A DNA stretch of 64,000 nucleotides from Verrucomicrobiales bacterium (GTDB lineage: Bacteria; Verrucomicrobiota; Verrucomicrobiia; Verrucomicrobiales; DEV007): positions 124,001 to 188,000 of the forward strand of contig PAAG01000031.1 in the NCBI GenBank assembly GCA_002698785.1. Reading direction: 5' to 3'. Each line of letters begins with the position of its first letter. The stretch's first letter is position 1. The notes beneath the pieces were generated by a model. It was not told the DNA's origin, did no database searches, and was given only the letters and a program-made list of their open reading frames with translations. Shown one piece after another: positions 1-64,000 of this stretch. The position numbers were made by a program, and so were the translations under genes.

Positions 1-76
1 ACCAGACGTCGGCCTTGGCGGGTAGAGTCGTGATTACGAGTGCTGCGAGAGCAAGAATAATAGATGTGTTTTTCAT
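1..76 (-). CDS. Secreted protein, N-terminal fragment cut by the window edge
   Basis: Only the first 25 codons are present, read on the minus strand from an ATG at 76. They encode a textbook Sec signal peptide: a Lys at position 2, a hydrophobic core of Ile, Leu, Ala and Val, and an A-K-A cleavage site just before D-V-W. The mature protein lies outside the window, so its function cannot be told. The gene is divergent from imuA. The LexA-type palindrome at 162-183 lies 86 bp upstream of this start and could act on both promoters. A perfect hairpin abuts the start codon. Confidence 0.6.
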   Translation of the reverse strand, partial: MKNTSIILALAALVITTLPAKADVW

Positions 77-99
77 GGGAGTAGTTGGTTTCTACTCCC
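77..99 (-). promoter_or_regulatory. Hairpin directly upstream of the left-edge gene's start codon
   Basis: A perfect 8 bp inverted repeat (GGGAGTAG and CTACTCCC) with a 7 nt loop ends at the base next to the ATG at 76. In the minus-strand mRNA the purine-rich left arm is the only Shine-Dalgarno-like stretch nearby. It would be paired in the hairpin, and the right arm touches the AUG. This could limit translation, but that is inference. Confidence 0.4.
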
Positions 100-161
100 G
101 GAAAAGAAGAAAATTCCCGTCCGTTACACGGAAAATAGCCTTGCACGCAGAAAATTAGGGC

Positions 162-183
162 ATACTGTTTATTTGAACAGTAT
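162..183. promoter_or_regulatory. LexA-type SOS box upstream of imuA
   Basis: The sequence is a perfect 8 bp inverted repeat, ATACTGTT-N6-AACAGTAT. It contains TACTGT-N8-ACAGTA, the arrangement of the E. coli LexA consensus. It can also be read as TGTTT-N4-GAACA, one base from the TGTTC-N4-GAACA motif that I recall being described for verrucomicrobial LexA. It ends 9 bp before the imuA ATG at 193. Its position ahead of an imuA-imuB-dnaE2 cassette, a classic SOS target, makes LexA repression very likely. Confidence 0.85.
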
Positions 184-192
184 ACACGAAGC

Positions 193-906
193 ATGGCAGA
201 AATCGGCGAGCACAAGATCGCTGCATTGGCGGAACTTCGCAACCAGTTGGGAAACCAAATTACCTCTGGCAGCGACCTCCTCCGGGTGCAGGAAACGCGG
301 GAGACCCGTGTCGCCACCGGTCTACAGGGGCTCAACGAGCAACTTGGCGGCGGACTGCCACGCGGCCAGCTCACCGAGATCATCAGTCCCGGCTATTCGA
401 AGGGTGGGGGACTCGTCATGGCCGAACTCATGGCCCGCGCCCGGCGCGAAAGACAATACGCCGTCCTCTTTGATGTAGGTCGCGGCTTTACTCCCGAGAG
501 TTTTCCCGAGAGCGATCTGGAAACACTCCTCTGGGTAGGCTGCGAATCCGCCAAGCAAGCCGTCGAGGCCCTCGACATCGCATCGCGCGATGAAAACTTC
601 CAGCTCTTCCTTCTCGACCTGCGCGACTGCGAACCCTCCGACTGGAGCGCCGTCCGTTCCGGCCAGTGGTACCGCATCCTTGGGCAACTGCGCCCCCGCG
701 AGGCAGTCACCGTCATTTTTTCGCGCAAGGCGGTAACCTCCGCCGCAAAACATCGTCTTTCCGTAGAGAACACCCTTTCGATCGATAGCCTCGATTCTGA
801 GCGGGCGGGACTTCTCGAACAGAGTCGGTTCACCCCGATGACGTTTCCCGTATCGACCAGCCATGATAGCAGGAAGTCCCGCTCCGCTCTATCGATCGCC
901 GGATAA
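193..906 (+). CDS. imuA: ImuA, RecA/SulA-like accessory protein of the mutasome
   Basis: This 237-residue protein is the first gene of an imuA-imuB-dnaE2 cassette. ImuA proteins are RecA-fold relatives that support ImuB and DnaE2 in error-prone synthesis across damaged DNA. A RecA/ImuA-like segment near residues 43-60 contains G-L-x-x-L-N-E-Q-L-G-G-G-L-P-R-G, followed by a strand equivalent to the Walker A region in which the lysine-containing P-loop is poorly conserved. Further strands (AVLFDVG, LFLLDLRD) fit the fold. The assignment leans on gene order as well as sequence. The ATG lies just after the SOS box. A repeat-rich gap of 217 bp, not the usual tight junction, separates it from imuB. 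Confidence 0.85.
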   Translation: MAEIGEHKIAALAELRNQLGNQITSGSDLLRVQETRETRVATGLQGLNEQLGGGLPRGQLTEIISPGYSKGGGLVMAELMARARRERQYAVLFDVGRGFTPESFPESDLETLLWVGCESAKQAVEALDIASRDENFQLFLLDLRDCEPSDWSAVRSGQWYRILGQLRPREAVTVIFSRKAVTSAAKHRLSVENTLSIDSLDSERAGLLEQSRFTPMTFPVSTSHDSRKSRSALSIAG

Positions 907-956
907 AAAACAGAGAAGCCAATGACGAACTAAAACATCACACACCCCAAGCCGTA

Positions 957-1107
957 GAACGGACATCCCAGTCCGTTTCCCAAAGCCTACCAGCGTAGCG
1001 GAGTTGGCCACAACTTCGACCAGAGCCCACCCGCCGAAGCCCACCAGCGTAGCCGAAGATGCAAATCTTCGGGCCAAGAGCCCACCCGCCAAAGCCCATC
1101 AGCATCC
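957..1107. repeat. Three tandem GTAG-type hairpin repeats with different stems
   Basis: The imuA-imuB gap holds three palindromes, each preceded by GTAG. Hairpin A (957-978) has stem AACGGAC/GTCCGTT plus a G-T wobble pair and a 6 nt loop. Hairpin B (999-1018) has an 8 bp stem with one G-T pair (CGGAGTTG side) and loop GCCA. Hairpin C (1053-1072) has a perfect 8 bp stem (CCGAAGAT side) and loop GCAA. The linkers after B and C are nearly identical, both carrying AGAGCCCACCCGCC then AAGCCCA-CAGC, giving a 54 bp unit. A conserved GTAG followed by a palindrome is the hallmark of REP elements moved by RAYT transposases. No such transposase is in the window. Confidence 0.7.
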
Positions 1108-1123
1108 CACCATCCATTCACCC

Positions 1124-2641
1124 ATGGGCTACCACAACCACACCACAACCAACTCCGGCTTCGCCGTCCTCTGGTGCCCCGACTTTCGTCTCCAGGCCGT
1201 CGCCCGTGGCGAACGAAATCACGAAACACCCCTCATTCTTGTCGACGACAGCAAACGCCAGTCCGTTGTTCTTTGTGGAAATGACAGGGCCTACCAATGG
1301 GAAGTCGAGGCCAGCATGTCCACCGTCCAGGCCTTGGCTCGCTGTCCCGGCCTTCAAGTGCGCCGTCCCTCCGCCGCCGCAGAAGAAACTGCCGCACGCC
1401 TCCTTCTCGAAGCCGCCCTCAGCTGGGTGCCCGGCATGGAAGAAACCGAGCCCGGACTCCTCACCCTCGACCTCGCCAGCCAGCCGTCCGAAGAATGGGA
1501 GCAAAACGGCTACCGAGTGCAACGCCAGCTCGCCGACCTCGGCTTCTCAACCGTTATAGGAATGGGCCAAACACCCTCACTCGCCCGCATCGCCGCCGTC
1601 GCCGCGCGCGAAAGTGGGGAAATCCTCTGGCATCTCGATCCCGACCGCCGCCTCGAATTTCTTGACCGTTTGCCCCTCACCATCGCCGAAACAGGAGCGG
1701 AATTGAACGAGCGCCTCCACCTCTGGGGAGTCAAGACGCTCGGCAGCTTCGCCCGACTCAGCCACCAGGCCGTCGCCGCTCGACTCGGGGAAGAAGGCGT
1801 CGAACTTTGGCTGCGCCTTACCGGTCGCCTGCAGCGCCCTTTGCGACAGGCCCAACTCGAACACCTCTTCGAAGAGCGCTACGAGTTCGACTACGAACTC
1901 AACGACAAAGAGCCGCTCTTCTTTCTCATAAACCGGCTCATCGAGCGCCTTAGCAATCGAGTCTCCCGCACCGGTCGAGCCGCCGCCGCAGTCGTGCTCG
2001 TGCTCACCTTTACCGACGGCAGCTGCTATGCCAAACGTCTCGCTCTGCCCGAGCCGACCTTGGAGCACGAGGTTCTCTTTCGCATCATCAGCGGCCACAT
2101 CGAGCAGATCGAGATGAAAACCGCCGTCGAGTCACTGCTTCTGCGCTACGAGCCCGCCGACCGTGTTTCCTCCCAGCGCCTCCTTTTCGGGGCTGGACTC
2201 CGCAACATCCACCAGTTTCAGGAAACCCTGAAACGCCTTCGCAAACTCGTCGGTAGCGACTTCGTCGGTTCACCTCGATTCTGCGATACCCATCGCCCCG
2301 GCACCTGCGAACTCGTCCCGTTGCCTCATGATATTCCCGCAATCGAAGACGACGAAAACACCCTGACAGGCCCTCCAACGACCGGCCCCATCTTTCGCAA
2401 ATACCCGACCGCTGCCACTGCTGCCGTCCGTCTTCGCGACGGCTATCCCATCATGGTCGAATCCAGCCGCATCAACGGAGTCGTCATCGAGCACTACGGC
2501 CCCTGGAAATGCGAAGGCGACTGGTGGCACCAAGGGAAGATCTGGAACCGAACCGAATGGGACATCGAACTCCTCAATCAGGGCCTCTTCCGCCTCATCG
2601 ACACAGGGAGGAGGTGGATCATAGAAGGCTACTACGATTGA
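1124..2641 (+). CDS. imuB: ImuB, catalytically inactive Y-family polymerase-like protein
   Basis: This 505-residue protein belongs to the DNA polymerase Y family, ImuB branch. It bridges the beta clamp and DnaE2 in the SOS mutasome. The N-terminal palm motif, which in active enzymes is D-x-D-x-F, reads W-C-P-D-F-R here, and the second motif reads L-T-L-D, so the metal-binding acidic residues appear to be missing, as is typical of ImuB. A helix-hairpin-helix/little-finger region follows, then the ImuB-type C-terminus with K-C-E-G-D-W-W and R-R-W-I-I-E-G-Y-Y-D. The frame stays open back to 1004, but that stretch encodes the hairpin repeats, so the ATG at 1124, next to the conserved region, is preferred. 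Confidence 0.88.
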   Translation: MGYHNHTTTNSGFAVLWCPDFRLQAVARGERNHETPLILVDDSKRQSVVLCGNDRAYQWEVEASMSTVQALARCPGLQVRRPSAAAEETAARLLLEAALSWVPGMEETEPGLLTLDLASQPSEEWEQNGYRVQRQLADLGFSTVIGMGQTPSLARIAAVAARESGEILWHLDPDRRLEFLDRLPLTIAETGAELNERLHLWGVKTLGSFARLSHQAVAARLGEEGVELWLRLTGRLQRPLRQAQLEHLFEERYEFDYELNDKEPLFFLINRLIERLSNRVSRTGRAAAAVVLVLTFTDGSCYAKRLALPEPTLEHEVLFRIISGHIEQIEMKTAVESLLLRYEPADRVSSQRLLFGAGLRNIHQFQETLKRLRKLVGSDFVGSPRFCDTHRPGTCELVPLPHDIPAIEDDENTLTGPPTTGPIFRKYPTAATAAVRLRDGYPIMVESSRINGVVIEHYGPWKCEGDWWHQGKIWNRTEWDIELLNQGLFRLIDTGRRWIIEGYYD

Positions 2642-2698
2642 AAGTGATACAGAGGCGCAAAAGGGAGGCAGAAGTAGCCGGAAGCCCTGCACAAGGAG

Positions 2699-2741
2699 GA
2701 ACGACATTCTTGTCGTTCACAGAAGCCCCGCCAAAGCCCAT
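2699..2741. repeat. GTAG-family-like hairpin with conserved linker
   Basis: A perfect 8 bp stem (GAACGACA/TGTCGTTC, loop TTCT, 2699-2718) is followed by a linker carrying AGAAGCCCCGCCAAAGCCCATC. That linker matches the one after hairpin C in the imuA-imuB gap. The GTAG head is not preserved here, so this copy may be degenerate. Confidence 0.55.
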
Positions 2742-2887
2742 CTGAAACTTGGTAATGAAACTAACAAGCCCACAACAACCTCGACCATCCCGTATGTTTT
2801 TGATAGAATACCTCCATCAAACCCCACTCCCATACCCAAACACAGCACTTCCTCCATCAGCATCCAAAACACCACAATAAAAAATCC

Positions 2888-3020
2888 CCTCATTTCCCCT
2901 CATTTTCGAAACCCACACATCACTCGAAAGCAGCCCCTTTACCTGTAGCTGGCCTCTTTGAGGCCGGACGCCACGCCCCTGCATCCTCGAAACCCCCATC
3001 ATTTCCCATCATTTTCTAAA
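2888..3020. repeat. Imperfect 24 bp direct repeat plus a GTAG hairpin in the imuB-dnaE2 gap
   Basis: The 444 bp between imuB and dnaE2 has no supportable gene. A 24 bp pyrimidine-rich unit at 2888-2911 recurs at 2997-3020 with 21 of 24 bases equal. Between them lies a GTAG-headed hairpin at 2949-2967 (8 bp stem around GGCCTC/GAGGCC with one G-T pair, loop TTT). The rest of the gap is C- and A-rich sequence in which I see nothing further. Confidence 0.5.
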
Positions 3021-3085
3021 ATTCACCTCAGCCACCAGAACCCCGGCATTCTAACTACCAACTCCTATCTCCTAACTCCTGAAAA

Positions 3086-6000
3086 ATGTTCCACGAACTC
3101 CACGCTCGCAGCGCTTTCAGCTTTCTCCGTGGCGCCTCGCAGCCCGAGGCCCTCGCCGACGAGATGGCCATACGCGACTTGCCTGCCATGGCGCTCTGCG
3201 ATCGGGATGGGTTTTATGGATCGGTCAGGTTTCACCAGCGGGCAAAAGGGCACGGTAACCGCGCCATCGTCGGGACTGAACTCTCCATGGAAGACGGCAC
3301 CGTCCTTCCTGTTCTCATCCGAAACCGCCGTGGCTATCAGAATACTTCTCGCCTCATCACTCGTGCCCAGCTTCGCTCGCCGAAAGGGGAATGCCCCATC
3401 GGCTGGCACGAACTCGAAGAAATCGTCGGCGACGTGGCTGTTCTGTCAGGCGATGGCGAAGGGCCCCTCGATACTTCGTGGCAACGCGGTGCCCATCGGG
3501 AAATGGAAAGCGCTCTCGAAAAACTCAAGCGCCACGTCCCCGAGCGAGACATCTGGATCGAACTGCAGCGCCACTCCATCCGGGGAGAAGAACAACTCAT
3601 CCGTGCCAAGCGCGATCTTGCTGCCGCGCATGGACTACCGCTTCTCGCCACCAACGGCGTCTGCTATTCTGTTCCCGAAAATCGCCAGATCCAGGATGTC
3701 TTCACCTGCCTTCGTCTCCACACCACCCTCGACTCGGCAGGGCGCCAACTCGCCATCAACGGAGAGCGCCACGTCAAAACCCCTGAGCAGATGGCGCAGC
3801 TGTTTCACGACATTCCCGAAGCGATCGAGAACACCGCCCGTCTTGCTGATCAGCTCGACTTCACCCTCGAAAATCTCGGCTACGAGTTCCCAAAATTTCC
3901 CGTGCCCGAAGGCCACAGCATGGACACCTTTCTCGCCGAAATGGCTTGGGCGGGGGCAAAGAAACGTTTCAAAAAGGTAACATGTGAAGTCAAAACCCAG
4001 ATCCAGCGTGAACTCGATCTCATCTTCAAGCTGGGGTTCAGCGGATACTTTCTCATCGTCTGGGATCTCGTGAAATACTGCCGCGAGAGCGACATTATGG
4101 TGCAGGGGCGGGGGAGTGCTGCCAACAGCGCCGTCTGCTACAGCCTCGACATCACACCGGTCAATCCCATCGAATCGAAACTGCTCTTCGAGCGTTTCCT
4201 CAGCGAAGGCCGAAAGTCCTGGCCCGATATCGATCTCGACCTGCCCAGCGGCGACAAACGCGAACAGGTTATCCAGGAGGTCTATCGGCGCTACGGTCGC
4301 CACGGTTCTGCCATGACGGCCAACGTCATCACCTATCGAGGCCGCAGTGCCGTTCGGGAGATTGGCAAGGTGCTCGAGTTTCCCGAAGAAATTCTCAGCC
4401 GCTTCTCCGATCTCTATGCCAGCGGCGATTACAAGCACACCCTCACATTTCAGGATCAGGTCGCTCAGTCCGGCATCACCGCCGACCATCCACGATCTGC
4501 TGCTCTCGCCAATCTCTACGATCAGATCTATGGCCTGCCTCGTCACCTCGGCCAGCACTCTGGCGGCATGATTATTTGTCAGGGTGCTCTCGATGCCGTC
4601 ATGCCTCTCGAAAACGCAAGCATGGAAGGCCGTACCGTCGCCCAGTGGGACAAGAACGACTGCGAGGACATGGGCATCATTAAAGTGGACCTGTTAGGCC
4701 TCGGCATGATGGCCGTTCTCGAAGAAACGCTCAAGATTTCTGAAAAGCGCGGACGTCCCATCGATCTCCCACATTTGCCCAAGGACGATCAGGCCACCTA
4801 CGAGCTCATGTGTGATGCAGATACCGTAGGCGTTTTCCAGGTCGAGAGCCGTGCCCAGATGAATACACTTCGCCGCCTCAAGCCGCGTTGTTTCTACGAC
4901 GTGGTCGTCGAAGTCGCTATTGTCCGTCCCGGTCCCATTGCCGGGGGGCTCGCCCATCCCTACCTCGATCGCCGCGATGGAAAGGAAGAGATCGAATACA
5001 TCGACGACAAGCTCAAGCCGACACTCGAACGCACGCTTGGGGTTCCCATGTTCCAGGAGCAGGTCCTCAAGATGGCAATGGTCATGGCTGACTTTTCCGG
5101 TAGCGAAGCCGAGGAACTCCGGAGAGCCATGGGCTTCCACCGATCTCATGAGCGGATGCAGCGGGTCGAGCGAAAACTCCGTGCCGCCTTGGAAGAACGA
5201 AACGTTGAACCAAAGAAAGTCGATCGCATCGTCCAGACCATCGGCTCCTTTGCCCTCTACGGGTTCCCCGAGTCGCACGCCATCAGCTTTGGCCTTCTCG
5301 CTTACCTCAGCAGCTACCTCAAGGTCCACCGTGCCGCCGAGTTTTTCACCGGGCTGCTCAACAATCAGCCCATGGGCTTCTATTCGCCTGCCACTCTCAT
5401 TCAGGATGCCAAACGCCGTGGTCTCAAGTTCATCGCCCCCAGCGTGATCGAATCCGGCTGGGAATGCGAAGTCATCGACGACAACACCGTCCGCCTCGGT
5501 CTCCTCACTGTAAAAGGAGTCAAAGAAGCCGCCGCTCTCTCCATGATCATCGAGCGCGAACGCCAGCCTTTCGACAGTCTCGAAGACTTTCGCCGCCGCA
5601 CCCGATTCGATACCCGTCAGCTGCGCCAACTGGCCTCTGTCGGTGCCCTCAACGATCTCTCCGAAACTCGTCGCAAATCCCTCTGGCAAGTCGAAGAACC
5701 TGCCCTCGAACAGGGCGACCTTTTCGCTGACGAACAGGTCCAGGCGGCCAAAGTCCAGAAATGCCCACTGCCTGACATGAACTACACCGAGCGTATCCAG
5801 GCCGACTTCACCGGGCTCGGTCTCACCACCGGCCGACATCCCATGTCCCTCGTTCGAAAACAACTGCCTTCCACCGTTTTTCCAGCCAGCGAACTGCCGC
5901 ACCAGCCTGACGGAGCCATCGTCACCACCGCTGGAGCCGTCATCTGTCGCCAGCGTCCCGGAACCGCAAAAGGAGTCGTCTTCATCACCCTCGAAGACGA

Positions 6001-6196
6001 GACCGGCCTATCCAACAGCATCGTCTACGCGAACCGCTTCGAAGACAACCGACTCACCATCACCACCGAACCATTCCTCGTCATCACTGGAAAAGTCCAG
6101 CAAGCCGAAGGCACCACCCACATCATAGCCGAAGTCATAGAACCCCTCCGCGCCGTACAAGAACTCCCCGCCTCAGCCTCCCACGATTTTCATTGA
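3086..6196 (+). CDS. dnaE2: Error-prone DNA polymerase III alpha subunit DnaE2
   Basis: This 1,036-residue protein has the length and layout of DnaE2, the translesion C-family polymerase that works with ImuA and ImuB. The N-terminal PHP domain starts at once (M-F-H-E-L-H-A-R-S-A-F-S-F-L-R-G-A-S). The palm follows with G-R-G-S-A-A-N-S and the catalytic P-D-I-D-L-D motif near residues 380-385. The fingers and clamp-binding tandem helix-hairpin-helix region come next (Y-G-F-P-E-S-H-A, residues about 720-730), then an OB-fold near the C-terminus. It lacks the tau-binding tail of replicative DnaE1. The gene is strongly C-biased on its coding strand, like imuA and imuB and unlike most of the window. 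Confidence 0.95.
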   Translation: MFHELHARSAFSFLRGASQPEALADEMAIRDLPAMALCDRDGFYGSVRFHQRAKGHGNRAIVGTELSMEDGTVLPVLIRNRRGYQNTSRLITRAQLRSPKGECPIGWHELEEIVGDVAVLSGDGEGPLDTSWQRGAHREMESALEKLKRHVPERDIWIELQRHSIRGEEQLIRAKRDLAAAHGLPLLATNGVCYSVPENRQIQDVFTCLRLHTTLDSAGRQLAINGERHVKTPEQMAQLFHDIPEAIENTARLADQLDFTLENLGYEFPKFPVPEGHSMDTFLAEMAWAGAKKRFKKVTCEVKTQIQRELDLIFKLGFSGYFLIVWDLVKYCRESDIMVQGRGSAANSAVCYSLDITPVNPIESKLLFERFLSEGRKSWPDIDLDLPSGDKREQVIQEVYRRYGRHGSAMTANVITYRGRSAVREIGKVLEFPEEILSRFSDLYASGDYKHTLTFQDQVAQSGITADHPRSAALANLYDQIYGLPRHLGQHSGGMIICQGALDAVMPLENASMEGRTVAQWDKNDCEDMGIIKVDLLGLGMMAVLEETLKISEKRGRPIDLPHLPKDDQATYELMCDADTVGVFQVESRAQMNTLRRLKPRCFYDVVVEVAIVRPGPIAGGLAHPYLDRRDGKEEIEYIDDKLKPTLERTLGVPMFQEQVLKMAMVMADFSGSEAEELRRAMGFHRSHERMQRVERKLRAALEERNVEPKKVDRIVQTIGSFALYGFPESHAISFGLLAYLSSYLKVHRAAEFFTGLLNNQPMGFYSPATLIQDAKRRGLKFIAPSVIESGWECEVIDDNTVRLGLLTVKGVKEAAALSMIIERERQPFDSLEDFRRRTRFDTRQLRQLASVGALNDLSETRRKSLWQVEEPALEQGDLFADEQVQAAKVQKCPLPDMNYTERIQADFTGLGLTTGRHPMSLVRKQLPSTVFPASELPHQPDGAIVTTAGAVICRQRPGTAKGVVFITLEDETGLSNSIVYANRFEDNRLTITTEPFLVITGKVQQAEGTTHIIAEVIEPLRAVQELPASASHDFH

Positions 6197-6211
6197 TTCA
6201 AAAAGGAGAAC

Positions 6212-6691
6212 CTAACTAATAACGAAAGGCATAATGATCTTATAAAGACCCCAAATAAGCATGGCAAACGGAACAAACAAAAGAAAATACTCCTGCAGAC
6301 CAGCTCCCGGCCTCAGGAAGGAACTCTCCGGGATTGCAGGATCATAATATACGGTCACTTCTTCTCCAGACTGAAGGCCGCTTATCTGATCCTCTGCAAT
6401 CTCTCGATTGTCCACTTCACCGTCTGAAGCTCGAATTCGAGTTCCCACAAAGTCCTCATCACCGACACGATATCGGTATCTTACGTCGATCCTGTGGCTT
6501 CCGAACGGTAGATCAATGACTTCAGCTCTCTCTACGATCCCACCTGTCGATGGCCAATCCGAACTTCGATGTGCTTCAAGGAAGATGCGAAACAGAAAGA
6601 AACCAGACACGAAAGCGCTCAAAATGAGAATGCTTACACCTACAAAATGCCCGCGACGGACAAGGGGGGATTTGCGGGATGCATACGACAT
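6212..6691 (-). CDS. DUF3592 membrane protein
   Basis: This 159-residue protein has one membrane helix near residues 16-36 and another near 135-155. The central soluble part shows the DUF3592 pattern: W-P-S-T-x-G near residue 47, a V-x-Y-x-Y-x-V strand pair, then G-E-E-V-T-V-Y-Y-D-P-x-x-P. The family is common in bacteria and has no established biochemical role. The gene runs convergently with dnaE2, 15 bp apart, and has no obvious partner. Confidence 0.75.
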   Translation of the reverse strand: MSYASRKSPLVRRGHFVGVSILILSAFVSGFFLFRIFLEAHRSSDWPSTGGIVERAEVIDLPFGSHRIDVRYRYRVGDEDFVGTRIRASDGEVDNREIAEDQISGLQSGEEVTVYYDPAIPESSFLRPGAGLQEYFLLFVPFAMLIWGLYKIIMPFVIS

Positions 6692-6842
6692 GAGGTTTAG
6701 CGAACTATCAGGCGAGGAAATCCGAAATCAATATTTGCTTCCGCAAAGGGTATTAGAGAGCGAAAATAACAGTAATACATCAATACTGAGCAAAATCTCA
6801 ACCCTCCAGATTCCTCAAGAAATTCGCTACATCGTGAGCGGA

Positions 6843-8768
6843 CTATTCTTTCTCGTACGCCCCCAACTCACGCAGCGCGGTGATCAGCGAAAACTCGAAG
6901 CCGTAGTTAATTGCTTCGGGGCCTTTCGGTTTGTGGGTGTGGCCGGAAGATCCACGGTCGAGGGCTTCTTTCATTTTCTCGATGCTTGGTCGGGCCGCTT
7001 CTCCGATTTCTTCAAGGCCGCGTGCTGCACGGCAGGCCGCCCATTCGTTGGGGCTATCGAGCTCACGGGTGAGCAGGGCAACGGATTCTGGAGAGTCTGT
7101 CAGGCTAGGGAGCAAGGTTGCTGCTTCGATCCGGACGGAAGCGGATTCGTCGGTAAGGCACTCTTTCAGTTGGGGGATGGCACCACGGGCATCGGCGCCG
7201 ATGTTCGCCAGGGCAAGGATAGCCCAGTAGCGAACCACGAAGTGATTCTCACTGAGCCGCGCCTTGAGTTCTTTCACAGACTGGAGCTTGGCCGTTTCGA
7301 GAATGCGCTCAATGGGATACCTGTCTCGACTGAAAGCCAATTCACGGGCCGGTGCTTCCTTTTCCGCATCGGCCAGCTCGGGCTCGGGCCAGAACCCGAG
7401 ATCGCGCTTGGATACCAGTTCAGTTTCGAGCGCAGCGAGCATCTCATCGACTCGCTGGAAATGAGCAGGGTCGGTGGCGAGGTCAGTCGTGTTCCAAGGA
7501 TCGGCTTCACTATCGAAAAGCATCACAGCGGGGCGCCGGTCTCCCCAGAAATGCAACTGCATGTCATTCAGTTTTCTGGCTTCTTTCAAATCACGGATTT
7601 CCTGACAGCCCTCACCATTTCCGTTGTAGAACGAGGTAACGGTCTGTTGGTCATAGGCAAGGTCGGTTTGGTAGCTGCGAACGAGCAGGTATTGGCCATC
7701 GGTGATCCAGCGAGTCGTTTCCAGCGTCTCGTCCATGCGGTCGCGAGTGCCGTGCACATACTTCGGTGCCTCGGGCATAGTTGCTCCAAGAAACGGAACG
7801 CCCGACATTTCGCTGGGAACCGTGAGCCCCAGCAGATGCAGCATGGTTGGAGCGAGATCCGAGAAGCAGGTGAGACGATCGCTCACCGATCCATTATCGG
7901 AAGGGGCGAGGTGGCGATACTTATCTGGGAAATGAATGATCAAAGGGCATCGCAGGCCGTAGTCCGAGACACAGGCTTTCCCAGTCGGCATCCCGGCGCC
8001 GTGATCAGAGTAGAAGAAAACGATGGTGTCGTCTGCATGTCCCGCTTCCTCCAATTCGGCGAGCACATTCCCCACATAGTCGTCCAGAACGGTGATGCAG
8101 TCATGATACCGGGCGACTGTCTTGCGGAAGATTTTAGAATCCGGATAATGAGGTGGGAGAGGAGCTTTGTCAGGATCGTGAATGCGCTCTTCGGCCAGCT
8201 TCGATTGCACCTTCTCGACAAAGTAATCGTAGTCGTTCCGGCTGGCGCGGGACTGATGGGTGTCGACGTAATTGAAGATACAGAAAAACGGTTTTCCCTC
8301 TGGAGCATTTTTCCAATGCGCTTGCGGAGACGACTGGTCCCAGCCTTCGTCGACGAACTCCTTGTTCTCGCCCGAATCGTCGCGGGCAAGGTTGTAGTCG
8401 GTTTTCGAGTTGTTCACGCAATAGTAACCCGCATCACGAAGATAAGCAGAAAAGGGACGGATTCTCTCGGGAATGCGATGGAGAGATCGCATCTGCGACG
8501 AGCCGAGTGGTCCGTTGTGTATGCCGGTGATGATGGTGCTGCGCGATGGAGCGCACATGGGCGATTCGGCGAAAAAACGGGTGTAGCGAATCCCATTTTC
8601 CGCAAGCTTGTCGAGATTCGGAGTGTCTGCGTATTCATCCCCGTAGCAACCAAGCTCGCGGCTGATGTCTTCGGTTGTGATCCAGAGGATATTCGGGCGA
8701 TCCTGGGCGTGGGAGAGAGAGAAAAAGAGAAATCCGGAGAGAAACAAAAGGAAGAAACGAAATGGCAT
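6843..8768 (-). CDS. Secreted type I sulfatase with C-terminal HEAT-like repeats
   Basis: This 641-residue protein belongs to the formylglycine-dependent sulfatases, nearest by eye to the N-sulfoglucosamine sulfohydrolase-like branch (W-I-T-T-E-D near residue 30, then G-C-Y-G-D). The nucleophile motif C72-A-P-S-R is intact, so Cys72 should become formylglycine. Later motifs include Y-S-D-H-G-A-G-M-P-T-G-K, which carries metal and sulfate ligands. Residues about 535-640 form alpha-helical HEAT-like repeats (V-V-R-Y-W-A-I-L-A-L-A-N-I-G; S-V-R-I-E-A-A-T-L-L-P-S-L), presumably for binding. The frame is open to 8870, but the ATG at 8768 gives a clean signal peptide ending S-H-A-Q. Substrate is probably a sulfated glycan. 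Confidence 0.9.
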   Translation of the reverse strand: MPFRFFLLFLSGFLFFSLSHAQDRPNILWITTEDISRELGCYGDEYADTPNLDKLAENGIRYTRFFAESPMCAPSRSTIITGIHNGPLGSSQMRSLHRIPERIRPFSAYLRDAGYYCVNNSKTDYNLARDDSGENKEFVDEGWDQSSPQAHWKNAPEGKPFFCIFNYVDTHQSRASRNDYDYFVEKVQSKLAEERIHDPDKAPLPPHYPDSKIFRKTVARYHDCITVLDDYVGNVLAELEEAGHADDTIVFFYSDHGAGMPTGKACVSDYGLRCPLIIHFPDKYRHLAPSDNGSVSDRLTCFSDLAPTMLHLLGLTVPSEMSGVPFLGATMPEAPKYVHGTRDRMDETLETTRWITDGQYLLVRSYQTDLAYDQQTVTSFYNGNGEGCQEIRDLKEARKLNDMQLHFWGDRRPAVMLFDSEADPWNTTDLATDPAHFQRVDEMLAALETELVSKRDLGFWPEPELADAEKEAPARELAFSRDRYPIERILETAKLQSVKELKARLSENHFVVRYWAILALANIGADARGAIPQLKECLTDESASVRIEAATLLPSLTDSPESVALLTRELDSPNEWAACRAARGLEEIGEAARPSIEKMKEALDRGSSGHTHKPKGPEAINYGFEFSLITALRELGAYEKE

Positions 8769-8919
8769 AGCGATACACTGGGGACTTTCAGCAGGGTGGG
8801 CGAAAGGACGCCTTCCTACAACGGCAAATCCGGGCGTATGGGCGTGTTTCGCTTTTTGAGAAAGATTCAAAGTGGTCCATCGTCGAATCTGTGGAACTCT
8901 ATTTCTGTGACCTGAGGAA

Positions 8920-9471
8920 ATGACTGCGACGGCATCCCCCTACGAAGAACACCTCGACTACATCCGTGAGTCTCCACGAGAGTCCGGCGAGCTGAAACTT
9001 ATCGTAGTCCGCCCGAAAGAGAATCAACGGACTGTTCTCGAAAGTTGCTTACTCAGCCTCGCTGGCGGAGCCGATGGGGACAACTGGGCCGATGGTTGCT
9101 GGAAAAGCCTCGACGACGGTTCACCACACCCCGATGTGCAGCTCGCGATCATGAATACCCGTGTGCTCGAGTCAATCGAGCCATCCTCCGATCGCTGGCC
9201 CCTGGCAGGCGATACGCTCTACACGGATTATTGCCTCGATACCGAACACCTCCAGCCAGGTGATCGACTGGCAATCGGCGAATGCATCGTCGAGATCACA
9301 GAAGTGCCTCATCTTGGCTGCGGCAAATTCAAGGATCGCTACGGAAAAGACGCACTTCGATTCGTAAACTCACCAGTCGGAAAGGAACTCCGTGCTCGTG
9401 GTGTCTATGCCCGAGTTGTTCAAGATGCGGTAGTTAACACCGGAGATCGAATCGCGAAAGTCGCCTCCTGA
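8920..9471 (+). CDS. MOSC domain protein
   Basis: This 183-residue protein is a stand-alone MOSC domain, the family related to the C-terminal domain of molybdenum-cofactor sulfurases and to YiiM. Such domains bind the cofactor or move sulfur. Family-like features are N-T-R-V-L near residue 79, L-x-P-G-D-R-L-A-I-G near 112-121, and the strand C-I-V-E-I-T-E-V-P-H-L-G-C-G-K-F, which holds the conserved cysteine. It is divergent from the sulfatase. Which molybdoenzyme it serves cannot be seen here. Confidence 0.75.
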   Translation: MTATASPYEEHLDYIRESPRESGELKLIVVRPKENQRTVLESCLLSLAGGADGDNWADGCWKSLDDGSPHPDVQLAIMNTRVLESIEPSSDRWPLAGDTLYTDYCLDTEHLQPGDRLAIGECIVEITEVPHLGCGKFKDRYGKDALRFVNSPVGKELRARGVYARVVQDAVVNTGDRIAKVAS

Positions 9472-9601
9472 GAAATTTCCTTCGCTATATTCCGAATCGA
9501 GAGTAAACTGGACCTTCGGTTCGAAGCTTGGCACTAAAAAGGTCTGAAGTGATGCCAGGTGAGTCTCAGTGGTTCGTTGGTCAAAACTAAATTCCCGTCT
9601 C

Positions 9602-9617
9602 CAGAAAACGGTTTCTG
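9602..9617 (+). other. Small hairpin in the leader of the RRM gene
   Basis: A perfect 6 bp stem (CAGAAA/TTTCTG, loop ACGG) lies about 37 bp upstream of the RRM gene start, within its 182 bp leader. Small RRM proteins are often cold-regulated, so a structured leader is plausible, but nothing more is shown. Confidence 0.25.
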
Positions 9618-9653
9618 AAGGCAACGTCTCGTTCGAGAACCATTGTTAAAGTT

Positions 9654-9896
9654 ATGAAAATGTACGTAGGAAATTTGTCGTATGACACGACAAAACAAGA
9701 TATCGAAACCCTCTTCGCTCAGCACGGCCAGGTAACGGACGTTCACGTTCCCACAGACCGTGACACGGGCCGCCCTCGTGGTTTCGCATTTGTGACCATG
9801 GACTCCAAGCAGTCAATGGACAATGCGATCGGCTCTCTCGACGGCAAGAACGTTGATGGGCGCAATCTGAGAGTGAACGAAGCTCGCCCTCGCTGA
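9654..9896 (+). CDS. Single-RRM RNA-binding protein
   Basis: This 80-residue protein is one complete RNA recognition motif. RNP2 is M-Y-V-G-N-L (residues 3-8) and RNP1 is R-G-F-A-F-V-T-M (residues 41-48), with the aromatic positions that stack on RNA bases present. It matches the short glycine-poor Rbp-type RRM proteins of cyanobacteria, Verrucomicrobia and some proteobacteria, several of which respond to cold. It appears to be transcribed alone: a 182 bp upstream gap and a strong terminator 30 bp after the stop. Confidence 0.92.
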   Translation: MKMYVGNLSYDTTKQDIETLFAQHGQVTDVHVPTDRDTGRPRGFAFVTMDSKQSMDNAIGSLDGKNVDGRNLRVNEARPR

Positions 9897-9921
9897 TCTT
9901 ATACGATCACAAAAATTTCTG

Positions 9922-9956
9922 AAAAGGGCGAAGGTGAAACATCCTTCGCCTTTTTT
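9922..9956 (+). terminator. Rho-independent terminator after the RRM gene
   Basis: A perfect 8 bp GC-rich stem (GGCGAAGG at 9927-9934, CCTTCGCC at 9943-9950) with an 8 nt loop is followed by six T residues. An A-rich run on the 5' side adds pairs. It closes the single-gene RRM transcript. Confidence 0.9.
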
Positions 9957-10017
9957 ATTGCCTCCGCCGCAATGCCGCATCTGCCAATTTCGCTGTTTCC
10001 GCAGTAAGTTCAGGTGA

Positions 10018-10464
10018 ATGAAAAAGACCATTCTCGCCATTTTAGTGGTCGTTTTCACGATCATTGCCGGTTGGCATATCTATGATTATTTCTGGGATAA
10101 GGACCTTTTTGCGACGGGAGGAGCCGTGAAAGAAATCGCCAATGTAGATAAGGAAGCGGTCATCATCTTGATGGAGGAAGAGCCGAATCTCCAAATTGCC
10201 GATGTTCGTCCCGCCAAAAGCTTTGCTTCGAGTCACTTGCCAGGGGCAGAAAACGTCAGTTATACAGGCGGGAAGCTTGATCCCAAAGCGGTCGAGAAGA
10301 TGGACAAGAGCGTCCCGGTATTGGTCTATTGCGACGGAGGGTTTCGCAGCCGCCTTTCGTTGAAAGCGTTCAAAGAAGCCGGCTTCGAACGGATTTTCCA
10401 TCTCCACAGGGGCATCATGTGGTGGAAGATGCAGGGTGGAGAGGTCGAGTCTGGCAAGGGATAG
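10018..10464 (+). CDS. Membrane-anchored rhodanese-like protein
   Basis: This 148-residue protein has one N-terminal membrane helix (residues about 4-21) and then a single rhodanese domain. The active-site loop is Y-C105-D-G-G-F-R-S-R, giving a likely persulfide-forming cysteine, and A-D-V-R-P lies near residue 62 at the start of the domain. Single-domain rhodaneses carry sulfane sulfur between partners. With the anchor at the N-terminus the domain is probably periplasmic. No sulfur-metabolism partner is adjacent. Confidence 0.85.
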   Translation: MKKTILAILVVVFTIIAGWHIYDYFWDKDLFATGGAVKEIANVDKEAVIILMEEEPNLQIADVRPAKSFASSHLPGAENVSYTGGKLDPKAVEKMDKSVPVLVYCDGGFRSRLSLKAFKEAGFERIFHLHRGIMWWKMQGGEVESGKG

Positions 10465-10631
10465 TAGGGCGGACTTTTCCTCCTGTTTCACGTCTGTCCC
10501 ACGTAATTGCGTGATTCCTGTAAGTGGGGATTTGTCGCAATTTTACAAAAACGGACCTTGTCGGGCCAATACGCTCTGGACTGTCATGGTATCCTGCCAG
10601 CACAATCCTTCTCCCTTTCTGCCCCTTTCCG

Positions 10632-13589
10632 ATGACTTGGTTTTTCAAACAGTGTGCTCTTTTCCTGGCGATAGTAGGAGTGTTTTCATTCTCGTCCGCA
10701 GATGAAGAGGCTGACCGTAAGTTCTTTTCGGAAAAGGTTTTCCCCGTGTTGGAAAAGAACTGTTTCAAGTGTCATGGCGCTGGAGAACACCTGAAAAGCG
10801 ATTTCCGAATCACCAGCCGCGACGGACTGGTGCGAGGTGGGCACTTCGGTCCAGCCTACAACGCTGACGATCCAGCAGCGAGCGTGTTGCTGGAGGCGAT
10901 CAGTTACAAGAACGAGGACTACCAGATGCCTCCGAAGGAGAAGCTTTCCGAGGAGGACATCATGATCCTAACCCAGTGGATCGACAGCGGTGCTCCGTAT
11001 GATCCATCTTTGGAGATTAAAGGCGACGCAAAAGAGCGCCGAGGCTTTTCGGTCTCCGATGAAGATCGCGAATGGTGGGCCTACCGCTCGGTATCGAAGG
11101 ACGATCCGCCAAAAGTCAAAGATGCTTCGTGGCAGGAGAATGGAATCGATGCCTTTGTCAGGGCGCAGCTGGATCGTGAAGGGCTACGTCCGAACTCCCA
11201 GGCAAGTCCACAGGTTCTCGTCCGTCGTCTCTATTATGATCTGATCGGTCTGCCTCCATCGCCGCAAGAAGTGGACTCATTCCTGGCGGAAGCGGAAAAC
11301 GATTTTGAGGGCGCTTATGCGGCATTGGTGGAAGATCTTCTCTCCCGTCCTCAGCATGGGGAGAAGTGGGCTCGGCATTGGTTGGATTTGGTTCGCTATG
11401 CGGAATCGAATGGTTTTGAGCGGGATAATCCGAAGCCGGAGATCTGGCGCTACCGCGACTATGTGATCAAAGCTTTCAACGAGAACAAGCCATACGATAA
11501 GTTCATCATCGAGCAGCTCGCGGGTGATGAGATCGAGAATCCCACAATGGATTCGCTGGTCGCAACAGGCTATCACCGCCTCATGCAGTGGGATGATGAA
11601 CCCGCCGACCGGAAGCAGCATGTCTATGATGTTCTCGCCGATAATGTGCAGGTCACCAGCGAGACCTTTCTCGGCACGACGATGGGATGCGCTCGTTGTC
11701 ACGACCACAAGGCGGACCCGATTTCCCAGAAGGATTACTATTCCTTTATGTCCTTCTTTACCGGAGTAACGCACTACAAGACCGAGGGGACGATTGTGGC
11801 GTGGGCGGAGCAGGACGAAAAAGCTTCATTTGAACGAGAGCGGCGAGAAAAGCTTAAGAGCCTTCGCGATAAGAGAGAGCGTCTTTCTGCGGAGCTTGCC
11901 GGTTTTCTATTCGAAGATAAAGGCGACTTGGAGAAAACGATTACCTTTGTCGAAGACGCCCGAAACGGAAGCACGGACTGGTTCTACACCATGGAGAAAC
12001 CGACCGATGACTGGAGCGATGTCGGATTCGTGAACAAAGCGTGGTTCAAGGCGAAGGGAGGCTTCGGAGTTAAAGGCGTCCCAAATTCTCATGTGAAGAC
12101 CCCTTGGGAAACGAAAGACATTTGGATGCGCACTACGTTTGGTCTCACAAGTCTTCCCGCATCGGTGACGTTGGACCTTCACCACGATGAGGATGTCGAA
12201 GTGTATCTCAACGGGACGCTGATTCACAAGGCGAGCGGATATACGACTGACTACGAATCGATCGTTCTTCCTGACAAAGCTCTCGATGCCTTCCAGACCG
12301 GAAAGAACGTTCTCGCGGTGCACTGTAAGCATGGCAATGGCGGGCAGTATATCGATGTCTCGTTGAAGACCGGCTCTCGCGTCGCGCTTGTCGAAAAGAT
12401 GCTGAGCAAGAAGGGATCAAAGCCGCTGCAGTGGGAGGTCAATGAAAAGGCGGGGCGTGATATTGTCGAGGAGTTTAAGAAAACGATCGAGGATATCGAC
12501 TCGTGGAGTTCGAAAGAGCCCGGCACTCCGCTGAATGTCGTTACGGAGAAGGGTGCAAATCCTGGGCCGATGCACATCCACCTTCGGGGAAGTGCTCACG
12601 CTCTGGGAGACGAAGTTTCACCGGGTGTCCCGGCGGTGCTTGCCAGTGACAATTCTGAACCTCGTGCGATCGAATCGGACCCCGTCAGCCATCTCGGCAA
12701 AACGACCTCGGGACGTCGTCTGGCATTGGCCAACTGGATCGTCGACCCTGACAATCCTCTCACTTCCCGCGTGATGATGAATCGCCTGTGGCAGCACCAT
12801 TTCGGTAGAGGGATTGTTCCGAGCAGTTCTGATTTTGGAAAGTTGGGCGAAAAGCCGACTCACCCCGAGCTCCTGGACTGGCTCGCGAATCAGTTCGTCG
12901 AGAGCGGTTGGGACATGAAAGCGATGCACCGCCTGATCGTGATGAGTAACACCTACAAAATGTCTTCGGAGCCCGATTCCGCGAGCTTGGAAAAGGATCC
13001 GCAGAACAACCATTTCTGGCGCTACTCGATGCGACGCCTCACCGCAGAGGAACTGCGCGATACGATTCTTGCCATGTCAGGAAAATTGAATCTGAAGAGC
13101 TACGGTGACTGGGTGTACCCGCCGCTTCCGCCAGAAGTGCTTGCGACTGCTTCCCGTCCGGGGAAGGGATGGCCTGTTACGAAAGATGAGTCGGAGCACT
13201 ACCGCCGTTCACTGTATGTGCATGTGAAGCGTAGCCTGCGCCACCAGATGCTCGCCGATTTCGACCAGGCCGATACGGACACGGGTTGTGCGGTGCGCTT
13301 TTCCACGACAGTTCCGACACAGGCGCTGAGCATGTTGAATTCAAAGTTCATCAACGATCAGGCAGCGCTGTTTGCCAATCGCATGAAGGAAGCGGGCGAC
13401 GACGTGAATGACCAAATCACAAGTGGTCTCGCACTCGCCCTGCAGCGACAGCCATCGGCAGATGAGGTGGCTGACCTGAACGGATTTTACCAGAAACTGA
13501 AGAACGAAGCGGGGCTCTCCTCCGACGATGCGCTGGAACGCGTGGCTCTGCTGACCCTCAACTTGAACGAATTCATTTACCTGGACTGA
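10632..13589 (+). CDS. DUF1549/DUF1553 protein with N-terminal planctomycete-type cytochrome domain
   Basis: This 985-residue exported protein has the order signal peptide, planctomycete-type cytochrome c domain with haem motif C44-F-K-C-H48, DUF1549 (residues about 130-345) and DUF1553 (about 690-950). Between the two DUFs lies an inserted beta-rich segment (about 440-590) resembling the jelly-roll of glycosidase N-domains, with D-V-E-V-Y-L-N-G-T-L-I. A second C-x-x-C-H (R-C-H preceded by G-C-A) sits near residue 355. The family is abundant in Planctomycetes and Verrucomicrobia and is thought to join redox chemistry with polysaccharide metabolism, but is not biochemically defined. The ATG at 10632 is chosen because the signal peptide follows it. 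Confidence 0.9.
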   Translation: MTWFFKQCALFLAIVGVFSFSSADEEADRKFFSEKVFPVLEKNCFKCHGAGEHLKSDFRITSRDGLVRGGHFGPAYNADDPAASVLLEAISYKNEDYQMPPKEKLSEEDIMILTQWIDSGAPYDPSLEIKGDAKERRGFSVSDEDREWWAYRSVSKDDPPKVKDASWQENGIDAFVRAQLDREGLRPNSQASPQVLVRRLYYDLIGLPPSPQEVDSFLAEAENDFEGAYAALVEDLLSRPQHGEKWARHWLDLVRYAESNGFERDNPKPEIWRYRDYVIKAFNENKPYDKFIIEQLAGDEIENPTMDSLVATGYHRLMQWDDEPADRKQHVYDVLADNVQVTSETFLGTTMGCARCHDHKADPISQKDYYSFMSFFTGVTHYKTEGTIVAWAEQDEKASFERERREKLKSLRDKRERLSAELAGFLFEDKGDLEKTITFVEDARNGSTDWFYTMEKPTDDWSDVGFVNKAWFKAKGGFGVKGVPNSHVKTPWETKDIWMRTTFGLTSLPASVTLDLHHDEDVEVYLNGTLIHKASGYTTDYESIVLPDKALDAFQTGKNVLAVHCKHGNGGQYIDVSLKTGSRVALVEKMLSKKGSKPLQWEVNEKAGRDIVEEFKKTIEDIDSWSSKEPGTPLNVVTEKGANPGPMHIHLRGSAHALGDEVSPGVPAVLASDNSEPRAIESDPVSHLGKTTSGRRLALANWIVDPDNPLTSRVMMNRLWQHHFGRGIVPSSSDFGKLGEKPTHPELLDWLANQFVESGWDMKAMHRLIVMSNTYKMSSEPDSASLEKDPQNNHFWRYSMRRLTAEELRDTILAMSGKLNLKSYGDWVYPPLPPEVLATASRPGKGWPVTKDESEHYRRSLYVHVKRSLRHQMLADFDQADTDTGCAVRFSTTVPTQALSMLNSKFINDQAALFANRMKEAGDDVNDQITSGLALALQRQPSADEVADLNGFYQKLKNEAGLSSDDALERVALLTLNLNEFIYLD

Positions 13590-13595
13590 TTTGCC

Positions 13596-15050
13596 ATGAA
13601 GAAGCGAAAGAAAGATTTCTGCGGAAACGTCAATCGACGCGAGTTCCTCCACAATGTTGCGGGTGGTTTCCCGGCGCTCGCCCTGACGGGTATGCTCAGC
13701 CAGGATGGTTTTTTCAATAAGGCCAATGCCTCTACGGCGATGAATCCGCTTGCGAGCAAGCCGCCGATGCAGCTCGGGAAGGCGAAGAATGTGATCTTCC
13801 TTTTCATGTATGGTGGGCCGAGCCACATCGATACCTTCGATTACAAACCGTCGATGTATGGGATGGATGGGAAGACTATCGCGGTGAAGACTTTTGGTCG
13901 AGGCGGGAAGAAGAACGAAGGCCGTATTGTCGAGCCGAAGTGGAAGTTCAAGCAGTATGGTGAAAGCGGGAAGTATGTGTCCGACCTTTTCCCTCATGTT
14001 GGCTCGTGTGTGGATGACATTGCTTTTCTACACTCAATGACGGCGGATTCTCCAATCCACGGCTCTGCTCTCCTGATGATGAACAGCGGTTCGTTGATCA
14101 GTGGGCACCCATCGCTTGGTTCGTGGGTGAACTACGGCCTGGGATCGGTGAATGAGAACCTCCCGGGGTATGTAGTCATGCTGGATCAAAGTGGTGGGCC
14201 GATCTCTGGCGCGAAGAACTGGACCTCTGGGTTCATGCCGGCGAGTTACCAGGGTACTGTCTTTCGTTCGCAGGGAAGTCCGATTCTCAATCTCGATCAT
14301 GTGAACGGGATGGACAATCGCGAGCAGAGAATGCTGATCGATTCGTTGAACCACATGAATGCGGGGCACCTTTCTTCTCGTTTCGATAATACGAATCTAT
14401 CGGCTCGTATTGCGAGTTATGAGCTGGCCTACCGGATGCAGTCAACGGCTCCCGAGGCGATCGACTTAGAGAATGAGAGTGAGGAAACGAAGTCTCTCTA
14501 CTGTATTGACCAGAAGGAAACGCAGGATTTCGGTCGCAAATGCCTGCTGGCCCGACGACTTGTGGAACGAGGGACTCGCTTTATCCAAATCTATTCTGGT
14601 GGTGCACACAATGATGACAACTGGGATGCTCATGGTGACCTTGAGAAGAATCACAATCACCACGCGGGATCGACGGACAAACCGATTGCTGGACTCATCA
14701 AAGATTTGAAACGCCGCGGGATGCTCGACGAAACGTTGATCGTCTGGGGTGGAGAGTTCGGTCGTCAGCCGACGGCAGAGTATGAAAGTGGAACCGGTCG
14801 CGACCACAACAGCTATGGCTTCACGATGTGGATGGCCGGTGGTGGTGTGAAAGGTGGTGTCTCAGTTGGGCAGACAGACGAATTGGGTGCTGCTGCAGTC
14901 GAGAATCGCTTTCACGTAAAACACCTCCACGCGACTATTCTGGAGCTGATGGGGCTCGATCCGAACAACCTAAGCTTCTTCTTCGGCGGGCTCGACCACA
15001 AGTTGGTGGGCGTAGAAGGTGCCGATCCGATTCGGGAAGTGATCGCGTGA
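13596..15050 (+). CDS. DUF1501 protein with Tat signal
   Basis: This 484-residue protein begins 6 bp after the DUF1549/DUF1553 gene, its usual partner. The N-terminus has N-R-R-E-F-L followed by a modest hydrophobic stretch, a twin-arginine signal, so it is probably exported folded. DUF1501 proteins resemble the alkaline phosphatase/sulfatase fold: F-L-F-M-Y-G-G-P-S-H-I-D near residue 68 and W-G-G-E-F-G-R-Q-P near 388 fit the family's metal-site regions. The substrate is unknown. The two genes are almost certainly co-transcribed. Its stop lies 7 bp from the convergent osmC-like gene. Confidence 0.9.
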   Translation: MKKRKKDFCGNVNRREFLHNVAGGFPALALTGMLSQDGFFNKANASTAMNPLASKPPMQLGKAKNVIFLFMYGGPSHIDTFDYKPSMYGMDGKTIAVKTFGRGGKKNEGRIVEPKWKFKQYGESGKYVSDLFPHVGSCVDDIAFLHSMTADSPIHGSALLMMNSGSLISGHPSLGSWVNYGLGSVNENLPGYVVMLDQSGGPISGAKNWTSGFMPASYQGTVFRSQGSPILNLDHVNGMDNREQRMLIDSLNHMNAGHLSSRFDNTNLSARIASYELAYRMQSTAPEAIDLENESEETKSLYCIDQKETQDFGRKCLLARRLVERGTRFIQIYSGGAHNDDNWDAHGDLEKNHNHHAGSTDKPIAGLIKDLKRRGMLDETLIVWGGEFGRQPTAEYESGTGRDHNSYGFTMWMAGGGVKGGVSVGQTDELGAAAVENRFHVKHLHATILELMGLDPNNLSFFFGGLDHKLVGVEGADPIREVIA

Positions 15051-15057
15051 CAGGCTC

Positions 15058-15468
15058 TTATCCTGCCCACTCGATCACGAACGGCTTCTCAACATCTGGG
15101 TGCAGACTGAGATGCACAGGGCAGGTAAGCGCTGCCTTTTCCAGTGCAGGGCGCATCGCGTGATCTTCGGGAACGGTGATCTTGAGATGAGTCACGATCC
15201 TGGCGATCTTGCGCGGTAACTCAGCGGTCATGTGCTTCTCGATTTTCACTGTCGAACCAGTGAGGTCGATGTCGTGACGTTGAGCAAAAATTCCCATTGT
15301 CGTCAGCATGCAGGTGCCAAGCGCTGTCGCCACCATATCGGTAGGGGAGAAACGTTCGCCTTTCCCGTGATTATCGGTGGGTGCATCCGTTTCGACTACG
15401 GAGCCTGAAGGACCGTGGGTGGCAGAACACCGAAGTGTCCCCTCGTACGAAGCTGTGATTTCGACCAT
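15058..15468 (-). CDS. OsmC/Ohr-family protein
   Basis: This 136-residue protein is of the OsmC superfamily, which reduces organic hydroperoxides with two cysteines. The two are in the expected places: G-T-C-M-L-T-T near residue 54 and L-T-C-P-V-H near 115. F-S-P-T-D-M-V-A-T-A-L-G is a clear family signature. By eye it is closer to the YhfA-like OsmC branch than to Ohr. It follows the proline-rich membrane protein gene on the minus strand with a 12 bp gap, suggesting one transcript. Confidence 0.88.
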   Translation of the reverse strand: MVEITASYEGTLRCSATHGPSGSVVETDAPTDNHGKGERFSPTDMVATALGTCMLTTMGIFAQRHDIDLTGSTVKIEKHMTAELPRKIARIVTHLKITVPEDHAMRPALEKAALTCPVHLSLHPDVEKPFVIEWAG

Positions 15469-15480
15469 ATCGAATGCAGC

Positions 15481-16110
15481 TTACTGAAGGCTTTTCATAA
15501 CGCGACCTTTAAGTTCTCCGTTCAGGAAAAGTCCTTCGTCGTAGAATTCAGCCGCCCATATTTCCAGATCTTTGGCAAAGTTGGCGTTCGACGATCCGGT
15601 TACTTTGGCTCCGGTAATCGTCACGTCGTCAGAGAAGTCACCTTCGATGCGGATTTCCGTCCCGAGGATAGCAATGGGAACCTCCGTTGCAGCTGCGTTG
15701 TAGGTGATTTTCTGACCGATGTAATAGGTTGGCTTGTCAGGAGCGATGCTGATCGTCGCATCCGGATCTTCTACCTGGACCAACTCATACCCATTCGACA
15801 GGTGGCGCATTGGCCCGTAGAACCGCAACGCAGCAGCGGCTGCGATTAGCAAAATTACGGCCACTACCCCGGTTCCTACCAGGCAGCCGCAGCATCCTTT
15901 ACATCCTCCTTTGTTTTTCACTGGTTTGTAGGGGTCAGTAGGATGATTTCGGCCCTTCTTCTTCTTTTTTCCAGTTTTTTCTGTGGTTCCATATGTCGGT
16001 CCCGACTGAGTTGGGTCGGCGATATTCGGCTTCGGCGGAGGTGGGGCCGGGATTCCATCCGGTAAGCTGCTACTTCCGTTTTTGTCCGATTTGTTGCTAT
16101 CGTCGCTCAT
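15481..16110 (-). CDS. Proline-rich single-pass membrane protein of unknown function
   Basis: I do not recognise this 209-residue protein. Residues 1-70 are disordered-looking and rich in Ser, Pro and Lys (P-A-P-P-P-P-K-P). A cysteine cluster (G-C-K-G-C-C-G-C) sits directly before one membrane helix (residues about 75-95). The remaining 110 residues form beta-strand-like repeats with alternating hydrophobic and polar residues (T-E-I-R-I-E-G-D-F; V-T-I-T-G-A-K-V-T-G), faintly like bactofilin-type coils. The cysteine cluster could be acylated or bind metal. Co-transcription with the downstream osmC-like gene is likely. Confidence 0.6.
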   Translation of the reverse strand: MSDDSNKSDKNGSSSLPDGIPAPPPPKPNIADPTQSGPTYGTTEKTGKKKKKGRNHPTDPYKPVKNKGGCKGCCGCLVGTGVVAVILLIAAAAALRFYGPMRHLSNGYELVQVEDPDATISIAPDKPTYYIGQKITYNAAATEVPIAILGTEIRIEGDFSDDVTITGAKVTGSSNANFAKDLEIWAAEFYDEGLFLNGELKGRVMKSLQ

Positions 16111-16197
16111 AACCTTGAAGGGGAGGGGCTATAGAAAACGGGAAGTGATCCAGTTTCCTATCTGTTTCAAGTATAAAGAGTGTAAAAGTTTTCTACT

Positions 16198-17073
16198 ATG
16201 CAAACTGCCGTTGTCATCCCGGTATACAATCGCCCTGAATTACTATTGAGGGCCCTTGATTCGGTGCTGCGCCAATCGTGCCAACCCGATGAAATTGTTG
16301 TCGTGGACGACTGTTCGACCGTCGATATGGCGAAAGTTCGCGAGCTGGTTGAAGACGCCGGGGGGAAATGGATGAGACTAACAAAGAATGCTGGCCCAGC
16401 TGCTGCAAGGAATGCAGGTGTGGAAAGGACGAATGCCCACTGGATCACATTTCTCGACTCGGATGATGAGTGGGAGGAGCGGAAACTGGAGGCTCAATTG
16501 CGCTGGCATGCCGAGAATTCAGGTAATCGAATCTCACAGGTGGGGGAGCGGTGGTTTCGGAATGGTGGCGAGGTGCGCAAAAAAGAACACCAGATACAGC
16601 AGGGAGGGGACCTTTTCGAAGATGCCTGCAAGCATTGTGCGATCGCTCCCTCCTGTGTAATGATCTCTCGCGATCTCTGGGAGGAACATGGTGGCTTCGA
16701 TGAGCGATTTGCTGTTTGTGAGGATTATGAGCTCTGGCTGCGCATTACGGCTTCGGAAAAGGTGGGATTAGTCCCGAAGGATCTCGTCCGGCGACACGGC
16801 GGGCATGATGATCAACTTTCGATGACTACCATTGCGATGGATCGGTTTCGGGTATTAGCGCTTCTGGAGATATTGTATCTCGGTGGATTGGGGGCGGGTA
16901 AAAAAGCGGTTGTCCGGCGAGAGATAGAGAAAAAGTCTCAAGTCCTGGCGCAGGGGGCGAAGAAGCGTGGTCTGAAGCAACGTGGGGATTTTTACGAGCG
17001 GCTTTCCGCATTGGGGAAGAATGATCCGGCTGATTACCTCGACGATGCGTGGGCTCAAGTCGAAGAAATCTGA
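16198..17073 (+). CDS. Family 2 glycosyltransferase
   Basis: This 291-residue protein has a GT-A fold of family GT2. Diagnostic segments are V-V-I-P-V-Y-N-R-P near residue 4, I-V-V-V-D-D-C-S-T near 35, a substrate region with N-A-G-P-A-A-A-R-N-A-G, and the metal-binding F-L-D-S-D-D-E near 82. It probably moves a sugar from a nucleotide donor onto a lipid, glycan or peptide, and no membrane helix is seen. It ends 26 bp before the photolyase gene. The acceptor cannot be told from context. Confidence 0.9.
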   Translation: MQTAVVIPVYNRPELLLRALDSVLRQSCQPDEIVVVDDCSTVDMAKVRELVEDAGGKWMRLTKNAGPAAARNAGVERTNAHWITFLDSDDEWEERKLEAQLRWHAENSGNRISQVGERWFRNGGEVRKKEHQIQQGGDLFEDACKHCAIAPSCVMISRDLWEEHGGFDERFAVCEDYELWLRITASEKVGLVPKDLVRRHGGHDDQLSMTTIAMDRFRVLALLEILYLGGLGAGKKAVVRREIEKKSQVLAQGAKKRGLKQRGDFYERLSALGKNDPADYLDDAWAQVEEI

Positions 17074-17099
17074 TTCTGCCCCTGTGCCGTATATCTGAT

Positions 17100-18518
17100 A
17101 TGCCCCGCTTTGAGAATGTGATCCACTGGTTTCGCCGCGACCTGAGATTGTCGGATAATACGGCGCTCCACCACGCTACGACGGACTCTGAAAAGGTCCT
17201 GCCCGTCTACATTTCCAGCGATTGGAAAGGGGAACACCACTGGACTGGACCGGGGAGGCAGGCATTCCTCTGCGGCTGTCTCGAGTCCCTCTCCAAAAAT
17301 ATCGATCACGCTGGAGGTCGGATGATCTTTCGCAGGGGAGATACGGTCGAAGAACTGCGTGAATTGATCAAAGAGAGCAATGCCGAAGCCATTTATCTAA
17401 ATCGAGATCCAGACCCTCACGGGAAGGAAATGGAGAAAAAGGTGAAGGAGCTCTGTCGAGAGTTCGGGATCGAATACTGCGATTTCAACGATGTGGTCCT
17501 CCATGAGCCCGGCGAAGTACTGACGGGTTCGGGTAATCCCTACAAGGTCTACACGCCCTTTTCGCGTTCGTGGTTTGACGTTGAGAAACCACAGGCCGTC
17601 AACACGGTCCGAACGATCCACACGTTGACGACCATCAGGAAGGGCTCCGTTCCCAGTGTAAGCGACTGGGGCCTGGAATATGATGGCAAACTGCTCCGAG
17701 AGCCGGGTGAGAAAGAAGCTCGGAAGCGGCTGAAACGTGCCATCGACGTTGTCATCGACGAGTATGAGGGAATGAGGAATGATCCCGCTGCGGATGCGAC
17801 CTCCCATCTCGGGGCAGATCTTCGGTATGGAACGTTATCCCCGAGGGAAGTGTTTCATCGTGCAGAAGAGGCTCGAAATGCGTCACGCAGCGATTCGATC
17901 CGAAGCTCAATTCACACCTTTCAGAAACAGTTGGCGTGGCGTGAGTTTTTCATCTCGATTCTTCACTTTTATCCCGAGGTTCTGGAGACGGATTTCAATG
18001 CTGACTGGAGGGGGCTGAAATGGGATGATCCAGGAAAAGGTGATCGCTTCGAAAAATGGAAAGAAGGGAAAACCGGTTTTCCCATCGTCGATGCGGGGAT
18101 GAGGCAGCTTTTGGAGACCGGCTACATGCACAACCGAGTGCGAATGATCGTGGCCATGTTCCTGACGAAGGATGTCCATGTCTACTGGCGGCATGGGGAA
18201 TCACACTTCATGCAGCATCTGTTGGATGGTGAAATTGCCAATAACAATGGGGGCTGGCAATGGTCTGCGGGGACGGGAGCAGACGCCGCTCCGTATTTTC
18301 GGATTCAGAATCCGTGGACTCAGACAGATCGATACGATCCTGACGGCGAATACATCAAGCGCTGGGTGCCTGAATTGGAAGCCGTTCAGCCCAAGCTTTT
18401 TACGAAACCACCGGAGAAAGGGCAGAAGATCCACCCCGATTACGTCGAGCCGATGGTGGATCACAAAACCGAACGCGAAGAAACTCTCGATCGTTTTAAG
18501 AGCCATAAAGGGTCGTAG
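17100..18518 (+). CDS. phrB: Deoxyribodipyrimidine photolyase (cryptochrome/photolyase family)
   Basis: This 472-residue protein repairs UV-induced pyrimidine dimers using blue light. The N-terminal antenna-binding domain starts V-I-H-W-F-R-R-D-L-R-L-S-D-N. The C-terminal FAD domain shows Q-L-A-W-R-E-F, T-G-F-P-I-V-D-A-G-M-R-Q-L, and N-N-N-G-G-W-Q-W-S-A-G-T-G-A-D-A-A-P-Y-F-R, where the Trp chain, FAD-binding Asn and Asp positions look intact. Length is typical of class I CPD photolyases. The frame extends upstream of 17100 into the glycosyltransferase gene; the ATG at 17100 begins the conserved region. Confidence 0.92.
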   Translation: MPRFENVIHWFRRDLRLSDNTALHHATTDSEKVLPVYISSDWKGEHHWTGPGRQAFLCGCLESLSKNIDHAGGRMIFRRGDTVEELRELIKESNAEAIYLNRDPDPHGKEMEKKVKELCREFGIEYCDFNDVVLHEPGEVLTGSGNPYKVYTPFSRSWFDVEKPQAVNTVRTIHTLTTIRKGSVPSVSDWGLEYDGKLLREPGEKEARKRLKRAIDVVIDEYEGMRNDPAADATSHLGADLRYGTLSPREVFHRAEEARNASRSDSIRSSIHTFQKQLAWREFFISILHFYPEVLETDFNADWRGLKWDDPGKGDRFEKWKEGKTGFPIVDAGMRQLLETGYMHNRVRMIVAMFLTKDVHVYWRHGESHFMQHLLDGEIANNNGGWQWSAGTGADAAPYFRIQNPWTQTDRYDPDGEYIKRWVPELEAVQPKLFTKPPEKGQKIHPDYVEPMVDHKTEREETLDRFKSHKGS

Positions 18519-18595
18519 AGGCGGAACAGGGAAGCAGAATTGAAATTTCTGCGATTCTTCATTTTCCTTCGTCGATTCTTCTCTACAGTGGGTGC

Positions 18596-20443
18596 GTGAG
18601 TACCTCCTACCAGGTTTTCGCACGGAAATACCGCCCCCGCACCTTTTCCGACGTGTTGGGGCAGGACCATGTCGTGCAAACGCTACGGAATGCCATCGAG
18701 CAGGACCGTCTTGCCCACGCCTACCTGTTTGTCGGGCCGCGTGGAACAGGCAAGACGTCGACCGCTCGTATTCTCGCCAAGGCGCTGAACTGTCCCGGCG
18801 GACCGAAAATTGATTTCGACCCTGACGATCCTATTTGTAAGGAGATTGCGGAAGGGAACAGCCTCGATGTGCTGGAGATCGATGGTGCCTCGAACAACGG
18901 TGTCGAGCAGGTTCGGGAATTGCGGGACACGGTGAAATTCGCGCCCTCATCCGGGAAGTTCAAAATCTACTACATCGATGAGGTGCACATGCTGACGACA
19001 GCGGCCTTCAATGCTCTCCTGAAAACGCTGGAAGAGCCGCCTGAGCACGTAAAATTCATCTTTGCCACTACGGAACCGCAGAAGATCCTCCCGACGATCA
19101 TCAGTCGATGCCAGCGGTTTGATCTTCGTAGAATTCCCTCTCCGGTTATCGCGAATCACCTGCTCCATATCGCTTCAAACGAGGGAGTGGAGTTGGACGA
19201 GGTTGCTGCCTATGCGATCGCGAAGGGTGCGGAAGGTGGGATGCGCGACGCTCAGTCGATGCTCGATCAACTGGTAGCTTTCTGCGGAGAGAAGATTACG
19301 GAAGAGAATGTTCTCGAGATCTTTGGCTTTAACTCAGCGGAATCGATTTCGAATCTTGCCGGATTGATTCTCGATCACAACAACTCCGATACACTGGAGG
19401 CGATCAACGCCCACAGTGAGGGAGGAAAAGATCTTTCCAAGCTGCTTTCCGACTTGATCGGGCATTTCCGGAACGTTCTCGTAGCCAAGGTCGACCCGAA
19501 GAAGGGTGGCGAAGGTGCTCCCGCTGATGTTCGCGACGCCATCGTGGCACAGGCATCCGGGGTGGATACGAACAAGCTGCTGAAGCTGATCGATCTGCTT
19601 GCCGAGACGGATGCACGGATGAAGTGGGCCCCGAACAAAAAGCTCCACCTTGAAATCGGTGCGATCAAAGCGATTCAAGCCTTGCAGGAGGCTTCGCTCG
19701 ACGACGTGATTGCCCTTGTTTCTGCCGCGGCAGGTTCGGCAGACAGCCTGCCGGCGGTGGCTGCGACTGCTACAACGACCGCAGCTCCTGCTCCCGTGGC
19801 TTCGTCTGAACCACCAGCGACAAGAAAGGAACCCCCGCCGGAAAAGTCTGAACCGACTTCCAGCCCTGCAGCGGCGTCCACTCCTGTGGAGCCACCAGTT
19901 AAGTTGACTCTTGAAACGCCCAAGGAAGTAAAACCCGAGCCGGAAACTCAACCAGCACCGGAGCCTGAACCGGCTCCTGCCCCTGCTGCACCGGCAGGGA
20001 ATCTCTCTGGAGATGTACTGTGGAATGAATTGAGGAGAGTGCTCATCGATGAGCGCCCTCTCTTTGAGACATGGCTTGTCGCGGCGCAGTATCTCCGTCA
20101 CGAAAACGGAGAGTTCGCGATCGGATTTGCGTCGGAGCAGCGCTTTTTCCAGATTTCCCTTTCTCGCTACGAGTCGGATATCGAAGAGGTCCTGCATAGA
20201 CTCTCTGGAGGGCGCGAAAAGCTGGTCATTGAAGTCCGGGACGATATCCAACCTCTCGAGATTCAAATACCGGACGACGATCCAGAGCCCGAGCCTCAAG
20301 CCGAAGCTGCACCTGCTCAACCAGAACCCGAACCGGAACCAGCCGCTGAGACCGAAGAAGCCGAGCCGGAAGAAGACTTCCACAACGATCCACTTATCAG
20401 TAAAGCGCTAAGCGAATTTGAAGCACGCGTGGTTAAGCCTTAA
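18596..20443 (+). CDS. dnaX: DNA polymerase III gamma/tau subunit, clamp loader
   Basis: This 615-residue protein starts at GTG. The AAA+ module has Walker A G-P-R-G-T-G-K-T-S-T (residues about 44-53), Walker B Y-Y-I-D-E-V-H, and sensor/arginine-finger segment I-I-S-R-C-Q-R-F. The zinc module is degraded: of the four cysteines usual in bacterial DnaX only two (in A-L-N-C and P-I-C-K-E) can be aligned. A long proline/glutamate/alanine-rich linker spans about residues 385-470, then a tau-like C-terminal domain, then another acidic P-E-P-E tail. I found no convincing slippage signal for a separate gamma form. It leads an operon with ybaB. Confidence 0.95.
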   Translation: MSTSYQVFARKYRPRTFSDVLGQDHVVQTLRNAIEQDRLAHAYLFVGPRGTGKTSTARILAKALNCPGGPKIDFDPDDPICKEIAEGNSLDVLEIDGASNNGVEQVRELRDTVKFAPSSGKFKIYYIDEVHMLTTAAFNALLKTLEEPPEHVKFIFATTEPQKILPTIISRCQRFDLRRIPSPVIANHLLHIASNEGVELDEVAAYAIAKGAEGGMRDAQSMLDQLVAFCGEKITEENVLEIFGFNSAESISNLAGLILDHNNSDTLEAINAHSEGGKDLSKLLSDLIGHFRNVLVAKVDPKKGGEGAPADVRDAIVAQASGVDTNKLLKLIDLLAETDARMKWAPNKKLHLEIGAIKAIQALQEASLDDVIALVSAAAGSADSLPAVAATATTTAAPAPVASSEPPATRKEPPPEKSEPTSSPAAASTPVEPPVKLTLETPKEVKPEPETQPAPEPEPAPAPAAPAGNLSGDVLWNELRRVLIDERPLFETWLVAAQYLRHENGEFAIGFASEQRFFQISLSRYESDIEEVLHRLSGGREKLVIEVRDDIQPLEIQIPDDDPEPEPQAEAAPAQPEPEPEPAAETEEAEPEEDFHNDPLISKALSEFEARVVKP

Positions 20444-20466
20444 ACTAAGAAAAAGACCAAGATTTT

Positions 20467-20781
20467 ATGAACATCGCAAAAATGATGAAACAGGCCCAGC
20501 AGATGCAAAAGAAGATGGGCGAAATGCAGGAAGAGCTGGCGACTCGCGAGATCGAGGCCAGCGTGGGTGGAGGCAAAGTTGTTGTGGTGGCCAACGGTGG
20601 TGGAGAGGTAACTTCCATCAAGATTGATCCTTCCGTTGTGGATCCGGAAGATACGGAAATGCTCGAAGACCTCGTTCTCAGTGGCGTGAAACAAGCCATC
20701 GGACAGGCAAAAGAAATGAGCCAGGCCGAAATGAGCAAGCTTACTTCCGGGCTCGGCCTTCCTCCCGGACTTGGGTTCTGA
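20467..20781 (+). CDS. ybaB: YbaB/EbfC nucleoid-associated protein
   Basis: This 104-residue protein matches the YbaB/EbfC family of small dimeric DNA-binding proteins. The N-terminal helix reads I-A-K-M-M-K-Q-A-Q-Q-M-Q-K-K-M, followed by V-V-V-V-A-N-G-G-G-E-V and I-D-P-S-V-V-D-P-E-D. Its place directly after dnaX (23 bp) is the conserved dnaX-ybaB arrangement. recR, often next, is absent here and a membrane protein gene follows instead. Confidence 0.95.
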   Translation: MNIAKMMKQAQQMQKKMGEMQEELATREIEASVGGGKVVVVANGGGEVTSIKIDPSVVDPEDTEMLEDLVLSGVKQAIGQAKEMSQAEMSKLTSGLGLPPGLGF

Positions 20782-20804
20782 TTCGATCCCAGAAAGCGAT
20801 CCAC

Positions 20805-21410
20805 ATGGATCTGCTCAAATATTTGGTGCCCCGTATTCCGCTTCACGCGGTGCGGGGCATTTTTCTGGTCACCGTAGTCGGAGCTATCGTCGGTGGAGCG
20901 TATGGGGTGATTCACGATCAAATCACTTACACGATAGGGGAGGAGTATTTCACCCGGGTAAAGTTCGATCAATTCTGGTGGGCTCGCCCGTCTACAGATT
21001 CGCCACGGCTTTTTGCGGGCATCATCGGCTTCATGGCGACCTGGTGGGTTGGGGCGCTAACGGCCTGGGTTCTGTCGCGCGTTTCTTTATCTCGCGAGGG
21101 GAAGATTGCTCCGCCGCGGGAGATTGCCGTTTCTTTTATGATTGTCTTCCTGACTGCCTTTCTTGCGGGAGTCTGTGGATGGCTGTTTGGGCTGTGGCGA
21201 ACGACGACCGGGTATGCGGAAGGCTGGCATAATCTGATGGACATCAAAGGAGTGGAGAATAAGGAGGCGTTCATGACTGTCGCCTACATTCACAACTCCA
21301 GCTATCTTGGAGGAGTCGTGGGAATGGCGTTTGGGCTGGTCTATCTCACGCGGTGTCGCAGACGGCGAAACGGGAATTCGGCTCTTGCAGATGCGGTCCC
21401 CGTGCGGTAA
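20805..21410 (+). CDS. Conserved-looking integral membrane protein of unknown function
   Basis: This 201-residue protein has about four membrane helices: residues 17-36, 67-90, 107-128 and 160-180. Loops carry F-W-W-A-R-P-S and I-H-N-S-S-Y-L-G-G, both plausible conserved sites. I do not recognise a named family. It follows ybaB by 23 bp and precedes the ABM gene by 8 bp, so all four genes from dnaX are probably one transcript. The C-terminus is arginine-rich and cytoplasmic by the positive-inside rule. Confidence 0.7.
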   Translation: MDLLKYLVPRIPLHAVRGIFLVTVVGAIVGGAYGVIHDQITYTIGEEYFTRVKFDQFWWARPSTDSPRLFAGIIGFMATWWVGALTAWVLSRVSLSREGKIAPPREIAVSFMIVFLTAFLAGVCGWLFGLWRTTTGYAEGWHNLMDIKGVENKEAFMTVAYIHNSSYLGGVVGMAFGLVYLTRCRRRRNGNSALADAVPVR

Positions 21411-21418
21411 CTGGCGGC

Positions 21419-21715
21419 ATGTTCGCTGTTGTTGTTACCATCAAAGCTGTTTCCGGAAAAGCCGACGATATGATCAAAGCGTTGGAGAATAACGCCAGGC
21501 ATTCCCGCCAGGAGGAAAGTTGCCTGAAGTGGGAGTGGTCTCGCCATGTCGACGATCCTGACAAGTTCGCGATTTACGAACTTTATACCGACCGCGAAGC
21601 ATTTCTGGCGCACAAAGCGAGCGAGCACTTTGCTCACTGGGTAGAGGAGAGCACTCCCTGTATCGAGGAGAAAGTAGCCGGGCAGTATGATGTAACTGAT
21701 CCTGACGTTCGGTGA
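21419..21715 (+). CDS. Antibiotic biosynthesis monooxygenase (ABM) domain protein
   Basis: This 98-residue protein is a ferredoxin-like ABM fold. It starts F-A-V-V-V-T-I-K-A, has an N-x-x-x-S-x-x-E-x-x-C-L-K-W-E-W core, and continues with F-A-I-Y-E-L-Y-T-D-R-E-A-F and the typical histidine-bearing H-K-A-S-E-H-F. Such dimeric proteins include quinol monooxygenases (YgiN), haem-degrading enzymes and LsrG isomerases, and the exact reaction cannot be assigned. The ATG at 21419 fits the family start better than the upstream in-frame start. It ends 1 bp from the convergent sensor kinase gene. Confidence 0.85.
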   Translation: MFAVVVTIKAVSGKADDMIKALENNARHSRQEESCLKWEWSRHVDDPDKFAIYELYTDREAFLAHKASEHFAHWVEESTPCIEEKVAGQYDVTDPDVR

Positions 21716-21716
21716 T

Positions 21717-24700
21717 CTACCGGCTCAGGGCGACGTCATCACCGAAGATGTAATTCACATCGAGGTGTTTTGATATCACACCAAAGAGTTCGTGTGATCG
21801 GAACGGTTTCGCGACGAAGTCAGTACATCCGGCTTCGAGAGCTGCTGCTCGCGCCTGTTCCATCGCATAGGCAGTTAGTGAGACGATGACGGGGCGTGAG
21901 TTTTCATCAGCGAGGGACATGATCTCGCTCGCGGCTTCCGTTCCCTTTTTGACGGGCATGTCCTCGTCCATGAAGATGATGTGAGGCTGCCACTCGTTCC
22001 ACTTGTCGATGGCATCCTGACCGTCGACTGCTTCAGCGAGGTTGAATCCTGCTTTTCCAAGGATCTTCTTGAGAAGGAGACGGTTTACCGGGTTGTCCTC
22101 TGCAAGAAGAACGCGGAGGTCATCAATCGAAGAGGAGAACCCGGTGATGCGATTGGCGGTGCTTTCGTCGAGGACTGGTGTGTTGTCGGTAGCAGCCTTG
22201 GCTGCGGGCGCGAGTTCCTCACATTCGATGTGGAAAGTAAACGTGGTTCCTTCTCCGAGGACCGAGGTGACTTCAATGTCGCCTCCAAGAAGCTGGATGA
22301 AATTGCGGGCGATCGGAAGCCCAAGTCCGGTGCCTTCACTTGAGCGGCGGCCTGATTCGGTCTGGGAGTAACGTTCGAAGAGTTTTCCGACTTCTTCTTC
22401 CGCAATCCCTTTTCCTGAGTCACGCACTTCGAAAAGGAGGCGCGTCTGACGGCGAACTCGGCCGTCACGATCCTCCGGTTCCGAGATCGGAACGGCTTTC
22501 ACCTGGAGGTTCACCGAACCCATGGCGGTGAACTTGATCGCATTTCCAAGAAGGTTAATGAGAATCTGGCGAATCTTGCTTCGATCGGTGACGACCTCTC
22601 CTGGAAGATTTCCCTGAGCCGAGAAGTTGAATCCGATCCGTTTCTCCGAGGCTTTCATCGAAAGCATCTCATAAACGGACTGGAGGAGGGGAACGAGCTC
22701 GAAGGTTTCTTCGTTTTTCTCCATCTTACCAGCCTCAATTTTTGAGAGATCGAGAATTTCGTTGATCACATCGAGAAGGTGCTCACCACTGTTATTGATG
22801 ATGTTGATCGTCTCACGTTGTTTTGGATTCAACGTGGAGTCTTCGTTCAGAATCTCTGAGAAACCGATGATGGCGTTTAAAGGGGTTCGCAGCTCGTGCG
22901 TCATCTTCGCCAGGAAGTCACTTTTTGCCCGGTTGGCGACTTCGGCATCGTGCTTCGCGTCCTCTAGGTGCTTCCGGTATTTCTCTTCCGTTTTCGCCGT
23001 GCTGAGTTGGGCGATGGCAAGACCGAATTGTCCCGCGATGGCTTGGATGAGTTTGTAGTCATCGTCTTCCCACGGATCGCGGTCACCGACTCGGACGAGA
23101 ATGATCATTCCGTTCGCCTGCTCGAGGAATGTGGTTCTGGAAGCAAGGAGGTTTAATTCGGCGTTAGGATCCAGTGGCTTTGTCAGGCCAGGGGGAAGTT
23201 CGTTCCGATTCCGGGTGGTCACTACCTCCGCGCTGTTCAGGACAAGCTGGGCGAGTGATGATTCAATCGGCACATCAGGACAGTGATTGAGGGGGGCGGG
23301 AACTGCGGAGTAGTAGCCGATGCGATTCAGCTGGAGAGCACCGCCATCATCTTCTTCTCCTTGTTCGATACGTAGAATGAGACAGAGTGCGGCTTCGAAC
23401 TGCTCTGTGATTCCCTGCAGTGCATCGTTGAGGATCTGGTCTTCGCGGTGGTCGAAGTTGAGATCTCGTGTGGTCCGTTCGACCAGCATTCGGCTCTGCA
23501 ATTGCCGAGCAAGGGCAGCCTCCGCCTTGTCCCGCTGTGCGGTTAGCATCTGCTGGCGGCGTTGGAAGTGCTTCAGGCGCGAGCTGATCAGCCACTTTGC
23601 CAGGAGAACGGTTCCAAAAACGATAGCGAGAAGGCCGACGCTTCGAAACCACCACGTTTCATAAAATGGCGGGGTAATCCAGATCTTTGTGCGGACGGTG
23701 TTGTCGAACCAGTCACGCCCATTGAGCGAAGACTGGACTAGGAATTCATATTTTCCATGGGGCAGGGAAGCGTAGGAAGCCTTTCGAGTATCTCCGGCTG
23801 GACGCCAGTCATATTCATATCCCTTCAACATGTAGCGAAAGAATCCTCCGCTGGGATTTCTGTAATCGAGGTTACCAAAACTGATGGCCAGCTTGAGCCG
23901 TGGATCGAAGGGGATCTTTACTGTCCCGGTGGCGGCGAGCTCTTTTTCGAGAATTCCTCCTTTTTTGGGAACAACGGTCTCTCCGAAAAGTTCGAGACCT
24001 GTCAGGATGGGATTTGGGGTAACGGGGAGATCAGGAAGATTGTCGGGATCGATAATGTTGAATCCGTCGAGTCCCCCGAAATACAGATATCCTGCCTCAT
24101 CCTTTACGACTGCGTTAGAGTTAAAGCCTTCGCTCATCAGCCCGTCTTCCGGGGAGAAAACGCGGAACTCGCTCTGCATTGAATTCAGGCGAGCAATGCC
24201 AGTTTTTGTCGCGACCCAGAGGAAACCATTGTCGTCCTTGATCAGCCCTGTGATTTCGTCATCCGGCAGGCCATGAATCGCTGAGTTAAAATTCGAGATC
24301 TCTCTGGTGGCGATGTTGAACCGGTCGAGTCCTTTGTCTTTTGTTCCGATCCAGAGAACGCCATTGGTATCCGGCAGCAGCGTTGTGATTTGAGGGGAAG
24401 AGAGGTCTGCTGCGTCGGGGAATGCTTCTGCAAAGGTGGAGGTGACTCCCGTGCCAGCGGGAAGAATGTGTAGATTCGACGCCCCCGCGATCCAGAGGCT
24501 ACCATCTTCTGCGGTTTTCAGGTCATTGATGAAAAGCAGGGAATCCTCAGATTTTGATTCGACCTTCTGGAAGGACTCGTCCCGGTCGTTGTAGATCCAG
24601 AGGCCCGCTCCATTGGTTCCCACCCAGAGTTCACCCGTGCGAGATTCGCAAACTGAGGACACATTGTCATGCCCAATGGAAGTCTTTCGGTTGGGGGAGT

Positions 24701-26030
24701 GTTTGAACTTTTTCGGTTCCTCTCCCTCGGTCCATCGGATGAGTCCATTTCCTAGCGTGGCGATCCAGAGATTATCTTTGCTGTCGAAAACCAAGTCATT
24801 CAATCCGGACTGACCTACGGCAACGGAGAGTGAGTCGGGGAGCACTTTTGTCTCGTCAGGGCTCCATATTGCCAGCCCCCGTCCTGTCCCTACCCAGAGA
24901 TCTTGTTCGGGAGAAATAGCAATCGTGCGAATGGATCGATGGGGGATACCATTCGGGTCGGAGGGATTTGCGCGAATCTGGGAGAACCACTGGCGATCCA
25001 GACTGAAACGGCTGGTGCCACCATTGAGGGTCGCAAACCAGAGAACTTTTGATTTGTCCTCAAAGATCGTCGTGATCTGGTTATCAGCAAGACTGTCGCC
25101 GTTGCGCGGATTGTTGCGAAACCAGGTAAAAGAGTCGTTTCCTGGATGATAAAGGGCGAGGCCATCCATTGTTCCCACCCACAGGTTCGCGTTCGAATCG
25201 ACGAAAAGGGAGGTAATGGTTAAGGAATCCAGTGAGACCTGCTTTGGTTTTGAGGAAGATCCTGCCGCGATGCGGTGGACTCCCAGTCCGTCCGTTCCGA
25301 TCCACGTGCGGTTCTGAGGGTCTTCCGTGACCGCTGTTACCGGGACGGTCGTTTTCCAGATCTCTTCAAACTTCTTCTTTCCCTCGCTCCAGCGATACAG
25401 TCCACCAGCTGCGGTTCCTACCCAGACCTCGTTTTCCCGGCGGACCGAGAGGAGAGAGATTTTCTCCTTCCCCGGGTTTCCCTCTGCTACTGAGATTTTT
25501 CCCGTGTTCAGGTCCATCAAGTTGAGGCCCTTGTCAGTCGCGATCCACAGAGTTCTCTTCGGATCCGACCCCGAGATAACAAGGTCGGAAATAGAATTAC
25601 TCAGCAGTTTCTGGTTTTCCGCTCCGGACTGGCTGAAATGGACCACGCGTTCCTCTTGAGGATGGAACTCCATCAGTCCGCTGGAAGAGGTGCCAATCCA
25701 GAGAGGGGATGGTATATCTTCTCGCGTAGTAATGCAGGTTAACTGATTGCTAACCAGTCCATTGGGATTATTGGGGGAATGCTGATAATGGACTGTCTCC
25801 CAACCGTCGAATCGCGCGAGACCTTTATCTGTCGCGAGCCAGACGAATCTCCGAAGATCCTCTACAAGATCACGAACATGGTTCGATTTTAGACCTGATG
25901 GGGTCGAACGAGAAAGGTTGGTAAAGCGAATCCGGCTGGGTGGCTCGGCAGCATCGACTACTGCAAGGCCCATCAAGGATGTTTGAAGAGCGAGGCAAGA
26001 CAGGAGAAAACTTGAGCGGATCCTTTTCAA
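21717..26030 (-). CDS. Hybrid two-component sensor kinase with two-propeller periplasmic sensor
   Basis: This 1,437-residue protein starts with a signal peptide. About 14 ligand-binding propeller blades follow (Reg_prop repeats such as L-W-I-G-T-x-x-x-G-L, residues about 45-660), then a Y_Y_Y domain (about 690-760) and one membrane helix (about 770-795). The cytoplasmic part has a coiled coil, a GAF-like domain (about 850-1000), HisKA with M-T-H1046-E-L-R-T-P-L-N, HATPase with N-A-I-K-F and G-T-G-L-G-L-P-I-A, and a receiver with phospho-acceptor Asp1355. Related Bacteroidetes proteins sense polysaccharide fragments and end in an AraC helix-turn-helix. This one has none, so it needs a separate output protein, which is not adjacent. 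Confidence 0.93.
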
Positions 26031-26170
26031 CTCGACTATCTTATAGAATCATCATAATTATTGAAAATTACAATGAAGTAGTGTTTATTACGAAAAACGA
26101 GTAATTTGGGTTCCATAATAATTACTGAATTTGATATTTCAAGAAAACGCTTAGAATTTTTTGAATTTAT
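26031..26170. promoter_or_regulatory. AT-rich divergent promoter region between sensor kinase and pilin-like gene
   Basis: This 140 bp spacer is far more AT-rich than its surroundings. It holds two copies of an ATAATTA-(T/C)TGAA-type motif (around 26055 and 26120) and a short inverted repeat ATTAC-N9-GTAAT. It must carry promoters for two divergent genes. I cannot assign -35 and -10 boxes with confidence. Confidence 0.4.
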
Positions 26171-26647
26171 ATGAGACGCCTGCCAGCAGATCGAAATTCA
26201 ACCTCCGGGATGAGCCTCGTGGAAGTGCTCATCGTGGTTGCAGTTATCGGTGTGATTGCCGCGTTAGCGATTCCGACGATTTCAAGAATCAACGAATCTT
26301 CTAAGAAGGCGAGTGCATTGGCAAACGCCCAGAATGTGGCCAAATTGTCGGCGGCTTTATCGAGCTTTGGCGTGGCTCACGTCATTCCCGACTCCATGGG
26401 AGGCGTTGAGGCGACTGCCCGACTGCTCCGCGAAGGTGTCGTGATCACCGAAGGACCAATGACTGGTGAAAAGATGAGCCTCGACGCATTGGATGATCCC
26501 GCAATCACTGAGTTATCCGAGTATTTGGATATTCAATACGGGGAGAGCGAACTGATGTTGATCTTCATCCCACCAGGAGATCTGGAAACGATTCTCTTTC
26601 TTCGGGATGTGTCTGCGATGTTCGCCGTCGTTTTTCCTGGGAAATAG
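26171..26647 (+). CDS. Type IV pilin-like/pseudopilin protein
   Basis: This 158-residue protein has a class III signal: a 13-residue basic leader ending in G, then M-S-L-V-E, with Glu at position +5 of the mature protein. A hydrophobic helix (V-L-I-V-V-A-V-I-G-V-I-A-A-L-A-I-P) follows. It should be cut by prepilin peptidase after the Gly. The globular part is short and unrelated to any pilin I recognise. Verrucomicrobial genomes carry many such proteins with unknown roles. It has no pilus-assembly neighbours here. Confidence 0.85.
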   Translation: MRRLPADRNSTSGMSLVEVLIVVAVIGVIAALAIPTISRINESSKKASALANAQNVAKLSAALSSFGVAHVIPDSMGGVEATARLLREGVVITEGPMTGEKMSLDALDDPAITELSEYLDIQYGESELMLIFIPPGDLETILFLRDVSAMFAVVFPGK

Positions 26648-26655
26648 CTGCCGAG

Positions 26656-27528
26656 TCAGCTGTTTGACTCTGCGTTCTCTTCGATGGTGCCTTGGTCCCT
26701 GAGAGAACTTATGTAGGACTCCACAGCAGTATTGCGGGATTCCGTCTTCCATTGTTCCTCGAGCGTCTCGATCTCATCCCTGGGGATAGGGGCTGGATCT
26801 TTGCGATCTGTCACTTTGAAAAGGTGAAACCCATAGTGCGTTGCGATTACGGGGCTCACTTCGCCGATTTCCATGGAAAAGGTAATGGCTTCCACTTCCG
26901 GCATGGTGGTGCCTTGTTTCATGAAGCCGAGATCGATATCCCTCTCTTCGTCGGAACCGTGCTCGGCGGCGGCTTGATCGAAATCTTTTCCGTTGAGGAT
27001 TTCTTTCCTCACTTCGCGAAGGGCCAGATATGCTTCGCGGGCTGCTTCGTGACTGGCCGGTTCGATAAAGATCTGGCTGACCCGGACTTCTTCTTCCGAG
27101 AGATAGCGTGAAATGTTCTCCTGATAGTAGGCTTCGAGTTCTTCGTCCGTGGGATCTTTCAGTTCCGGCAGCTCGGATTCCAGGAGACGGTCTACGAGCA
27201 TACTGCTACGGAGACGACGGAGAATCATTTTCTTATCGCCCGGTGTGAAGCCGGTGTTTTCGAAAAACTCCTGTTCTCCACCGTGCTCCGCCTTCAACTC
27301 TTCGAATCGCTTCTCGACAACTGAATCGTCGAGGTTGCCGAATTTTTTCATCGACTCCTGCTCGAGAAGAGTGCGGTTGATGAGGTTTTCCCGCGCATAC
27401 TGCTGGAATTCCTGATCCCGGTCACAACACACCACTTCTCCCAGGTTCTGGTAGTGTTCTTTGATAGAATCGAATTCTTCCTCGATCTCATCATCTGAGA
27501 TTGATTCTCCGTTCACGGTAATTGCCAT
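26656..27528 (-). CDS. Parvulin-type peptidyl-prolyl isomerase (SurA/NifM-like)
   Basis: This 290-residue protein has an N-terminal helical chaperone region (residues about 1-140) and a parvulin domain (about 145-245). Parvulin marks are V-S-Q-I-F-I-E near 145, D-F-D-Q-A-A-A-E-H-G-S-D, D-L-G-F-M-K-Q-G near 200, I-G-E-V-S-P-V-I-A-T-H-Y-G-F-H-L. There is no signal peptide, so unlike SurA it is probably cytoplasmic, resembling NifM. A Cys-Cys pair (V-V-C-C-D-R) near residue 34 is unusual. It is convergent with the pilin-like gene, 8 bp apart. Confidence 0.85.
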   Translation of the reverse strand: MAITVNGESISDDEIEEEFDSIKEHYQNLGEVVCCDRDQEFQQYARENLINRTLLEQESMKKFGNLDDSVVEKRFEELKAEHGGEQEFFENTGFTPGDKKMILRRLRSSMLVDRLLESELPELKDPTDEELEAYYQENISRYLSEEEVRVSQIFIEPASHEAAREAYLALREVRKEILNGKDFDQAAAEHGSDEERDIDLGFMKQGTTMPEVEAITFSMEIGEVSPVIATHYGFHLFKVTDRKDPAPIPRDEIETLEEQWKTESRNTAVESYISSLRDQGTIEENAESNS

Positions 27529-27664
27529 CGCTCAAGGTGGCGCACAATGTCGAGAACTGCAAACGGCTCCGGTTTCCGTATCGACGTGACGAACCGGGCG
27601 CCTCTCGGGAAAACGGGGGAATGAGAGTTGATCTAGGGGCAAAAGCGACCACCTTGGCGCCGAA

Positions 27665-28621
27665 ATGGCGAGTGGCGAAATACAGGCTTTTGTTCTTGGT
27701 GCTGGACTGGGCACCCGATTGAGACCACTGACGGAGTTTCTTCCGAAGCCGCTGGTGCCTGTCTGCAATCGGCCTTTGATCAACTATGCCTTCGACCATC
27801 TCATGGCCGACCTCGGTGTGAGCCGTTTCCTGGTGAATACTCACCATTGCCCTGACGCCTACAGCGAGCACTTCCCGGACGGGATGTATCGTGGAAATGA
27901 GATCACATTCCGGCACGAGCCTGTGCTGCTGGATACGGCGGGTGGAATTGACAATGTGCGGGACTGGTTGCCGAAAGATGATTCTTTCGTCGTCTACAAC
28001 GGCGACATCTTGACGGATCTACCGCTCGGCGATGCTTGGCGGACTCATCTGGATAGCGGAAACGCCGTGACAATGGTCCTCCGGTCAGAAGGGGATGAAC
28101 TGCGGGTGGGCTACGACCCAAAGAGCGGACAGGTCGTGGATCTGCGAGGGGTATTGAAACCAGATTGGTCGCAGCGCTATCAATTTACAGGGATTTACTT
28201 CGTCGCTCCACACTTTCTCCCGTATCTGAAACCGGGGGAAATCGAGTCGGTGGTGCTTCCGATCCTCGAGGCGATCAAGGCTGGGGAAAGAGTGGGTGGA
28301 GTTCTCGCCGATGGAGGAACCTGGAGCGATTTGGGAGAAAGAGATTCCTATCTCTCTGCTCTTGAGGGGTTTGAGAAATACAATTGGCGCAGCCCAGGAG
28401 AGCCGATGATGAAAATCAGCCCCGAAGCAGACATCGCTCCTGGGGCTGAAATCGACGACTTGAGTTGGGTAGGACCCGGTGCATCCATCGGTGAAAACGC
28501 ACAGATCAAGCGCTCGATAATATGGGGAAATGGCACAGTTGCTGGAGATTCGGTACTCGATAGAGTCATTGTTCGTTCGGAAAAAAGGGCCGAAGGACAT
28601 CTCTATGATGTGGATTTGTAG
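27665..28621 (+). CDS. Sugar-phosphate nucleotidyltransferase
   Basis: This 318-residue protein makes an NDP-sugar from a sugar-1-phosphate and NTP. The signature A-F-V-L-G-A-G-L-G-T-R-L-R-P-L-T lies at residues 8-23 with the catalytic K in F-L-P-K-P-L-V-P. V-Y-N-G-D near residue 115 supplies the metal-binding Asp. The C-terminal 60 residues look like a short left-handed beta-helix (G-A-S-I-G-E-N-A; S-I-I-W-G-N-G-T-V). It is close to MurU and mannose-1-phosphate guanylyltransferase types. The specific sugar is not decidable from sequence alone. Confidence 0.87.
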   Translation: MASGEIQAFVLGAGLGTRLRPLTEFLPKPLVPVCNRPLINYAFDHLMADLGVSRFLVNTHHCPDAYSEHFPDGMYRGNEITFRHEPVLLDTAGGIDNVRDWLPKDDSFVVYNGDILTDLPLGDAWRTHLDSGNAVTMVLRSEGDELRVGYDPKSGQVVDLRGVLKPDWSQRYQFTGIYFVAPHFLPYLKPGEIESVVLPILEAIKAGERVGGVLADGGTWSDLGERDSYLSALEGFEKYNWRSPGEPMMKISPEADIAPGAEIDDLSWVGPGASIGENAQIKRSIIWGNGTVAGDSVLDRVIVRSEKRAEGHLYDVDL

Positions 28622-28696
28622 CAAAGATGAGAAAAATGGCGGGGTTTTGGCAAAAAAGTTAAAGAATGCGTATTTCCGTCCGTCTAAGATGTGACG

Positions 28697-28709
28697 AATT
28701 CGACGAATT
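28697..28709. promoter_or_regulatory. Short palindrome in the rex leader
   Basis: A 6 bp inverted repeat with a single central base (AATTCG-A-CGAATT) overlaps a direct repeat GACGAATT/GACGAATT (28693-28709). It lies 31 bp before the rex start. Rex often represses its own gene, but the classic Rex site (TTGTGA-N6-TCACAA) is not what is seen, so the binder is unknown. Confidence 0.3.
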
Positions 28710-28740
28710 GCCTTATCCTCAATAAACCCCCCAAGTAAAA

Positions 28741-29367
28741 GTGGAAAAAATCGACATCCCCAAGAGAACTGTCTACCGACTGTCTCTCTATCAAAGATGC
28801 CTCCAGCGACTGAAAGAACAGGGGGTAGAAACAGTTTCATCTGAAGACCTCGCAGGCGCTGCAGGTGTAAAGCCGACGCAACTACGGAAAGACCTCGGTC
28901 ATGTTGGCCAGTTTGGCACCCGTGGACTAGGGTACTCAGTGACTACATTGTCAGAAGCCATATCCGGTGTGATGGGGCTTTCTATGCTTCAACCGGTAGT
29001 CTTGATCGGTGTAGGTAATCTCGGCTCGGCTTTGCTGCGGTATTCCGGATTCCGAAAAGAAGGTTTTGAGATTATTGCGGCGTTCGATGCAGAGCCTGGG
29101 TGTGTGAAATCGACCACCGAGCAAATGGGTGTTCCCGTGTATCATTCTGACGAATTAGAAACGTATGTCAGGGAATACGGAGTTCGCATGGCGATCATTG
29201 CTGTCCCTGAAGCCTCCGGGCAGCCCGTGGCAGATACTCTCGTCGAGGCGGGAGTGAAGGCGATTTTGAATTTCTCGCCGGCATTGCTCAATGTCCCCGA
29301 AGAGGTCGTCGTAAATCACGTGGACCTCGCTGCCGAGCTGGGTAGTTTGAGCTTCTTCGTGAGCTAA
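28741..29367 (+). CDS. rex: Redox-sensing transcriptional repressor Rex
   Basis: This 208-residue protein begins with GTG. Rex senses the NADH/NAD+ ratio and represses fermentation and respiration genes. The N-terminal winged helix includes L-A-G-A-A-G-V-K-P-T-Q-L-R-K-D-L and the strongly conserved F-G-T-R-G-L-G-Y. The Rossmann domain has I-G-V-G-N-L-G-S-A-L near residue 92 and A-I-I-A-V-P-E near 156. The C-terminal helix that domain-swaps ends in L-S-F-F. Length and motifs are normal for the family. Confidence 0.96.
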   Translation: MEKIDIPKRTVYRLSLYQRCLQRLKEQGVETVSSEDLAGAAGVKPTQLRKDLGHVGQFGTRGLGYSVTTLSEAISGVMGLSMLQPVVLIGVGNLGSALLRYSGFRKEGFEIIAAFDAEPGCVKSTTEQMGVPVYHSDELETYVREYGVRMAIIAVPEASGQPVADTLVEAGVKAILNFSPALLNVPEEVVVNHVDLAAELGSLSFFVS

Positions 29368-29388
29368 GGCACTGAGCCACCCCAGCTA

Positions 29389-30246
29389 ATGGCTGATACG
29401 CAGCTTGTCAGGGTACCTGTTGAGTATCCCTTCTGTCTCGATACTACTTTGAAATCAGGGCAGCTTTTCCACTGGGAGGCTATCGAATGGTATGGCTTGT
29501 CAGGCTATGCTGGCTGCATTGGTTCGAATGCGCCTACCTTCATCGCATCCGATGGCGCTGGGGGAGTCTTTATCTCCAATGGGCATGCAGAGCGTGCCAC
29601 ACGTTACTTCGGTTTGGATCAAGATATGGAAACGATTCACAGTACGTTTCCCACCAATGACCTGGTATTGAAAGATGCTATTGCCTTTTGCCCGGGGATT
29701 CGACTGGCGCGACAACCTTTGTGGGAATGCCTTGCTACTTTTATTACGTCTTCGCTTAAGCAGGTGGCCCACATTCGTGGCATATCCATGACCTTGCGCC
29801 AGAGATATGGGACTCCCTACACTCTCGATGGGAAGTCTTTCTATAGTTATCCAGAGCCAGAATCGTTTGTCGAAGCTGGCGAGGGCGAACTCCGAAAGTG
29901 TGCACTCGGCTACCGGGCGAAGTCTCTGTTCCTTGCCGCGCGAGCGGTGTCTGAAGGGGAGATCGATTTGGAAAAGATCGAAAATGAGATGGATCTCAGT
30001 GAGGCTCGGGTAGAACTGATGAAACTCCATGGTGTGGGGGATAAAATCGCGAACTGCGCACTGCTTTTCGGCAGTGGGAGGTGGGGCGCATTTCCGATCG
30101 ATGTGTGGATTGAACGAATTCTGCGAGACCTGTATCGAAAGCGGGTGAAAGGACCAAAATTACAGCTTTGGGCCGAGCGATATTTCGGTGAGAACGCGGG
30201 ATACGCGCAGCAATACCTCTTTCATTTCGCCAGAAAAACGCTTTAA
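29389..30246 (+). CDS. OGG1-type 8-oxoguanine DNA glycosylase/AP lyase
   Basis: This 285-residue protein is of the OGG1 branch of the HhH-GPD superfamily, more common in eukaryotes than in bacteria. It should remove 8-oxoguanine. The helix-hairpin-helix reads L-H-G-V-G-D-K-I-A-N-C, with the catalytic lysine, and the loop P-I-D-V-W holds the catalytic Asp. The N-terminal third matches the OGG1 beta domain (F-C-L-D-T-T-L-K-S-G-Q-L-F-H-W). It starts 21 bp after rex and may be co-transcribed, which would place oxidative DNA repair beside a redox sensor. Confidence 0.88.
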   Translation: MADTQLVRVPVEYPFCLDTTLKSGQLFHWEAIEWYGLSGYAGCIGSNAPTFIASDGAGGVFISNGHAERATRYFGLDQDMETIHSTFPTNDLVLKDAIAFCPGIRLARQPLWECLATFITSSLKQVAHIRGISMTLRQRYGTPYTLDGKSFYSYPEPESFVEAGEGELRKCALGYRAKSLFLAARAVSEGEIDLEKIENEMDLSEARVELMKLHGVGDKIANCALLFGSGRWGAFPIDVWIERILRDLYRKRVKGPKLQLWAERYFGENAGYAQQYLFHFARKTL

Positions 30247-30279
30247 TTCGCGTTTCGCCGGAATTCTTAAGTCAGTGCA

Positions 30280-31536
30280 ATGTCGGAAACGCAAAAACTC
30301 TTTGCCAGTATTTCCGGGACATTTGCGGTTCACGCAGTCCTCATCCTGCTTTTGCTGCCACCGCTCTTGATTCAGAGCGCACGCTGGAAGCCCGAGCCAT
30401 CCGCCCCTTTGCGGGAAAGAGAGGAGCCGATGGAGGTCGTGGTAGATCTGGCAGAGCTACTCGATGAGGTGGAAGAGGAACCCGTTGAGCCAGAATTGCC
30501 CATGGAGGAGGGGCCGAGACCCTTTGTGAATACTGATTCGAATACTCCAGAGGCAGAAGCACCTGAGACAGCGGCCTACGAATCCGATCGAAATACGACT
30601 GCCGCATCCCGATTGCAGCCAGATCCGAACCTTCCTCCGGATTACAAAGGGCCCACTGTGCGGGGGAGTCTTCCTGTGCCGGACATAGTTCTCGAAGAAC
30701 GCGACTACACCGATGGCGAGGCGGCAGGAAAGGCCTCGCCGGGATCCGGTTCAAACATGGCTCGCCTATTGGCAAATACTTCCGTGGCTTCGCCAGGACG
30801 CCAGCAGGCCCGTGCTCAGGCAGCGGCAAAGGCTGTCGAAGGAGAAAATGATAAAAAGCAGGAGGGGGAGAAGACAGAGAACGACAGTACCGAGCCGAAG
30901 CCGTTGACCCGACCGACAGAACAGTTGGGAGAAACCATCGAAAAGGCGATGTCTGTGAAGTCTTTCACTGATCCCAATGGATCCCATTCGATCGGACGTG
31001 AATTGGGAGAAGAGGAAAAAGAAGAAACCACAGATCAGATCGCAGAAGAGATTGGCGAGACGACCGACCCTCCAGAGAAAATGGTCGAAAAAATCGAGGA
31101 GGTCGAAGAGCAGAAAGAGGAACAGATCAATCCTGCTGATGCCGGGATGTTCGCCGATGGACTGAGCCTCGAAGAGAAAATGAGCATCTTGAATGGAGAG
31201 AGCAGCCGTCTCGGGGACAACGCCGTCGATGCGGAGGATACTCCGCTCGGACGATACAAGAAGAAGGTTTGGGAAGAGGTAGGGAAGCAGTGGAACCGGG
31301 AGCGCATTCGCCACAAAGACGATTTCACGGTCGGCGTACTATGGATTGAAGGGGTCATTCATAGAGATGGCAGCGTTACGGACTTGCGGATGGTTGAGAG
31401 CGAAACGACATCCTTTGCGGTGGAACGCAGTTTACACTCGATCAATATCGCTGACATTCCGCCGATGCCGCCCGAAGTGGCCAAGTCCTACGGAGGCACC
31501 GGACTGGTATTCGATTTCCGATTTATCATCTATTAA
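30280..31536 (+). CDS. tonB: TonB/TolA-like energy-transducing protein
   Basis: This 418-residue protein has an N-terminal membrane helix (residues about 10-31). A very long acidic, Pro/Glu-rich periplasmic spacer follows (about 40-305, with runs such as E-K-I-E-E-V-E-E-Q-K). A C-terminal TonB/TolA-like domain (about 320-418) contains G-V-I-H-R-D-G-S-V-T-D-L-R-M-V-E-S and I-P-P-M-P-P-E-V. The next two genes are ExbB- and ExbD-like, so it should carry proton-motive energy to outer-membrane partners. No TonB-dependent receptor is in the window, and a Tol-type role is an alternative. Confidence 0.78.
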   Translation: MSETQKLFASISGTFAVHAVLILLLLPPLLIQSARWKPEPSAPLREREEPMEVVVDLAELLDEVEEEPVEPELPMEEGPRPFVNTDSNTPEAEAPETAAYESDRNTTAASRLQPDPNLPPDYKGPTVRGSLPVPDIVLEERDYTDGEAAGKASPGSGSNMARLLANTSVASPGRQQARAQAAAKAVEGENDKKQEGEKTENDSTEPKPLTRPTEQLGETIEKAMSVKSFTDPNGSHSIGRELGEEEKEETTDQIAEEIGETTDPPEKMVEKIEEVEEQKEEQINPADAGMFADGLSLEEKMSILNGESSRLGDNAVDAEDTPLGRYKKKVWEEVGKQWNRERIRHKDDFTVGVLWIEGVIHRDGSVTDLRMVESETTSFAVERSLHSINIADIPPMPPEVAKSYGGTGLVFDFRFIIY

Positions 31537-31544
31537 GACGAAGC

Positions 31545-32309
31545 ATGCTGGACTCAACGTTTAATGCCAGGGTATGGGAGTTCCTTCTCTCGGGAGGGGT
31601 TTTCATGGCGTTCATTGCCCTGTGCTCATTCGTCGCGATTGCTGTCAGCATTCATCGGGCGATTACTTTGCGATGGAATTCTATTATTCCCCCGGAGCTA
31701 CGCGAAGACCTCAGCCGATGTGGAAAGCTGTTTCGCGAAGGAAAAGCCACGCGACTTCTCGCAAATTTCAGGAGGAGTGAAAGTCCCATCGCCCGCGTCA
31801 GCCGCATCGCCCTTTCTCCCGAGTTCTCTTCACGTGCAGAAGCAACGGAGGCTGTCGAGGCTACCGCGAAAGAGCAGATGGTTCGCCTCGAAAACGGGAT
31901 GGGCGTCCTCGAAGTGGTCATTACCATTGCGCCGCTTCTTGGCCTGTTAGGAACAGTGAGCGGTCTGGTGGGAGTCTTCGGAACCCTTGGCACGCAAGGC
32001 GATGTTTCTGATCCTTCCCTGATCGCTTCCGGAATTGCGGTCGCTTTGAACACGACCATCGCCGGTCTCGTCGTTGCAGTGATCACAGTGATTTTGCACT
32101 CCTACTTCACTCGGCGCCTGGAACGCGTTGCGGCCCGGCTTGAAGTGATCGCTGGCCATTTGCTGCACGAATTCTACAAGAATGGCGGGCCGGAACTGTA
32201 TGACAATGTTATGCCGGAAGGCGACGAACCTGTCATCCCTGACGAGAAAGTGTCCAGTTCCATCCGTCAGGCTGCGAACAATCTCAAGAAAGACGATTTT
32301 CTGCAGTGA
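31545..32309 (+). CDS. exbB: ExbB/TolQ-family proton channel protein
   Basis: This 254-residue protein belongs to the MotA/TolQ/ExbB family. Three membrane helices are seen at residues about 12-35, 122-145 and 168-190. The conserved core L-E-V-V-I-T-I-A-P-L-L-G-L-L-G-T-V-S-G-L-V-G-V-F lies in helix 2 and A-V-A-L-N-T-T-I-A-G-L in helix 3. With ExbD it forms the proton-driven stator. It begins 8 bp after the TonB-like gene, and its stop overlaps the exbD start (GTGA). Confidence 0.93.
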   Translation: MLDSTFNARVWEFLLSGGVFMAFIALCSFVAIAVSIHRAITLRWNSIIPPELREDLSRCGKLFREGKATRLLANFRRSESPIARVSRIALSPEFSSRAEATEAVEATAKEQMVRLENGMGVLEVVITIAPLLGLLGTVSGLVGVFGTLGTQGDVSDPSLIASGIAVALNTTIAGLVVAVITVILHSYFTRRLERVAARLEVIAGHLLHEFYKNGGPELYDNVMPEGDEPVIPDEKVSSSIRQAANNLKKDDFLQ

Positions 32310-32725
32310 ATATCTACCGAAAACGTCGTCAGCGGCCTGCGGTCCCGATCATCACCTTGATCGACATTCTCGCGATTCTGCTGATCTTCTTCATCGTCAC
32401 GACGACCTTTAAACAGGAGGAATCGCTGGTGAAAGTCAACCTGCCGAAGTCATCGGAGATGGCTACGGAAAAAACGGAATCCCAACGACGAGTTGCACTC
32501 GCTTTGAGCAAAGACGGTGAGGTCTCTATCGGTAGCCGAGTCCTGTCGATGAATGAGCTGGAAGCAGGGTTGCGGCGTTTTCGGGCGGAAAATCCCGATG
32601 CGTTGCTCGAACTCAAGGCGGATGAAGGTGCCCCTCTGGGAAAAATGGTGAAAGTCTGGGACGCGGCTAGTCGGGCGGGACTGGAAATCAAGGATCTCCC
32701 GCTCCGAATTCTTTTAGAAAAGTAA
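32306..32725 (+). CDS. exbD: ExbD/TolR-family protein
   Basis: This 139-residue protein has one N-terminal helix with the essential aspartate in I-I-T-L-I-D-I-L-A-I-L-L-I-F-F (Asp20 or so) and a periplasmic ExbD/TolR domain. The GTG start overlaps the exbB stop by four bases, indicating translational coupling. The periplasmic part ends with G-A-P-L-G-K-M-V-K-V-W-D-A-A, typical of ExbD. Confidence 0.92.
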   Translation: MNIYRKRRQRPAVPIITLIDILAILLIFFIVTTTFKQEESLVKVNLPKSSEMATEKTESQRRVALALSKDGEVSIGSRVLSMNELEAGLRRFRAENPDALLELKADEGAPLGKMVKVWDAASRAGLEIKDLPLRILLEK

Positions 32726-32795
32726 AAGTCAGTATTTCCCGGGTTTTTCGTTGTCTGGTGAAATCATGGGGTACATTTATTCGTAGTTTTTCCTT

Positions 32796-33347
32796 ATGAT
32801 TCGTAAAATCGTGTTTTATCCGGAGCCAGTACTCCGGACTGTTGGCAAGCCGGTCGAAGAAGTGACCGACGAGATCCGTGAGCTTGCCGCTGATATGCTG
32901 GAGACGATGTATGAGGCGAGTGGCGTGGGGCTGGCAGCGCAGCAGGTGGGAGAGGCGATCCAATTGGCGATCGTCGATGTATCGCACGATCCGGAGTGTA
33001 TCAGTTATCTGCGAGTAAACGGCGAGGAGAAAGAGCTTTCCGAGGTTTGTCCGCTGACGTTTATCAATCCCAAGCTTGAGCTGGTCGGGAAAAAGGAAGC
33101 TGATGTGGAGGGATGTCTTTCTTTCCCCGACCTCCGAGGAGACATCTTGCGTCCGTCAGAAGTGAAGGCAACAGTGGAGACTCTCGATGGCGAAACGCTC
33201 GTGATCGAAACCGACGGTCTTTTCTCCCGCGCAATCCAGCACGAGACGGATCACCTGTTCGGGAAGCTTTTCATCGACCGCATGTCGAGTGCGAAAAAGC
33301 TTGCGATTCGGCGGCAACTGAAGGAGATGCAGGAACAATACGGCTAG
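32796..33347 (+). CDS. def: Peptide deformylase
   Basis: This 183-residue metalloenzyme removes the formyl group from new proteins. All three family motifs are intact: G-V-G-L-A-A-Q-Q-V-G (residues about 45-54), E-G-C-L-S-F-P (about 106), and Q-H-E-T-D-H-L (about 148), giving one Cys and two His metal ligands plus the catalytic Glu. Length fits type 1 deformylase. It starts 70 bp after exbD and is followed by DUF368 without fmt, its common partner. Confidence 0.96.
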   Translation: MIRKIVFYPEPVLRTVGKPVEEVTDEIRELAADMLETMYEASGVGLAAQQVGEAIQLAIVDVSHDPECISYLRVNGEEKELSEVCPLTFINPKLELVGKKEADVEGCLSFPDLRGDILRPSEVKATVETLDGETLVIETDGLFSRAIQHETDHLFGKLFIDRMSSAKKLAIRRQLKEMQEQYG

Positions 33348-33377
33348 TCAGTCGTTCGCTTGTTTATCTCTCCTCAC

Positions 33378-34322
33378 ATGAAGGAAAGCATCTCCGTACT
33401 TCTCAAGGGCGCTGCCATGGGGGCCGCCAATGTTATTCCCGGCGTTTCAGGTGGAACGGTGGCGTTTATTACGGGGATCTATGAGAGACTGATTTTCGCT
33501 ATCAAGTCTCTTAGTGGTAGTTCATTGAAGCTCCTATTTAAGGGGAAGATAAAAGAATTTGCTGAAGAGACCGATCTCAAGTTTCTCATCTGGTTGGGAA
33601 TCGGTGTTGTCGTTAGTATTCTGACGCTCGCGGAGGTATTGAAATACCTCTTCGAGAATTACGAGAAGCTCGTCTGGGCGTTCTTCTTTGGTTTGATCTT
33701 GGCCTCAATCTACTTCGTAGGAAAGCGAGTATCGCGCTGGACGGTGAGCTGTATCCTTCTGCTTCTCTTTGGTGCCGCCATTGCTGTGGTGGTGGCTATG
33801 ATGAAGCCTGCGACGGAGAATGATTCCATTCCCTATCTGCTTCTCTGTGGTGTCATCGCAATGGCCAGCATGATCATTCCAGGCTTATCGGGTTCGTTTG
33901 TCCTGCTTCTGCTGGGAAACTATAAGCTGGTGATGGTTGATTCTGTCTCCCGGTTAAAATCAGCCGACCCAGAGGCACTGTCGATTCTGATTCCTGTCGG
34001 AATCGGTGCGGTGATTGGTCTCGTTACGCTGAGTCGTCTGTTGGCCTGGATCTTCAAGAAATTCCACGATCAGGCTGTTGCTCTGCTGACCGGTTTCGTT
34101 GCCGGTTCACTGTTGGTCATCTGGCCGTGGAAAGAGGCCATCACCGAGACCTTCGAGCACGAGGATCGGGTGAAAGAGAAGGTGATTGGCTATGATTGGC
34201 AACTGCCTGCTATGTCGGGTGAGACGGCTATTGCGGTGCTCTTGATGATCATCGGAGTAGTGCTTGTCTGGCTGATGGAAAAGTCAGGTGCTACAGCGGA
34301 GGAAGCTCCCAAAGAATCCTGA
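33378..34322 (+). CDS. DUF368 polytopic membrane protein
   Basis: This 314-residue protein has about eight to nine membrane helices and the DUF368 signature at the N-terminus: K-G-A-A-M-G-A-A-N-V-I-P-G-V-S-G-G-T-V-A. A related internal repeat, A-S-M-I-I-P-G-L-S-G-S-F, lies near residue 170. The two matching re-entrant-like segments suggest an inverted-repeat transporter. DUF368 includes PopT-type proteins linked to recycling of the lipid carrier undecaprenyl phosphate; that role is inferred from family. ATG 33378 is chosen over an upstream TTG. Confidence 0.88.
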   Translation: MKESISVLLKGAAMGAANVIPGVSGGTVAFITGIYERLIFAIKSLSGSSLKLLFKGKIKEFAEETDLKFLIWLGIGVVVSILTLAEVLKYLFENYEKLVWAFFFGLILASIYFVGKRVSRWTVSCILLLLFGAAIAVVVAMMKPATENDSIPYLLLCGVIAMASMIIPGLSGSFVLLLLGNYKLVMVDSVSRLKSADPEALSILIPVGIGAVIGLVTLSRLLAWIFKKFHDQAVALLTGFVAGSLLVIWPWKEAITETFEHEDRVKEKVIGYDWQLPAMSGETAIAVLLMIIGVVLVWLMEKSGATAEEAPKES

Positions 34323-34370
34323 AGATCTCGAAAGAATCACTGGAATCCTCCAGAGGTTCGTTCCATAGTT

Positions 34371-34399
34371 TAGTCCGTTCAGGTCGTCGAGACGGACTA
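34371..34399. repeat. Hairpin in the DUF368-lipoprotein gap, possibly REP-like
   Basis: A perfect 8 bp inverted repeat (TAGTCCGT/ACGGACTA) with a 13 nt loop lies in the 185 bp gap. Read on the minus strand it begins with GTAG. The following 90 bp (to about 34495) contain TAGCGGAGTTTTG and CATCTTCCGG, weakly like hairpins B and C near imuA, so this may be a decayed member of the same repeat family. Confidence 0.4.
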
Positions 34400-34507
34400 C
34401 CGTTTTCCATAGCGGAGTTTTGTCCAAGTGCCATTAGGCCAAGCGACATCTTCCGGAGGCCACAAGTTACAGTCTATCCGGCGATCTGGCGGACCTTCTT
34501 TTTTTCA

Positions 34508-35026
34508 ATGAGGTGGTATTCGATCCTGTTCGTCATCGTCCTGTCGACATTCCTGACAGGTTGTTTTGAGAAAAGGGCGGCCGTGGTAGTGCCGCAGATT
34601 GAAGACGCACCCAAGTACCTCGCGAAGCGACACTTGCAAATTACGGGAACTCCGCATCTCGATATGATGGGTGTTCACACTTGGCGTTCTGGTTCTGTGG
34701 GAGCAGGCAAATCGCCTTCGGCTAATCCCAAGCAGTGGCGATATGTCGTTCCGCTGACTGGCAAAGGTTGGGACAAATCGCAGCCGATTCCATGCTGGGT
34801 ATCTTTTTCGACGAATAAGGAGCATGTCAGTGCAGAAGCGGCTGCCTTGCGACGGGATCTCTCTGGCGGTTCGATCGTGGGGATCAATGTCGACTTTCCG
34901 TCTCGCACAGTGGGGGCTCTCCGAGGGAAATCGGCCTGGCAGAGTGCCATAGAGGATGCGGAGGCGCGCTACGGCATCCGTGCCGATCCTCGGGCGCCGA
35001 TACTTTCGTGGAAACCGGGGAGATAG
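34508..35026 (+). CDS. Putative lipoprotein of unknown function
   Basis: I do not recognise this 172-residue protein. The N-terminus is a lipoprotein signal ending L-T-G-C19, so Cys19 should be lipidated and the protein anchored to a membrane on the periplasmic side. The remainder is soluble, with Trp and Gly/Pro-rich segments (T-W-R-S-G-S-V-G-A-G-K) and no repeat. Its stop is 50 bp before the next gene start, which may be in the same transcript. Confidence 0.65.
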   Translation: MRWYSILFVIVLSTFLTGCFEKRAAVVVPQIEDAPKYLAKRHLQITGTPHLDMMGVHTWRSGSVGAGKSPSANPKQWRYVVPLTGKGWDKSQPIPCWVSFSTNKEHVSAEAAALRRDLSGGSIVGINVDFPSRTVGALRGKSAWQSAIEDAEARYGIRADPRAPILSWKPGR

Positions 35027-35076
35027 CGAATCCTCTTGCTCGTAGGAAACCCTATATGGTATTCCTTGATATCACT

Positions 35077-36441
35077 ATGAAAACGATCTGCAATCTGGGA
35101 GGGGATTGGGGGTGGAAGATTTCAATCTGTGCGATTCTGTTTCTTTTCGTTTCGATTGGGAGCGCGGAGCCTGTTTCGTTGACGGGCTCGTCTGGGAAAA
35201 AAGTCGACTTCGCAATCCTGAAAGAGGCGACCCCCAAGGGTATCACGGCACACATGACGGAAGATGGTCCTCTGATGGGAATTCCCTGGGATAAGCTGGA
35301 TCTCCCTGCGCTGAAACGCGAGCACCCTCTCATCTACGCTGCGTACGAGCAGTCTCAGGCTGGAGAGACGATCGATCTACAGACCCTGTCCGACACCTCG
35401 AAGCAACCAGAAGCCACCGTGACCGACGAAAATGGGCGCAAGTCGACCTACCCGGGATGGTTCGATACATCGGTTTCCGGAGTGACCTATTTGATGCAGA
35501 TGCCTGTGGGCGAACCGCGAGGCGTTCTTTTTGTAGGGCAGGGGGATGATGGGTTTGCTTCTACCTACCTTCTGGGAAAAGACATGGGGACAGGTCCGTG
35601 GGCCGATATCCAGAATAAATATGGTCTTGCCGTGATGACCTATCACTTCACTACTGGAGACAGGAGAGATCCGACGAATAATCCTGATTTTATCTTTGCT
35701 GGTAAAGGTAGCGGTGCTGCGGTGCTGAAGGCGATCAATGATATCGCGATCAAATCAAAGCAGGAGTCCTTGATCGATGCACCTATCGCGTTGTTTGGTT
35801 CAGGAAAGGTCGGGGGAGGATTTGCTTACAACTTTACCCAGTGGGTTCCGGAGCGTGTCATGACTGCGGTCGTGGCGAAAGGTGGTTTTTACGACCAGGA
35901 AGCTACCGAAGCGTCGGCGAAAGTGCCTATGCTTTTCATCTGGGGAGAATACAGCAATGCTCACGAGATCTGGGGATCGGAGAACGATGCGAAAAAGGTT
36001 CTCGCGGAGAACGCATCGCTGAAGCCCAATTGGACCAGTGGCAGAGAATTCAGGGGCACTGACATGATGAATCTCGCCTGCGAATATTTCGCGGTGAAAT
36101 ACCTGGAAAGTATCATCGAAAGGCGAATTCCGGAGAAAGTGGAGAAAAAGCCCGAACCGGAGCCGGAAGAAGGAGCAGAGAACGCCGAGGGCGCCGAAGC
36201 CAAGGAGGGCGAAGAAGAGGAAGAGCCCGAGCCTGAAACTCCGCCCCTCCCGGTTTTCCCTGAGATTGAACGCTCGAAAGGATTTGTCGGCAATGTAGAA
36301 ACTGGAGAAGCGATCAAGATGAAAGATCCGTCGGCTGAGCTGGGAGAAGACGAAACCTTTATTCCTCAGGGACAGTTCGTGACTGATTGGAAGAAGTTCG
36401 TCACAGGACAGTTTCGGCCGCCACCACCTCCCGGGGGCTGA
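35077..36441 (+). CDS. Secreted alpha/beta-hydrolase-like protein with altered nucleophile region
   Basis: This 454-residue protein has a signal peptide, then an SH3-like N-terminal segment (V-S-L-T-G-S-S-G-K-K-V-D-F, common in Verrucomicrobia). An alpha/beta-hydrolase-like core spans about residues 130-360. The strand-turn that should hold G-x-S-x-G reads A-L-F-G-S-G-K-V-G-G-G, with no serine at the expected place. The later P-M-L-F-I-W-G-E-Y-S-N-A-H-E fits a core strand and loop. The core is followed by a Glu/Pro-rich stretch (about 365-405) and a P-P-P-P tail. It may have lost catalysis or use another residue. The frame extends to 35008, but ATG 35077 begins the signal peptide. Confidence 0.6.
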   Translation: MKTICNLGGDWGWKISICAILFLFVSIGSAEPVSLTGSSGKKVDFAILKEATPKGITAHMTEDGPLMGIPWDKLDLPALKREHPLIYAAYEQSQAGETIDLQTLSDTSKQPEATVTDENGRKSTYPGWFDTSVSGVTYLMQMPVGEPRGVLFVGQGDDGFASTYLLGKDMGTGPWADIQNKYGLAVMTYHFTTGDRRDPTNNPDFIFAGKGSGAAVLKAINDIAIKSKQESLIDAPIALFGSGKVGGGFAYNFTQWVPERVMTAVVAKGGFYDQEATEASAKVPMLFIWGEYSNAHEIWGSENDAKKVLAENASLKPNWTSGREFRGTDMMNLACEYFAVKYLESIIERRIPEKVEKKPEPEPEEGAENAEGAEAKEGEEEEEPEPETPPLPVFPEIERSKGFVGNVETGEAIKMKDPSAELGEDETFIPQGQFVTDWKKFVTGQFRPPPPPGG

Positions 36442-36498
36442 TTTGAGGCCCTAATTGCGGACTCAATAATCACACTCGCGATTCGAGGACGAACGTAT

Positions 36499-36520
36499 AA
36501 CCTGTGCAACATGTCAGGTT
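36499..36520 (+). other. Small inverted repeat upstream of the TSUP gene
   Basis: AACCTG and CAGGTT flank a 10 nt loop and are followed by a short T run, 16 bp before the TSUP start. It could be a weak terminator for the preceding gene or a leader structure. The evidence does not decide. Confidence 0.3.
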
Positions 36521-36535
36521 TTTCGCCTCATCTCG

Positions 36536-37504
36536 ATGTCTAAGTTCCGTCTGGATACACTCTTTATCTTACTCGTCTGGGTGCTCTGGGCCGGTGCCAT
36601 GTTTTTGGGCAACCGATGGGGGCTCTTTGTCGAGAACTGGTTTATGTCGGTCACGATGGCCTTCGGTTCCTTCGTGGCAGGATCGACAAGCCAGGGAGGC
36701 GGAGCTGTCGCCTTCCCGGTTATGACGCTGGGCTTTAATATCGACCCAAAAAGCGCGCGTGACTTTTCGATGATGATTCAGTCTGTGGGCATGACCTCGG
36801 CGTCAGTGGCGATTTTGTGCCGACGCATTCCTGTAGACCGAAAGGCGCTACTTTTCGGAGGGCTTGCCGGGGCTGGTGGAGTGATCGTTGGCCTCGAAGT
36901 CGTGCAGTACTGGTTCGACTCGGATCCAACCAAGGTCTTTTTTGTCTCTCTCTGGCTGGCGTTCGGGTTTGCTCTTTGGCGAATCAGTCACCTGAAGCGC
37001 CCCGTTCGACTGTTGAGTGTTGGCAAGCATGGAGGAATGGAAATCCCTGTATTGGTCTTAGCGGGATTTGCCGGTGGAATCATCACTGGCCTACTGGGAA
37101 GTGGACTGGATATCCTTATTTTCGCTGTCCTGGTATTGGGCTTCCGAGTGTGTGAAACGGTGGCAACTCCCACGTCGGTTGTATTGATGGCAGGGAACAG
37201 TCTTGTCGGTTTCGTCTGGCGTCAGTTTGGGGGAGGCGAGCCGATCGCTGAGGATACTTGGAACTACTGGTGGGTGTGCGTGCCAGTGGTGGCGATAGGC
37301 GCTCCCGCTGGTGCTCGTTTCATATCGAATCGTGGCCACGAGTTCATTGTCAGGCTTCTTCTCGTTGTGATCCTTCTCCAGTTTGTCGGAGCTCTGGTGA
37401 TCGTGAAGTTCACCGGTTTCCTCACCATATTGGCGGTCAGCACATTCCTGCTGGGAGTAGCCCTGTTCTGGGCGATCTGGCGTTGGGGCCAGCGATATGC
37501 CTAG
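36536..37504 (+). CDS. TSUP-family permease (TauE/SafE-like)
   Basis: This 322-residue membrane protein has about eight helices in two related halves, the TSUP layout. Half one carries [19 protein letters not shown] and half two [17 protein letters not shown], the matched glycine-rich motifs of the family. Family members export sulfite, sulfoacetate or related organic anions; no sulfur gene nearby fixes the substrate. Its stop codon shares the four bases CTAG with the stop of the convergent nagB. Confidence 0.88.
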
Positions 37505-38238
37505 GCCAGTCTGCTGGCGGATGGTTTATCGAGAAAGAGATTGGTCGCCGTGTGGTTCTGCAGGACCGACGCAGGGACTTCGTTGGTCACGGGACCTTCG
37601 ATAGTGTTTTTCACTGCCTGTGCTTTTCGCTCATCCGGAACGGTGCAGATGATATGTTTGCTCTTCAAGATCTGAGAAACGGTCATCGAGATGGCCTGTT
37701 TCGGCACGTCTTCGAAAGTAGGGAACCAACCTTCGCCAAACTGCTGCTGGCGGCACGCTTCGTCGAGGTCGACGACGTGATAGGGAACTTCGGTTTCGAA
37801 ATTTGCCGGGGGATCGTTGAATGCGATGTGACCGTTCTCTCCGATGCCGATGAAAGCCACGTCGATATCGACTGCCGAGATCAGGGCCCCGATCCGGGCG
37901 CACTCTGCCTGTGCGTCGATTTCTCCGTCGAGTGGATGAAACGCACGCGGCGGGTGAGGAAGCAGTTTTACAAAGCGATCCCAGAGATACTGCCGAAAGG
38001 ATGCTTTGTGGCAGATAGGCAGTCCGACATACTCGTCGAGATGAAAGATCGTGACTCGCTGCCACGCAATTCCGGGCTCCTTTACCAGATTCTCCAGCAT
38101 GTTGAATTGAGAAGCACCCGTTGCCACGATGATGTTGGCGTAGGTTTTTTGCTCAAGTGCATCACGAAGGAGTGCCGCTCCTTTCTGGGCGGCAACCACA
38201 CCGCTGGATTTGGAGTCGGTGGCAATATGGATTTCCAT
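37501..38238 (-). CDS. nagB: Glucosamine-6-phosphate deaminase
   Basis: This 245-residue enzyme converts glucosamine-6-phosphate to fructose-6-phosphate and ammonia. Family motifs are present: V-A-T-G-A-S near residue 40, F-H-L-D-E-Y near 69 with the catalytic Asp, and [12 protein letters not shown] near 131-142. Length is typical of the short, non-allosteric NagB form. It lies 57 bp downstream of the E2-like gene on the same strand. It fits use of amino-sugar polymers such as chitin or heparan-like glycans. Confidence 0.93.
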
Positions 38239-38295
38239 TGAGGCGAGTGTAGGCGCTCGGACAAAAAGGGGAACTACCGCGAAAACGGAATGCTG

Positions 38296-39525
38296 CTAGA
38301 GCTTTTCCGGTTCCTGGAGAAGTGCTCCGACGCGCTGGAGAAGACGACCTGCAGCGCCTCCATCAAGGATGCGGTGGTCGAAGCTGAGAATGAAATTCGC
38401 CTTCATCATCGGAACGAACGTCTGCTTTTCCTTGTCCCAGACGGGTTCCATTTGTCCTGCCATCAGCCCGAGAACGAGGTTCTGCTCGGGAAGCGGGATT
38501 GGAGTTGCAGCGGTGATGCCGAAAGGACCGACGTTCGTGACAGTGGCGAGACCGGCAACCATTGCCTCTGGAGGAAGTTTGCGGTCCTGCGCCCTTGCTA
38601 CTAACTCGTCGTAGCGTTCCTGCATCTCAGAAAGAGTCTTGGTATCTACGTTCTTGATGTGAGGAACGAGAACGCCATCTGCCACTTCAACGGCGAAACC
38701 GATGTCGATGGACTGCGGGTGCACGATCCTTGTGCCGATCAGGCGACCCGCCACGGCGGTATTCTCGGCGATCGCAATCGCGAGGGCGCGCATCGCATAG
38801 AGTGTGACGCCCGGCTTGGGATCGAGACTCTTCCGGTGAGCGAGCACTTTATCCAGCGTGATTGGAACTGTGACTGTCGCCAGAGGGCGGGTCCAACTGC
38901 GGCGCATGGAGTCCGCTACCGCTATTCGCATGTGAGAAGCTTCCGTCATCTGGCGCTCCTCCAGCTCGCTCATGAACTTCTCGAAATCTTCCACTGTGAC
39001 ACGACCACCCGCTCCGCTTCCTGCCAGGCCCGCCAGATCGGCAGCGTTGAGGCCGAGTTCTTCCATTCGGTGTCGCATGCGGGGGCTGAGATACACGCTC
39101 GAACGCACAGGAACGGGTAAACCGCCCTCTACGGTTGGCTGGACGGATGGGGCGCCTGCTGTTTCGATCGTGTCTTTGGGGTCGACCGCGAAATGCACGT
39201 TTGCATCTTCTTCTTCGTCCTCTTCTGTCTCCGGTTCCACGTCGGCGGGATTTTTCATCAGCCCGGCCTTGATGGCATCTTCTTCCGTAGCTTCGATGAA
39301 GGCGAGTTGGGCGCCCACAGCGTAGCTGGTGCCGACTTCGGCGACGACCTCTGCGATCGTTCCGCTGCAAGGAGTCGTCACTTCCATCATGGCCTTATCG
39401 GTTTCCACTTGGAAAATGTCCTGGTCGGCGTTTATCTCGTCTCCGGCGGAAATGAGAATTTCAGTGATAGTTGCCTCCGCAATTGATTCACCTAACTGCG
39501 GCATCTGAATTGGAAATCGAGGCAT
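38296..39525 (-). CDS. Orphan lipoyl E2 acyltransferase of a 2-oxoacid dehydrogenase complex
   Basis: This 409-residue protein has the E2 order: lipoyl domain (residues 1-78, lipoyl-lysine K44 in E-T-D-K-A), linker, E3-binding domain (about 125-160: S-P-R-M-R-H-R-M-E-E-L-G-L), and a 2-oxoacid dehydrogenase acyltransferase domain ending in S-F-D-H-R-I-L-D-G-G, with catalytic His and Asp. No E1 or E3 gene is adjacent, unlike normal dehydrogenase operons. The frame is open much further upstream, but ATG 39525 starts exactly at the lipoyl domain. It may complement E1/E3 encoded elsewhere or act on another substrate. Confidence 0.9.
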   Translation of the reverse strand: MPRFPIQMPQLGESIAEATITEILISAGDEINADQDIFQVETDKAMMEVTTPCSGTIAEVVAEVGTSYAVGAQLAFIEATEEDAIKAGLMKNPADVEPETEEDEEEDANVHFAVDPKDTIETAGAPSVQPTVEGGLPVPVRSSVYLSPRMRHRMEELGLNAADLAGLAGSGAGGRVTVEDFEKFMSELEERQMTEASHMRIAVADSMRRSWTRPLATVTVPITLDKVLAHRKSLDPKPGVTLYAMRALAIAIAENTAVAGRLIGTRIVHPQSIDIGFAVEVADGVLVPHIKNVDTKTLSEMQERYDELVARAQDRKLPPEAMVAGLATVTNVGPFGITAATPIPLPEQNLVLGLMAGQMEPVWDKEKQTFVPMMKANFILSFDHRILDGGAAGRLLQRVGALLQEPEKL

Positions 39526-39597
39526 GGATGTCGGGGAAACTGTTTTTACCGGTCCTAATGTGCCGGAAGTGTCGTAATCCGCATACGGTGAAGTAAA

Positions 39598-40287
39598 ATG
39601 AAAGCGCTGCAAGTATCGAGGGTCACAAAATCCTATGGAAAAACTACCGTCCTGAACGGGGTTTCCTTCGAAATGGCTCCAGGAGAGAGGGTAGCACTGA
39701 TGGGCCCTTCCGGGTCCGGGAAGAGCACACTTCTCAACTGTGTCGGGGGAATTGACCGTCCTGACAGTGGTGAAATACGGGTCGGAGACGCTGATTTGTC
39801 GGGGCTGGACGAGACTGGGTTGTGCCAGTTGAGACGCGAGAAGGTCAGCACAATTTTTCAGTTTTTTCATCTACTACCCACGCTTTCGGCTGCAGAAAAT
39901 GTGGAATTCCCTCTGCAACTGCTTGGTTGGGAGGAGGCCAAGAGGAGGGAAAAGGTGGAGTCTCTGATCGCCGAAGTCGGGTTGGCGAAGCGTTCTCACG
40001 CCCGTCCACATGAATTGAGTGGAGGCGAAATGCAGCGAGTAGCGATCGCGAGGGCACTCGCAATCCAGCCGGAATTGATCCTAGCCGACGAACCAACCGG
40101 AAATCTCGACTCGGCTACCGGCGATGCAATTTTATCCCTGCTCGAGGATCTGAGCGAGCGACATGGAATTGCAATGTTGCTGGTCACGCACAGTCGGCGG
40201 GTCACCGAGATATGCAGCCGCACGCTGAAAATGCGGGATGGTGAGATCGTGGAGTCGGATGAAGTCGTTGCAGACGAATCACGCTGA
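39598..40287 (+). CDS. LolD/MacB-type ABC transporter ATPase
   Basis: This 229-residue ATPase has Walker A G-P-S-G-S-G-K-S-T (residues about 36-44), Q-loop, signature L-S-G-G-E-M-Q-R-V near 140, Walker B L-I-L-A-D-E-P-T-G-N-L-D and H-loop V-T-H-S. The D-E-P-T-G-N-L-D form is typical of the LolD/MacB/FtsE group, which powers FtsX-like permeases. The permease gene follows with a 44 bp gap, then an AttH-like gene: one export operon. Confidence 0.94.
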   Translation: MKALQVSRVTKSYGKTTVLNGVSFEMAPGERVALMGPSGSGKSTLLNCVGGIDRPDSGEIRVGDADLSGLDETGLCQLRREKVSTIFQFFHLLPTLSAAENVEFPLQLLGWEEAKRREKVESLIAEVGLAKRSHARPHELSGGEMQRVAIARALAIQPELILADEPTGNLDSATGDAILSLLEDLSERHGIAMLLVTHSRRVTEICSRTLKMRDGEIVESDEVVADESR

Positions 40288-40318
40288 ATATGCCGACTAC
40301 CCCCCAGCATTCCTCCTC

Positions 40319-40325
40319 AGGAGGT
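40319..40325 (+). promoter_or_regulatory. Strong Shine-Dalgarno site for the FtsX permease
   Basis: AGGAGGT lies 6 nt before ATG 40332 and is the clearest ribosome-binding site seen in the window. It decides the permease start. Confidence 0.8.
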
Positions 40326-40331
40326 GTCGCG

Positions 40332-42905
40332 ATGCTTCTGTGGCGCAGGATGATCTGGCGACACTGGAAGTCGGAATTTCGTCTCACGGCATTGCTCGTA
40401 GGGGTGCTGGCTCTTGGTGTCGCGGTCTTTCTTTCGATTCGCCTTGCGAATAAGGCCGCGGTTTCCGGGTTTACCCTGTTCACTGAATCGATTTCCGGGG
40501 AGTCGGACTTCATCATTCGGTCACCTGCCGGAAAGATAGAATTAGAAGATCTGGTGGCTTTGCGGAAGCAATTGGGTGCGACGCCGATGGGAGTCTTTCC
40601 CGTGGCAGAGAAGTCCGGTGTCTTGATTGGAGAAGGGGAAAATGGTCTGCTCCGCGTTGTTGGGACCGATCTGGTGGCATTGCAGAATTTGCGGAACTAC
40701 ACCGAGTCGCTCACCAACATCGCTGCTCCCGCCGACAGCCCGATGTTGAATCGAAGCGACGCGGGGTTTGTCGGGCAGGAATTTCTCGATCGCTGGGGCG
40801 GAGAGGCTGGAGATTCTTTCCAGGTCGCAATCAATGGGCGATCCGTCGATCTGGAGATCGTCGGGGTGCTTCCCGCAGATCCCAATCGACCCGAAGTGCC
40901 GGATAACCTGATCCTGATGGATCTGCCGGGACTGCTCGAAGCATCGGGGGATGAATCCCTGACACGGATCGAATTGCGGATTCCTCCCGGGGAACACGAG
41001 GAGAAAACCCGTGGAACGGCGATGAGCCTACTTACATCATTTGCTGATGAGCGCGGCCTGCTTTTGGAAACTCCGGAGCAGAGAAAAGGCTCGATCACCA
41101 CGATGAGTGCGGCCTTTCGCCTGAATCTCGCGATATTGTCCATGCTGTCTTTGCTGGTTGGCCTCTATCTGATTATGCAGGCGATGGAAGCTGCGGTAAT
41201 CAAACGACGAGGAGAGATCGCGATTCTCAGGTCGCTGGGAGTCACACCTCGACAGATTCGGGCAGCTTGGATGGTAGAGAGTCTCGTGCTCGGAGTCGTG
41301 GGGAGTATCTCTGGTATTGTGCTAGGGAGGCTGCTTGCCGAAGGGCTGGTCGGGGCGATCGCCCAGACGGTGAACACACTTTACTATGAAACGACAACGA
41401 CCGCGGTCTCGCTGAGCGGAGGAGAGATTGCGTTCTCGTTTGGCTTTGGCGTGGTGGCTAGTGTCCTTGCTGGAGTCGTGCCTTCGCGAGAGGCTTCTAC
41501 TACACCGCCTGCCCAAGTGATGAAGCAGGGAACCGCCGGGGGTGGATTTCGAATTCTGGAAGAATGGGGTTGGGGAATCGCGCTGGGAGTGATTGCTACG
41601 ATCTTTGCTTTGCAGCCTGCTTTTCATACGGATGATGGCGTTGCGATTCCGGTCGGCGGGTATGTCGCTTCGGCATTGATTGTTCTGGCATTTACCTTTC
41701 TCATTGGTGTTCTGTTTCCGGTGGTCTCGAAAGGGCTGGGGCGTTTTCGGAAGTCGGCCATGTGCAGCTATGCGGCGAGTCAGCTCAGAAATCCTGGGGG
41801 CAGACATCGCCTGACAGCAGCCGGACTGGCGGCGGCGATAGGGATGGCGGCAGCGATGGGGATCTTGGTGAAGAGCTTTGAGTCGACTCTTACGTCGTGG
41901 ATCGAACAAATGCTGAAAGCGGATCTCTATGTCTCGGCTCCAGGAAGCAATTCGCTGGTAAATGAGAATGTGATACCAAAAGACACGTGGACGCGAATCG
42001 AGGCCATGCCCGGTGTGGATGGTGTCGATAAGCTACGTCGCTATAGCATTTCGCTCGGCGAGCGAGAGGTCTATCTGGGCGGCTCGGACTATCATGATGA
42101 CCCCGAGCGCTACTTGCAATTGATCTGGTTGCAGGAACCTCAGGAAACCGGTCCGAATGCACTTGCGAATCGAAACGGTGAAGTGTTTCCGGCATGGGGA
42201 AGCGAGGCACTTCAGCGAAAGTTTGGATTGGAGAAAGGGGATCGCTTTGCCATTCCGACTCCGCAGGGAGAACGGCAGGTAGAGCTAACCGGTGTGTATG
42301 CCGATTATGGAAACGAGACGGGAACAATCATCGTGCATCGAAGTTTTCTAAGGGAATGGTTCGATGATGATGTGTCGCAGATGGCGATTTACCTAACTGA
42401 GGGCTCTGCTCCCGAGGAGGTAACAGAAGCAATACAGCGTGAGTTTCCGCTGTTGAACGTTCGGACGAATCAACGCCTGAGAGCCGAGTCGTTGCGGATA
42501 TTCCATCAGACCTTTGCGGTGACGTATGCGCTGGAGGCGATTGCGGTGTTTATTGCCGTATCCGGGTTGGGCATGGCTCTGGCTGGGCTTTTGTTAGAAC
42601 GGCGGAATGAGCTGTCTACGTTGAAGTCGCTGGGCGCTACTCGTCGCGATATCGCGACGGCCGCCCTGTGGGAGGGCGTTGGTTTGTCGCTTGTCGGATT
42701 GACGGGTGGATTCCTGATGAGCTTTTTGCTAGGGTGGATTTTGATCGACGTGATCAATCCTCAGAGCTTTGGCTGGACGCTGATGTATCGTGTGCCTTGG
42801 GTATCGTTTGTGGCGCTTGCTATCATCACGATGGTCACGGCCGGAGGTGTTGCGTGGTTCGTCGGGTATCGGAATGCGAATCTACAATCGGATCGAAGGG
42901 AATGA
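40332..42905 (+). CDS. Double FtsX-domain ABC permease
   Basis: This 857-residue permease has two FtsX halves in one chain. The N-terminal helix at residues about 20-40 is followed by a large periplasmic domain. Three helices of the first FtsX domain lie near 265-395, about two helices connect at about 420-465, a second periplasmic domain follows, and three C-terminal helices lie near 735-850 with R-R-N-E-L-S-T-L-K-S-L-G-A-T. Both halves carry the R-R-G-E-I-A-I-L-R-S-L-G / L-S-T-L-K-S-L-G-A motif. The ATG at 40332 follows AGGAGGT (40319-40325) at 6 nt spacing, a strong ribosome site, so it is preferred to the ATG at 40290. Confidence 0.93.
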   Translation: MLLWRRMIWRHWKSEFRLTALLVGVLALGVAVFLSIRLANKAAVSGFTLFTESISGESDFIIRSPAGKIELEDLVALRKQLGATPMGVFPVAEKSGVLIGEGENGLLRVVGTDLVALQNLRNYTESLTNIAAPADSPMLNRSDAGFVGQEFLDRWGGEAGDSFQVAINGRSVDLEIVGVLPADPNRPEVPDNLILMDLPGLLEASGDESLTRIELRIPPGEHEEKTRGTAMSLLTSFADERGLLLETPEQRKGSITTMSAAFRLNLAILSMLSLLVGLYLIMQAMEAAVIKRRGEIAILRSLGVTPRQIRAAWMVESLVLGVVGSISGIVLGRLLAEGLVGAIAQTVNTLYYETTTTAVSLSGGEIAFSFGFGVVASVLAGVVPSREASTTPPAQVMKQGTAGGGFRILEEWGWGIALGVIATIFALQPAFHTDDGVAIPVGGYVASALIVLAFTFLIGVLFPVVSKGLGRFRKSAMCSYAASQLRNPGGRHRLTAAGLAAAIGMAAAMGILVKSFESTLTSWIEQMLKADLYVSAPGSNSLVNENVIPKDTWTRIEAMPGVDGVDKLRRYSISLGEREVYLGGSDYHDDPERYLQLIWLQEPQETGPNALANRNGEVFPAWGSEALQRKFGLEKGDRFAIPTPQGERQVELTGVYADYGNETGTIIVHRSFLREWFDDDVSQMAIYLTEGSAPEEVTEAIQREFPLLNVRTNQRLRAESLRIFHQTFAVTYALEAIAVFIAVSGLGMALAGLLLERRNELSTLKSLGATRRDIATAALWEGVGLSLVGLTGGFLMSFLLGWILIDVINPQSFGWTLMYRVPWVSFVALAIITMVTAGGVAWFVGYRNANLQSDRRE

Positions 42906-43999
42906 AGACTGTCTGGATTACACTGTTGATTGCTATGTCGCTTCCTTCTTTTGCGGAAGAAGCCGAGTGGAGCTATCCGAAGCAGGGAACGGAATTCACC
43001 TTTCCGCGTGACCATGGGAGCCATCCGGATTTCAAGATCGAATGGTGGTACATCACCGGTCACATGATGACCCATCACCGTCGCTATGGATTTCAAGCGA
43101 CCTTTTTCCGGTTGGGGCAGAAGCCGGGAGAAGTCGATGAGTCAGACGAGTTCGGTGGTTCTCAAATCTACATGGCACACATGGGACTGTCGGATCCTCA
43201 GACGGGGCGTTTTCTCCATGAAGAGAGATTGAACCGGGAAGGGTGGAACGCAGGGGCGAGCGTCGAGGATCTTGACCTGTTCAATGGAAACTGGTCGCTG
43301 AAGAGAAAAGGAAGCGGGATCGCTCTGAATGGAACGATTCGGTCTGATGCGGGCTTTTCCCTGAACTTGCTTCCTACGAAACCTCTCGTTCGTTTTGGTG
43401 AAACGGGAATCTCGAAGAAAGGGAAAGGTGAAAAGGCAGCCAGCTACTACCTCACCTATCCGCGAATGGAATTGGATGGGGAGCTCACCCTGAACGGGGA
43501 AACTCTTCGTGTGGCAGGGCAGGCGTGGATGGATCACGAGATCTCAAGTAGCCAGCTGGAGCGCGGACAGATCGGCTGGGACTGGACCTGTATCCAGTTT
43601 GAAGATGGAAGGGAAATCATGGGATACATTCTGCGGACAGAATCCGGGGAGCCCTCGCCCTTTTCCCGATTGGTCTGGATTGATGAAAAGGGGAAGCTGA
43701 CACACCAGACGCCGGAGGAATATTCGTGGAAGCAGGAAGGCGGATGGACGAGTCCGAACACAGGCGCGACGTATCCCGTGAAGCCTGTTATTGAAACAAC
43801 CGATCCGAAGAGTGGGAAGAAGCGGACTTTTCAGCTGATCCCGATCATGGAGGCTCAGGAGATGACGGGAGGCGCTGGCGGTGTCAGTTATTGGGAGGGC
43901 GCTTGTGATGTGCTCGACCTTTCGCTGGGGGAAGTGGTAGGAAAGGCTTATCTCGAGATGACGGGATACGCGGATAACATCGCTGATAAACTGCGGTGA
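42902..43999 (+). CDS. AttH/CrtC-like lipocalin-fold protein
   Basis: This 365-residue secreted protein overlaps the permease stop (ATGA). A signal peptide is followed by D-F-K-I-E-W-W-Y-I-T-G-H, the hallmark of the AttH/CrtC lipocalin-like family. G-Q-A-W-M-D-H-E, with conserved Asp and His-Glu, lies near residue 210, and R-G-Q-I-G-W-D-W just after it. The family includes carotenoid 1,2-hydratase CrtC and AttH of the Agrobacterium attEFGH locus. The ATPase-FtsX-AttH order matches the att arrangement, so this is probably the periplasmic partner of the exporter, perhaps a lipid carrier. Whether it is enzymatic is unknown. Confidence 0.88.
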   Translation: MKTVWITLLIAMSLPSFAEEAEWSYPKQGTEFTFPRDHGSHPDFKIEWWYITGHMMTHHRRYGFQATFFRLGQKPGEVDESDEFGGSQIYMAHMGLSDPQTGRFLHEERLNREGWNAGASVEDLDLFNGNWSLKRKGSGIALNGTIRSDAGFSLNLLPTKPLVRFGETGISKKGKGEKAASYYLTYPRMELDGELTLNGETLRVAGQAWMDHEISSSQLERGQIGWDWTCIQFEDGREIMGYILRTESGEPSPFSRLVWIDEKGKLTHQTPEEYSWKQEGGWTSPNTGATYPVKPVIETTDPKSGKKRTFQLIPIMEAQEMTGGAGGVSYWEGACDVLDLSLGEVVGKAYLEMTGYADNIADKLR

Positions 44000-44082
44000 C
44001 GAATTGGACGGCAAATCGCATAGCCTATTTCGATGCTTGGCGAGGAGAAATCTCTCGCTAGGATGACGCCATCAAATCCTGG

Positions 44083-45324
44083 GTGTTACAGATTTACCGC
44101 TTGGCGGTGTTGGTGGCGATTGCGTGGATGATTCGCCATCATCACGACCGGTTGCGCGTGCAGGGCGACTGGCCAATCACGGTGGCGGAGGTGAAAGTAT
44201 TTCTTCCTGATGCTCACCGGCTGAAAGTCGACCCCGGGACGAGGGCTGGGCTTTTCGTGACGGATGAGGCGGGCGAGATAATCGGCTACACGGTGCGCAC
44301 CATGCCGTATTCGCGAGACGTGGTTGGGTATTCCGGTCCGTCGGATGTGCTCGTCGTGCTGGATGAGGAGGACTTGATATTGGGCATTTCGATACGCCAC
44401 AGCTACGACACGCCGAGCCATATCGAGGATGTTCAGAATGATTACATTTTCATGGAGTCCTGGAATGAGAAAGACTGGGCATCTGTGGCTGAGATTACGG
44501 ACTGGGGCGATGTGGGAATCTGGGGAGTATCTGGCGCGACCCGCACGAGTGAGGCGGTGATGGAAAGCATCACCCATCGCCTGGCCGTAGCCGAAGGAAA
44601 TGAGGGGGCGGAGAGAAAGATCGATTTCCACTGGAGAGATGCCGTCCTTTTTGTGATCCTGCTACTTGGCTGCCTGTTTGCGTTTTGGAAGAAGAAGGCG
44701 TTCCAGCGCTTTCGATGGATTTATTCGGTGGCTACGATCGGGGTGCTGGGCTTCTGGCTAGGCGATCTGATTGCTCAGTCTCTGCTGGTTGGTTGGATGG
44801 AAAGCCGCATCCCCTGGGAGGCTACGCCGGGGCTGGTGCTGTTCGTTTTTGCCCTCTTCCTGCTGCCCTGGTTCACGAAGCAGCCGGTGTATTGTCAGTT
44901 CATTTGCCCTCACGGGAACCTCCAGCGCTGGACGATGAAGTGGCTGCCAGCGAAGTGGGTCCAGAAGATGCCTGCGGATGGCAAGTGGCTGGGGAAATGG
45001 ATACCGTTTCTGCTTCTGATCGTGGTGTTAGGGGTATCCTTTCTGCAACTGGATTTCGATCTCGCGGGGATCGAACCTTTCGATGCTTACCTCGTGAAAG
45101 CGGCCGGGATAGCGACGATCTCTATCGCGGTGGGGAGCCTGTTGCTTTCGCTGTTTTTCCCGATGGTGTATTGCCGCTTCGGTTGTCCGACCGGGTGGTT
45201 GCTGGAGTTCGTCCGCCGACGTTCCGGGAAGGATCGGTTTGGCGCACGTGACTGGATGGGGTTGGGGCTCTTTGCTGTGGCTGTAGTTTTGTATCTCGTT
45301 CCACTCTCAGTTTGGCTTGGATAG
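44083..45324 (+). CDS. NosR/PceC-like FMN-binding and Fe-S membrane protein
   Basis: This 413-residue protein starts with GTG; the only earlier in-frame choice would be non-standard. An N-terminal helix leads to a periplasmic FMN-binding domain (residues about 35-165) with the flavinylation motif S-G-A-T near 150. About five helices follow. Two C-x-x-x-C-P motifs (Y-C-Q-F-I-C-P near 270 and Y-C-R-F-G-C-P near 365) lie at membrane ends. The layout matches NosR and PceC, which carry electrons across the membrane, but the NosR ferredoxin domain is absent, as in PceC. No nitrous-oxide or dehalogenase gene is present. Confidence 0.88.
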   Translation: MLQIYRLAVLVAIAWMIRHHHDRLRVQGDWPITVAEVKVFLPDAHRLKVDPGTRAGLFVTDEAGEIIGYTVRTMPYSRDVVGYSGPSDVLVVLDEEDLILGISIRHSYDTPSHIEDVQNDYIFMESWNEKDWASVAEITDWGDVGIWGVSGATRTSEAVMESITHRLAVAEGNEGAERKIDFHWRDAVLFVILLLGCLFAFWKKKAFQRFRWIYSVATIGVLGFWLGDLIAQSLLVGWMESRIPWEATPGLVLFVFALFLLPWFTKQPVYCQFICPHGNLQRWTMKWLPAKWVQKMPADGKWLGKWIPFLLLIVVLGVSFLQLDFDLAGIEPFDAYLVKAAGIATISIAVGSLLLSLFFPMVYCRFGCPTGWLLEFVRRRSGKDRFGARDWMGLGLFAVAVVLYLVPLSVWLG

Positions 45325-45325
45325 T

Positions 45326-45739
45326 ATGAAGAAGAAGGGATCTCCAGTCGTGCGTTTCGTTGGCCTCGCGATTTTGATCGGAGGTGCTGCCTTCCTGCTG
45401 GCATCGCCGATTCAGGAAGCGAGGCAAGAACGTCGGGTAAGGGCTCTACTTCTTGAAGTACAGGAGGGACTTCAGAACTACCACATTTCAGAAGAGCTGT
45501 ATCCCAAACAGCCGATGAAAGGGAAGGAACTGGTCTCGCTCCTGGTCGAGCTGGAGTTTCTCGATGCGTCTACGACCAATCCTTGGACGGGAACAACGTA
45601 TCTCGATTCGGAAGACTCTGACTGGCTTCGCTACAGCACGGGCAGCTTGGCCGAGACCTACGAGTTGGTGGTTACCTATCCGGAAAGCGAAGAGGTGCAG
45701 TTTCGTCTAGACAGCACAGAGAATCAGTCGTTGGAATAG
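45326..45739 (+). CDS. Small membrane-anchored protein resembling a pseudopilin globular part
   Basis: This 137-residue protein has one N-terminal helix (residues about 9-25) and a soluble part resembling the C-terminus of GspG-type pseudopilins: the region Y-P-x-x-P-M-K-G-K-E-L then T-T-N-P-W-T-G-T-T-Y, where the N-P-W-G-pattern is typical of GspG. The prepilin cleavage motif is missing, so it is probably not a secretion pseudopilin. ATG 45326 overlaps the end of the upstream NosR/PceC-like stop region by 1 bp spacing, suggesting coupling with it. Confidence 0.6.
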   Translation: MKKKGSPVVRFVGLAILIGGAAFLLASPIQEARQERRVRALLLEVQEGLQNYHISEELYPKQPMKGKELVSLLVELEFLDASTTNPWTGTTYLDSEDSDWLRYSTGSLAETYELVVTYPESEEVQFRLDSTENQSLE

Positions 45740-45747
45740 CGAAGCTT

Positions 45748-46539
45748 ATGGATACAGACATCCTCGAATACAATCGCAATGCGTGGAATCTGCAGTCGGA
45801 GGAGGGGTGCCGGTGGAGCACACCCTATCCGGACGAGGTGTTTGCCAAGGCTCGGGCCGGGGAGTGGTCGGTCATCCTGACTCCGAACAAGGTGGTGCCT
45901 CAGTCGTGGTTTCCTTCGTATCCCGATCTTTCGGGGGTGAAGGTGCTGGCGTTGGCTTCGGGTGGCGGGCAACAGGTTCCGATTCTTGCGGCGGCGGGGG
46001 CGGAGGTGACTTCGTATGATGCTTCGGATATCCAGTTGCAGAAGGACGAAGAGACATGCGCTCGCAATGATCTGTCGGTTCGTTGCCTGCAGGGCGATAT
46101 GGCAGACCTGTCAGGGCTGGAGGATGGCGAGTTCGATTTGATCTTTAATCCTGTTTCCAACGTCTTTGCGGAGAAGCTTGAGCCGATCTGGAAGGAGTGT
46201 GCCCGCGTGTTGAAGCCGGGAGGGCAAATGCTGTGCGGTTTCATGAATCCGGCGTTTTTCCTTTTTGATCATGAGATTCTGGAAGAGACCGGAAAGCTGG
46301 TGGTGAAGCATCGGCTGCCGTATTCGGACCTCGAGTCGACGGACTTTGAGGACCTTTCGGATCAGATGGATGCACAGTTGAGTCTGGAGTTCAGCCACAG
46401 TTGGGAAGAGCAGCTCGGAGGGCAGTGCGATGCCGGATTGGCGATCATGGGATTCTATGAAGACGACTGGGACGAAGAGTCGACTGGGTTGCAGGGGTGG
46501 ATGCCGATGTATGGGGCAACGCGGTCTGTGAAATGTTAG
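45748..46539 (+). CDS. SAM-dependent class I methyltransferase
   Basis: This 263-residue protein has a Rossmann methyltransferase core. Motif I reads V-L-A-L-A-S-G-G-G-Q-Q (residues about 68-78), followed by V-T-S-Y-D-A-S and L-Q-G-D-M-A-D-L-S, then F-D-L-I-F-N-P-V-S-N and a C-A-R-V-L-K-P-G-G strand, all normal for the fold. The substrate is unknown. It starts 8 bp after the pseudopilin-like gene. Confidence 0.88.
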   Translation: MDTDILEYNRNAWNLQSEEGCRWSTPYPDEVFAKARAGEWSVILTPNKVVPQSWFPSYPDLSGVKVLALASGGGQQVPILAAAGAEVTSYDASDIQLQKDEETCARNDLSVRCLQGDMADLSGLEDGEFDLIFNPVSNVFAEKLEPIWKECARVLKPGGQMLCGFMNPAFFLFDHEILEETGKLVVKHRLPYSDLESTDFEDLSDQMDAQLSLEFSHSWEEQLGGQCDAGLAIMGFYEDDWDEESTGLQGWMPMYGATRSVKC

Positions 46540-46699
46540 GTTTTCACATGGGATTCTTTTTTGGTTAGAATGTCCTGACTTGGTAGCAATTTATTCAATG
46601 TGAGTTGGTTGGATTGGATTTTACGCGGAGTGGGGAAAAATAGAGTCTTGCGTTGATTCGGCTTGTTGAGAAGATTGCGGGTCGGTTACTATCCGGCCC

Positions 46700-49600
46700 T
46701 TGCGTCTTCTCTTCTCCATTCTCTTTCTTGGTTTTGTCGCTCTCGGGACTTCCGTGCGCGGGTGGGAGAGTTCGTTGTATGATGATTCGTGGGTTCCTGA
46801 TCCGAATCTCTTTTTCGAGTCGGACAAGGTGGTTCAGGATTTCTCGTATGCGGGCTACATGCGGGGAGAGGAACCGATTCCAGACATTGTAGGTCCGGTG
46901 TTCGATGTGGTGAGTGGGTATGGGGCCGATCCGACAGGGACGGTCGATAGCACTATCGAGATTCAGAACGCAATCAATGCGGCAACTTCGGCGGGAGGTG
47001 GTGTGGTGTATCTGCCCGCGGGAACGTATCTGGTCGAACCGCTGAGTGGCGAGTCGGTCGCCTTGAAAGTCTCGGGATCGAACGTGGTGCTTCGCGGAGC
47101 GGGGAAAGGGCAGACCTTTCTTCTGAATACCTCGTATCAGATGCGAAGCAAAAGAGTGGTCGAGTTTGCCGGGCCGACTCCCTACTGGGGCTGGAACAGT
47201 GGCACTGCCTATACGATCACAGAGGATCTACTAACTCCGGGATTCCGGGTTCCTCTGGCTGATGTTTCTGCGTTCTCGGTCGGTGACTGGGTGGTGATCC
47301 GCATGGATGTGACGACGGACTGGGTGAACGAACACAATGAGCCGGGGTGGCTGGGGTTCGAGGCATCACTGGGAGGATTGCGCTATTCGAGGCAGGTGAT
47401 GGAAGTCGATACGGTGAATAACGAGCTCATCCTGGATGCTCCTCTGCGGTATGCGCTGAAGATGCGGGATAATGCGCGAGTCTATATCCGGAACAATGCG
47501 CTCGAAGGAGTGGGAATCGAGGATCTCTCGATCGGCAATGTGCAACACCCCGGATCGAACTGGGGAGAGTCGGACTACACGGATTCGGGAAAGAGTGCAT
47601 ACGACACTCATGCCTCCTATCTGATTCAGATGAGGAACGCGCGGAATTCGTGGATCCGACGGGTCGATTCTTTTCAGGCATCTGGGAATACGACGACAGC
47701 TCACATGCTATCTAATGGCATCCTTCTTTCCGAGTGTCGGGGAGTGACGATCGAGGAGTGTCACCTGCAGCGGCCGCAGTATGGAGGCGGTGGGGGAAAT
47801 GGCTACATGTATCGGCTTTCCCATTCGAATGAGTGTCTTGTCAGGGATTGTATCGCGGAGTTCAATCGGCACGGGTTTGTGTTTTCCCACATGGGGAGTT
47901 CGGGCAATGTGTATCACAACTGTCGCGACAAAAATACGGGGAAGGCAACGGGTTCGACGAGTTCCTACAATACGTCGGGAAAGGCGAGCGATCATCACAT
48001 GCAGTTCTCGCATTCGAATCTGATCGATGTGTGTATCGCGGATAATTCGTGGTTTACCGCGCACTACCGCCCCTACGGAACCGATCCGAAGCACAACCTG
48101 ACTTCGGCCCATTCGGTCTTCTGGAATACGGAGGGTGTGTCGAGTCCGATCGGGAAGGTGGTGCACTCGCAGCAAGCGAAGTATGGCTATGTGATCGGGA
48201 CGCGTGGTGCGGTGACGGCGGTTGAAACGGGAGGGACATCGACGGAGAAAACGGCGCCGGTCGATCATGTAGAAGGTGTTGGTGCGGGCGACACGCTGGA
48301 TCCGTATTCGCTGTATCGGGATCAGTTGCGGCGGCGTTTGTTTCTGCCTCGTATCGAGTCGGGAGAGGAGCGGTATTTTGCGTTTCCCGTGAATCGGGTT
48401 CCGCTGGATGCGGTGGTGCTGTTCGGCGATAGCACCTCTGTTCCTGCGATGGGGGAAATCGAGTGGTTGCAGGTTGAAGGGCCGGGAGCTGCGCGGATCG
48501 GATCTGGTTTTGCTGCGGTTCCATTGCCGGGGACCTACCGGTTTCGATGCACGGCCAGGAATACGAGCTACACCATCCCTGAGGCGGAGACTTCTGAGGT
48601 ATTTACCTTTCATGTGTTGGCCCCGGACAGGAAGCGCGAGGCGCTCGAACCGATTGCCGACGGATATGTTCGTGGGGGAGCAGCGAATGAGAATGACAAC
48701 TTCGGAAGCGCCAATTCTCTCTGGATGAAAAACGATGGAGGCGAAGCAGTGGAGAGAGAGTTTTACCTGAAGTGGGACCTTTCTTCGTGGGCGGGATATA
48801 CTGCTGAATCGATTTCTCTCGAGCTGAATGCCGGTTCCAGCGAGACGGATTGCGACGCGGAACTTTTCCTGGCTGGCGATGGATGGACGGAAGGTTCGCT
48901 GACGTGGGCGAGTAAACCTTCGCTGGTGCAATCGTTGGAATTCTGGTCGCCCAGTCCGTCGATGAAACAGGTGTTCGAGGTGACGTCAGTGGTGTCGAGC
49001 GAGGTGGGTGGAGATGGTTTTTTCTCGGTCGGTTCGCGGGTGCTTTCGCAGGTATCGAGTGGAACGATCTATCGGTATCATTCGCGAGAGGCGTCGGATT
49101 CCAGCCTGCGACCGGTTTTGAGTGGGCAGTTTCAAAATGGAGGGGCAGTTCCGTTTTCGACTTGGGTGGATAGCTTTTCCGGACTGGCGGCCAATGAGAA
49201 AGACCCTGACTCGGATCCAGAGTCTGATGGGGTGTTTCACCTGGCAGAGAAGTTCCATTTGCTGTCGCCAGAAGAGGTGGATGGATTTCCCATTGTGCTC
49301 GATCGAGATGGAGAAGGATTGTTTGTAGAGTTCGTGCTGAATGAGGATCTGCCTGTCGACACCTGGATGCGGACGGAGTTTTCGAGTGATCCGATGACGG
49401 TTCCCTGGGCGATCGATGAGGAAGCTCGATATGAGCCGGGGGCTCAGCCGGGTCGTTTTCGCCTGCGATTGCCATCGAGCGTAGAGTCCGGTCCCGATAC
49501 GGCGATGCGGATGGTGTATCGGCTAGGGAGTGAGGAGTATTTTCTGCCGGTGCCTCTTCGGGCTGGTGTAGTGCCTTTCTCGGTTACGAGGGCAGGAGTC

Positions 49601-50236
49601 GATGTGGAGGTCTCGTGGGATCCGAACCTGGCGGCGACTGTGCAGATTTTTCGCGGGACGACGGGTGAGTTCGGCGAGGCGGCTTTGCTAGGGGATTCAT
49701 CGTCCGGGAAGTTCGTGGACGATGCGGGCGATCCTTCGGTGGAGCAGTATTACTGGGTGCGAGCGGTTTCCGTGGTGGGTATTCCTGAACCGGTGAGTGC
49801 TGTGCAGAGTGTTGTTGCTCTTCGTCCGCGGCCGGATCTATCTATCGGGAATTCGCTATCAAGCATGCGGGGAAATAATCAATATGGCGGTCGGCAGCAA
49901 CTGAAAGTCGCGTCGAAGCGGGGGGCTCGTGCTTTCCTCGGGATTCAAAGTGATAGGTTGCCTGAGGCGGTGAGGTTGCGGGGTACGAGGGGGAATCGGT
50001 TGTTACGGGTGACGTATGTTTCCGCGAGTCCGCCGGCTGGAAATATCACGGGCACGGTTGTCAGGGGGACTTATCGGACTCCGGTGCTTTCGGGAGCCGG
50101 GCGTGCAGTTGGGGTGATTAAGGTGCGACGTTTGAAGAAGGAGCGATCGTTCCGGAAGAAGGTTCGCGTTTCCGGGGCTTCGGCTACTAACGGGGCTGTG
50201 GCGGATGGGGTGATTTTTTTCTACAAGGCGAAGTAG
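46700..50236 (+). CDS. Secreted polysaccharide-lyase-like multidomain protein
   Basis: This 1,178-residue protein starts with TTG directly before a signal peptide. Residues about 70-470 form a parallel beta-helix of the pectate-lyase-3 type, opening V-S-G-Y-G-A-D-P-T-G-T-V-D-S-T-x-x-I-Q-N-A-I-N with G-G-G-V-V-Y-L-P-A-G-T-Y. Residues about 655-825 match DNRLRE/CBM96-like carbohydrate-binding domains (A-D-G-Y-V-R-G-G). Fibronectin-type III-like strands follow (about 990-1040), then a basic C-terminus. It should cleave or bind a polysaccharide outside the cell. The catalytic residues cannot be fixed by eye. Confidence 0.85.
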   Translation: MRLLFSILFLGFVALGTSVRGWESSLYDDSWVPDPNLFFESDKVVQDFSYAGYMRGEEPIPDIVGPVFDVVSGYGADPTGTVDSTIEIQNAINAATSAGGGVVYLPAGTYLVEPLSGESVALKVSGSNVVLRGAGKGQTFLLNTSYQMRSKRVVEFAGPTPYWGWNSGTAYTITEDLLTPGFRVPLADVSAFSVGDWVVIRMDVTTDWVNEHNEPGWLGFEASLGGLRYSRQVMEVDTVNNELILDAPLRYALKMRDNARVYIRNNALEGVGIEDLSIGNVQHPGSNWGESDYTDSGKSAYDTHASYLIQMRNARNSWIRRVDSFQASGNTTTAHMLSNGILLSECRGVTIEECHLQRPQYGGGGGNGYMYRLSHSNECLVRDCIAEFNRHGFVFSHMGSSGNVYHNCRDKNTGKATGSTSSYNTSGKASDHHMQFSHSNLIDVCIADNSWFTAHYRPYGTDPKHNLTSAHSVFWNTEGVSSPIGKVVHSQQAKYGYVIGTRGAVTAVETGGTSTEKTAPVDHVEGVGAGDTLDPYSLYRDQLRRRLFLPRIESGEERYFAFPVNRVPLDAVVLFGDSTSVPAMGEIEWLQVEGPGAARIGSGFAAVPLPGTYRFRCTARNTSYTIPEAETSEVFTFHVLAPDRKREALEPIADGYVRGGAANENDNFGSANSLWMKNDGGEAVEREFYLKWDLSSWAGYTAESISLELNAGSSETDCDAELFLAGDGWTEGSLTWASKPSLVQSLEFWSPSPSMKQVFEVTSVVSSEVGGDGFFSVGSRVLSQVSSGTIYRYHSREASDSSLRPVLSGQFQNGGAVPFSTWVDSFSGLAANEKDPDSDPESDGVFHLAEKFHLLSPEEVDGFPIVLDRDGEGLFVEFVLNEDLPVDTWMRTEFSSDPMTVPWAIDEEARYEPGAQPGRFRLRLPSSVESGPDTAMRMVYRLGSEEYFLPVPLRAGVVPFSVTRAGVDVEVSWDPNLAATVQIFRGTTGEFGEAALLGDSSSGKFVDDAGDPSVEQYYWVRAVSVVGIPEPVSAVQSVVALRPRPDLSIGNSLSSMRGNNQYGGRQQLKVASKRGARAFLGIQSDRLPEAVRLRGTRGNRLLRVTYVSASPPAGNITGTVVRGTYRTPVLSGAGRAVGVIKVRRLKKERSFRKKVRVSGASATNGAVADGVIFFYKAK

Positions 50237-50276
50237 GTGGGTGGATTCGACTGTACTCGCTCACGCTCGCACCTAC
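50233..50276. terminator. Inverted repeat between convergent genes, possible terminator
   Basis: GTAGGTG (50233-50239, overlapping the lyase stop codon) pairs perfectly with CACCTAC (50270-50276) around a 30 nt loop. The lyase and SDR genes converge here. There is no T run, so termination would be weak or factor-dependent. Confidence 0.35.
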
Positions 50277-50285
50277 CTTGAGACG

Positions 50286-51041
50286 TCAGGTTTTCTGGCC
50301 GGTGGGGCGGACGAGGATGTCGGTGACTTCGGCGGTTTTGGGCATGGTGAGTTGGTGGAGGACGAGGTCGGCGATTTCTTGGGGCTGGAGTATTGGGTAG
50401 CCGATCTTGTCGTATTTTGATCCACCTGCTCCGGTGGCGAAGTATTCGTCGAGGAGTTCGGTGTCGACGAAGCCGGGTGAAATGCTGCTGACGCGGGTAA
50501 GGTTGTCGGCTTGTCGGAGTTCCTGCCGCAAGCCTTCGGTGATGGCTCGGACGGCGAATTTGGAAGGAGCGTAGAACCCTCCTTTTCCGGGGACTCGATG
50601 TCCTGACATGCTACTGATGTTCACGATGTGGCCTCCTTCCGAAGGAAAGTAGCGGAGGGCTTCTTTGGTCACGGCAGTGAGGGCGAGGACGTTGACGTCC
50701 ATCATGGTTTGCCAGTCGTCAAAATCTCCGTCCACGAGACTAGCCTGACGGGCGACTCCGGCAGCATTGATGAGTATGTCGAGGCCATCCAGTTTGTCGG
50801 ATGCTTTGGAAATGCAGTTGGGGATGGTCGAAAAGTCGCGGAGGTCGATGGGAAACACGGCAGCGGTTCCTCCGTTTCCTTCGATTTTTTCTGCGGTCTC
50901 GCGGAGGCGTTCCTCACGGCGTGCGAGGAGGGCTACGGAGGCTCCTTGAGCGGCCAGTTGCTCTGCGATCGCTCGGCCAATGCCGCTCGATGCACCGGTG
51001 ATGATGGCTTTGCGTCCGTGGAGGAGAAGGGAGTTTTCCAT
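50286..51041 (-). CDS. Short-chain dehydrogenase/reductase
   Basis: This 251-residue protein is a classical SDR. The NAD(P) site is T-G-A-S-S-G-I-G (residues about 15-22), then N-A-A-G near 92. The catalytic triad is visible: Ser in I-S-S-M-S near 143 and Y-A-P-S-K near 156-160. The basic A-R-R-E-E-R after the second strand suggests NADP(H) preference. Substrate unknown; it is divergent from the PQQ-propeller gene. Confidence 0.92.
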   Translation of the reverse strand: MENSLLLHGRKAIITGASSGIGRAIAEQLAAQGASVALLARREERLRETAEKIEGNGGTAAVFPIDLRDFSTIPNCISKASDKLDGLDILINAAGVARQASLVDGDFDDWQTMMDVNVLALTAVTKEALRYFPSEGGHIVNISSMSGHRVPGKGGFYAPSKFAVRAITEGLRQELRQADNLTRVSSISPGFVDTELLDEYFATGAGGSKYDKIGYPILQPQEIADLVLHQLTMPKTAEVTDILVRPTGQKT

Positions 51042-51120
51042 AGTGAATGAAGAGGATGATGGCTCGATTTTTCAACAAAAATACCCAACAACGGGTCCTA
51101 TCTGGCCTACAGTTGGGCTA

Positions 51121-52674
51121 ATGATGTATAGACCTCTTGCCAGAAATCTTTACCGAAATGATTTTTTTACGGGTAGGAATTCCCTTCGCTTCGCGAAGAA
51201 GGCGTTTTTTGAGGCTCGGGCTGAGGTTTCGCTTGGCTTCGTTCCTTGTTCGGTCGTTGGGGAAGCCCAACTCCCTCTCAAGCGCCTTGCCAAACGCAAC
51301 CTCAACCACGAGATTTCGGCAAATATTTCTGGCAAAAGGTCTAAACTGTTACGTCTGGCTGCTGCGGCAGTCGTTTTTGTTTTTGGATCGAGTCATCATG
51401 TGCAGGCGGAGGACTGGCCCACTTTTCTGGGGCCGACTATGGATCTGCATAGCGGTGAAACGGGATTGAATCTCGAATATGGTCCGGAGGGACCTCCCGT
51501 GTTGTGGGAAGTGGAGCGAGGTGGTGGGCATGCCGGACCCGTAGTGGTCGACGATCATGTTGTGTTCATTCACCAGGTGGATTCGAAGGAAGAGGTGAAA
51601 TGTGTGATGGCCGATACGGGGGAAGAGGTCTGGAGTCACTCGTATGACGTGGAGATGGCGAACGCAGCGGAGACTTACGGCATTTTCGATGCGCCACGTA
51701 GTAGTCCGGTGATCGATCCGGAGACGAAGCTCGTTTACACTCTCGGGAATGATGGAGACCTGATCTGCTTTGAGCTTTCGAGCGGCGAGATCGTCTGGGA
51801 AAAGAGTTTGCCAGCAGTCTTTGGACCTTCGCCATTTTTCTTCGGATACGGTTCTTGTCCGCTTGTTTTTGGAGAGAAACTGATCGTGCAGGTGGGATCC
51901 GATTCTGCGACAGTCGCGGCTCTCGATAAGAAAACGGGAGATACTATCTGGACAACTGATCATGACTGGAATGGCAGCTATGCTTCACCAGTCGTGATGC
52001 CGGTCAATGGGGTGGACTGTCTCGTTGTGTTTGCCGGAGGAAAGGTGAAGCCGACTCACGGTGGGGTGCTCTTGATCGATCCCACGGATGGGGCGGTGAA
52101 AGATTCTTTTCCCTGGCGCTCGGATAATTTCGCCAGCGTGAATGCAGCGACTCCGGTTCCCTGTGGACCGAATCGAGTTTTTATCACGGAGGATTACGGA
52201 AAGGGTGGAGTGATGCTCCAATACGATTCGGCGTTCCACGCTCGGATCCTGTGGACCTCTCCAGAGTTTGGATGCCAGTTCCAGACGCCGATTTATCACG
52301 AAGGAATCGTCTACGGATTTGGCGGAAACGGGGGGCTGATGCTCGCTTTTGATGCTGCGACAGGACGACACCTCTGGAATGAGGCGTTCTACCAGACCAC
52401 GATCCCGTGGAATGGACGGGACATCCCGATCAGCCTCGGGCACGCGCATCTGATCTATGTCGATGGCGGTTTTCTCTGTCTGAGTGAGAACGGCTCGCTG
52501 ATCCGAATGTTCCTCGATGCGGGCGGATTTCAGCTCGGTTCGATGGCCCGTTTGTTCTACACTCCAGAGACCTGGGCACCGCCCGTGGTGAGCAATGGGC
52601 GCCTGTTCATCAACAAGAACTACGATGGCACGAAGCTGATTTGTTACGACATCTCGGGAACAAAGTCGGAATAA
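51121..52674 (+). CDS. Secreted PQQ-like beta-propeller protein with repeat-encoded N-terminus
   Basis: This protein (517 residues from ATG 51121) has an eight-bladed PQQ-type propeller. Blades include A-L-D-K-K-T-G-D-T-I-W near the middle, A-F-D-A-A-T-G-R-H-L-W, C-F-E-L-S-S-G-E-I-V-W and N-A-A-T-P-V-P. Its signal peptide (L-L-R-L-A-A-A-A-V-V-F-V-F-G-S-S-H-H-V-Q-A) begins only at about residue 75. The first 70 residues are encoded by the inverted-repeat element at 51129-51343. No in-frame ATG lies nearer, so the original start may have been displaced; a CTG at 51346 is the only alternative next to the signal. Enzyme activity is not evident. Confidence 0.75.
   Translation: MMYRPLARNLYRNDFFTGRNSLRFAKKAFFEARAEVSLGFVPCSVVGEAQLPLKRLAKRNLNHEISANISGKRSKLLRLAAAAVVFVFGSSHHVQAEDWPTFLGPTMDLHSGETGLNLEYGPEGPPVLWEVERGGGHAGPVVVDDHVVFIHQVDSKEEVKCVMADTGEEVWSHSYDVEMANAAETYGIFDAPRSSPVIDPETKLVYTLGNDGDLICFELSSGEIVWEKSLPAVFGPSPFFFGYGSCPLVFGEKLIVQVGSDSATVAALDKKTGDTIWTTDHDWNGSYASPVVMPVNGVDCLVVFAGGKVKPTHGGVLLIDPTDGAVKDSFPWRSDNFASVNAATPVPCGPNRVFITEDYGKGGVMLQYDSAFHARILWTSPEFGCQFQTPIYHEGIVYGFGGNGGLMLAFDAATGRHLWNEAFYQTTIPWNGRDIPISLGHAHLIYVDGGFLCLSENGSLIRMFLDAGGFQLGSMARLFYTPETWAPPVVSNGRLFINKNYDGTKLICYDISGTKSE
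51129..51343. mobile_element. MITE-like element with 31 bp imperfect terminal inverted repeats
   Basis: The outer arms at 51129-51159 and 51313-51343 are inverted copies with 28 of 31 bases equal, both starting TAGACC and containing TTGCCAGAAAT and CCGAAAT. A second inverted pair lies inside (51223-51237 and 51289-51303, 13 of 15 bases equal). The whole 215 bp could fold into one long hairpin. There is no transposase gene within it, and target-site duplication is not clear. It lies between the ATG at 51121 and the signal peptide of the PQQ-propeller protein, and the reading frame runs through it. Confidence 0.6.
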
Positions 52675-52758
52675 AGGGTTTCCATTTCATCCCACGTGGA
52701 TACTGTTCGCGCTCCCGTTTCAGAACGGGCAAAGGAAATTCCTTCCCAACCGAAGAAG

Positions 52759-53478
52759 ATGAGTTCAAATCCCATCGATGGCGTTTTGCTGGTAGATAAA
52801 GGTCAGGACATGACCTCGCATGATGTTGTGGCCGTGGCTCGACGGACACTGAATATGAAAAAGATCGGCCACTGTGGCACGCTGGATCCGATGGCGACGG
52901 GATTGTTGATTCTCGTAGTCGGACGCGCGACGAAGATCTCGGATCTCCTGATGTCGGAGGACAAGGAATACACGGGCACGCTGGAGCTGGGAAAAACGAC
53001 CAATACGCAGGATGCCGAGGGGCAGGTGGAGACAGAAGCGGAAGTCCCGGCGTTTTCTGATGAGCAGATTGAGGCGGCATTCCAGAAGTTCCGCGGAGAT
53101 TTTTACCAGACTCCACCGATGGTCTCGGCGATCAAGAAGGACGGTGTTCCTCTCTACAAGCTGGCTCGGCAGGGGAAAGAGGTCGCCCGCGAACCGAGAT
53201 TTGTACACGTCTACAGTCACCGGATTGATCGAATCGAGCTGCCGGAAGTAGACTTTAAAGTTCGCTGCACGAAGGGATTCTACGTTCGGACGTATGCACA
53301 CGACATCGGTCAGGAACTGGGATGTGGTGCTTTCCTGAAAGCCCTCCGCCGGACGAGATCGGGCAAGTTCGATTTGGAAAGATCAGTGACATTTGAGGAA
53401 CTGAAGCACGGAGACAGAGACGATATCGCTTCGAAAATGCTCTCACTTCCAGAGGTTTCGCGACTGCGAGGAGCGTGA
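52759..53478 (+). CDS. truB: tRNA pseudouridine-55 synthase
   Basis: This 239-residue enzyme makes pseudouridine 55 in the T-loop of tRNAs. Motif I is G-V-L-L-V-D-K and the catalytic motif is G-H-C-G-T-L-D-P-M-A-T-G-L-L, with the essential Asp. K-G-F-Y-V-R-T-Y-A-H-D-I-G lies near residue 175, normal for TruB. ATG 52759 starts the conserved region. The C-terminal PUA extension of E. coli TruB is absent or very short, giving the compact form. ribF follows after 33 bp. Confidence 0.94.
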   Translation: MSSNPIDGVLLVDKGQDMTSHDVVAVARRTLNMKKIGHCGTLDPMATGLLILVVGRATKISDLLMSEDKEYTGTLELGKTTNTQDAEGQVETEAEVPAFSDEQIEAAFQKFRGDFYQTPPMVSAIKKDGVPLYKLARQGKEVAREPRFVHVYSHRIDRIELPEVDFKVRCTKGFYVRTYAHDIGQELGCGAFLKALRRTRSGKFDLERSVTFEELKHGDRDDIASKMLSLPEVSRLRGA

Positions 53479-53511
53479 TATGAATGGTTTTGCTGCTTCT
53501 GCCTATGAACA

Positions 53512-54447
53512 ATGAATCTGCTGCATGATATCTCCGAACTGAAAAATCTTGAGGGTCCGCTGCATTTGGCGATCGGGGTTTTTGATGGAGTGCATCTGGG
53601 GCATAAGGAGGTTATAGAAGCAGCTTTTGATTCTGCAAAAGAGGTTGGGGGACAGATTGTTGTTGTTACTTTTGATCCTCATCCCGTAGAAGTGTTGGCA
53701 CCAGCCAATGCCCCAAGGCTCCTGGCGGGGCATGAGCACAAGCTGCTGATCCTGGAAAGGGAGATGGGGGTAAAGAACGTCCTGATCGTTCGCTTTGACC
53801 GGGATTTTGCGGAACAGACCGGGGAAGAATTCGTGAGGGCTTTGATCGGCTCGGGGCCTGCCGGTGGAATCGCCCGTATCTGTGTGGGCGAGGCGTGGCA
53901 GTTCGGAAAAGGCAGGTCTGGTGATGTGGAGTTACTGAGGACCCTGGGGAGTGAGTTGAATTTTGAGGTGACGGGTGTGCCTACCGTAGAAATGGGCGGT
54001 ATGCGGGTCAGCAGTACGCGGATTCGCGAAGCGGTCGGAGCGGGGGATTTTGAGGTGGCGGAGAAACTCCTCGGGAGAAAGTATACGGTCTATGGCACTG
54101 TGATCGGTGGACGAAAGCTGGGGCGGACCATCGGGTTCCCGACGGCGAATCTAACGGTCCACAGTGAGCAACTTCCGCCAACCGGGGTGTATGCTGTGCG
54201 AGTCGTAGGGTATGGAGACTCGTGGGATGGTGTCGCGAATCTGGGGTATCGACCGACGGTCGAGGGAGGCGAGGTGAAGCGGTTGCTGGAGATCCACCTT
54301 TTTGGCCTGGACTATGAGATCTACGGGGAAGACCTGGAGGTGGAGTTCGTGCAGTTCCTGAGAAGGGAAAAGAAATTCTCGGGAGTCGATGAGCTGAAAG
54401 AGCAGATCGCTCTCGATGTCGAAAAAGGGAAGAAGGCCCTAACATGA
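53512..54447 (+). CDS. ribF: Bifunctional riboflavin kinase/FAD synthetase
   Basis: This 311-residue protein makes FMN and FAD. The N-terminal adenylyltransferase domain has G-V-F-D-G-V-H-L-G-H (residues about 22-31) and S-S-T-R-I-R-E-A-V-G near 165. The C-terminal flavokinase domain has G-R-T-I-G-F-P-T-A-N-L near 205 and G-V-A-N-L-G-Y-R-P-T-V near 245. The truB-ribF pair is a common bacterial arrangement. A terminator follows directly. Confidence 0.95.
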   Translation: MNLLHDISELKNLEGPLHLAIGVFDGVHLGHKEVIEAAFDSAKEVGGQIVVVTFDPHPVEVLAPANAPRLLAGHEHKLLILEREMGVKNVLIVRFDRDFAEQTGEEFVRALIGSGPAGGIARICVGEAWQFGKGRSGDVELLRTLGSELNFEVTGVPTVEMGGMRVSSTRIREAVGAGDFEVAEKLLGRKYTVYGTVIGGRKLGRTIGFPTANLTVHSEQLPPTGVYAVRVVGYGDSWDGVANLGYRPTVEGGEVKRLLEIHLFGLDYEIYGEDLEVEFVQFLRREKKFSGVDELKEQIALDVEKGKKALT

Positions 54448-54480
54448 AAAAAGGCGACCCGTTTCCGGATCGCCTTTCTG
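54448..54480. terminator. Bidirectional terminator after ribF
   Basis: An 8 bp perfect stem (AAAGGCGA/TCGCCTTT) continues past one mismatch into three further GC pairs around a TTTC loop. It has A-rich and T-rich flanks on either side. It sits between ribF and the convergent small membrane protein gene and can serve both. Confidence 0.85.
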
Positions 54481-54499
54481 CAAAATCTGGTAAGAGATC

Positions 54500-54787
54500 T
54501 TACTGAGGCATGGTCTGAAGACCTTCGAGGCCACCTGCCTGATTGATCGCTCCAGCCATTCCGATGCCGTATCCGATACCGGCAATAACCATTGCGATGA
54601 TCCAGTAGATCGCGAGTTTGGTCTGTCCTTTCATGAACAGATAGATCAAGCCACAAATCCCAATAAAGATTGAGAGCACTCCCCAAAGAGTGTCGCCTGC
54701 TTTGAACGCTTTTACGATAGCCATGATCCAAAAGATCAGGCATGCGATACCAGCGACGAAAGCGAGAATTCCTCCAATAATAGCCAT
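54500..54787 (-). CDS. Small three-helix membrane protein of unknown function
   Basis: This 95-residue protein is almost wholly hydrophobic with three helices (residues about 4-26, 33-51 and 57-80). It is rich in Ile, Gly and Ala, with one short basic loop (K-A-F-K-A-G-D-T-L-W-G) and a polar C-terminal tail (Q-A-G-G-L-E-G-L). I do not recognise a named family. It appears to be transcribed alone: a terminator on one side and a 195 bp gap to the divergent DUF1592 gene on the other. Confidence 0.7.
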   Translation of the reverse strand: MAIIGGILAFVAGIACLIFWIMAIVKAFKAGDTLWGVLSIFIGICGLIYLFMKGQTKLAIYWIIAMVIAGIGYGIGMAGAINQAGGLEGLQTMPQ

Positions 54788-54819
54788 AGCAGTCTAAATA
54801 ATGTTGTTTTGTTGGTTCC

Positions 54820-54973
54820 TGATGTCAGCCGGTCTTCGAACTGACGTCATGCAGATACAGACGTAGCGAATTCAGGGTTATGCGTCAAATCTTGAATTTT
54901 TTGTGTTTTTGTTCTATCTCGCTGATTTCGTTGGTTTTACCGCTAACGTGAAGCTGAAAAGGTCCGTTTCAGC
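54820..54973. other. Two hairpins in the leader region before the DUF1592 gene
   Basis: One hairpin (54820-54849) has arms TGATGTCAG/CTGACGTCA with one mismatch and a 12 nt loop. The second (54953-54973) has perfect 7 bp arms GCTGAAA/TTTCAGC and a 7 nt loop. The region between is AT-rich. They lie in the divergent promoter space and may be operators or mRNA leader structures. Confidence 0.3.
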
Positions 54974-55026
54974 GGTGTCTTATGGCCCCTTTTGCGCCAC
55001 GCGAAGCTATTGATTTTGCGGGCTTT

Positions 55027-57744
55027 ATGAGGATCGTTCGATTCGTGCGCGCTCTCCTCTTCATTTTTGCTTTCTCCACAGTTCTCTCCTCCGTTCGGGG
55101 AAATGAAATGGATGAGCTGTATGGTTTCTTCTCTGATTACTGCTTCAAGTGTCACGATGCGGACGTCCAGAAAGGCGATCTGCGGCTTGATGAGATGGTG
55201 GACGCCCCTGACTTCATTCGGGATCGAGAAGCCTGGCTTTCCATTCTGGAACAGATCGAGACTCGGGAGATGCCGCCGAAAGACCCTCTGCCCGACGAGA
55301 AGGCTTACGCGCACTGGGAAGAGGTTCTGCACGAAAAGGTCAACGATATTGACTGGGAGAAATACAAGCACCCGGGCCACGTAACGATCCCGCGCCTGAC
55401 ACGTGCTGAATACAACAACACGATCCGCGACCTGTTCGGGATGGATACGAATCCGGGGAGGAACTTTTCGCCAGATGCGGAGGGAAGAACGGGATTCACC
55501 AACGACCGGGATAATCTGTTCGTGACAGGGACGGACCTGGAAAAGTATTTCGAGGCAGCCGATCTCACGATCGAGGCGCTGCATTCTTTTTCAAAGGAGC
55601 CGATCTCGTGGTTTCGTGAGGCTGAGAAGATGTTTATGACGGAGAGTCTGACAAAGCCTTCGAAGTTCGATGAAGATAGTGTGGGGCACATTCTAACCAA
55701 TGGACAAAAGACTCTCTACGAGAGCGTGGAATTGCCAGCGTATGGATTCTACCGCGTGACGATACGAGGAAAGAGCACCACATACGGTCCGGCCAAGGCT
55801 CTGTTCCGAATGGATGACGTGTTAGTAGGAGAGTTGCGGGTAGATGGAAGAGAGCTCCAAGAAGATTCCGCTACTTTCTTTATGACTCCGGGCAGCCACC
55901 AGGTGACGCTGAATGTGAAGCTGCCGCCGCGAGAGTTGAAGAAAAAGGGGAAGGACAAAGAGAGCGACCCGCAATACACGGTGCTTCCAGAGAATGCGAA
56001 CGAGATTATCGGCAAGGAGTCGGTGAAGCGATCTCCTGAGTTGGCCATGCCGGAGGAGCCATCGGGCGAGTTGAGAAAGCTCGTTCTCGACTGGAACCGG
56101 AACGAGAAAGGCGTGCAGCGCGCATACGAGTGGCTGCGTTTGCTGGGAGAGAACGGGGATCCTAATCAACACGCGCGTTTCAAAGGCTATGTTGAGGAGC
56201 GGTTAGTGCCTTTGGAGGAGTTGAAGCCCAAGCTGGCAAAGGAAATGGGGATATCGGTCAAGCAGTTCGAGAAGCAATATGCTGAGGCAAATCAAGAGGC
56301 TTTGAAAGACCGAGAGAAACTCTTGGCGATTGAGAATCCCATTGTCGCCCAGAAACGAGGTTTCATCGGGGTGGACTGGCTCAAAGTGGAGGGGCCCGTT
56401 CTTCCCTCAGACCTCGATAATCCTGAGCTTCTGGATGAGGCGGTGAAAGCTGTTGTGAAAGGCAAGGGGTGGAAGAAATGGTTCCCTGATTTTGTTTCCC
56501 GTGCGTTCCGGCGCCCAGTCCCTGAGACGGAGATGGAGATGGAGAAATACCTGACCTTTTACCAAACGATTCGCGACGAGGGAGGGAGTCACGGGGAGGC
56601 TGCCGGTGCGGCTGTCTCTGCTGTTCTGGTTTCGCCGAGCTTTCTCTACCGGGCCGAGGAGCTTCCCGCAAAACCGGGTGATGAAGTGATGGAGCTGACG
56701 GATCATCAACTGGCTTCTCGGCTTTCTTACTTTCTCTGGCAAAGCACCCCCGATAAGGAACTTCGAAACCTGGCTGATGAGGGCAAACTATCGGAAGAGG
56801 GGGAGATCAATCGGCAAGTGAAGAGAATGCTGAACGATCCGAAGGCGGATGCGCTTTTCTCTACATTTCCGGGGCAGTGGCTGGGATACGAATCGCTCGG
56901 TATCAGTGTGATTCCGGATGGAACCCGTTTCCCTGAATTCGATGCGGAGTTGGCGGAGGCGATGAAGGCGGAAACGGCAATGTGGTTCCAGCGCATCCTG
57001 GCGACAGATAAGAGTCTGTTCGAATTACTGTCGTCGGATCATACGTATCTGAACTACCGTCTCGCGGCGCACTATGGGATTCCCGATGTTCGAGGTGAGG
57101 AATTGCAGCTTGTTTCGCTGAATGAGGAAGAGCAGCAGAGGCGTGGCGGCATTCTAGGGATGGGAAGTGTGCTGGCAGCGACGTCGACTCCAGTAAGAAC
57201 GAGTCCCGTGCTGCGTGGTGTTTTTGTGATGGAGCGAATTCTCGGTGATGAGCCGGGAGATCCGCCTGCGGATGCAGGGGAGTTGCCGGGAAATGCGGGG
57301 AGTCGCGGAAAGTCCTTGAAGGAGGAACTGGAAATTCATCGGGACCGGGCCGACTGCGCGGTGTGTCACGACAAGATCGACCCACTCGGCTTTGGCTTGG
57401 AAGGTTTCGATGTGATCGGGCGCTGGAGAGGGGACGAGGGGAAGCTTGATATGGAGGGCGTGCTTCCCGACGGTACTTCCTTTACGGGTGTGGCCGGTTT
57501 GCGCACCTATCTAACGGAGAATCGCAGGGAAGATTTTGTGAGGCATTTGGCAGAACGTCTGCTGAGTTATGGCCTGGGTCGTGAACTCCAATTTTACGAC
57601 GAGCCTGCCGTCCTGGAGATTTGTGAAAAGGTCGCTGCGAATGAATACGGTGGAACCTCTCTGGTTCAGGCAATCGTAGACAGTTATCCTTTTCGACACC
57701 AACACGCACAAACGGAGATCGAACTTCATCCCACGAAAGAATGA
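55027..57744 (+). CDS. DUF1592-type planctomycete cytochrome protein
   Basis: This 905-residue exported protein has a signal peptide, then a cytochrome c-like domain with C39-F-K-C-H43. The later order is typical of the DUF1587/DUF1592/DUF1588/DUF1585 architecture: R-L-T-R-A-E-Y-N-N-T-I-R-D-L near 120, S-R-L-S-Y-F-L-W near 565, R-T-S-P-V-L-R-G near 725, and a second haem-like motif C-A-V-C-H with K-I-D-P-L-G-F-G-L-E near 780. ATG 55027 is chosen for the signal peptide, though an ATG at 54982 is in frame. The DUF1552 gene overlaps its stop. Function is not biochemically established. Confidence 0.9.
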   Translation: MRIVRFVRALLFIFAFSTVLSSVRGNEMDELYGFFSDYCFKCHDADVQKGDLRLDEMVDAPDFIRDREAWLSILEQIETREMPPKDPLPDEKAYAHWEEVLHEKVNDIDWEKYKHPGHVTIPRLTRAEYNNTIRDLFGMDTNPGRNFSPDAEGRTGFTNDRDNLFVTGTDLEKYFEAADLTIEALHSFSKEPISWFREAEKMFMTESLTKPSKFDEDSVGHILTNGQKTLYESVELPAYGFYRVTIRGKSTTYGPAKALFRMDDVLVGELRVDGRELQEDSATFFMTPGSHQVTLNVKLPPRELKKKGKDKESDPQYTVLPENANEIIGKESVKRSPELAMPEEPSGELRKLVLDWNRNEKGVQRAYEWLRLLGENGDPNQHARFKGYVEERLVPLEELKPKLAKEMGISVKQFEKQYAEANQEALKDREKLLAIENPIVAQKRGFIGVDWLKVEGPVLPSDLDNPELLDEAVKAVVKGKGWKKWFPDFVSRAFRRPVPETEMEMEKYLTFYQTIRDEGGSHGEAAGAAVSAVLVSPSFLYRAEELPAKPGDEVMELTDHQLASRLSYFLWQSTPDKELRNLADEGKLSEEGEINRQVKRMLNDPKADALFSTFPGQWLGYESLGISVIPDGTRFPEFDAELAEAMKAETAMWFQRILATDKSLFELLSSDHTYLNYRLAAHYGIPDVRGEELQLVSLNEEEQQRRGGILGMGSVLAATSTPVRTSPVLRGVFVMERILGDEPGDPPADAGELPGNAGSRGKSLKEELEIHRDRADCAVCHDKIDPLGFGLEGFDVIGRWRGDEGKLDMEGVLPDGTSFTGVAGLRTYLTENRREDFVRHLAERLLSYGLGRELQFYDEPAVLEICEKVAANEYGGTSLVQAIVDSYPFRHQHAQTEIELHPTKE

Positions 57745-59042
57745 TACGAAAACCACTTTCCAGAAGAACTCTTCTCCGCGGTCTGGGGGCGACTCTTGCG
57801 CTTCCTTACCTGGAAATGATGGAGGCGAAAGGTGCCTCGGCCAGTGCTCCGAAGCGCTTGTGCAGCATCTTCCAACCGAACGGGGTATTTCCCAAGGCGT
57901 GGGATGTGACGGGTGTGGGAACTGATTTTACGCTTTCGCCGATTCTTTCTCCGCTGGAACCGCTGATGGGCGACTTCTCTGTTGTCAGCGGATTGGATAA
58001 CCTGGGTAAAGGGCACGTACAGCTGACTGGTTCGTTTTTGACCGGAAGGCAGATCAGCTTGAAGAAAAATGCGGTGTCCCTGGACCAGCAGGTCGCTGCG
58101 CTGGTCGGTGACCGGACTCCGCTGCGATCGGTTATTCTTGGAACGGAGCCTCCGCGACAGGGGATCGCCAGTGGTGAGCCGATCGCTTATGCCAATACGG
58201 TGAGCTGGAGCAGCGAAACGACTCGCGTTTCTCCAGAGATCAATCCTCGCGTTGCTTTTGATCGTCTTTTCCGCGATCGGACGGGTCCGGCAGCAGTCAG
58301 TGAGGCGACTCGCAGGAAAAGCGTTCTCGATCTCGTGCTGGATGATGCGAAGGGTCTGCGGAAGCGTGCAGGATCAATCGATCGGGATAAGATCGATGAG
58401 TATCTGGATTCGGTTCGCGAAGTCGAAGTGAGGGTGGAGAAGACGCTGAATCCACCGACCCCGGAATGGGAGCCGACGATGGCTCCTGAGATGCTGGAGA
58501 GACCCGGCCCCGGTTTGCCGCGCGATCGCCAGATGCATCTCCGACTGATGATGGACCTGATGGTTCTCTCTTTCTGGACGGACACGACGCGTGTCGGAAC
58601 GCTGATGACGGCGCATGGTTTCAGCCGCCAGAATTTCTCTTTCCTCGATGGGGTGACGAGCGATCACCACGGAATGTCCCACCACAAGAACAAGGAGGAC
58701 TCGGTGCAGGAGTATACTCGTGTGAGCACGTGGTATATCGAACAACTTGCCTACCTTCTTGAGAGAATGCGTTCGATTGAAGAGGGCGACGGGAATCTGC
58801 TGGATAACTCTGTGGTGCTTTACGGGTCGGGAATGAAAGACGGCAATGGGCACATCAAGAATGACCTACCACTCCTCGTGGCTGGAGGAGGTGGCGGTAA
58901 GCTCCGTCAGGGGCAGCACATTCGCTGCGAAAAGGGGACCCCACATTCGAATCTTCTGCACACCATCGGTGGTGTGATGGGCCTCGAATCCGAGACGTTT
59001 AATGGCGTGAGTACCGGGGTAGTCGATTCGTTGATCGTGTGA
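57741..59042 (+). CDS. DUF1552 protein with Tat signal
   Basis: This 433-residue protein starts with an ATGA overlap on the DUF1592 gene, showing translational coupling. The N-terminus S-R-R-T-L-L-R-G-L-G-A-T-L-A-L-P is a twin-arginine signal. Family marks include G-V-F-P-K-A-W near residue 50, H-G-M-S-H-H near 312, and L-Y-G-S-G-M-K-D-G-N near 355. DUF1552 resembles DUF1501 and, more distantly, alkaline phosphatase-like folds. It is the usual partner of DUF1592 proteins. Substrate unknown. Confidence 0.92.
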   Translation: MIRKPLSRRTLLRGLGATLALPYLEMMEAKGASASAPKRLCSIFQPNGVFPKAWDVTGVGTDFTLSPILSPLEPLMGDFSVVSGLDNLGKGHVQLTGSFLTGRQISLKKNAVSLDQQVAALVGDRTPLRSVILGTEPPRQGIASGEPIAYANTVSWSSETTRVSPEINPRVAFDRLFRDRTGPAAVSEATRRKSVLDLVLDDAKGLRKRAGSIDRDKIDEYLDSVREVEVRVEKTLNPPTPEWEPTMAPEMLERPGPGLPRDRQMHLRLMMDLMVLSFWTDTTRVGTLMTAHGFSRQNFSFLDGVTSDHHGMSHHKNKEDSVQEYTRVSTWYIEQLAYLLERMRSIEEGDGNLLDNSVVLYGSGMKDGNGHIKNDLPLLVAGGGGGKLRQGQHIRCEKGTPHSNLLHTIGGVMGLESETFNGVSTGVVDSLIV

Positions 59043-59074
59043 TAGAATAGACGGCTACCGACCTCGCGATTCTC

Positions 59075-61183
59075 TTGAAGAAAATTCCCGTACAATGTAG
59101 CCTCCCGAAGCTCGGGTTGCTCGCTGCGTGTTTTGCAGTGATTCAGGTGGCGTGTGTCCACGCGCAGCTTTCGCCATTTCCCGATCCGGGAGGGCAGGGG
59201 GCGACGACCTGGGATCTGCCCGAGCTTTCACCTCCCGACTTGATCGAGCCGGTCATCAATCCTCGGCAAACGAGTGCGGACCAGATTGCGAGATTGTTCA
59301 ACCGGGACCTGCGTGATATTGAGGAAGCTCAGGAGGACATCATTTCCCAATTGGAAAAACTTCCTCGTGTCACGAGGGAAACGCAGCGGGTAAATGCGTT
59401 TGGATACCACTCGGGGAATTCGAAAACGCGACCGAAGTGGTTGCAGATCGATATGGGGGAAAGGGTATCGCCAGATGCGATCGCGCTTTTCCCTGTGACG
59501 GCTGAGCTCGGTGATGGGGAAGTGGTCTTTGGATATGGATTTCCTCGCAGTTTTCGGATCGATATTTCTGACGATGCGGAGTTTCGAAATTACGAGACGA
59601 TGATCGAGAACCGTATGGATGATCCGTCGGGTGTGAGGAGGTGGCCTTATTTCCGTGAAGTGGCAGGGGTGAGTGGTCGGTATATTCGGATCAGCGTTTC
59701 TGCAGCGGGGCTGTGGCGTTCGCCGACGGGACAGAATGTTTTCGCGCTCAGTGAGGTGATGGTGCTCGATGGCGGGCGAAATCTTGCTCTAGGAAAAAAG
59801 GCAACTGCTCTGGACAGTGGTGGTGACCCGGATGTTTGGTCGAGTAAATTTGTCGTGGATGGTATCACGACGTTGGGGCTTCCCCACGGGATTGAGGACA
59901 GTCCGACCCTGGGATTCCGTGCGAGGTCGCAGAAGCCTGCGAATCAGAGTTGGGTCCAAGTGGACCTGGGAGAGCCCATGCCGATCGAGCAGGTGGCGAT
60001 CATCCTTGCCGATCCGCCGGCAGCGGTCCCGGATCCGACGATACGCTTTCCTTATCCTTTGAGTATTGAGATTTCCGAATCGCCCGACATGAAGAATGCG
60101 GATGTGGTGGGTCGCTTCAATCCATCACAGATTGGAATGATTGGGGCCAATCCGCTCGCCGTTCCTGTGAATGATGGATATGGGCGATATGTGAGGGTCT
60201 CGGTTCATGGGCCGAAAAATCCGACGCGAATATCGTTCGATCTGGCTGAACTGCAGGTGTATTCCGGCAATGAGAATGTGGCTTTGAAGAAGCCGGTGAC
60301 CGGGATGCATACATTGAAAATTCGAAACTGGGCTCCCGAGTTCCTGGTCGATGGATACAGTAGCCGTCGCAATCTGGTGTCGTATGAGACGTGGCTTTCG
60401 GATCTTTCGAAGCGCAATAACCTCGTGAGGCGATGGCTCGATAAGGAAGAGCAGCGCTTGGATCTTGTTGATAAAACGGTGACCCGTGGTGTGACTTTGA
60501 TTGCCAGTGGTGTCACTGGAGTGCTTGGATTTGTCCTGGTTGCCCTTTCCCGGGGACGGGTGAAACGGAGGAAAGATCTTGAGGCTCTCCGTCAGAGGAT
60601 TGCGAGCGATCTTCACGACGATATCGGAAGTAACTTGAGTAGTATTGCCCTGTTGGCAGAGCTGGGGAAAACAGAGGCAGATGAACCGGAGCTTGTTGTG
60701 GAGGAATTGACGGAGATTAAGTCTACCGCCGACAAGACGATCGAATCGATGCGGGATATTGTGTGGCTGATTCGTCCAGGAGAAGAGACCTGGTCACAGA
60801 TGCTGACTCGTTTCCGAGAAACCGCGTCCAAACTGCTTCGAGCGCATGAGTATTCCATCAACGTTCAAGGCGAAGCTCATGACGATCGGTTGCCATTGGA
60901 GTTCAAACGTGACCTTTTCCTGATCTACAAAGAGGTCTTGAATAACATCGTTCGGCACGCGGAGGCGGAGAATGTGAATATTGAGATCGACTGCAAGAGA
61001 AACCGACTGCAGATGAAAATCGAGGACGATGGCAAGGGCTTCAACAATCTCGACCAGGAGTTCAAGGAGGGGAACGGTCTTCGTAATTTGCGCATGCGCG
61101 CTCAGGCAATTGGGGCGAACTTGAAAGTGCGGAGTGCCCTGGAAGAGGGCACCACAGTTCTCCTGACCGTACCCATGCCGTGA
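59075..61183 (+). CDS. NarL-type histidine kinase with discoidin-like periplasmic domains
   Basis: This 702-residue protein starts with TTG directly before a signal peptide (L-L-A-A-C-F-A-V-I-Q-V-A-C-V-H-A). Its periplasmic part has two F5/8 type C (discoidin)-like beta domains, residues about 90-235 and 240-440 (W-L-Q-I-D-M-G-E; W-V-Q-V-D-L-G-E), folds that commonly bind carbohydrate. A helix follows at about 472-492, then a HisKA_3 domain with D-L-H514-D-D-I-G-S-N-L and a HATPase_c with E-D-D-G-K-G-F and G-L-R-N-L-R-M-R. The partner regulator follows at 61248. It lies 32 bp after DUF1552. Confidence 0.93.
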   Translation: MKKIPVQCSLPKLGLLAACFAVIQVACVHAQLSPFPDPGGQGATTWDLPELSPPDLIEPVINPRQTSADQIARLFNRDLRDIEEAQEDIISQLEKLPRVTRETQRVNAFGYHSGNSKTRPKWLQIDMGERVSPDAIALFPVTAELGDGEVVFGYGFPRSFRIDISDDAEFRNYETMIENRMDDPSGVRRWPYFREVAGVSGRYIRISVSAAGLWRSPTGQNVFALSEVMVLDGGRNLALGKKATALDSGGDPDVWSSKFVVDGITTLGLPHGIEDSPTLGFRARSQKPANQSWVQVDLGEPMPIEQVAIILADPPAAVPDPTIRFPYPLSIEISESPDMKNADVVGRFNPSQIGMIGANPLAVPVNDGYGRYVRVSVHGPKNPTRISFDLAELQVYSGNENVALKKPVTGMHTLKIRNWAPEFLVDGYSSRRNLVSYETWLSDLSKRNNLVRRWLDKEEQRLDLVDKTVTRGVTLIASGVTGVLGFVLVALSRGRVKRRKDLEALRQRIASDLHDDIGSNLSSIALLAELGKTEADEPELVVEELTEIKSTADKTIESMRDIVWLIRPGEETWSQMLTRFRETASKLLRAHEYSINVQGEAHDDRLPLEFKRDLFLIYKEVLNNIVRHAEAENVNIEIDCKRNRLQMKIEDDGKGFNNLDQEFKEGNGLRNLRMRAQAIGANLKVRSALEEGTTVLLTVPMP

Positions 61184-61247
61184 ACGGGGAAAAATTTTGC
61201 ATGCATTTTACCCTATTCGATTCACCTTAACTACCGTCTTTTAGGAA

Positions 61248-61928
61248 ATGAGCGAGGAAAACCAGACCGAAGAAACCCCCAAAGCCCCAACACGCGTTTG
61301 GGTGGTTGAAGACAACGAAACTCTGCGCCGCACCGTGGCTCGTGTTCTCGACCGTCAGAAGGACATGAAGTGCGTGCACCAGTACGAGCGGTGCGAGGAA
61401 GCGATTGAGGCTTTGGTGGCTGGTGAGCGCCCTGACGTGATGCTCTTCGACATCGGTTTGCCGGGAATGAGTGGTATCGAGGGGATTCGCCGAATCAAGA
61501 CAGCTTTGCCTGAGATCGAGATTCTCGTCTTTTCTGTTTTTGACGACAACGAGAAGGTTTTCAACGCGATCTGTGCCGGTGCTTCCGGTTATCTTCTGAA
61601 GACTTCCAGCATGGGCGAGATTCCAGATGCGATCCGTGAGATTCTCGGTGGAGGTGCTCCTATCAATGCCCTGATTGCTCGCCGAGTGCTCGACATGTTC
61701 AGCGATCTGGCTCCCCAGAGCCGCGACTATGGCCTTACCGAGCGTGAGAAAGAGGTGCTCGAGCAGATGGTGGAGGGGCTCACGAAGAAGGAGATCGCCG
61801 ACCAGCTCGACCTCAGCTTCCACACCGTCGACAAGCACATTCGTGGAATCTACAGCAAGCTCCACGTCAACACGATGACAGGTGCTGTCGCCAAGGCTCT
61901 GAAGGAAGGTTTGCTTCCCAAAGGGTAA
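61248..61928 (+). CDS. NarL/FixJ-family response regulator
   Basis: This 226-residue regulator has an N-terminal receiver with phospho-acceptor Asp68 (V-M-L-F-D-I-G-L-P-G-M-S-G) and a C-terminal LuxR-type helix-turn-helix (L-T-E-R-E-K-E-V-L-E; K-K-E-I-A-D-Q-L; V-D-K-H-I-R-G-I-Y-S-K-L). It sits 64 bp after the discoidin kinase gene and is its natural partner. A palindromic TGCATGCA (61198-61205) lies in the short gap. Targets may include the adjacent DUF1592/DUF1552 and xylulokinase genes, by proximity only. Confidence 0.95.
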   Translation: MSEENQTEETPKAPTRVWVVEDNETLRRTVARVLDRQKDMKCVHQYERCEEAIEALVAGERPDVMLFDIGLPGMSGIEGIRRIKTALPEIEILVFSVFDDNEKVFNAICAGASGYLLKTSSMGEIPDAIREILGGGAPINALIARRVLDMFSDLAPQSRDYGLTEREKEVLEQMVEGLTKKEIADQLDLSFHTVDKHIRGIYSKLHVNTMTGAVAKALKEGLLPKG

Positions 61929-61981
61929 TCTCCATTTTTACGTGCTTGAACGTTATCTCGTTCCCCGCTAGCCATTAGCCC

Positions 61982-63466
61982 ATGTTTTACATAGGCATTG
62001 ATAGCGGGACGCAAAGCACCAAGTCGGTCGTCCTTGATTTCGAGACCGGCGAGATTGTCGCCCAGTCGAGTAAACCGTATGGGTTGATTGAGGGCTTACC
62101 TGCGGGCCACCTCGAACAACACCCTGCGGACTGGATCGATGCCGTTCAGTCGACCATCCTGGATTGCCTGAATCAGCTGGGTGATCGAAAGGGCGAACTG
62201 CGCGGGATCGGTGTCAGTGGTCAGCAGCACGGACTTGTTGTTCTGGACGAGAATGATGAGGTGATCCGACCTGCAAAACTCTGGTGCGATACCTCGACTA
62301 CGGAGCAGTGCCAGCAGTTTGCCGATGCGTTTGGTGGTGTTGATGGGCTTATCGAAAAAGCCGGCAACGCTATCATGCCGGGATACACGATCCCTAAGCT
62401 GCTCTGGCTAAAGCAGAACGAGCCTGATCACTTTTCCAGGGTAAAAACTATTCTTTTGCCCCACGATTACATTAACTTCTGGCTTTCCGGTGTGAAGCGA
62501 ATGGAGTTCGGAGATGCTTCCGGGACGGGGATTCTCAATGTTCGTACCCGGGAATGGGATGCTGAGTTGATCAATTTCGTTGATTCCTCCGTGCACGAGA
62601 TGCTTCCGACTCTCGGATCGTCAAACGAGGTGCATGGAACCTTGCGTCCGGAGTTGGCCTCTGAATGGGGCGTGGATTCCAGTGTGATTGTCAGTGCGGG
62701 TGGTGGTGACAACATGATGGGTGCGATCGGGACGGGAAATATTGCGGACGGTGTGATCACGGCGAGCTTTGGCACATCGGGAACGTTGTATGGCTGTGCA
62801 GAGAAGCCGATCATCGATCCCAATGGAGAGATTGCCGCTTTTTGCGACAGCACGGATCGTTGGCTCCCGCTGGTTTGTACGATGAATGTGACGGTGGTCA
62901 CCGAGCAGGTTCGAAACTGGTTTGGATGGGATCACTCGGAAATGGAGGCGCAGATACAGTCTGTTCCAGCGGGCGCTGGCGGGGTGAGCTTTCTGCCTTA
63001 CCTGAATGGTGAGCGGACTCCGAATCTCCCGAATGGCAGTGGTGTGCTGCACGGTTTGTCTGGATCGAGTGGTTCTCCAGCACATCTCGCTCGTGCGGCA
63101 ATGGAGGGAGCGACGTTGGGCTTGGCTTACGGGTTGCGTCGATTCGACGAGCTTGGACTTTCGCCCAGTGAGATTCGACTGACGGGCGGTGGATCGAAGA
63201 GTGCGGTGTGGCGCCAAATTTCGGCGGATGTATTTGGAGTTCCCGTAGTGGGGCTGGCGACGGCGGAGGGCGCTGGTTTAGGCGGTGCTATTCAAGCTGC
63301 CTTTGCAGACGGAAAAGGGAGCTACGAGGACCTGTGCGGGCGTTTCGTTGCACTTGAGGAGTCAACACGGTGCCTGCCTAATGCGGACAACGTGGGGCTT
63401 TACCGAGAAAAACTCGATCGTCAGATTGCCCTGACAACCTGCCTGAAGGAGGCGGATTTGCTCTAA
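61982..63466 (+). CDS. xylB: Xylulokinase
   Basis: This 494-residue FGGY-family kinase phosphorylates D-xylulose. The N-terminal phosphate loop is G-I-D-S-G-T-Q-S-T-K-S (residues about 5-15), then S-G-Q-Q-H-G near 79-84, a strong xylulokinase signature, and A-K-L-W-C-D-T-S-T. The catalytic base is in S-A-G-G-G-D-N near 242 and the C-terminal nucleotide loop reads L-T-G-G-G-S-K-S near 402. It ends 7 bp before the DUF374 gene. Xylose isomerase is not in the window. Confidence 0.94.
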   Translation: MFYIGIDSGTQSTKSVVLDFETGEIVAQSSKPYGLIEGLPAGHLEQHPADWIDAVQSTILDCLNQLGDRKGELRGIGVSGQQHGLVVLDENDEVIRPAKLWCDTSTTEQCQQFADAFGGVDGLIEKAGNAIMPGYTIPKLLWLKQNEPDHFSRVKTILLPHDYINFWLSGVKRMEFGDASGTGILNVRTREWDAELINFVDSSVHEMLPTLGSSNEVHGTLRPELASEWGVDSSVIVSAGGGDNMMGAIGTGNIADGVITASFGTSGTLYGCAEKPIIDPNGEIAAFCDSTDRWLPLVCTMNVTVVTEQVRNWFGWDHSEMEAQIQSVPAGAGGVSFLPYLNGERTPNLPNGSGVLHGLSGSSGSPAHLARAAMEGATLGLAYGLRRFDELGLSPSEIRLTGGGSKSAVWRQISADVFGVPVVGLATAEGAGLGGAIQAAFADGKGSYEDLCGRFVALEESTRCLPNADNVGLYREKLDRQIALTTCLKEADLL

Positions 63467-63473
63467 ACTGTAG

Positions 63474-64000
63474 ATGTCCCGTCTGGATAAAACTTTGGTT
63501 TCGGCAAAAGATCTGTCTCCCAAGGCTCGGCGCATTGGGGTGTGCCTTGTGGCCTTGATGAAGGTTTTCGCGGTTACATTTCGTTGGCGATGCCATGATC
63601 CAGATAATCTGAGAGAGAACCTGCCTGAGACGCCGATGATCTGGATCTGCTGGCACAATCGAATTTTCGTTCTGGCGGACATTTATCGGCGGTATTTGCC
63701 ATCGAGAAGCGGGGCGGTGCTGACGAGTGCGAGCCGTGATGGCGAGATCATTGCCAAGATCATTTCAATGTATAAGGTCGCGGCGATTCGAGGTTCTTCT
63801 TCGAGGAGGGCAGTTGCTGCGCTGGTGGCCCTGAAGGACTGGCTGAAGGAGGGATACGATGTCGGCATTATTCCCGACGGGCCTCGTGGTCCGCGCTACA
63901 AACTGGGGCCCGGCACTGTGAAGCTGGCCCAGATGACGGGAGCCCAGATTCTTCCTTTTCGAATCGAATATGGCTCTTACTGGAGTTTTAAGAGCTGGGA
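63474..64000 (+). CDS. DUF374 lysophospholipid acyltransferase-like protein, truncated by window edge
   Basis: The first 175 codons are present. Two hydrophobic stretches occur near residues 23-36 and 55-70. The DUF374 marks are W-H-N-R (the acyltransferase H-x-x-x-x-D-type site), S-A-S-R-D-G-E-I-I-A, I-R-G-S-S-S-R-R, and P-D-G-P-R-G-P-R. The family resembles the LpxL/PlsC superfamily and probably moves an acyl chain onto a lipid A-like or phospholipid acceptor at the inner membrane. The C-terminus lies outside the window. Confidence 0.88.
   Translation, partial: MSRLDKTLVSAKDLSPKARRIGVCLVALMKVFAVTFRWRCHDPDNLRENLPETPMIWICWHNRIFVLADIYRRYLPSRSGAVLTSASRDGEIIAKIISMYKVAAIRGSSSRRAVAALVALKDWLKEGYDVGIIPDGPRGPRYKLGPGTVKLAQMTGAQILPFRIEYGSYWSFKSW

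Follow-up and report, generated by a model that had tools for sequence, protein, structure and literature searches.

Several classes of short palindromic repeats have been described in prokaryotic genomes. Prokaryotic MITEs derived from insertion sequences (IS) are shorter than 500 bp, carry no genes, end in terminal inverted repeats, occur in many copies, of which young ones are flanked by a target duplication, and form a stable hairpin (PMC10969869). All these features are common to the element family described here. MITE families are defined by the ends that they share with a parent IS (PMC10969869). In the present family the ends vary, the interior is what the phyla have in common, and no parent IS was found. 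Two further systems are described in the same source. The Chunjie MITE of Geobacter uraniireducens (178-235 bp, 38 copies, conserved ends) resembles the family, by description alone, in size, copy number and conserved ends, and Rickettsia palindromic elements can insert in frame into genes, as here, but carry a conserved peptide (PMC10969869). Insertion sequences of the IS5 family (NF033580 type) share a YTA-like end context with the present elements and differ from them in carrying a transposase and no core.

ERIC, which has long been in use for typing, is a long imperfect palindrome like the present element and differs in its length of about 127 bp and in an extra inner stem. In seven copies from six genera, the words AAGGCG (six copies), GGAG-hairpin-GTGAC (six) and AACG (four), which were chosen post hoc, occur in the order seen in the family, and all seven copies fold better on the strand that corresponds to the core-sense strand.

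The element analysed here lies at the 5' end of a secreted PQQ-propeller gene. Coordinates refer to the window, which is the whole 64-kb stretch of DNA that was analysed, and the features of the locus are the following.

50286-51041, minus strand: divergent short-chain dehydrogenase (SDR) gene, used as synteny anchor (PF00106, E 1e-49)
51121-51126, plus strand: ATG ATG directly 5' of the element, aligned with the start codon of the orthologues (ATG in 13 of 14, GTG in one)
51127-51342, minus strand (core-sense, best-folding strand): whole element, 216 bp (match to covariance model R1, insertion limits from the orthologue set, fold z -9.6)
51129-51159, unstranded: left terminal arm (left end on the plus strand), complementary to 51313-51343 at 28 of 31 positions
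51184-51198, minus strand: putative small side hairpin around GCGAAGCG (from sequence reading; helix 6 of the subfamily-A fold, weak)
51220-51305, minus strand: conserved cross-phylum core hairpin (match to covariance model R2, 55.1 bits, E 9.7e-14 in the whole genome)
51313-51343, unstranded: right terminal arm (right end on the plus strand), complementary to 51129-51159 at 28 of 31 positions
51343-52674, plus strand: rest of the secreted PQQ-propeller gene from the signal peptide onwards (PF13360, E 2.4e-26; orthologues in 31 of 32 other same-genus genomes)

A first-pass annotation of this DNA had claimed outer arms matching at 28 of 31 positions and inner arms at 13 of 15. Both counts were confirmed; at the spacing of the outer arms no other place in the window reaches 24/31 pairing, and the inner arms start at 51223 and 51289. 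The inverted repeat is as claimed, except that the palindrome extends slightly further, from 51126 to 51346, and the R1 match covers 51127-51346. Folding of the element beats 200 of 200 shuffles on both strands, with z -6.3 on the plus and -9.6 on the minus strand.

The reading that we prefer, with a probability of roughly 0.8, is that of a non-autonomous, MITE-like transposon found across phyla, which is mobilised in trans, has inserted behind the start of the PQQ gene and is under selection for a single-strand fold. The element would be moved as DNA by a transposase that works in trans and is probably of the IS5 type, and one old copy would have landed directly behind the start codon of the PQQ gene. 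With its 216 bp and no stop in the frame concerned, this copy would leave the gene in frame, with 72 extra codons before the signal peptide. Selection on the single-strand fold would keep the stems paired while their sequence drifts, and the folded form would most likely matter to the element, with RNA favoured over single-stranded DNA.

Copies within the genome and across phyla

A DNA search of the own genome found eight other places besides the window copy. The covariance model R1, built from eight copies, gave 27 matches in this genome, of which eight are opposite-strand echoes, which leaves 19 places, 17 of them with full-length copies; an exact-pattern search added only one place, already known. 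By eye, the own-genome copies fall into four subfamilies, which share a centre and differ in their ends, and the window copy belongs to subfamily A. R1 matches were present in 16 of the 36 genomes of the relatives search, the own genome included, and one relative (G016) has 24. With as many as three mismatches allowed, the end word of the G016 copies is found there 99 times, and its reversed control not once (0). Many of these end-word matches lie less than about 150 bases from contig starts, so assemblies probably break at these repeats; copy numbers are likely underestimated. A scan of 387 genomes of the phylum, with stricter filters, found the core in 33, again including the own genome. The copies adjoin unrelated genes.

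A single pattern, written from the shared centre and run against species genomes, matched at least 116 stretches with titles spanning about nine phyla. Among the matches listed (80 titles, phyla assigned by us) are Acidobacteria, Verrucomicrobia, Myxococcota, Elusimicrobia and Bacteroidota, as well as Proteobacteria, Actinobacteria (Acidimicrobiia), Eremiobacterota and Nitrospinota. Most of these 80 are MAGs, and the four isolates, with the culturable Sphingomonas sp. Leaf32 and Sphingopyxis sp. H053 among them, are two Sphingomonas, a Sphingopyxis and an Aureimonas. Terminal arms of at least 14/16 occur in 78 of the 97 pattern matches that have enough flank (21 at edges were set aside), compared to 0 of 255 random placements. 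Carriage by phages was rejected, as the two pattern matches in viral contigs both lack terminal arms and nothing like the Sphingopyxis copy was found in plasmids or phages. Longer members of 248-273 bp occur in several phyla (L149, L151, L210, L217, L225, L226, L243, L252, L255 and L261), and some of them, where folded, have long extra hairpins after the core.

Rfam is without this family. No covariance model matched the window at E up to 1, and a scan of 20 loci at E up to 5 gave one match, outside the element. In a scan of eight loci at E up to 2, a MIR821 hairpin over one copy (L162) was sub-threshold (36 bits, gathering 249), and the other matches fall elsewhere than the element copies. 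A description of the family was not found in the literature searched, which covered parts of PMC10969869, PMC2267715 and PMC2680597 among others and left most subscription journals outside.

Target sites and the search for a transposase partner

The relative G255 carries a young burst of family copies, with 44 forward and 44 reverse occurrences of its end word compared to 2 and 1 for the control. The same TNA stands on both sides of 17 of 22 copies, one of which lacks the left flank, while shuffling gave a mean of 5.2 and a maximum of 15 in 10,000; these duplications argue that the element moves as DNA. In G016 the flanks are YTAR-like, and all four bases agree in 7 of 20 copies (shuffled mean 3.2, p 0.018). 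Within the IS5 family, the IS1031 and ISL2 groups typically duplicate TNA, and TNA and YTAR duplications together point to groups of this family. An IS5-type transposase probably acts in trans. Apart from its unusual conserved interior, the element has the structure and the mode of movement of a MITE: it is short and multi-copy, has terminal inverted repeats and no transposase gene, and a target-site duplication is found in the recently amplified relative. On reading its sequence, no matching three-base duplication flanks the window copy, which is therefore probably an old insertion.

C-TNA-G is the context of the young insertions (L284-L329). As TNA invariably reads as a stop codon in one of the two directions, insertion at a stop codon duplicates the stop. 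Insertions end an open frame of at least 100 codons in 4 of 21 copies, against 7 of 178 C-TNA-G control sites, a mild excess in few copies.

The families and end patterns searched gave no autonomous partner whose ends match those of the window subfamily or of the copies in G016 or G255. G016 has no element ends 0.8-3 kb apart. Three G255 contigs carry two complete short copies at this distance; the DNA between them, which codes for an ice-binding-like protein, a response regulator, and cytochrome c and SCO1-like proteins, was rejected as an autonomous partner, with a transposase in 0 of the 9 frames scanned. Likewise, no transposase was seen next to ten G255 ends without a near partner, at which one neighbouring frame each was scanned. 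At PF01609 loci of the own genome (G000) and G016, 0 of 6 carry an element end at 13/16 or better. Among four DUF4096 loci, one (L343) has element ends, on both sides, and end matches at 12/16 are scattered and look like chance.

This locus of G255 (L343:926-1815) holds an IS5-type IS of about 890 bp with two overlapping transposase frames. Its best match to NF033580 (E 3.2e-16) is below the model cut-off, in two frames, and its ends match those of subfamily C at 13/16 on both sides, a partial likeness between genomes.

Covariation of the core and asymmetry of the strands

For the core, 60 non-redundant sequences were aligned, namely 53 cross-phylum matches (some of them from Verrucomicrobia), two from the own genome and five from relatives. 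The own pair is from subfamily B, and subfamily A, to which the window copy belongs, was left out. Where the search pattern itself fixed a column, conservation follows from the design and is no evidence. In the free columns 90.4% of cells are paired compared to 65.7% after shuffling, and 274 cells are double changes compared to 96.0 in shuffled and 49-88 in slid alignments. Two of the five measures are hardly above the shuffles, these being the pairs with a double change (13 and 11.6) and the further pair types (47 and 44.1). Pair 27-62 occurs as CG 26, GC 16, AU 5 and UA 4 times, and the neighbouring positions are mostly GA on both strands; several of these are pattern columns, and they may form tandem sheared G·A pairs. 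For the eight copies of subfamily A, RNAalifold gave 68 pairs, 27 of them with a double change, against 11.4 after shuffling and 3-5 after sliding, in a structure derived from the very alignment tested; as in the core counts, related copies are not independent.

The covariance model R2, built from the 60-core alignment, gave 34 matches at E up to 1 in the own genome. With 55.1 bits and no input of subfamily A to the model, the window copy belongs to the cross-phylum core family as defined by R2, for which the best non-copy match in 240 kb of another genome scored 13.4 bits. ERIC, also absent from the model, reached 14.3 bits over a local hairpin. This is about background, and its membership by R2 is not established; ERIC may be a distant relative of the family.

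The two strands are not equivalent. On the core-sense strand of 80 cross-phylum elements, mismatches in the outer arms comprise 104 G·U and 26 A·C, with G·U the commoner in 54 elements and A·C in 10. The corresponding counts for 40 copies from the own genome and its relatives are 64 and 9 (G·U commoner in 28 copies, A·C in 3); related copies are not independent in these counts. The excess of G·U argues for selection on the fold of one strand, since a binding site read in the duplex would prefer neither mismatch. One strand's fold thus looks to be under selection, as RNA or as single-stranded DNA.

The second of these forms is a serious but less probable possibility. The strand would be extruded or exposed in replication and bound by the transposase or a host factor, and the core would then belong to the transposition machinery instead of acting as an RNA. 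The movement of the copies as DNA is in line with this, and so is their lack of a fixed orientation to neighbouring genes: of 56 loci, 22 have no overlapping ORF, and in these the two flanking ORFs, chosen mechanically, both run core-sense in 6 and both run in the opposite sense in 7. DNA, too, can form G-T and sheared G·A pairs. Against it, a bias in replication orientation was not demonstrable with eight copies of one genome (G357) and sampled GC skew.

It is improbable that the fold has no function and that template switching or gene conversion between the arms corrects the palindrome, which would yield double changes without selection. Such correction of quasi-palindromes is a known mutational process that gives compensatory changes, but it predicts neither that G·U should outnumber A·C on one strand nor a core that is kept while the ends diverge across phyla.

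Bacterial MITEs are usually viewed as deletion leftovers defined by their ends. Variable ends around a folded interior that is kept across many phyla suggest that this interior has some role, and with the covariation model it can be searched for and tested. More speculatively, and rather doubtfully at present, the core could be a module that functions as RNA or single-stranded DNA in a SINE-like bacterial element, which would spread through many phyla by means of IS5-type transposases and have ERIC as its enterobacterial branch. If so, ends, host and transposase would change while the folded core persists, and the core, not the terminal repeat, would be the identity of the element. The family might give ERIC an ancestry.

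The insertion site at the PQQ gene

Orthologues of the PQQ gene are present in 31 of 32 other same-genus genomes. The comparison of the insertion site rests on 14 of the 29 orthologous loci examined, in which the divergent SDR gene is kept; the stretch examined had no SDR gene in the other 15. The distance from the SDR gene to the first aligned PQQ residue (query residues 15-24) is 108-190 bp in these 14 loci, and that to PQQ residue 1 is 302 bp in the window. In the aligned DNA the orthologous start codon, which is GTG in L135, falls on the ATG ATG of the window, and none of the 14 loci carries the element there. Because the orthologous start aligns at ATG ATG with the element next to it, the alignment is read as an insertion directly behind the ancestral start codon, in frame and with 72 codons added.

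The MITE-like element at the gene start that the first-pass annotation had proposed is thus borne out by the two comparisons it named, further copies in the genome (19 places) and orthologues lacking the element (all 14 syntenic loci); the sequence is neither an ordinary conserved protein part nor one without copies and empty sites. That the PQQ gene has an ordinary conserved N-terminal region or a regulatory hairpin here, as the frame open across the element might suggest, is refuted by its absence from these 14 loci, with copies elsewhere adjoining unrelated genes, and retains virtually no probability.

As had been noted at first, the frame stays open across the element, running from ATG 51121 into the PQQ gene. 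Deletion of 51127-51342 gives ATG ATG AAA CTG TTA, which reads as a typical signal-peptide start. A 72-residue N-terminal extension is plausible as a prediction taken directly from the frame. The same nominal frame is stop-free in five of the eight subfamily-A copies, so the open frame is largely a property of the element and not special to this insertion. Subfamily A has no conserved peptide, its same-frame peptides differing widely. The suggested effect on the start codon holds in part, as the element separates start codon and signal peptide while the ancestral start codon is kept and not displaced.

The idea that the element supplied a promoter was not upheld, a simple consensus scan of 50980-51480, element included, finding no sigma-70-like promoter. 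Upstream of the PQQ start (51070-51126) lies a CCAAGAAAAA-like word, and directly before the ATG a TGGCCTAC-like word, both common to several same-genus orthologues; they may represent a promoter whose leader is very short or missing. The same genome holds a second PQQ paralogue, 38% identical (G000:C11:140-1405), and further downstream in the window (54982-57744) lies a gene for a protein with PSD and PSCyt domains (planctomycete-type cytochrome family, DUF1592/1588/1585/1587/1595).
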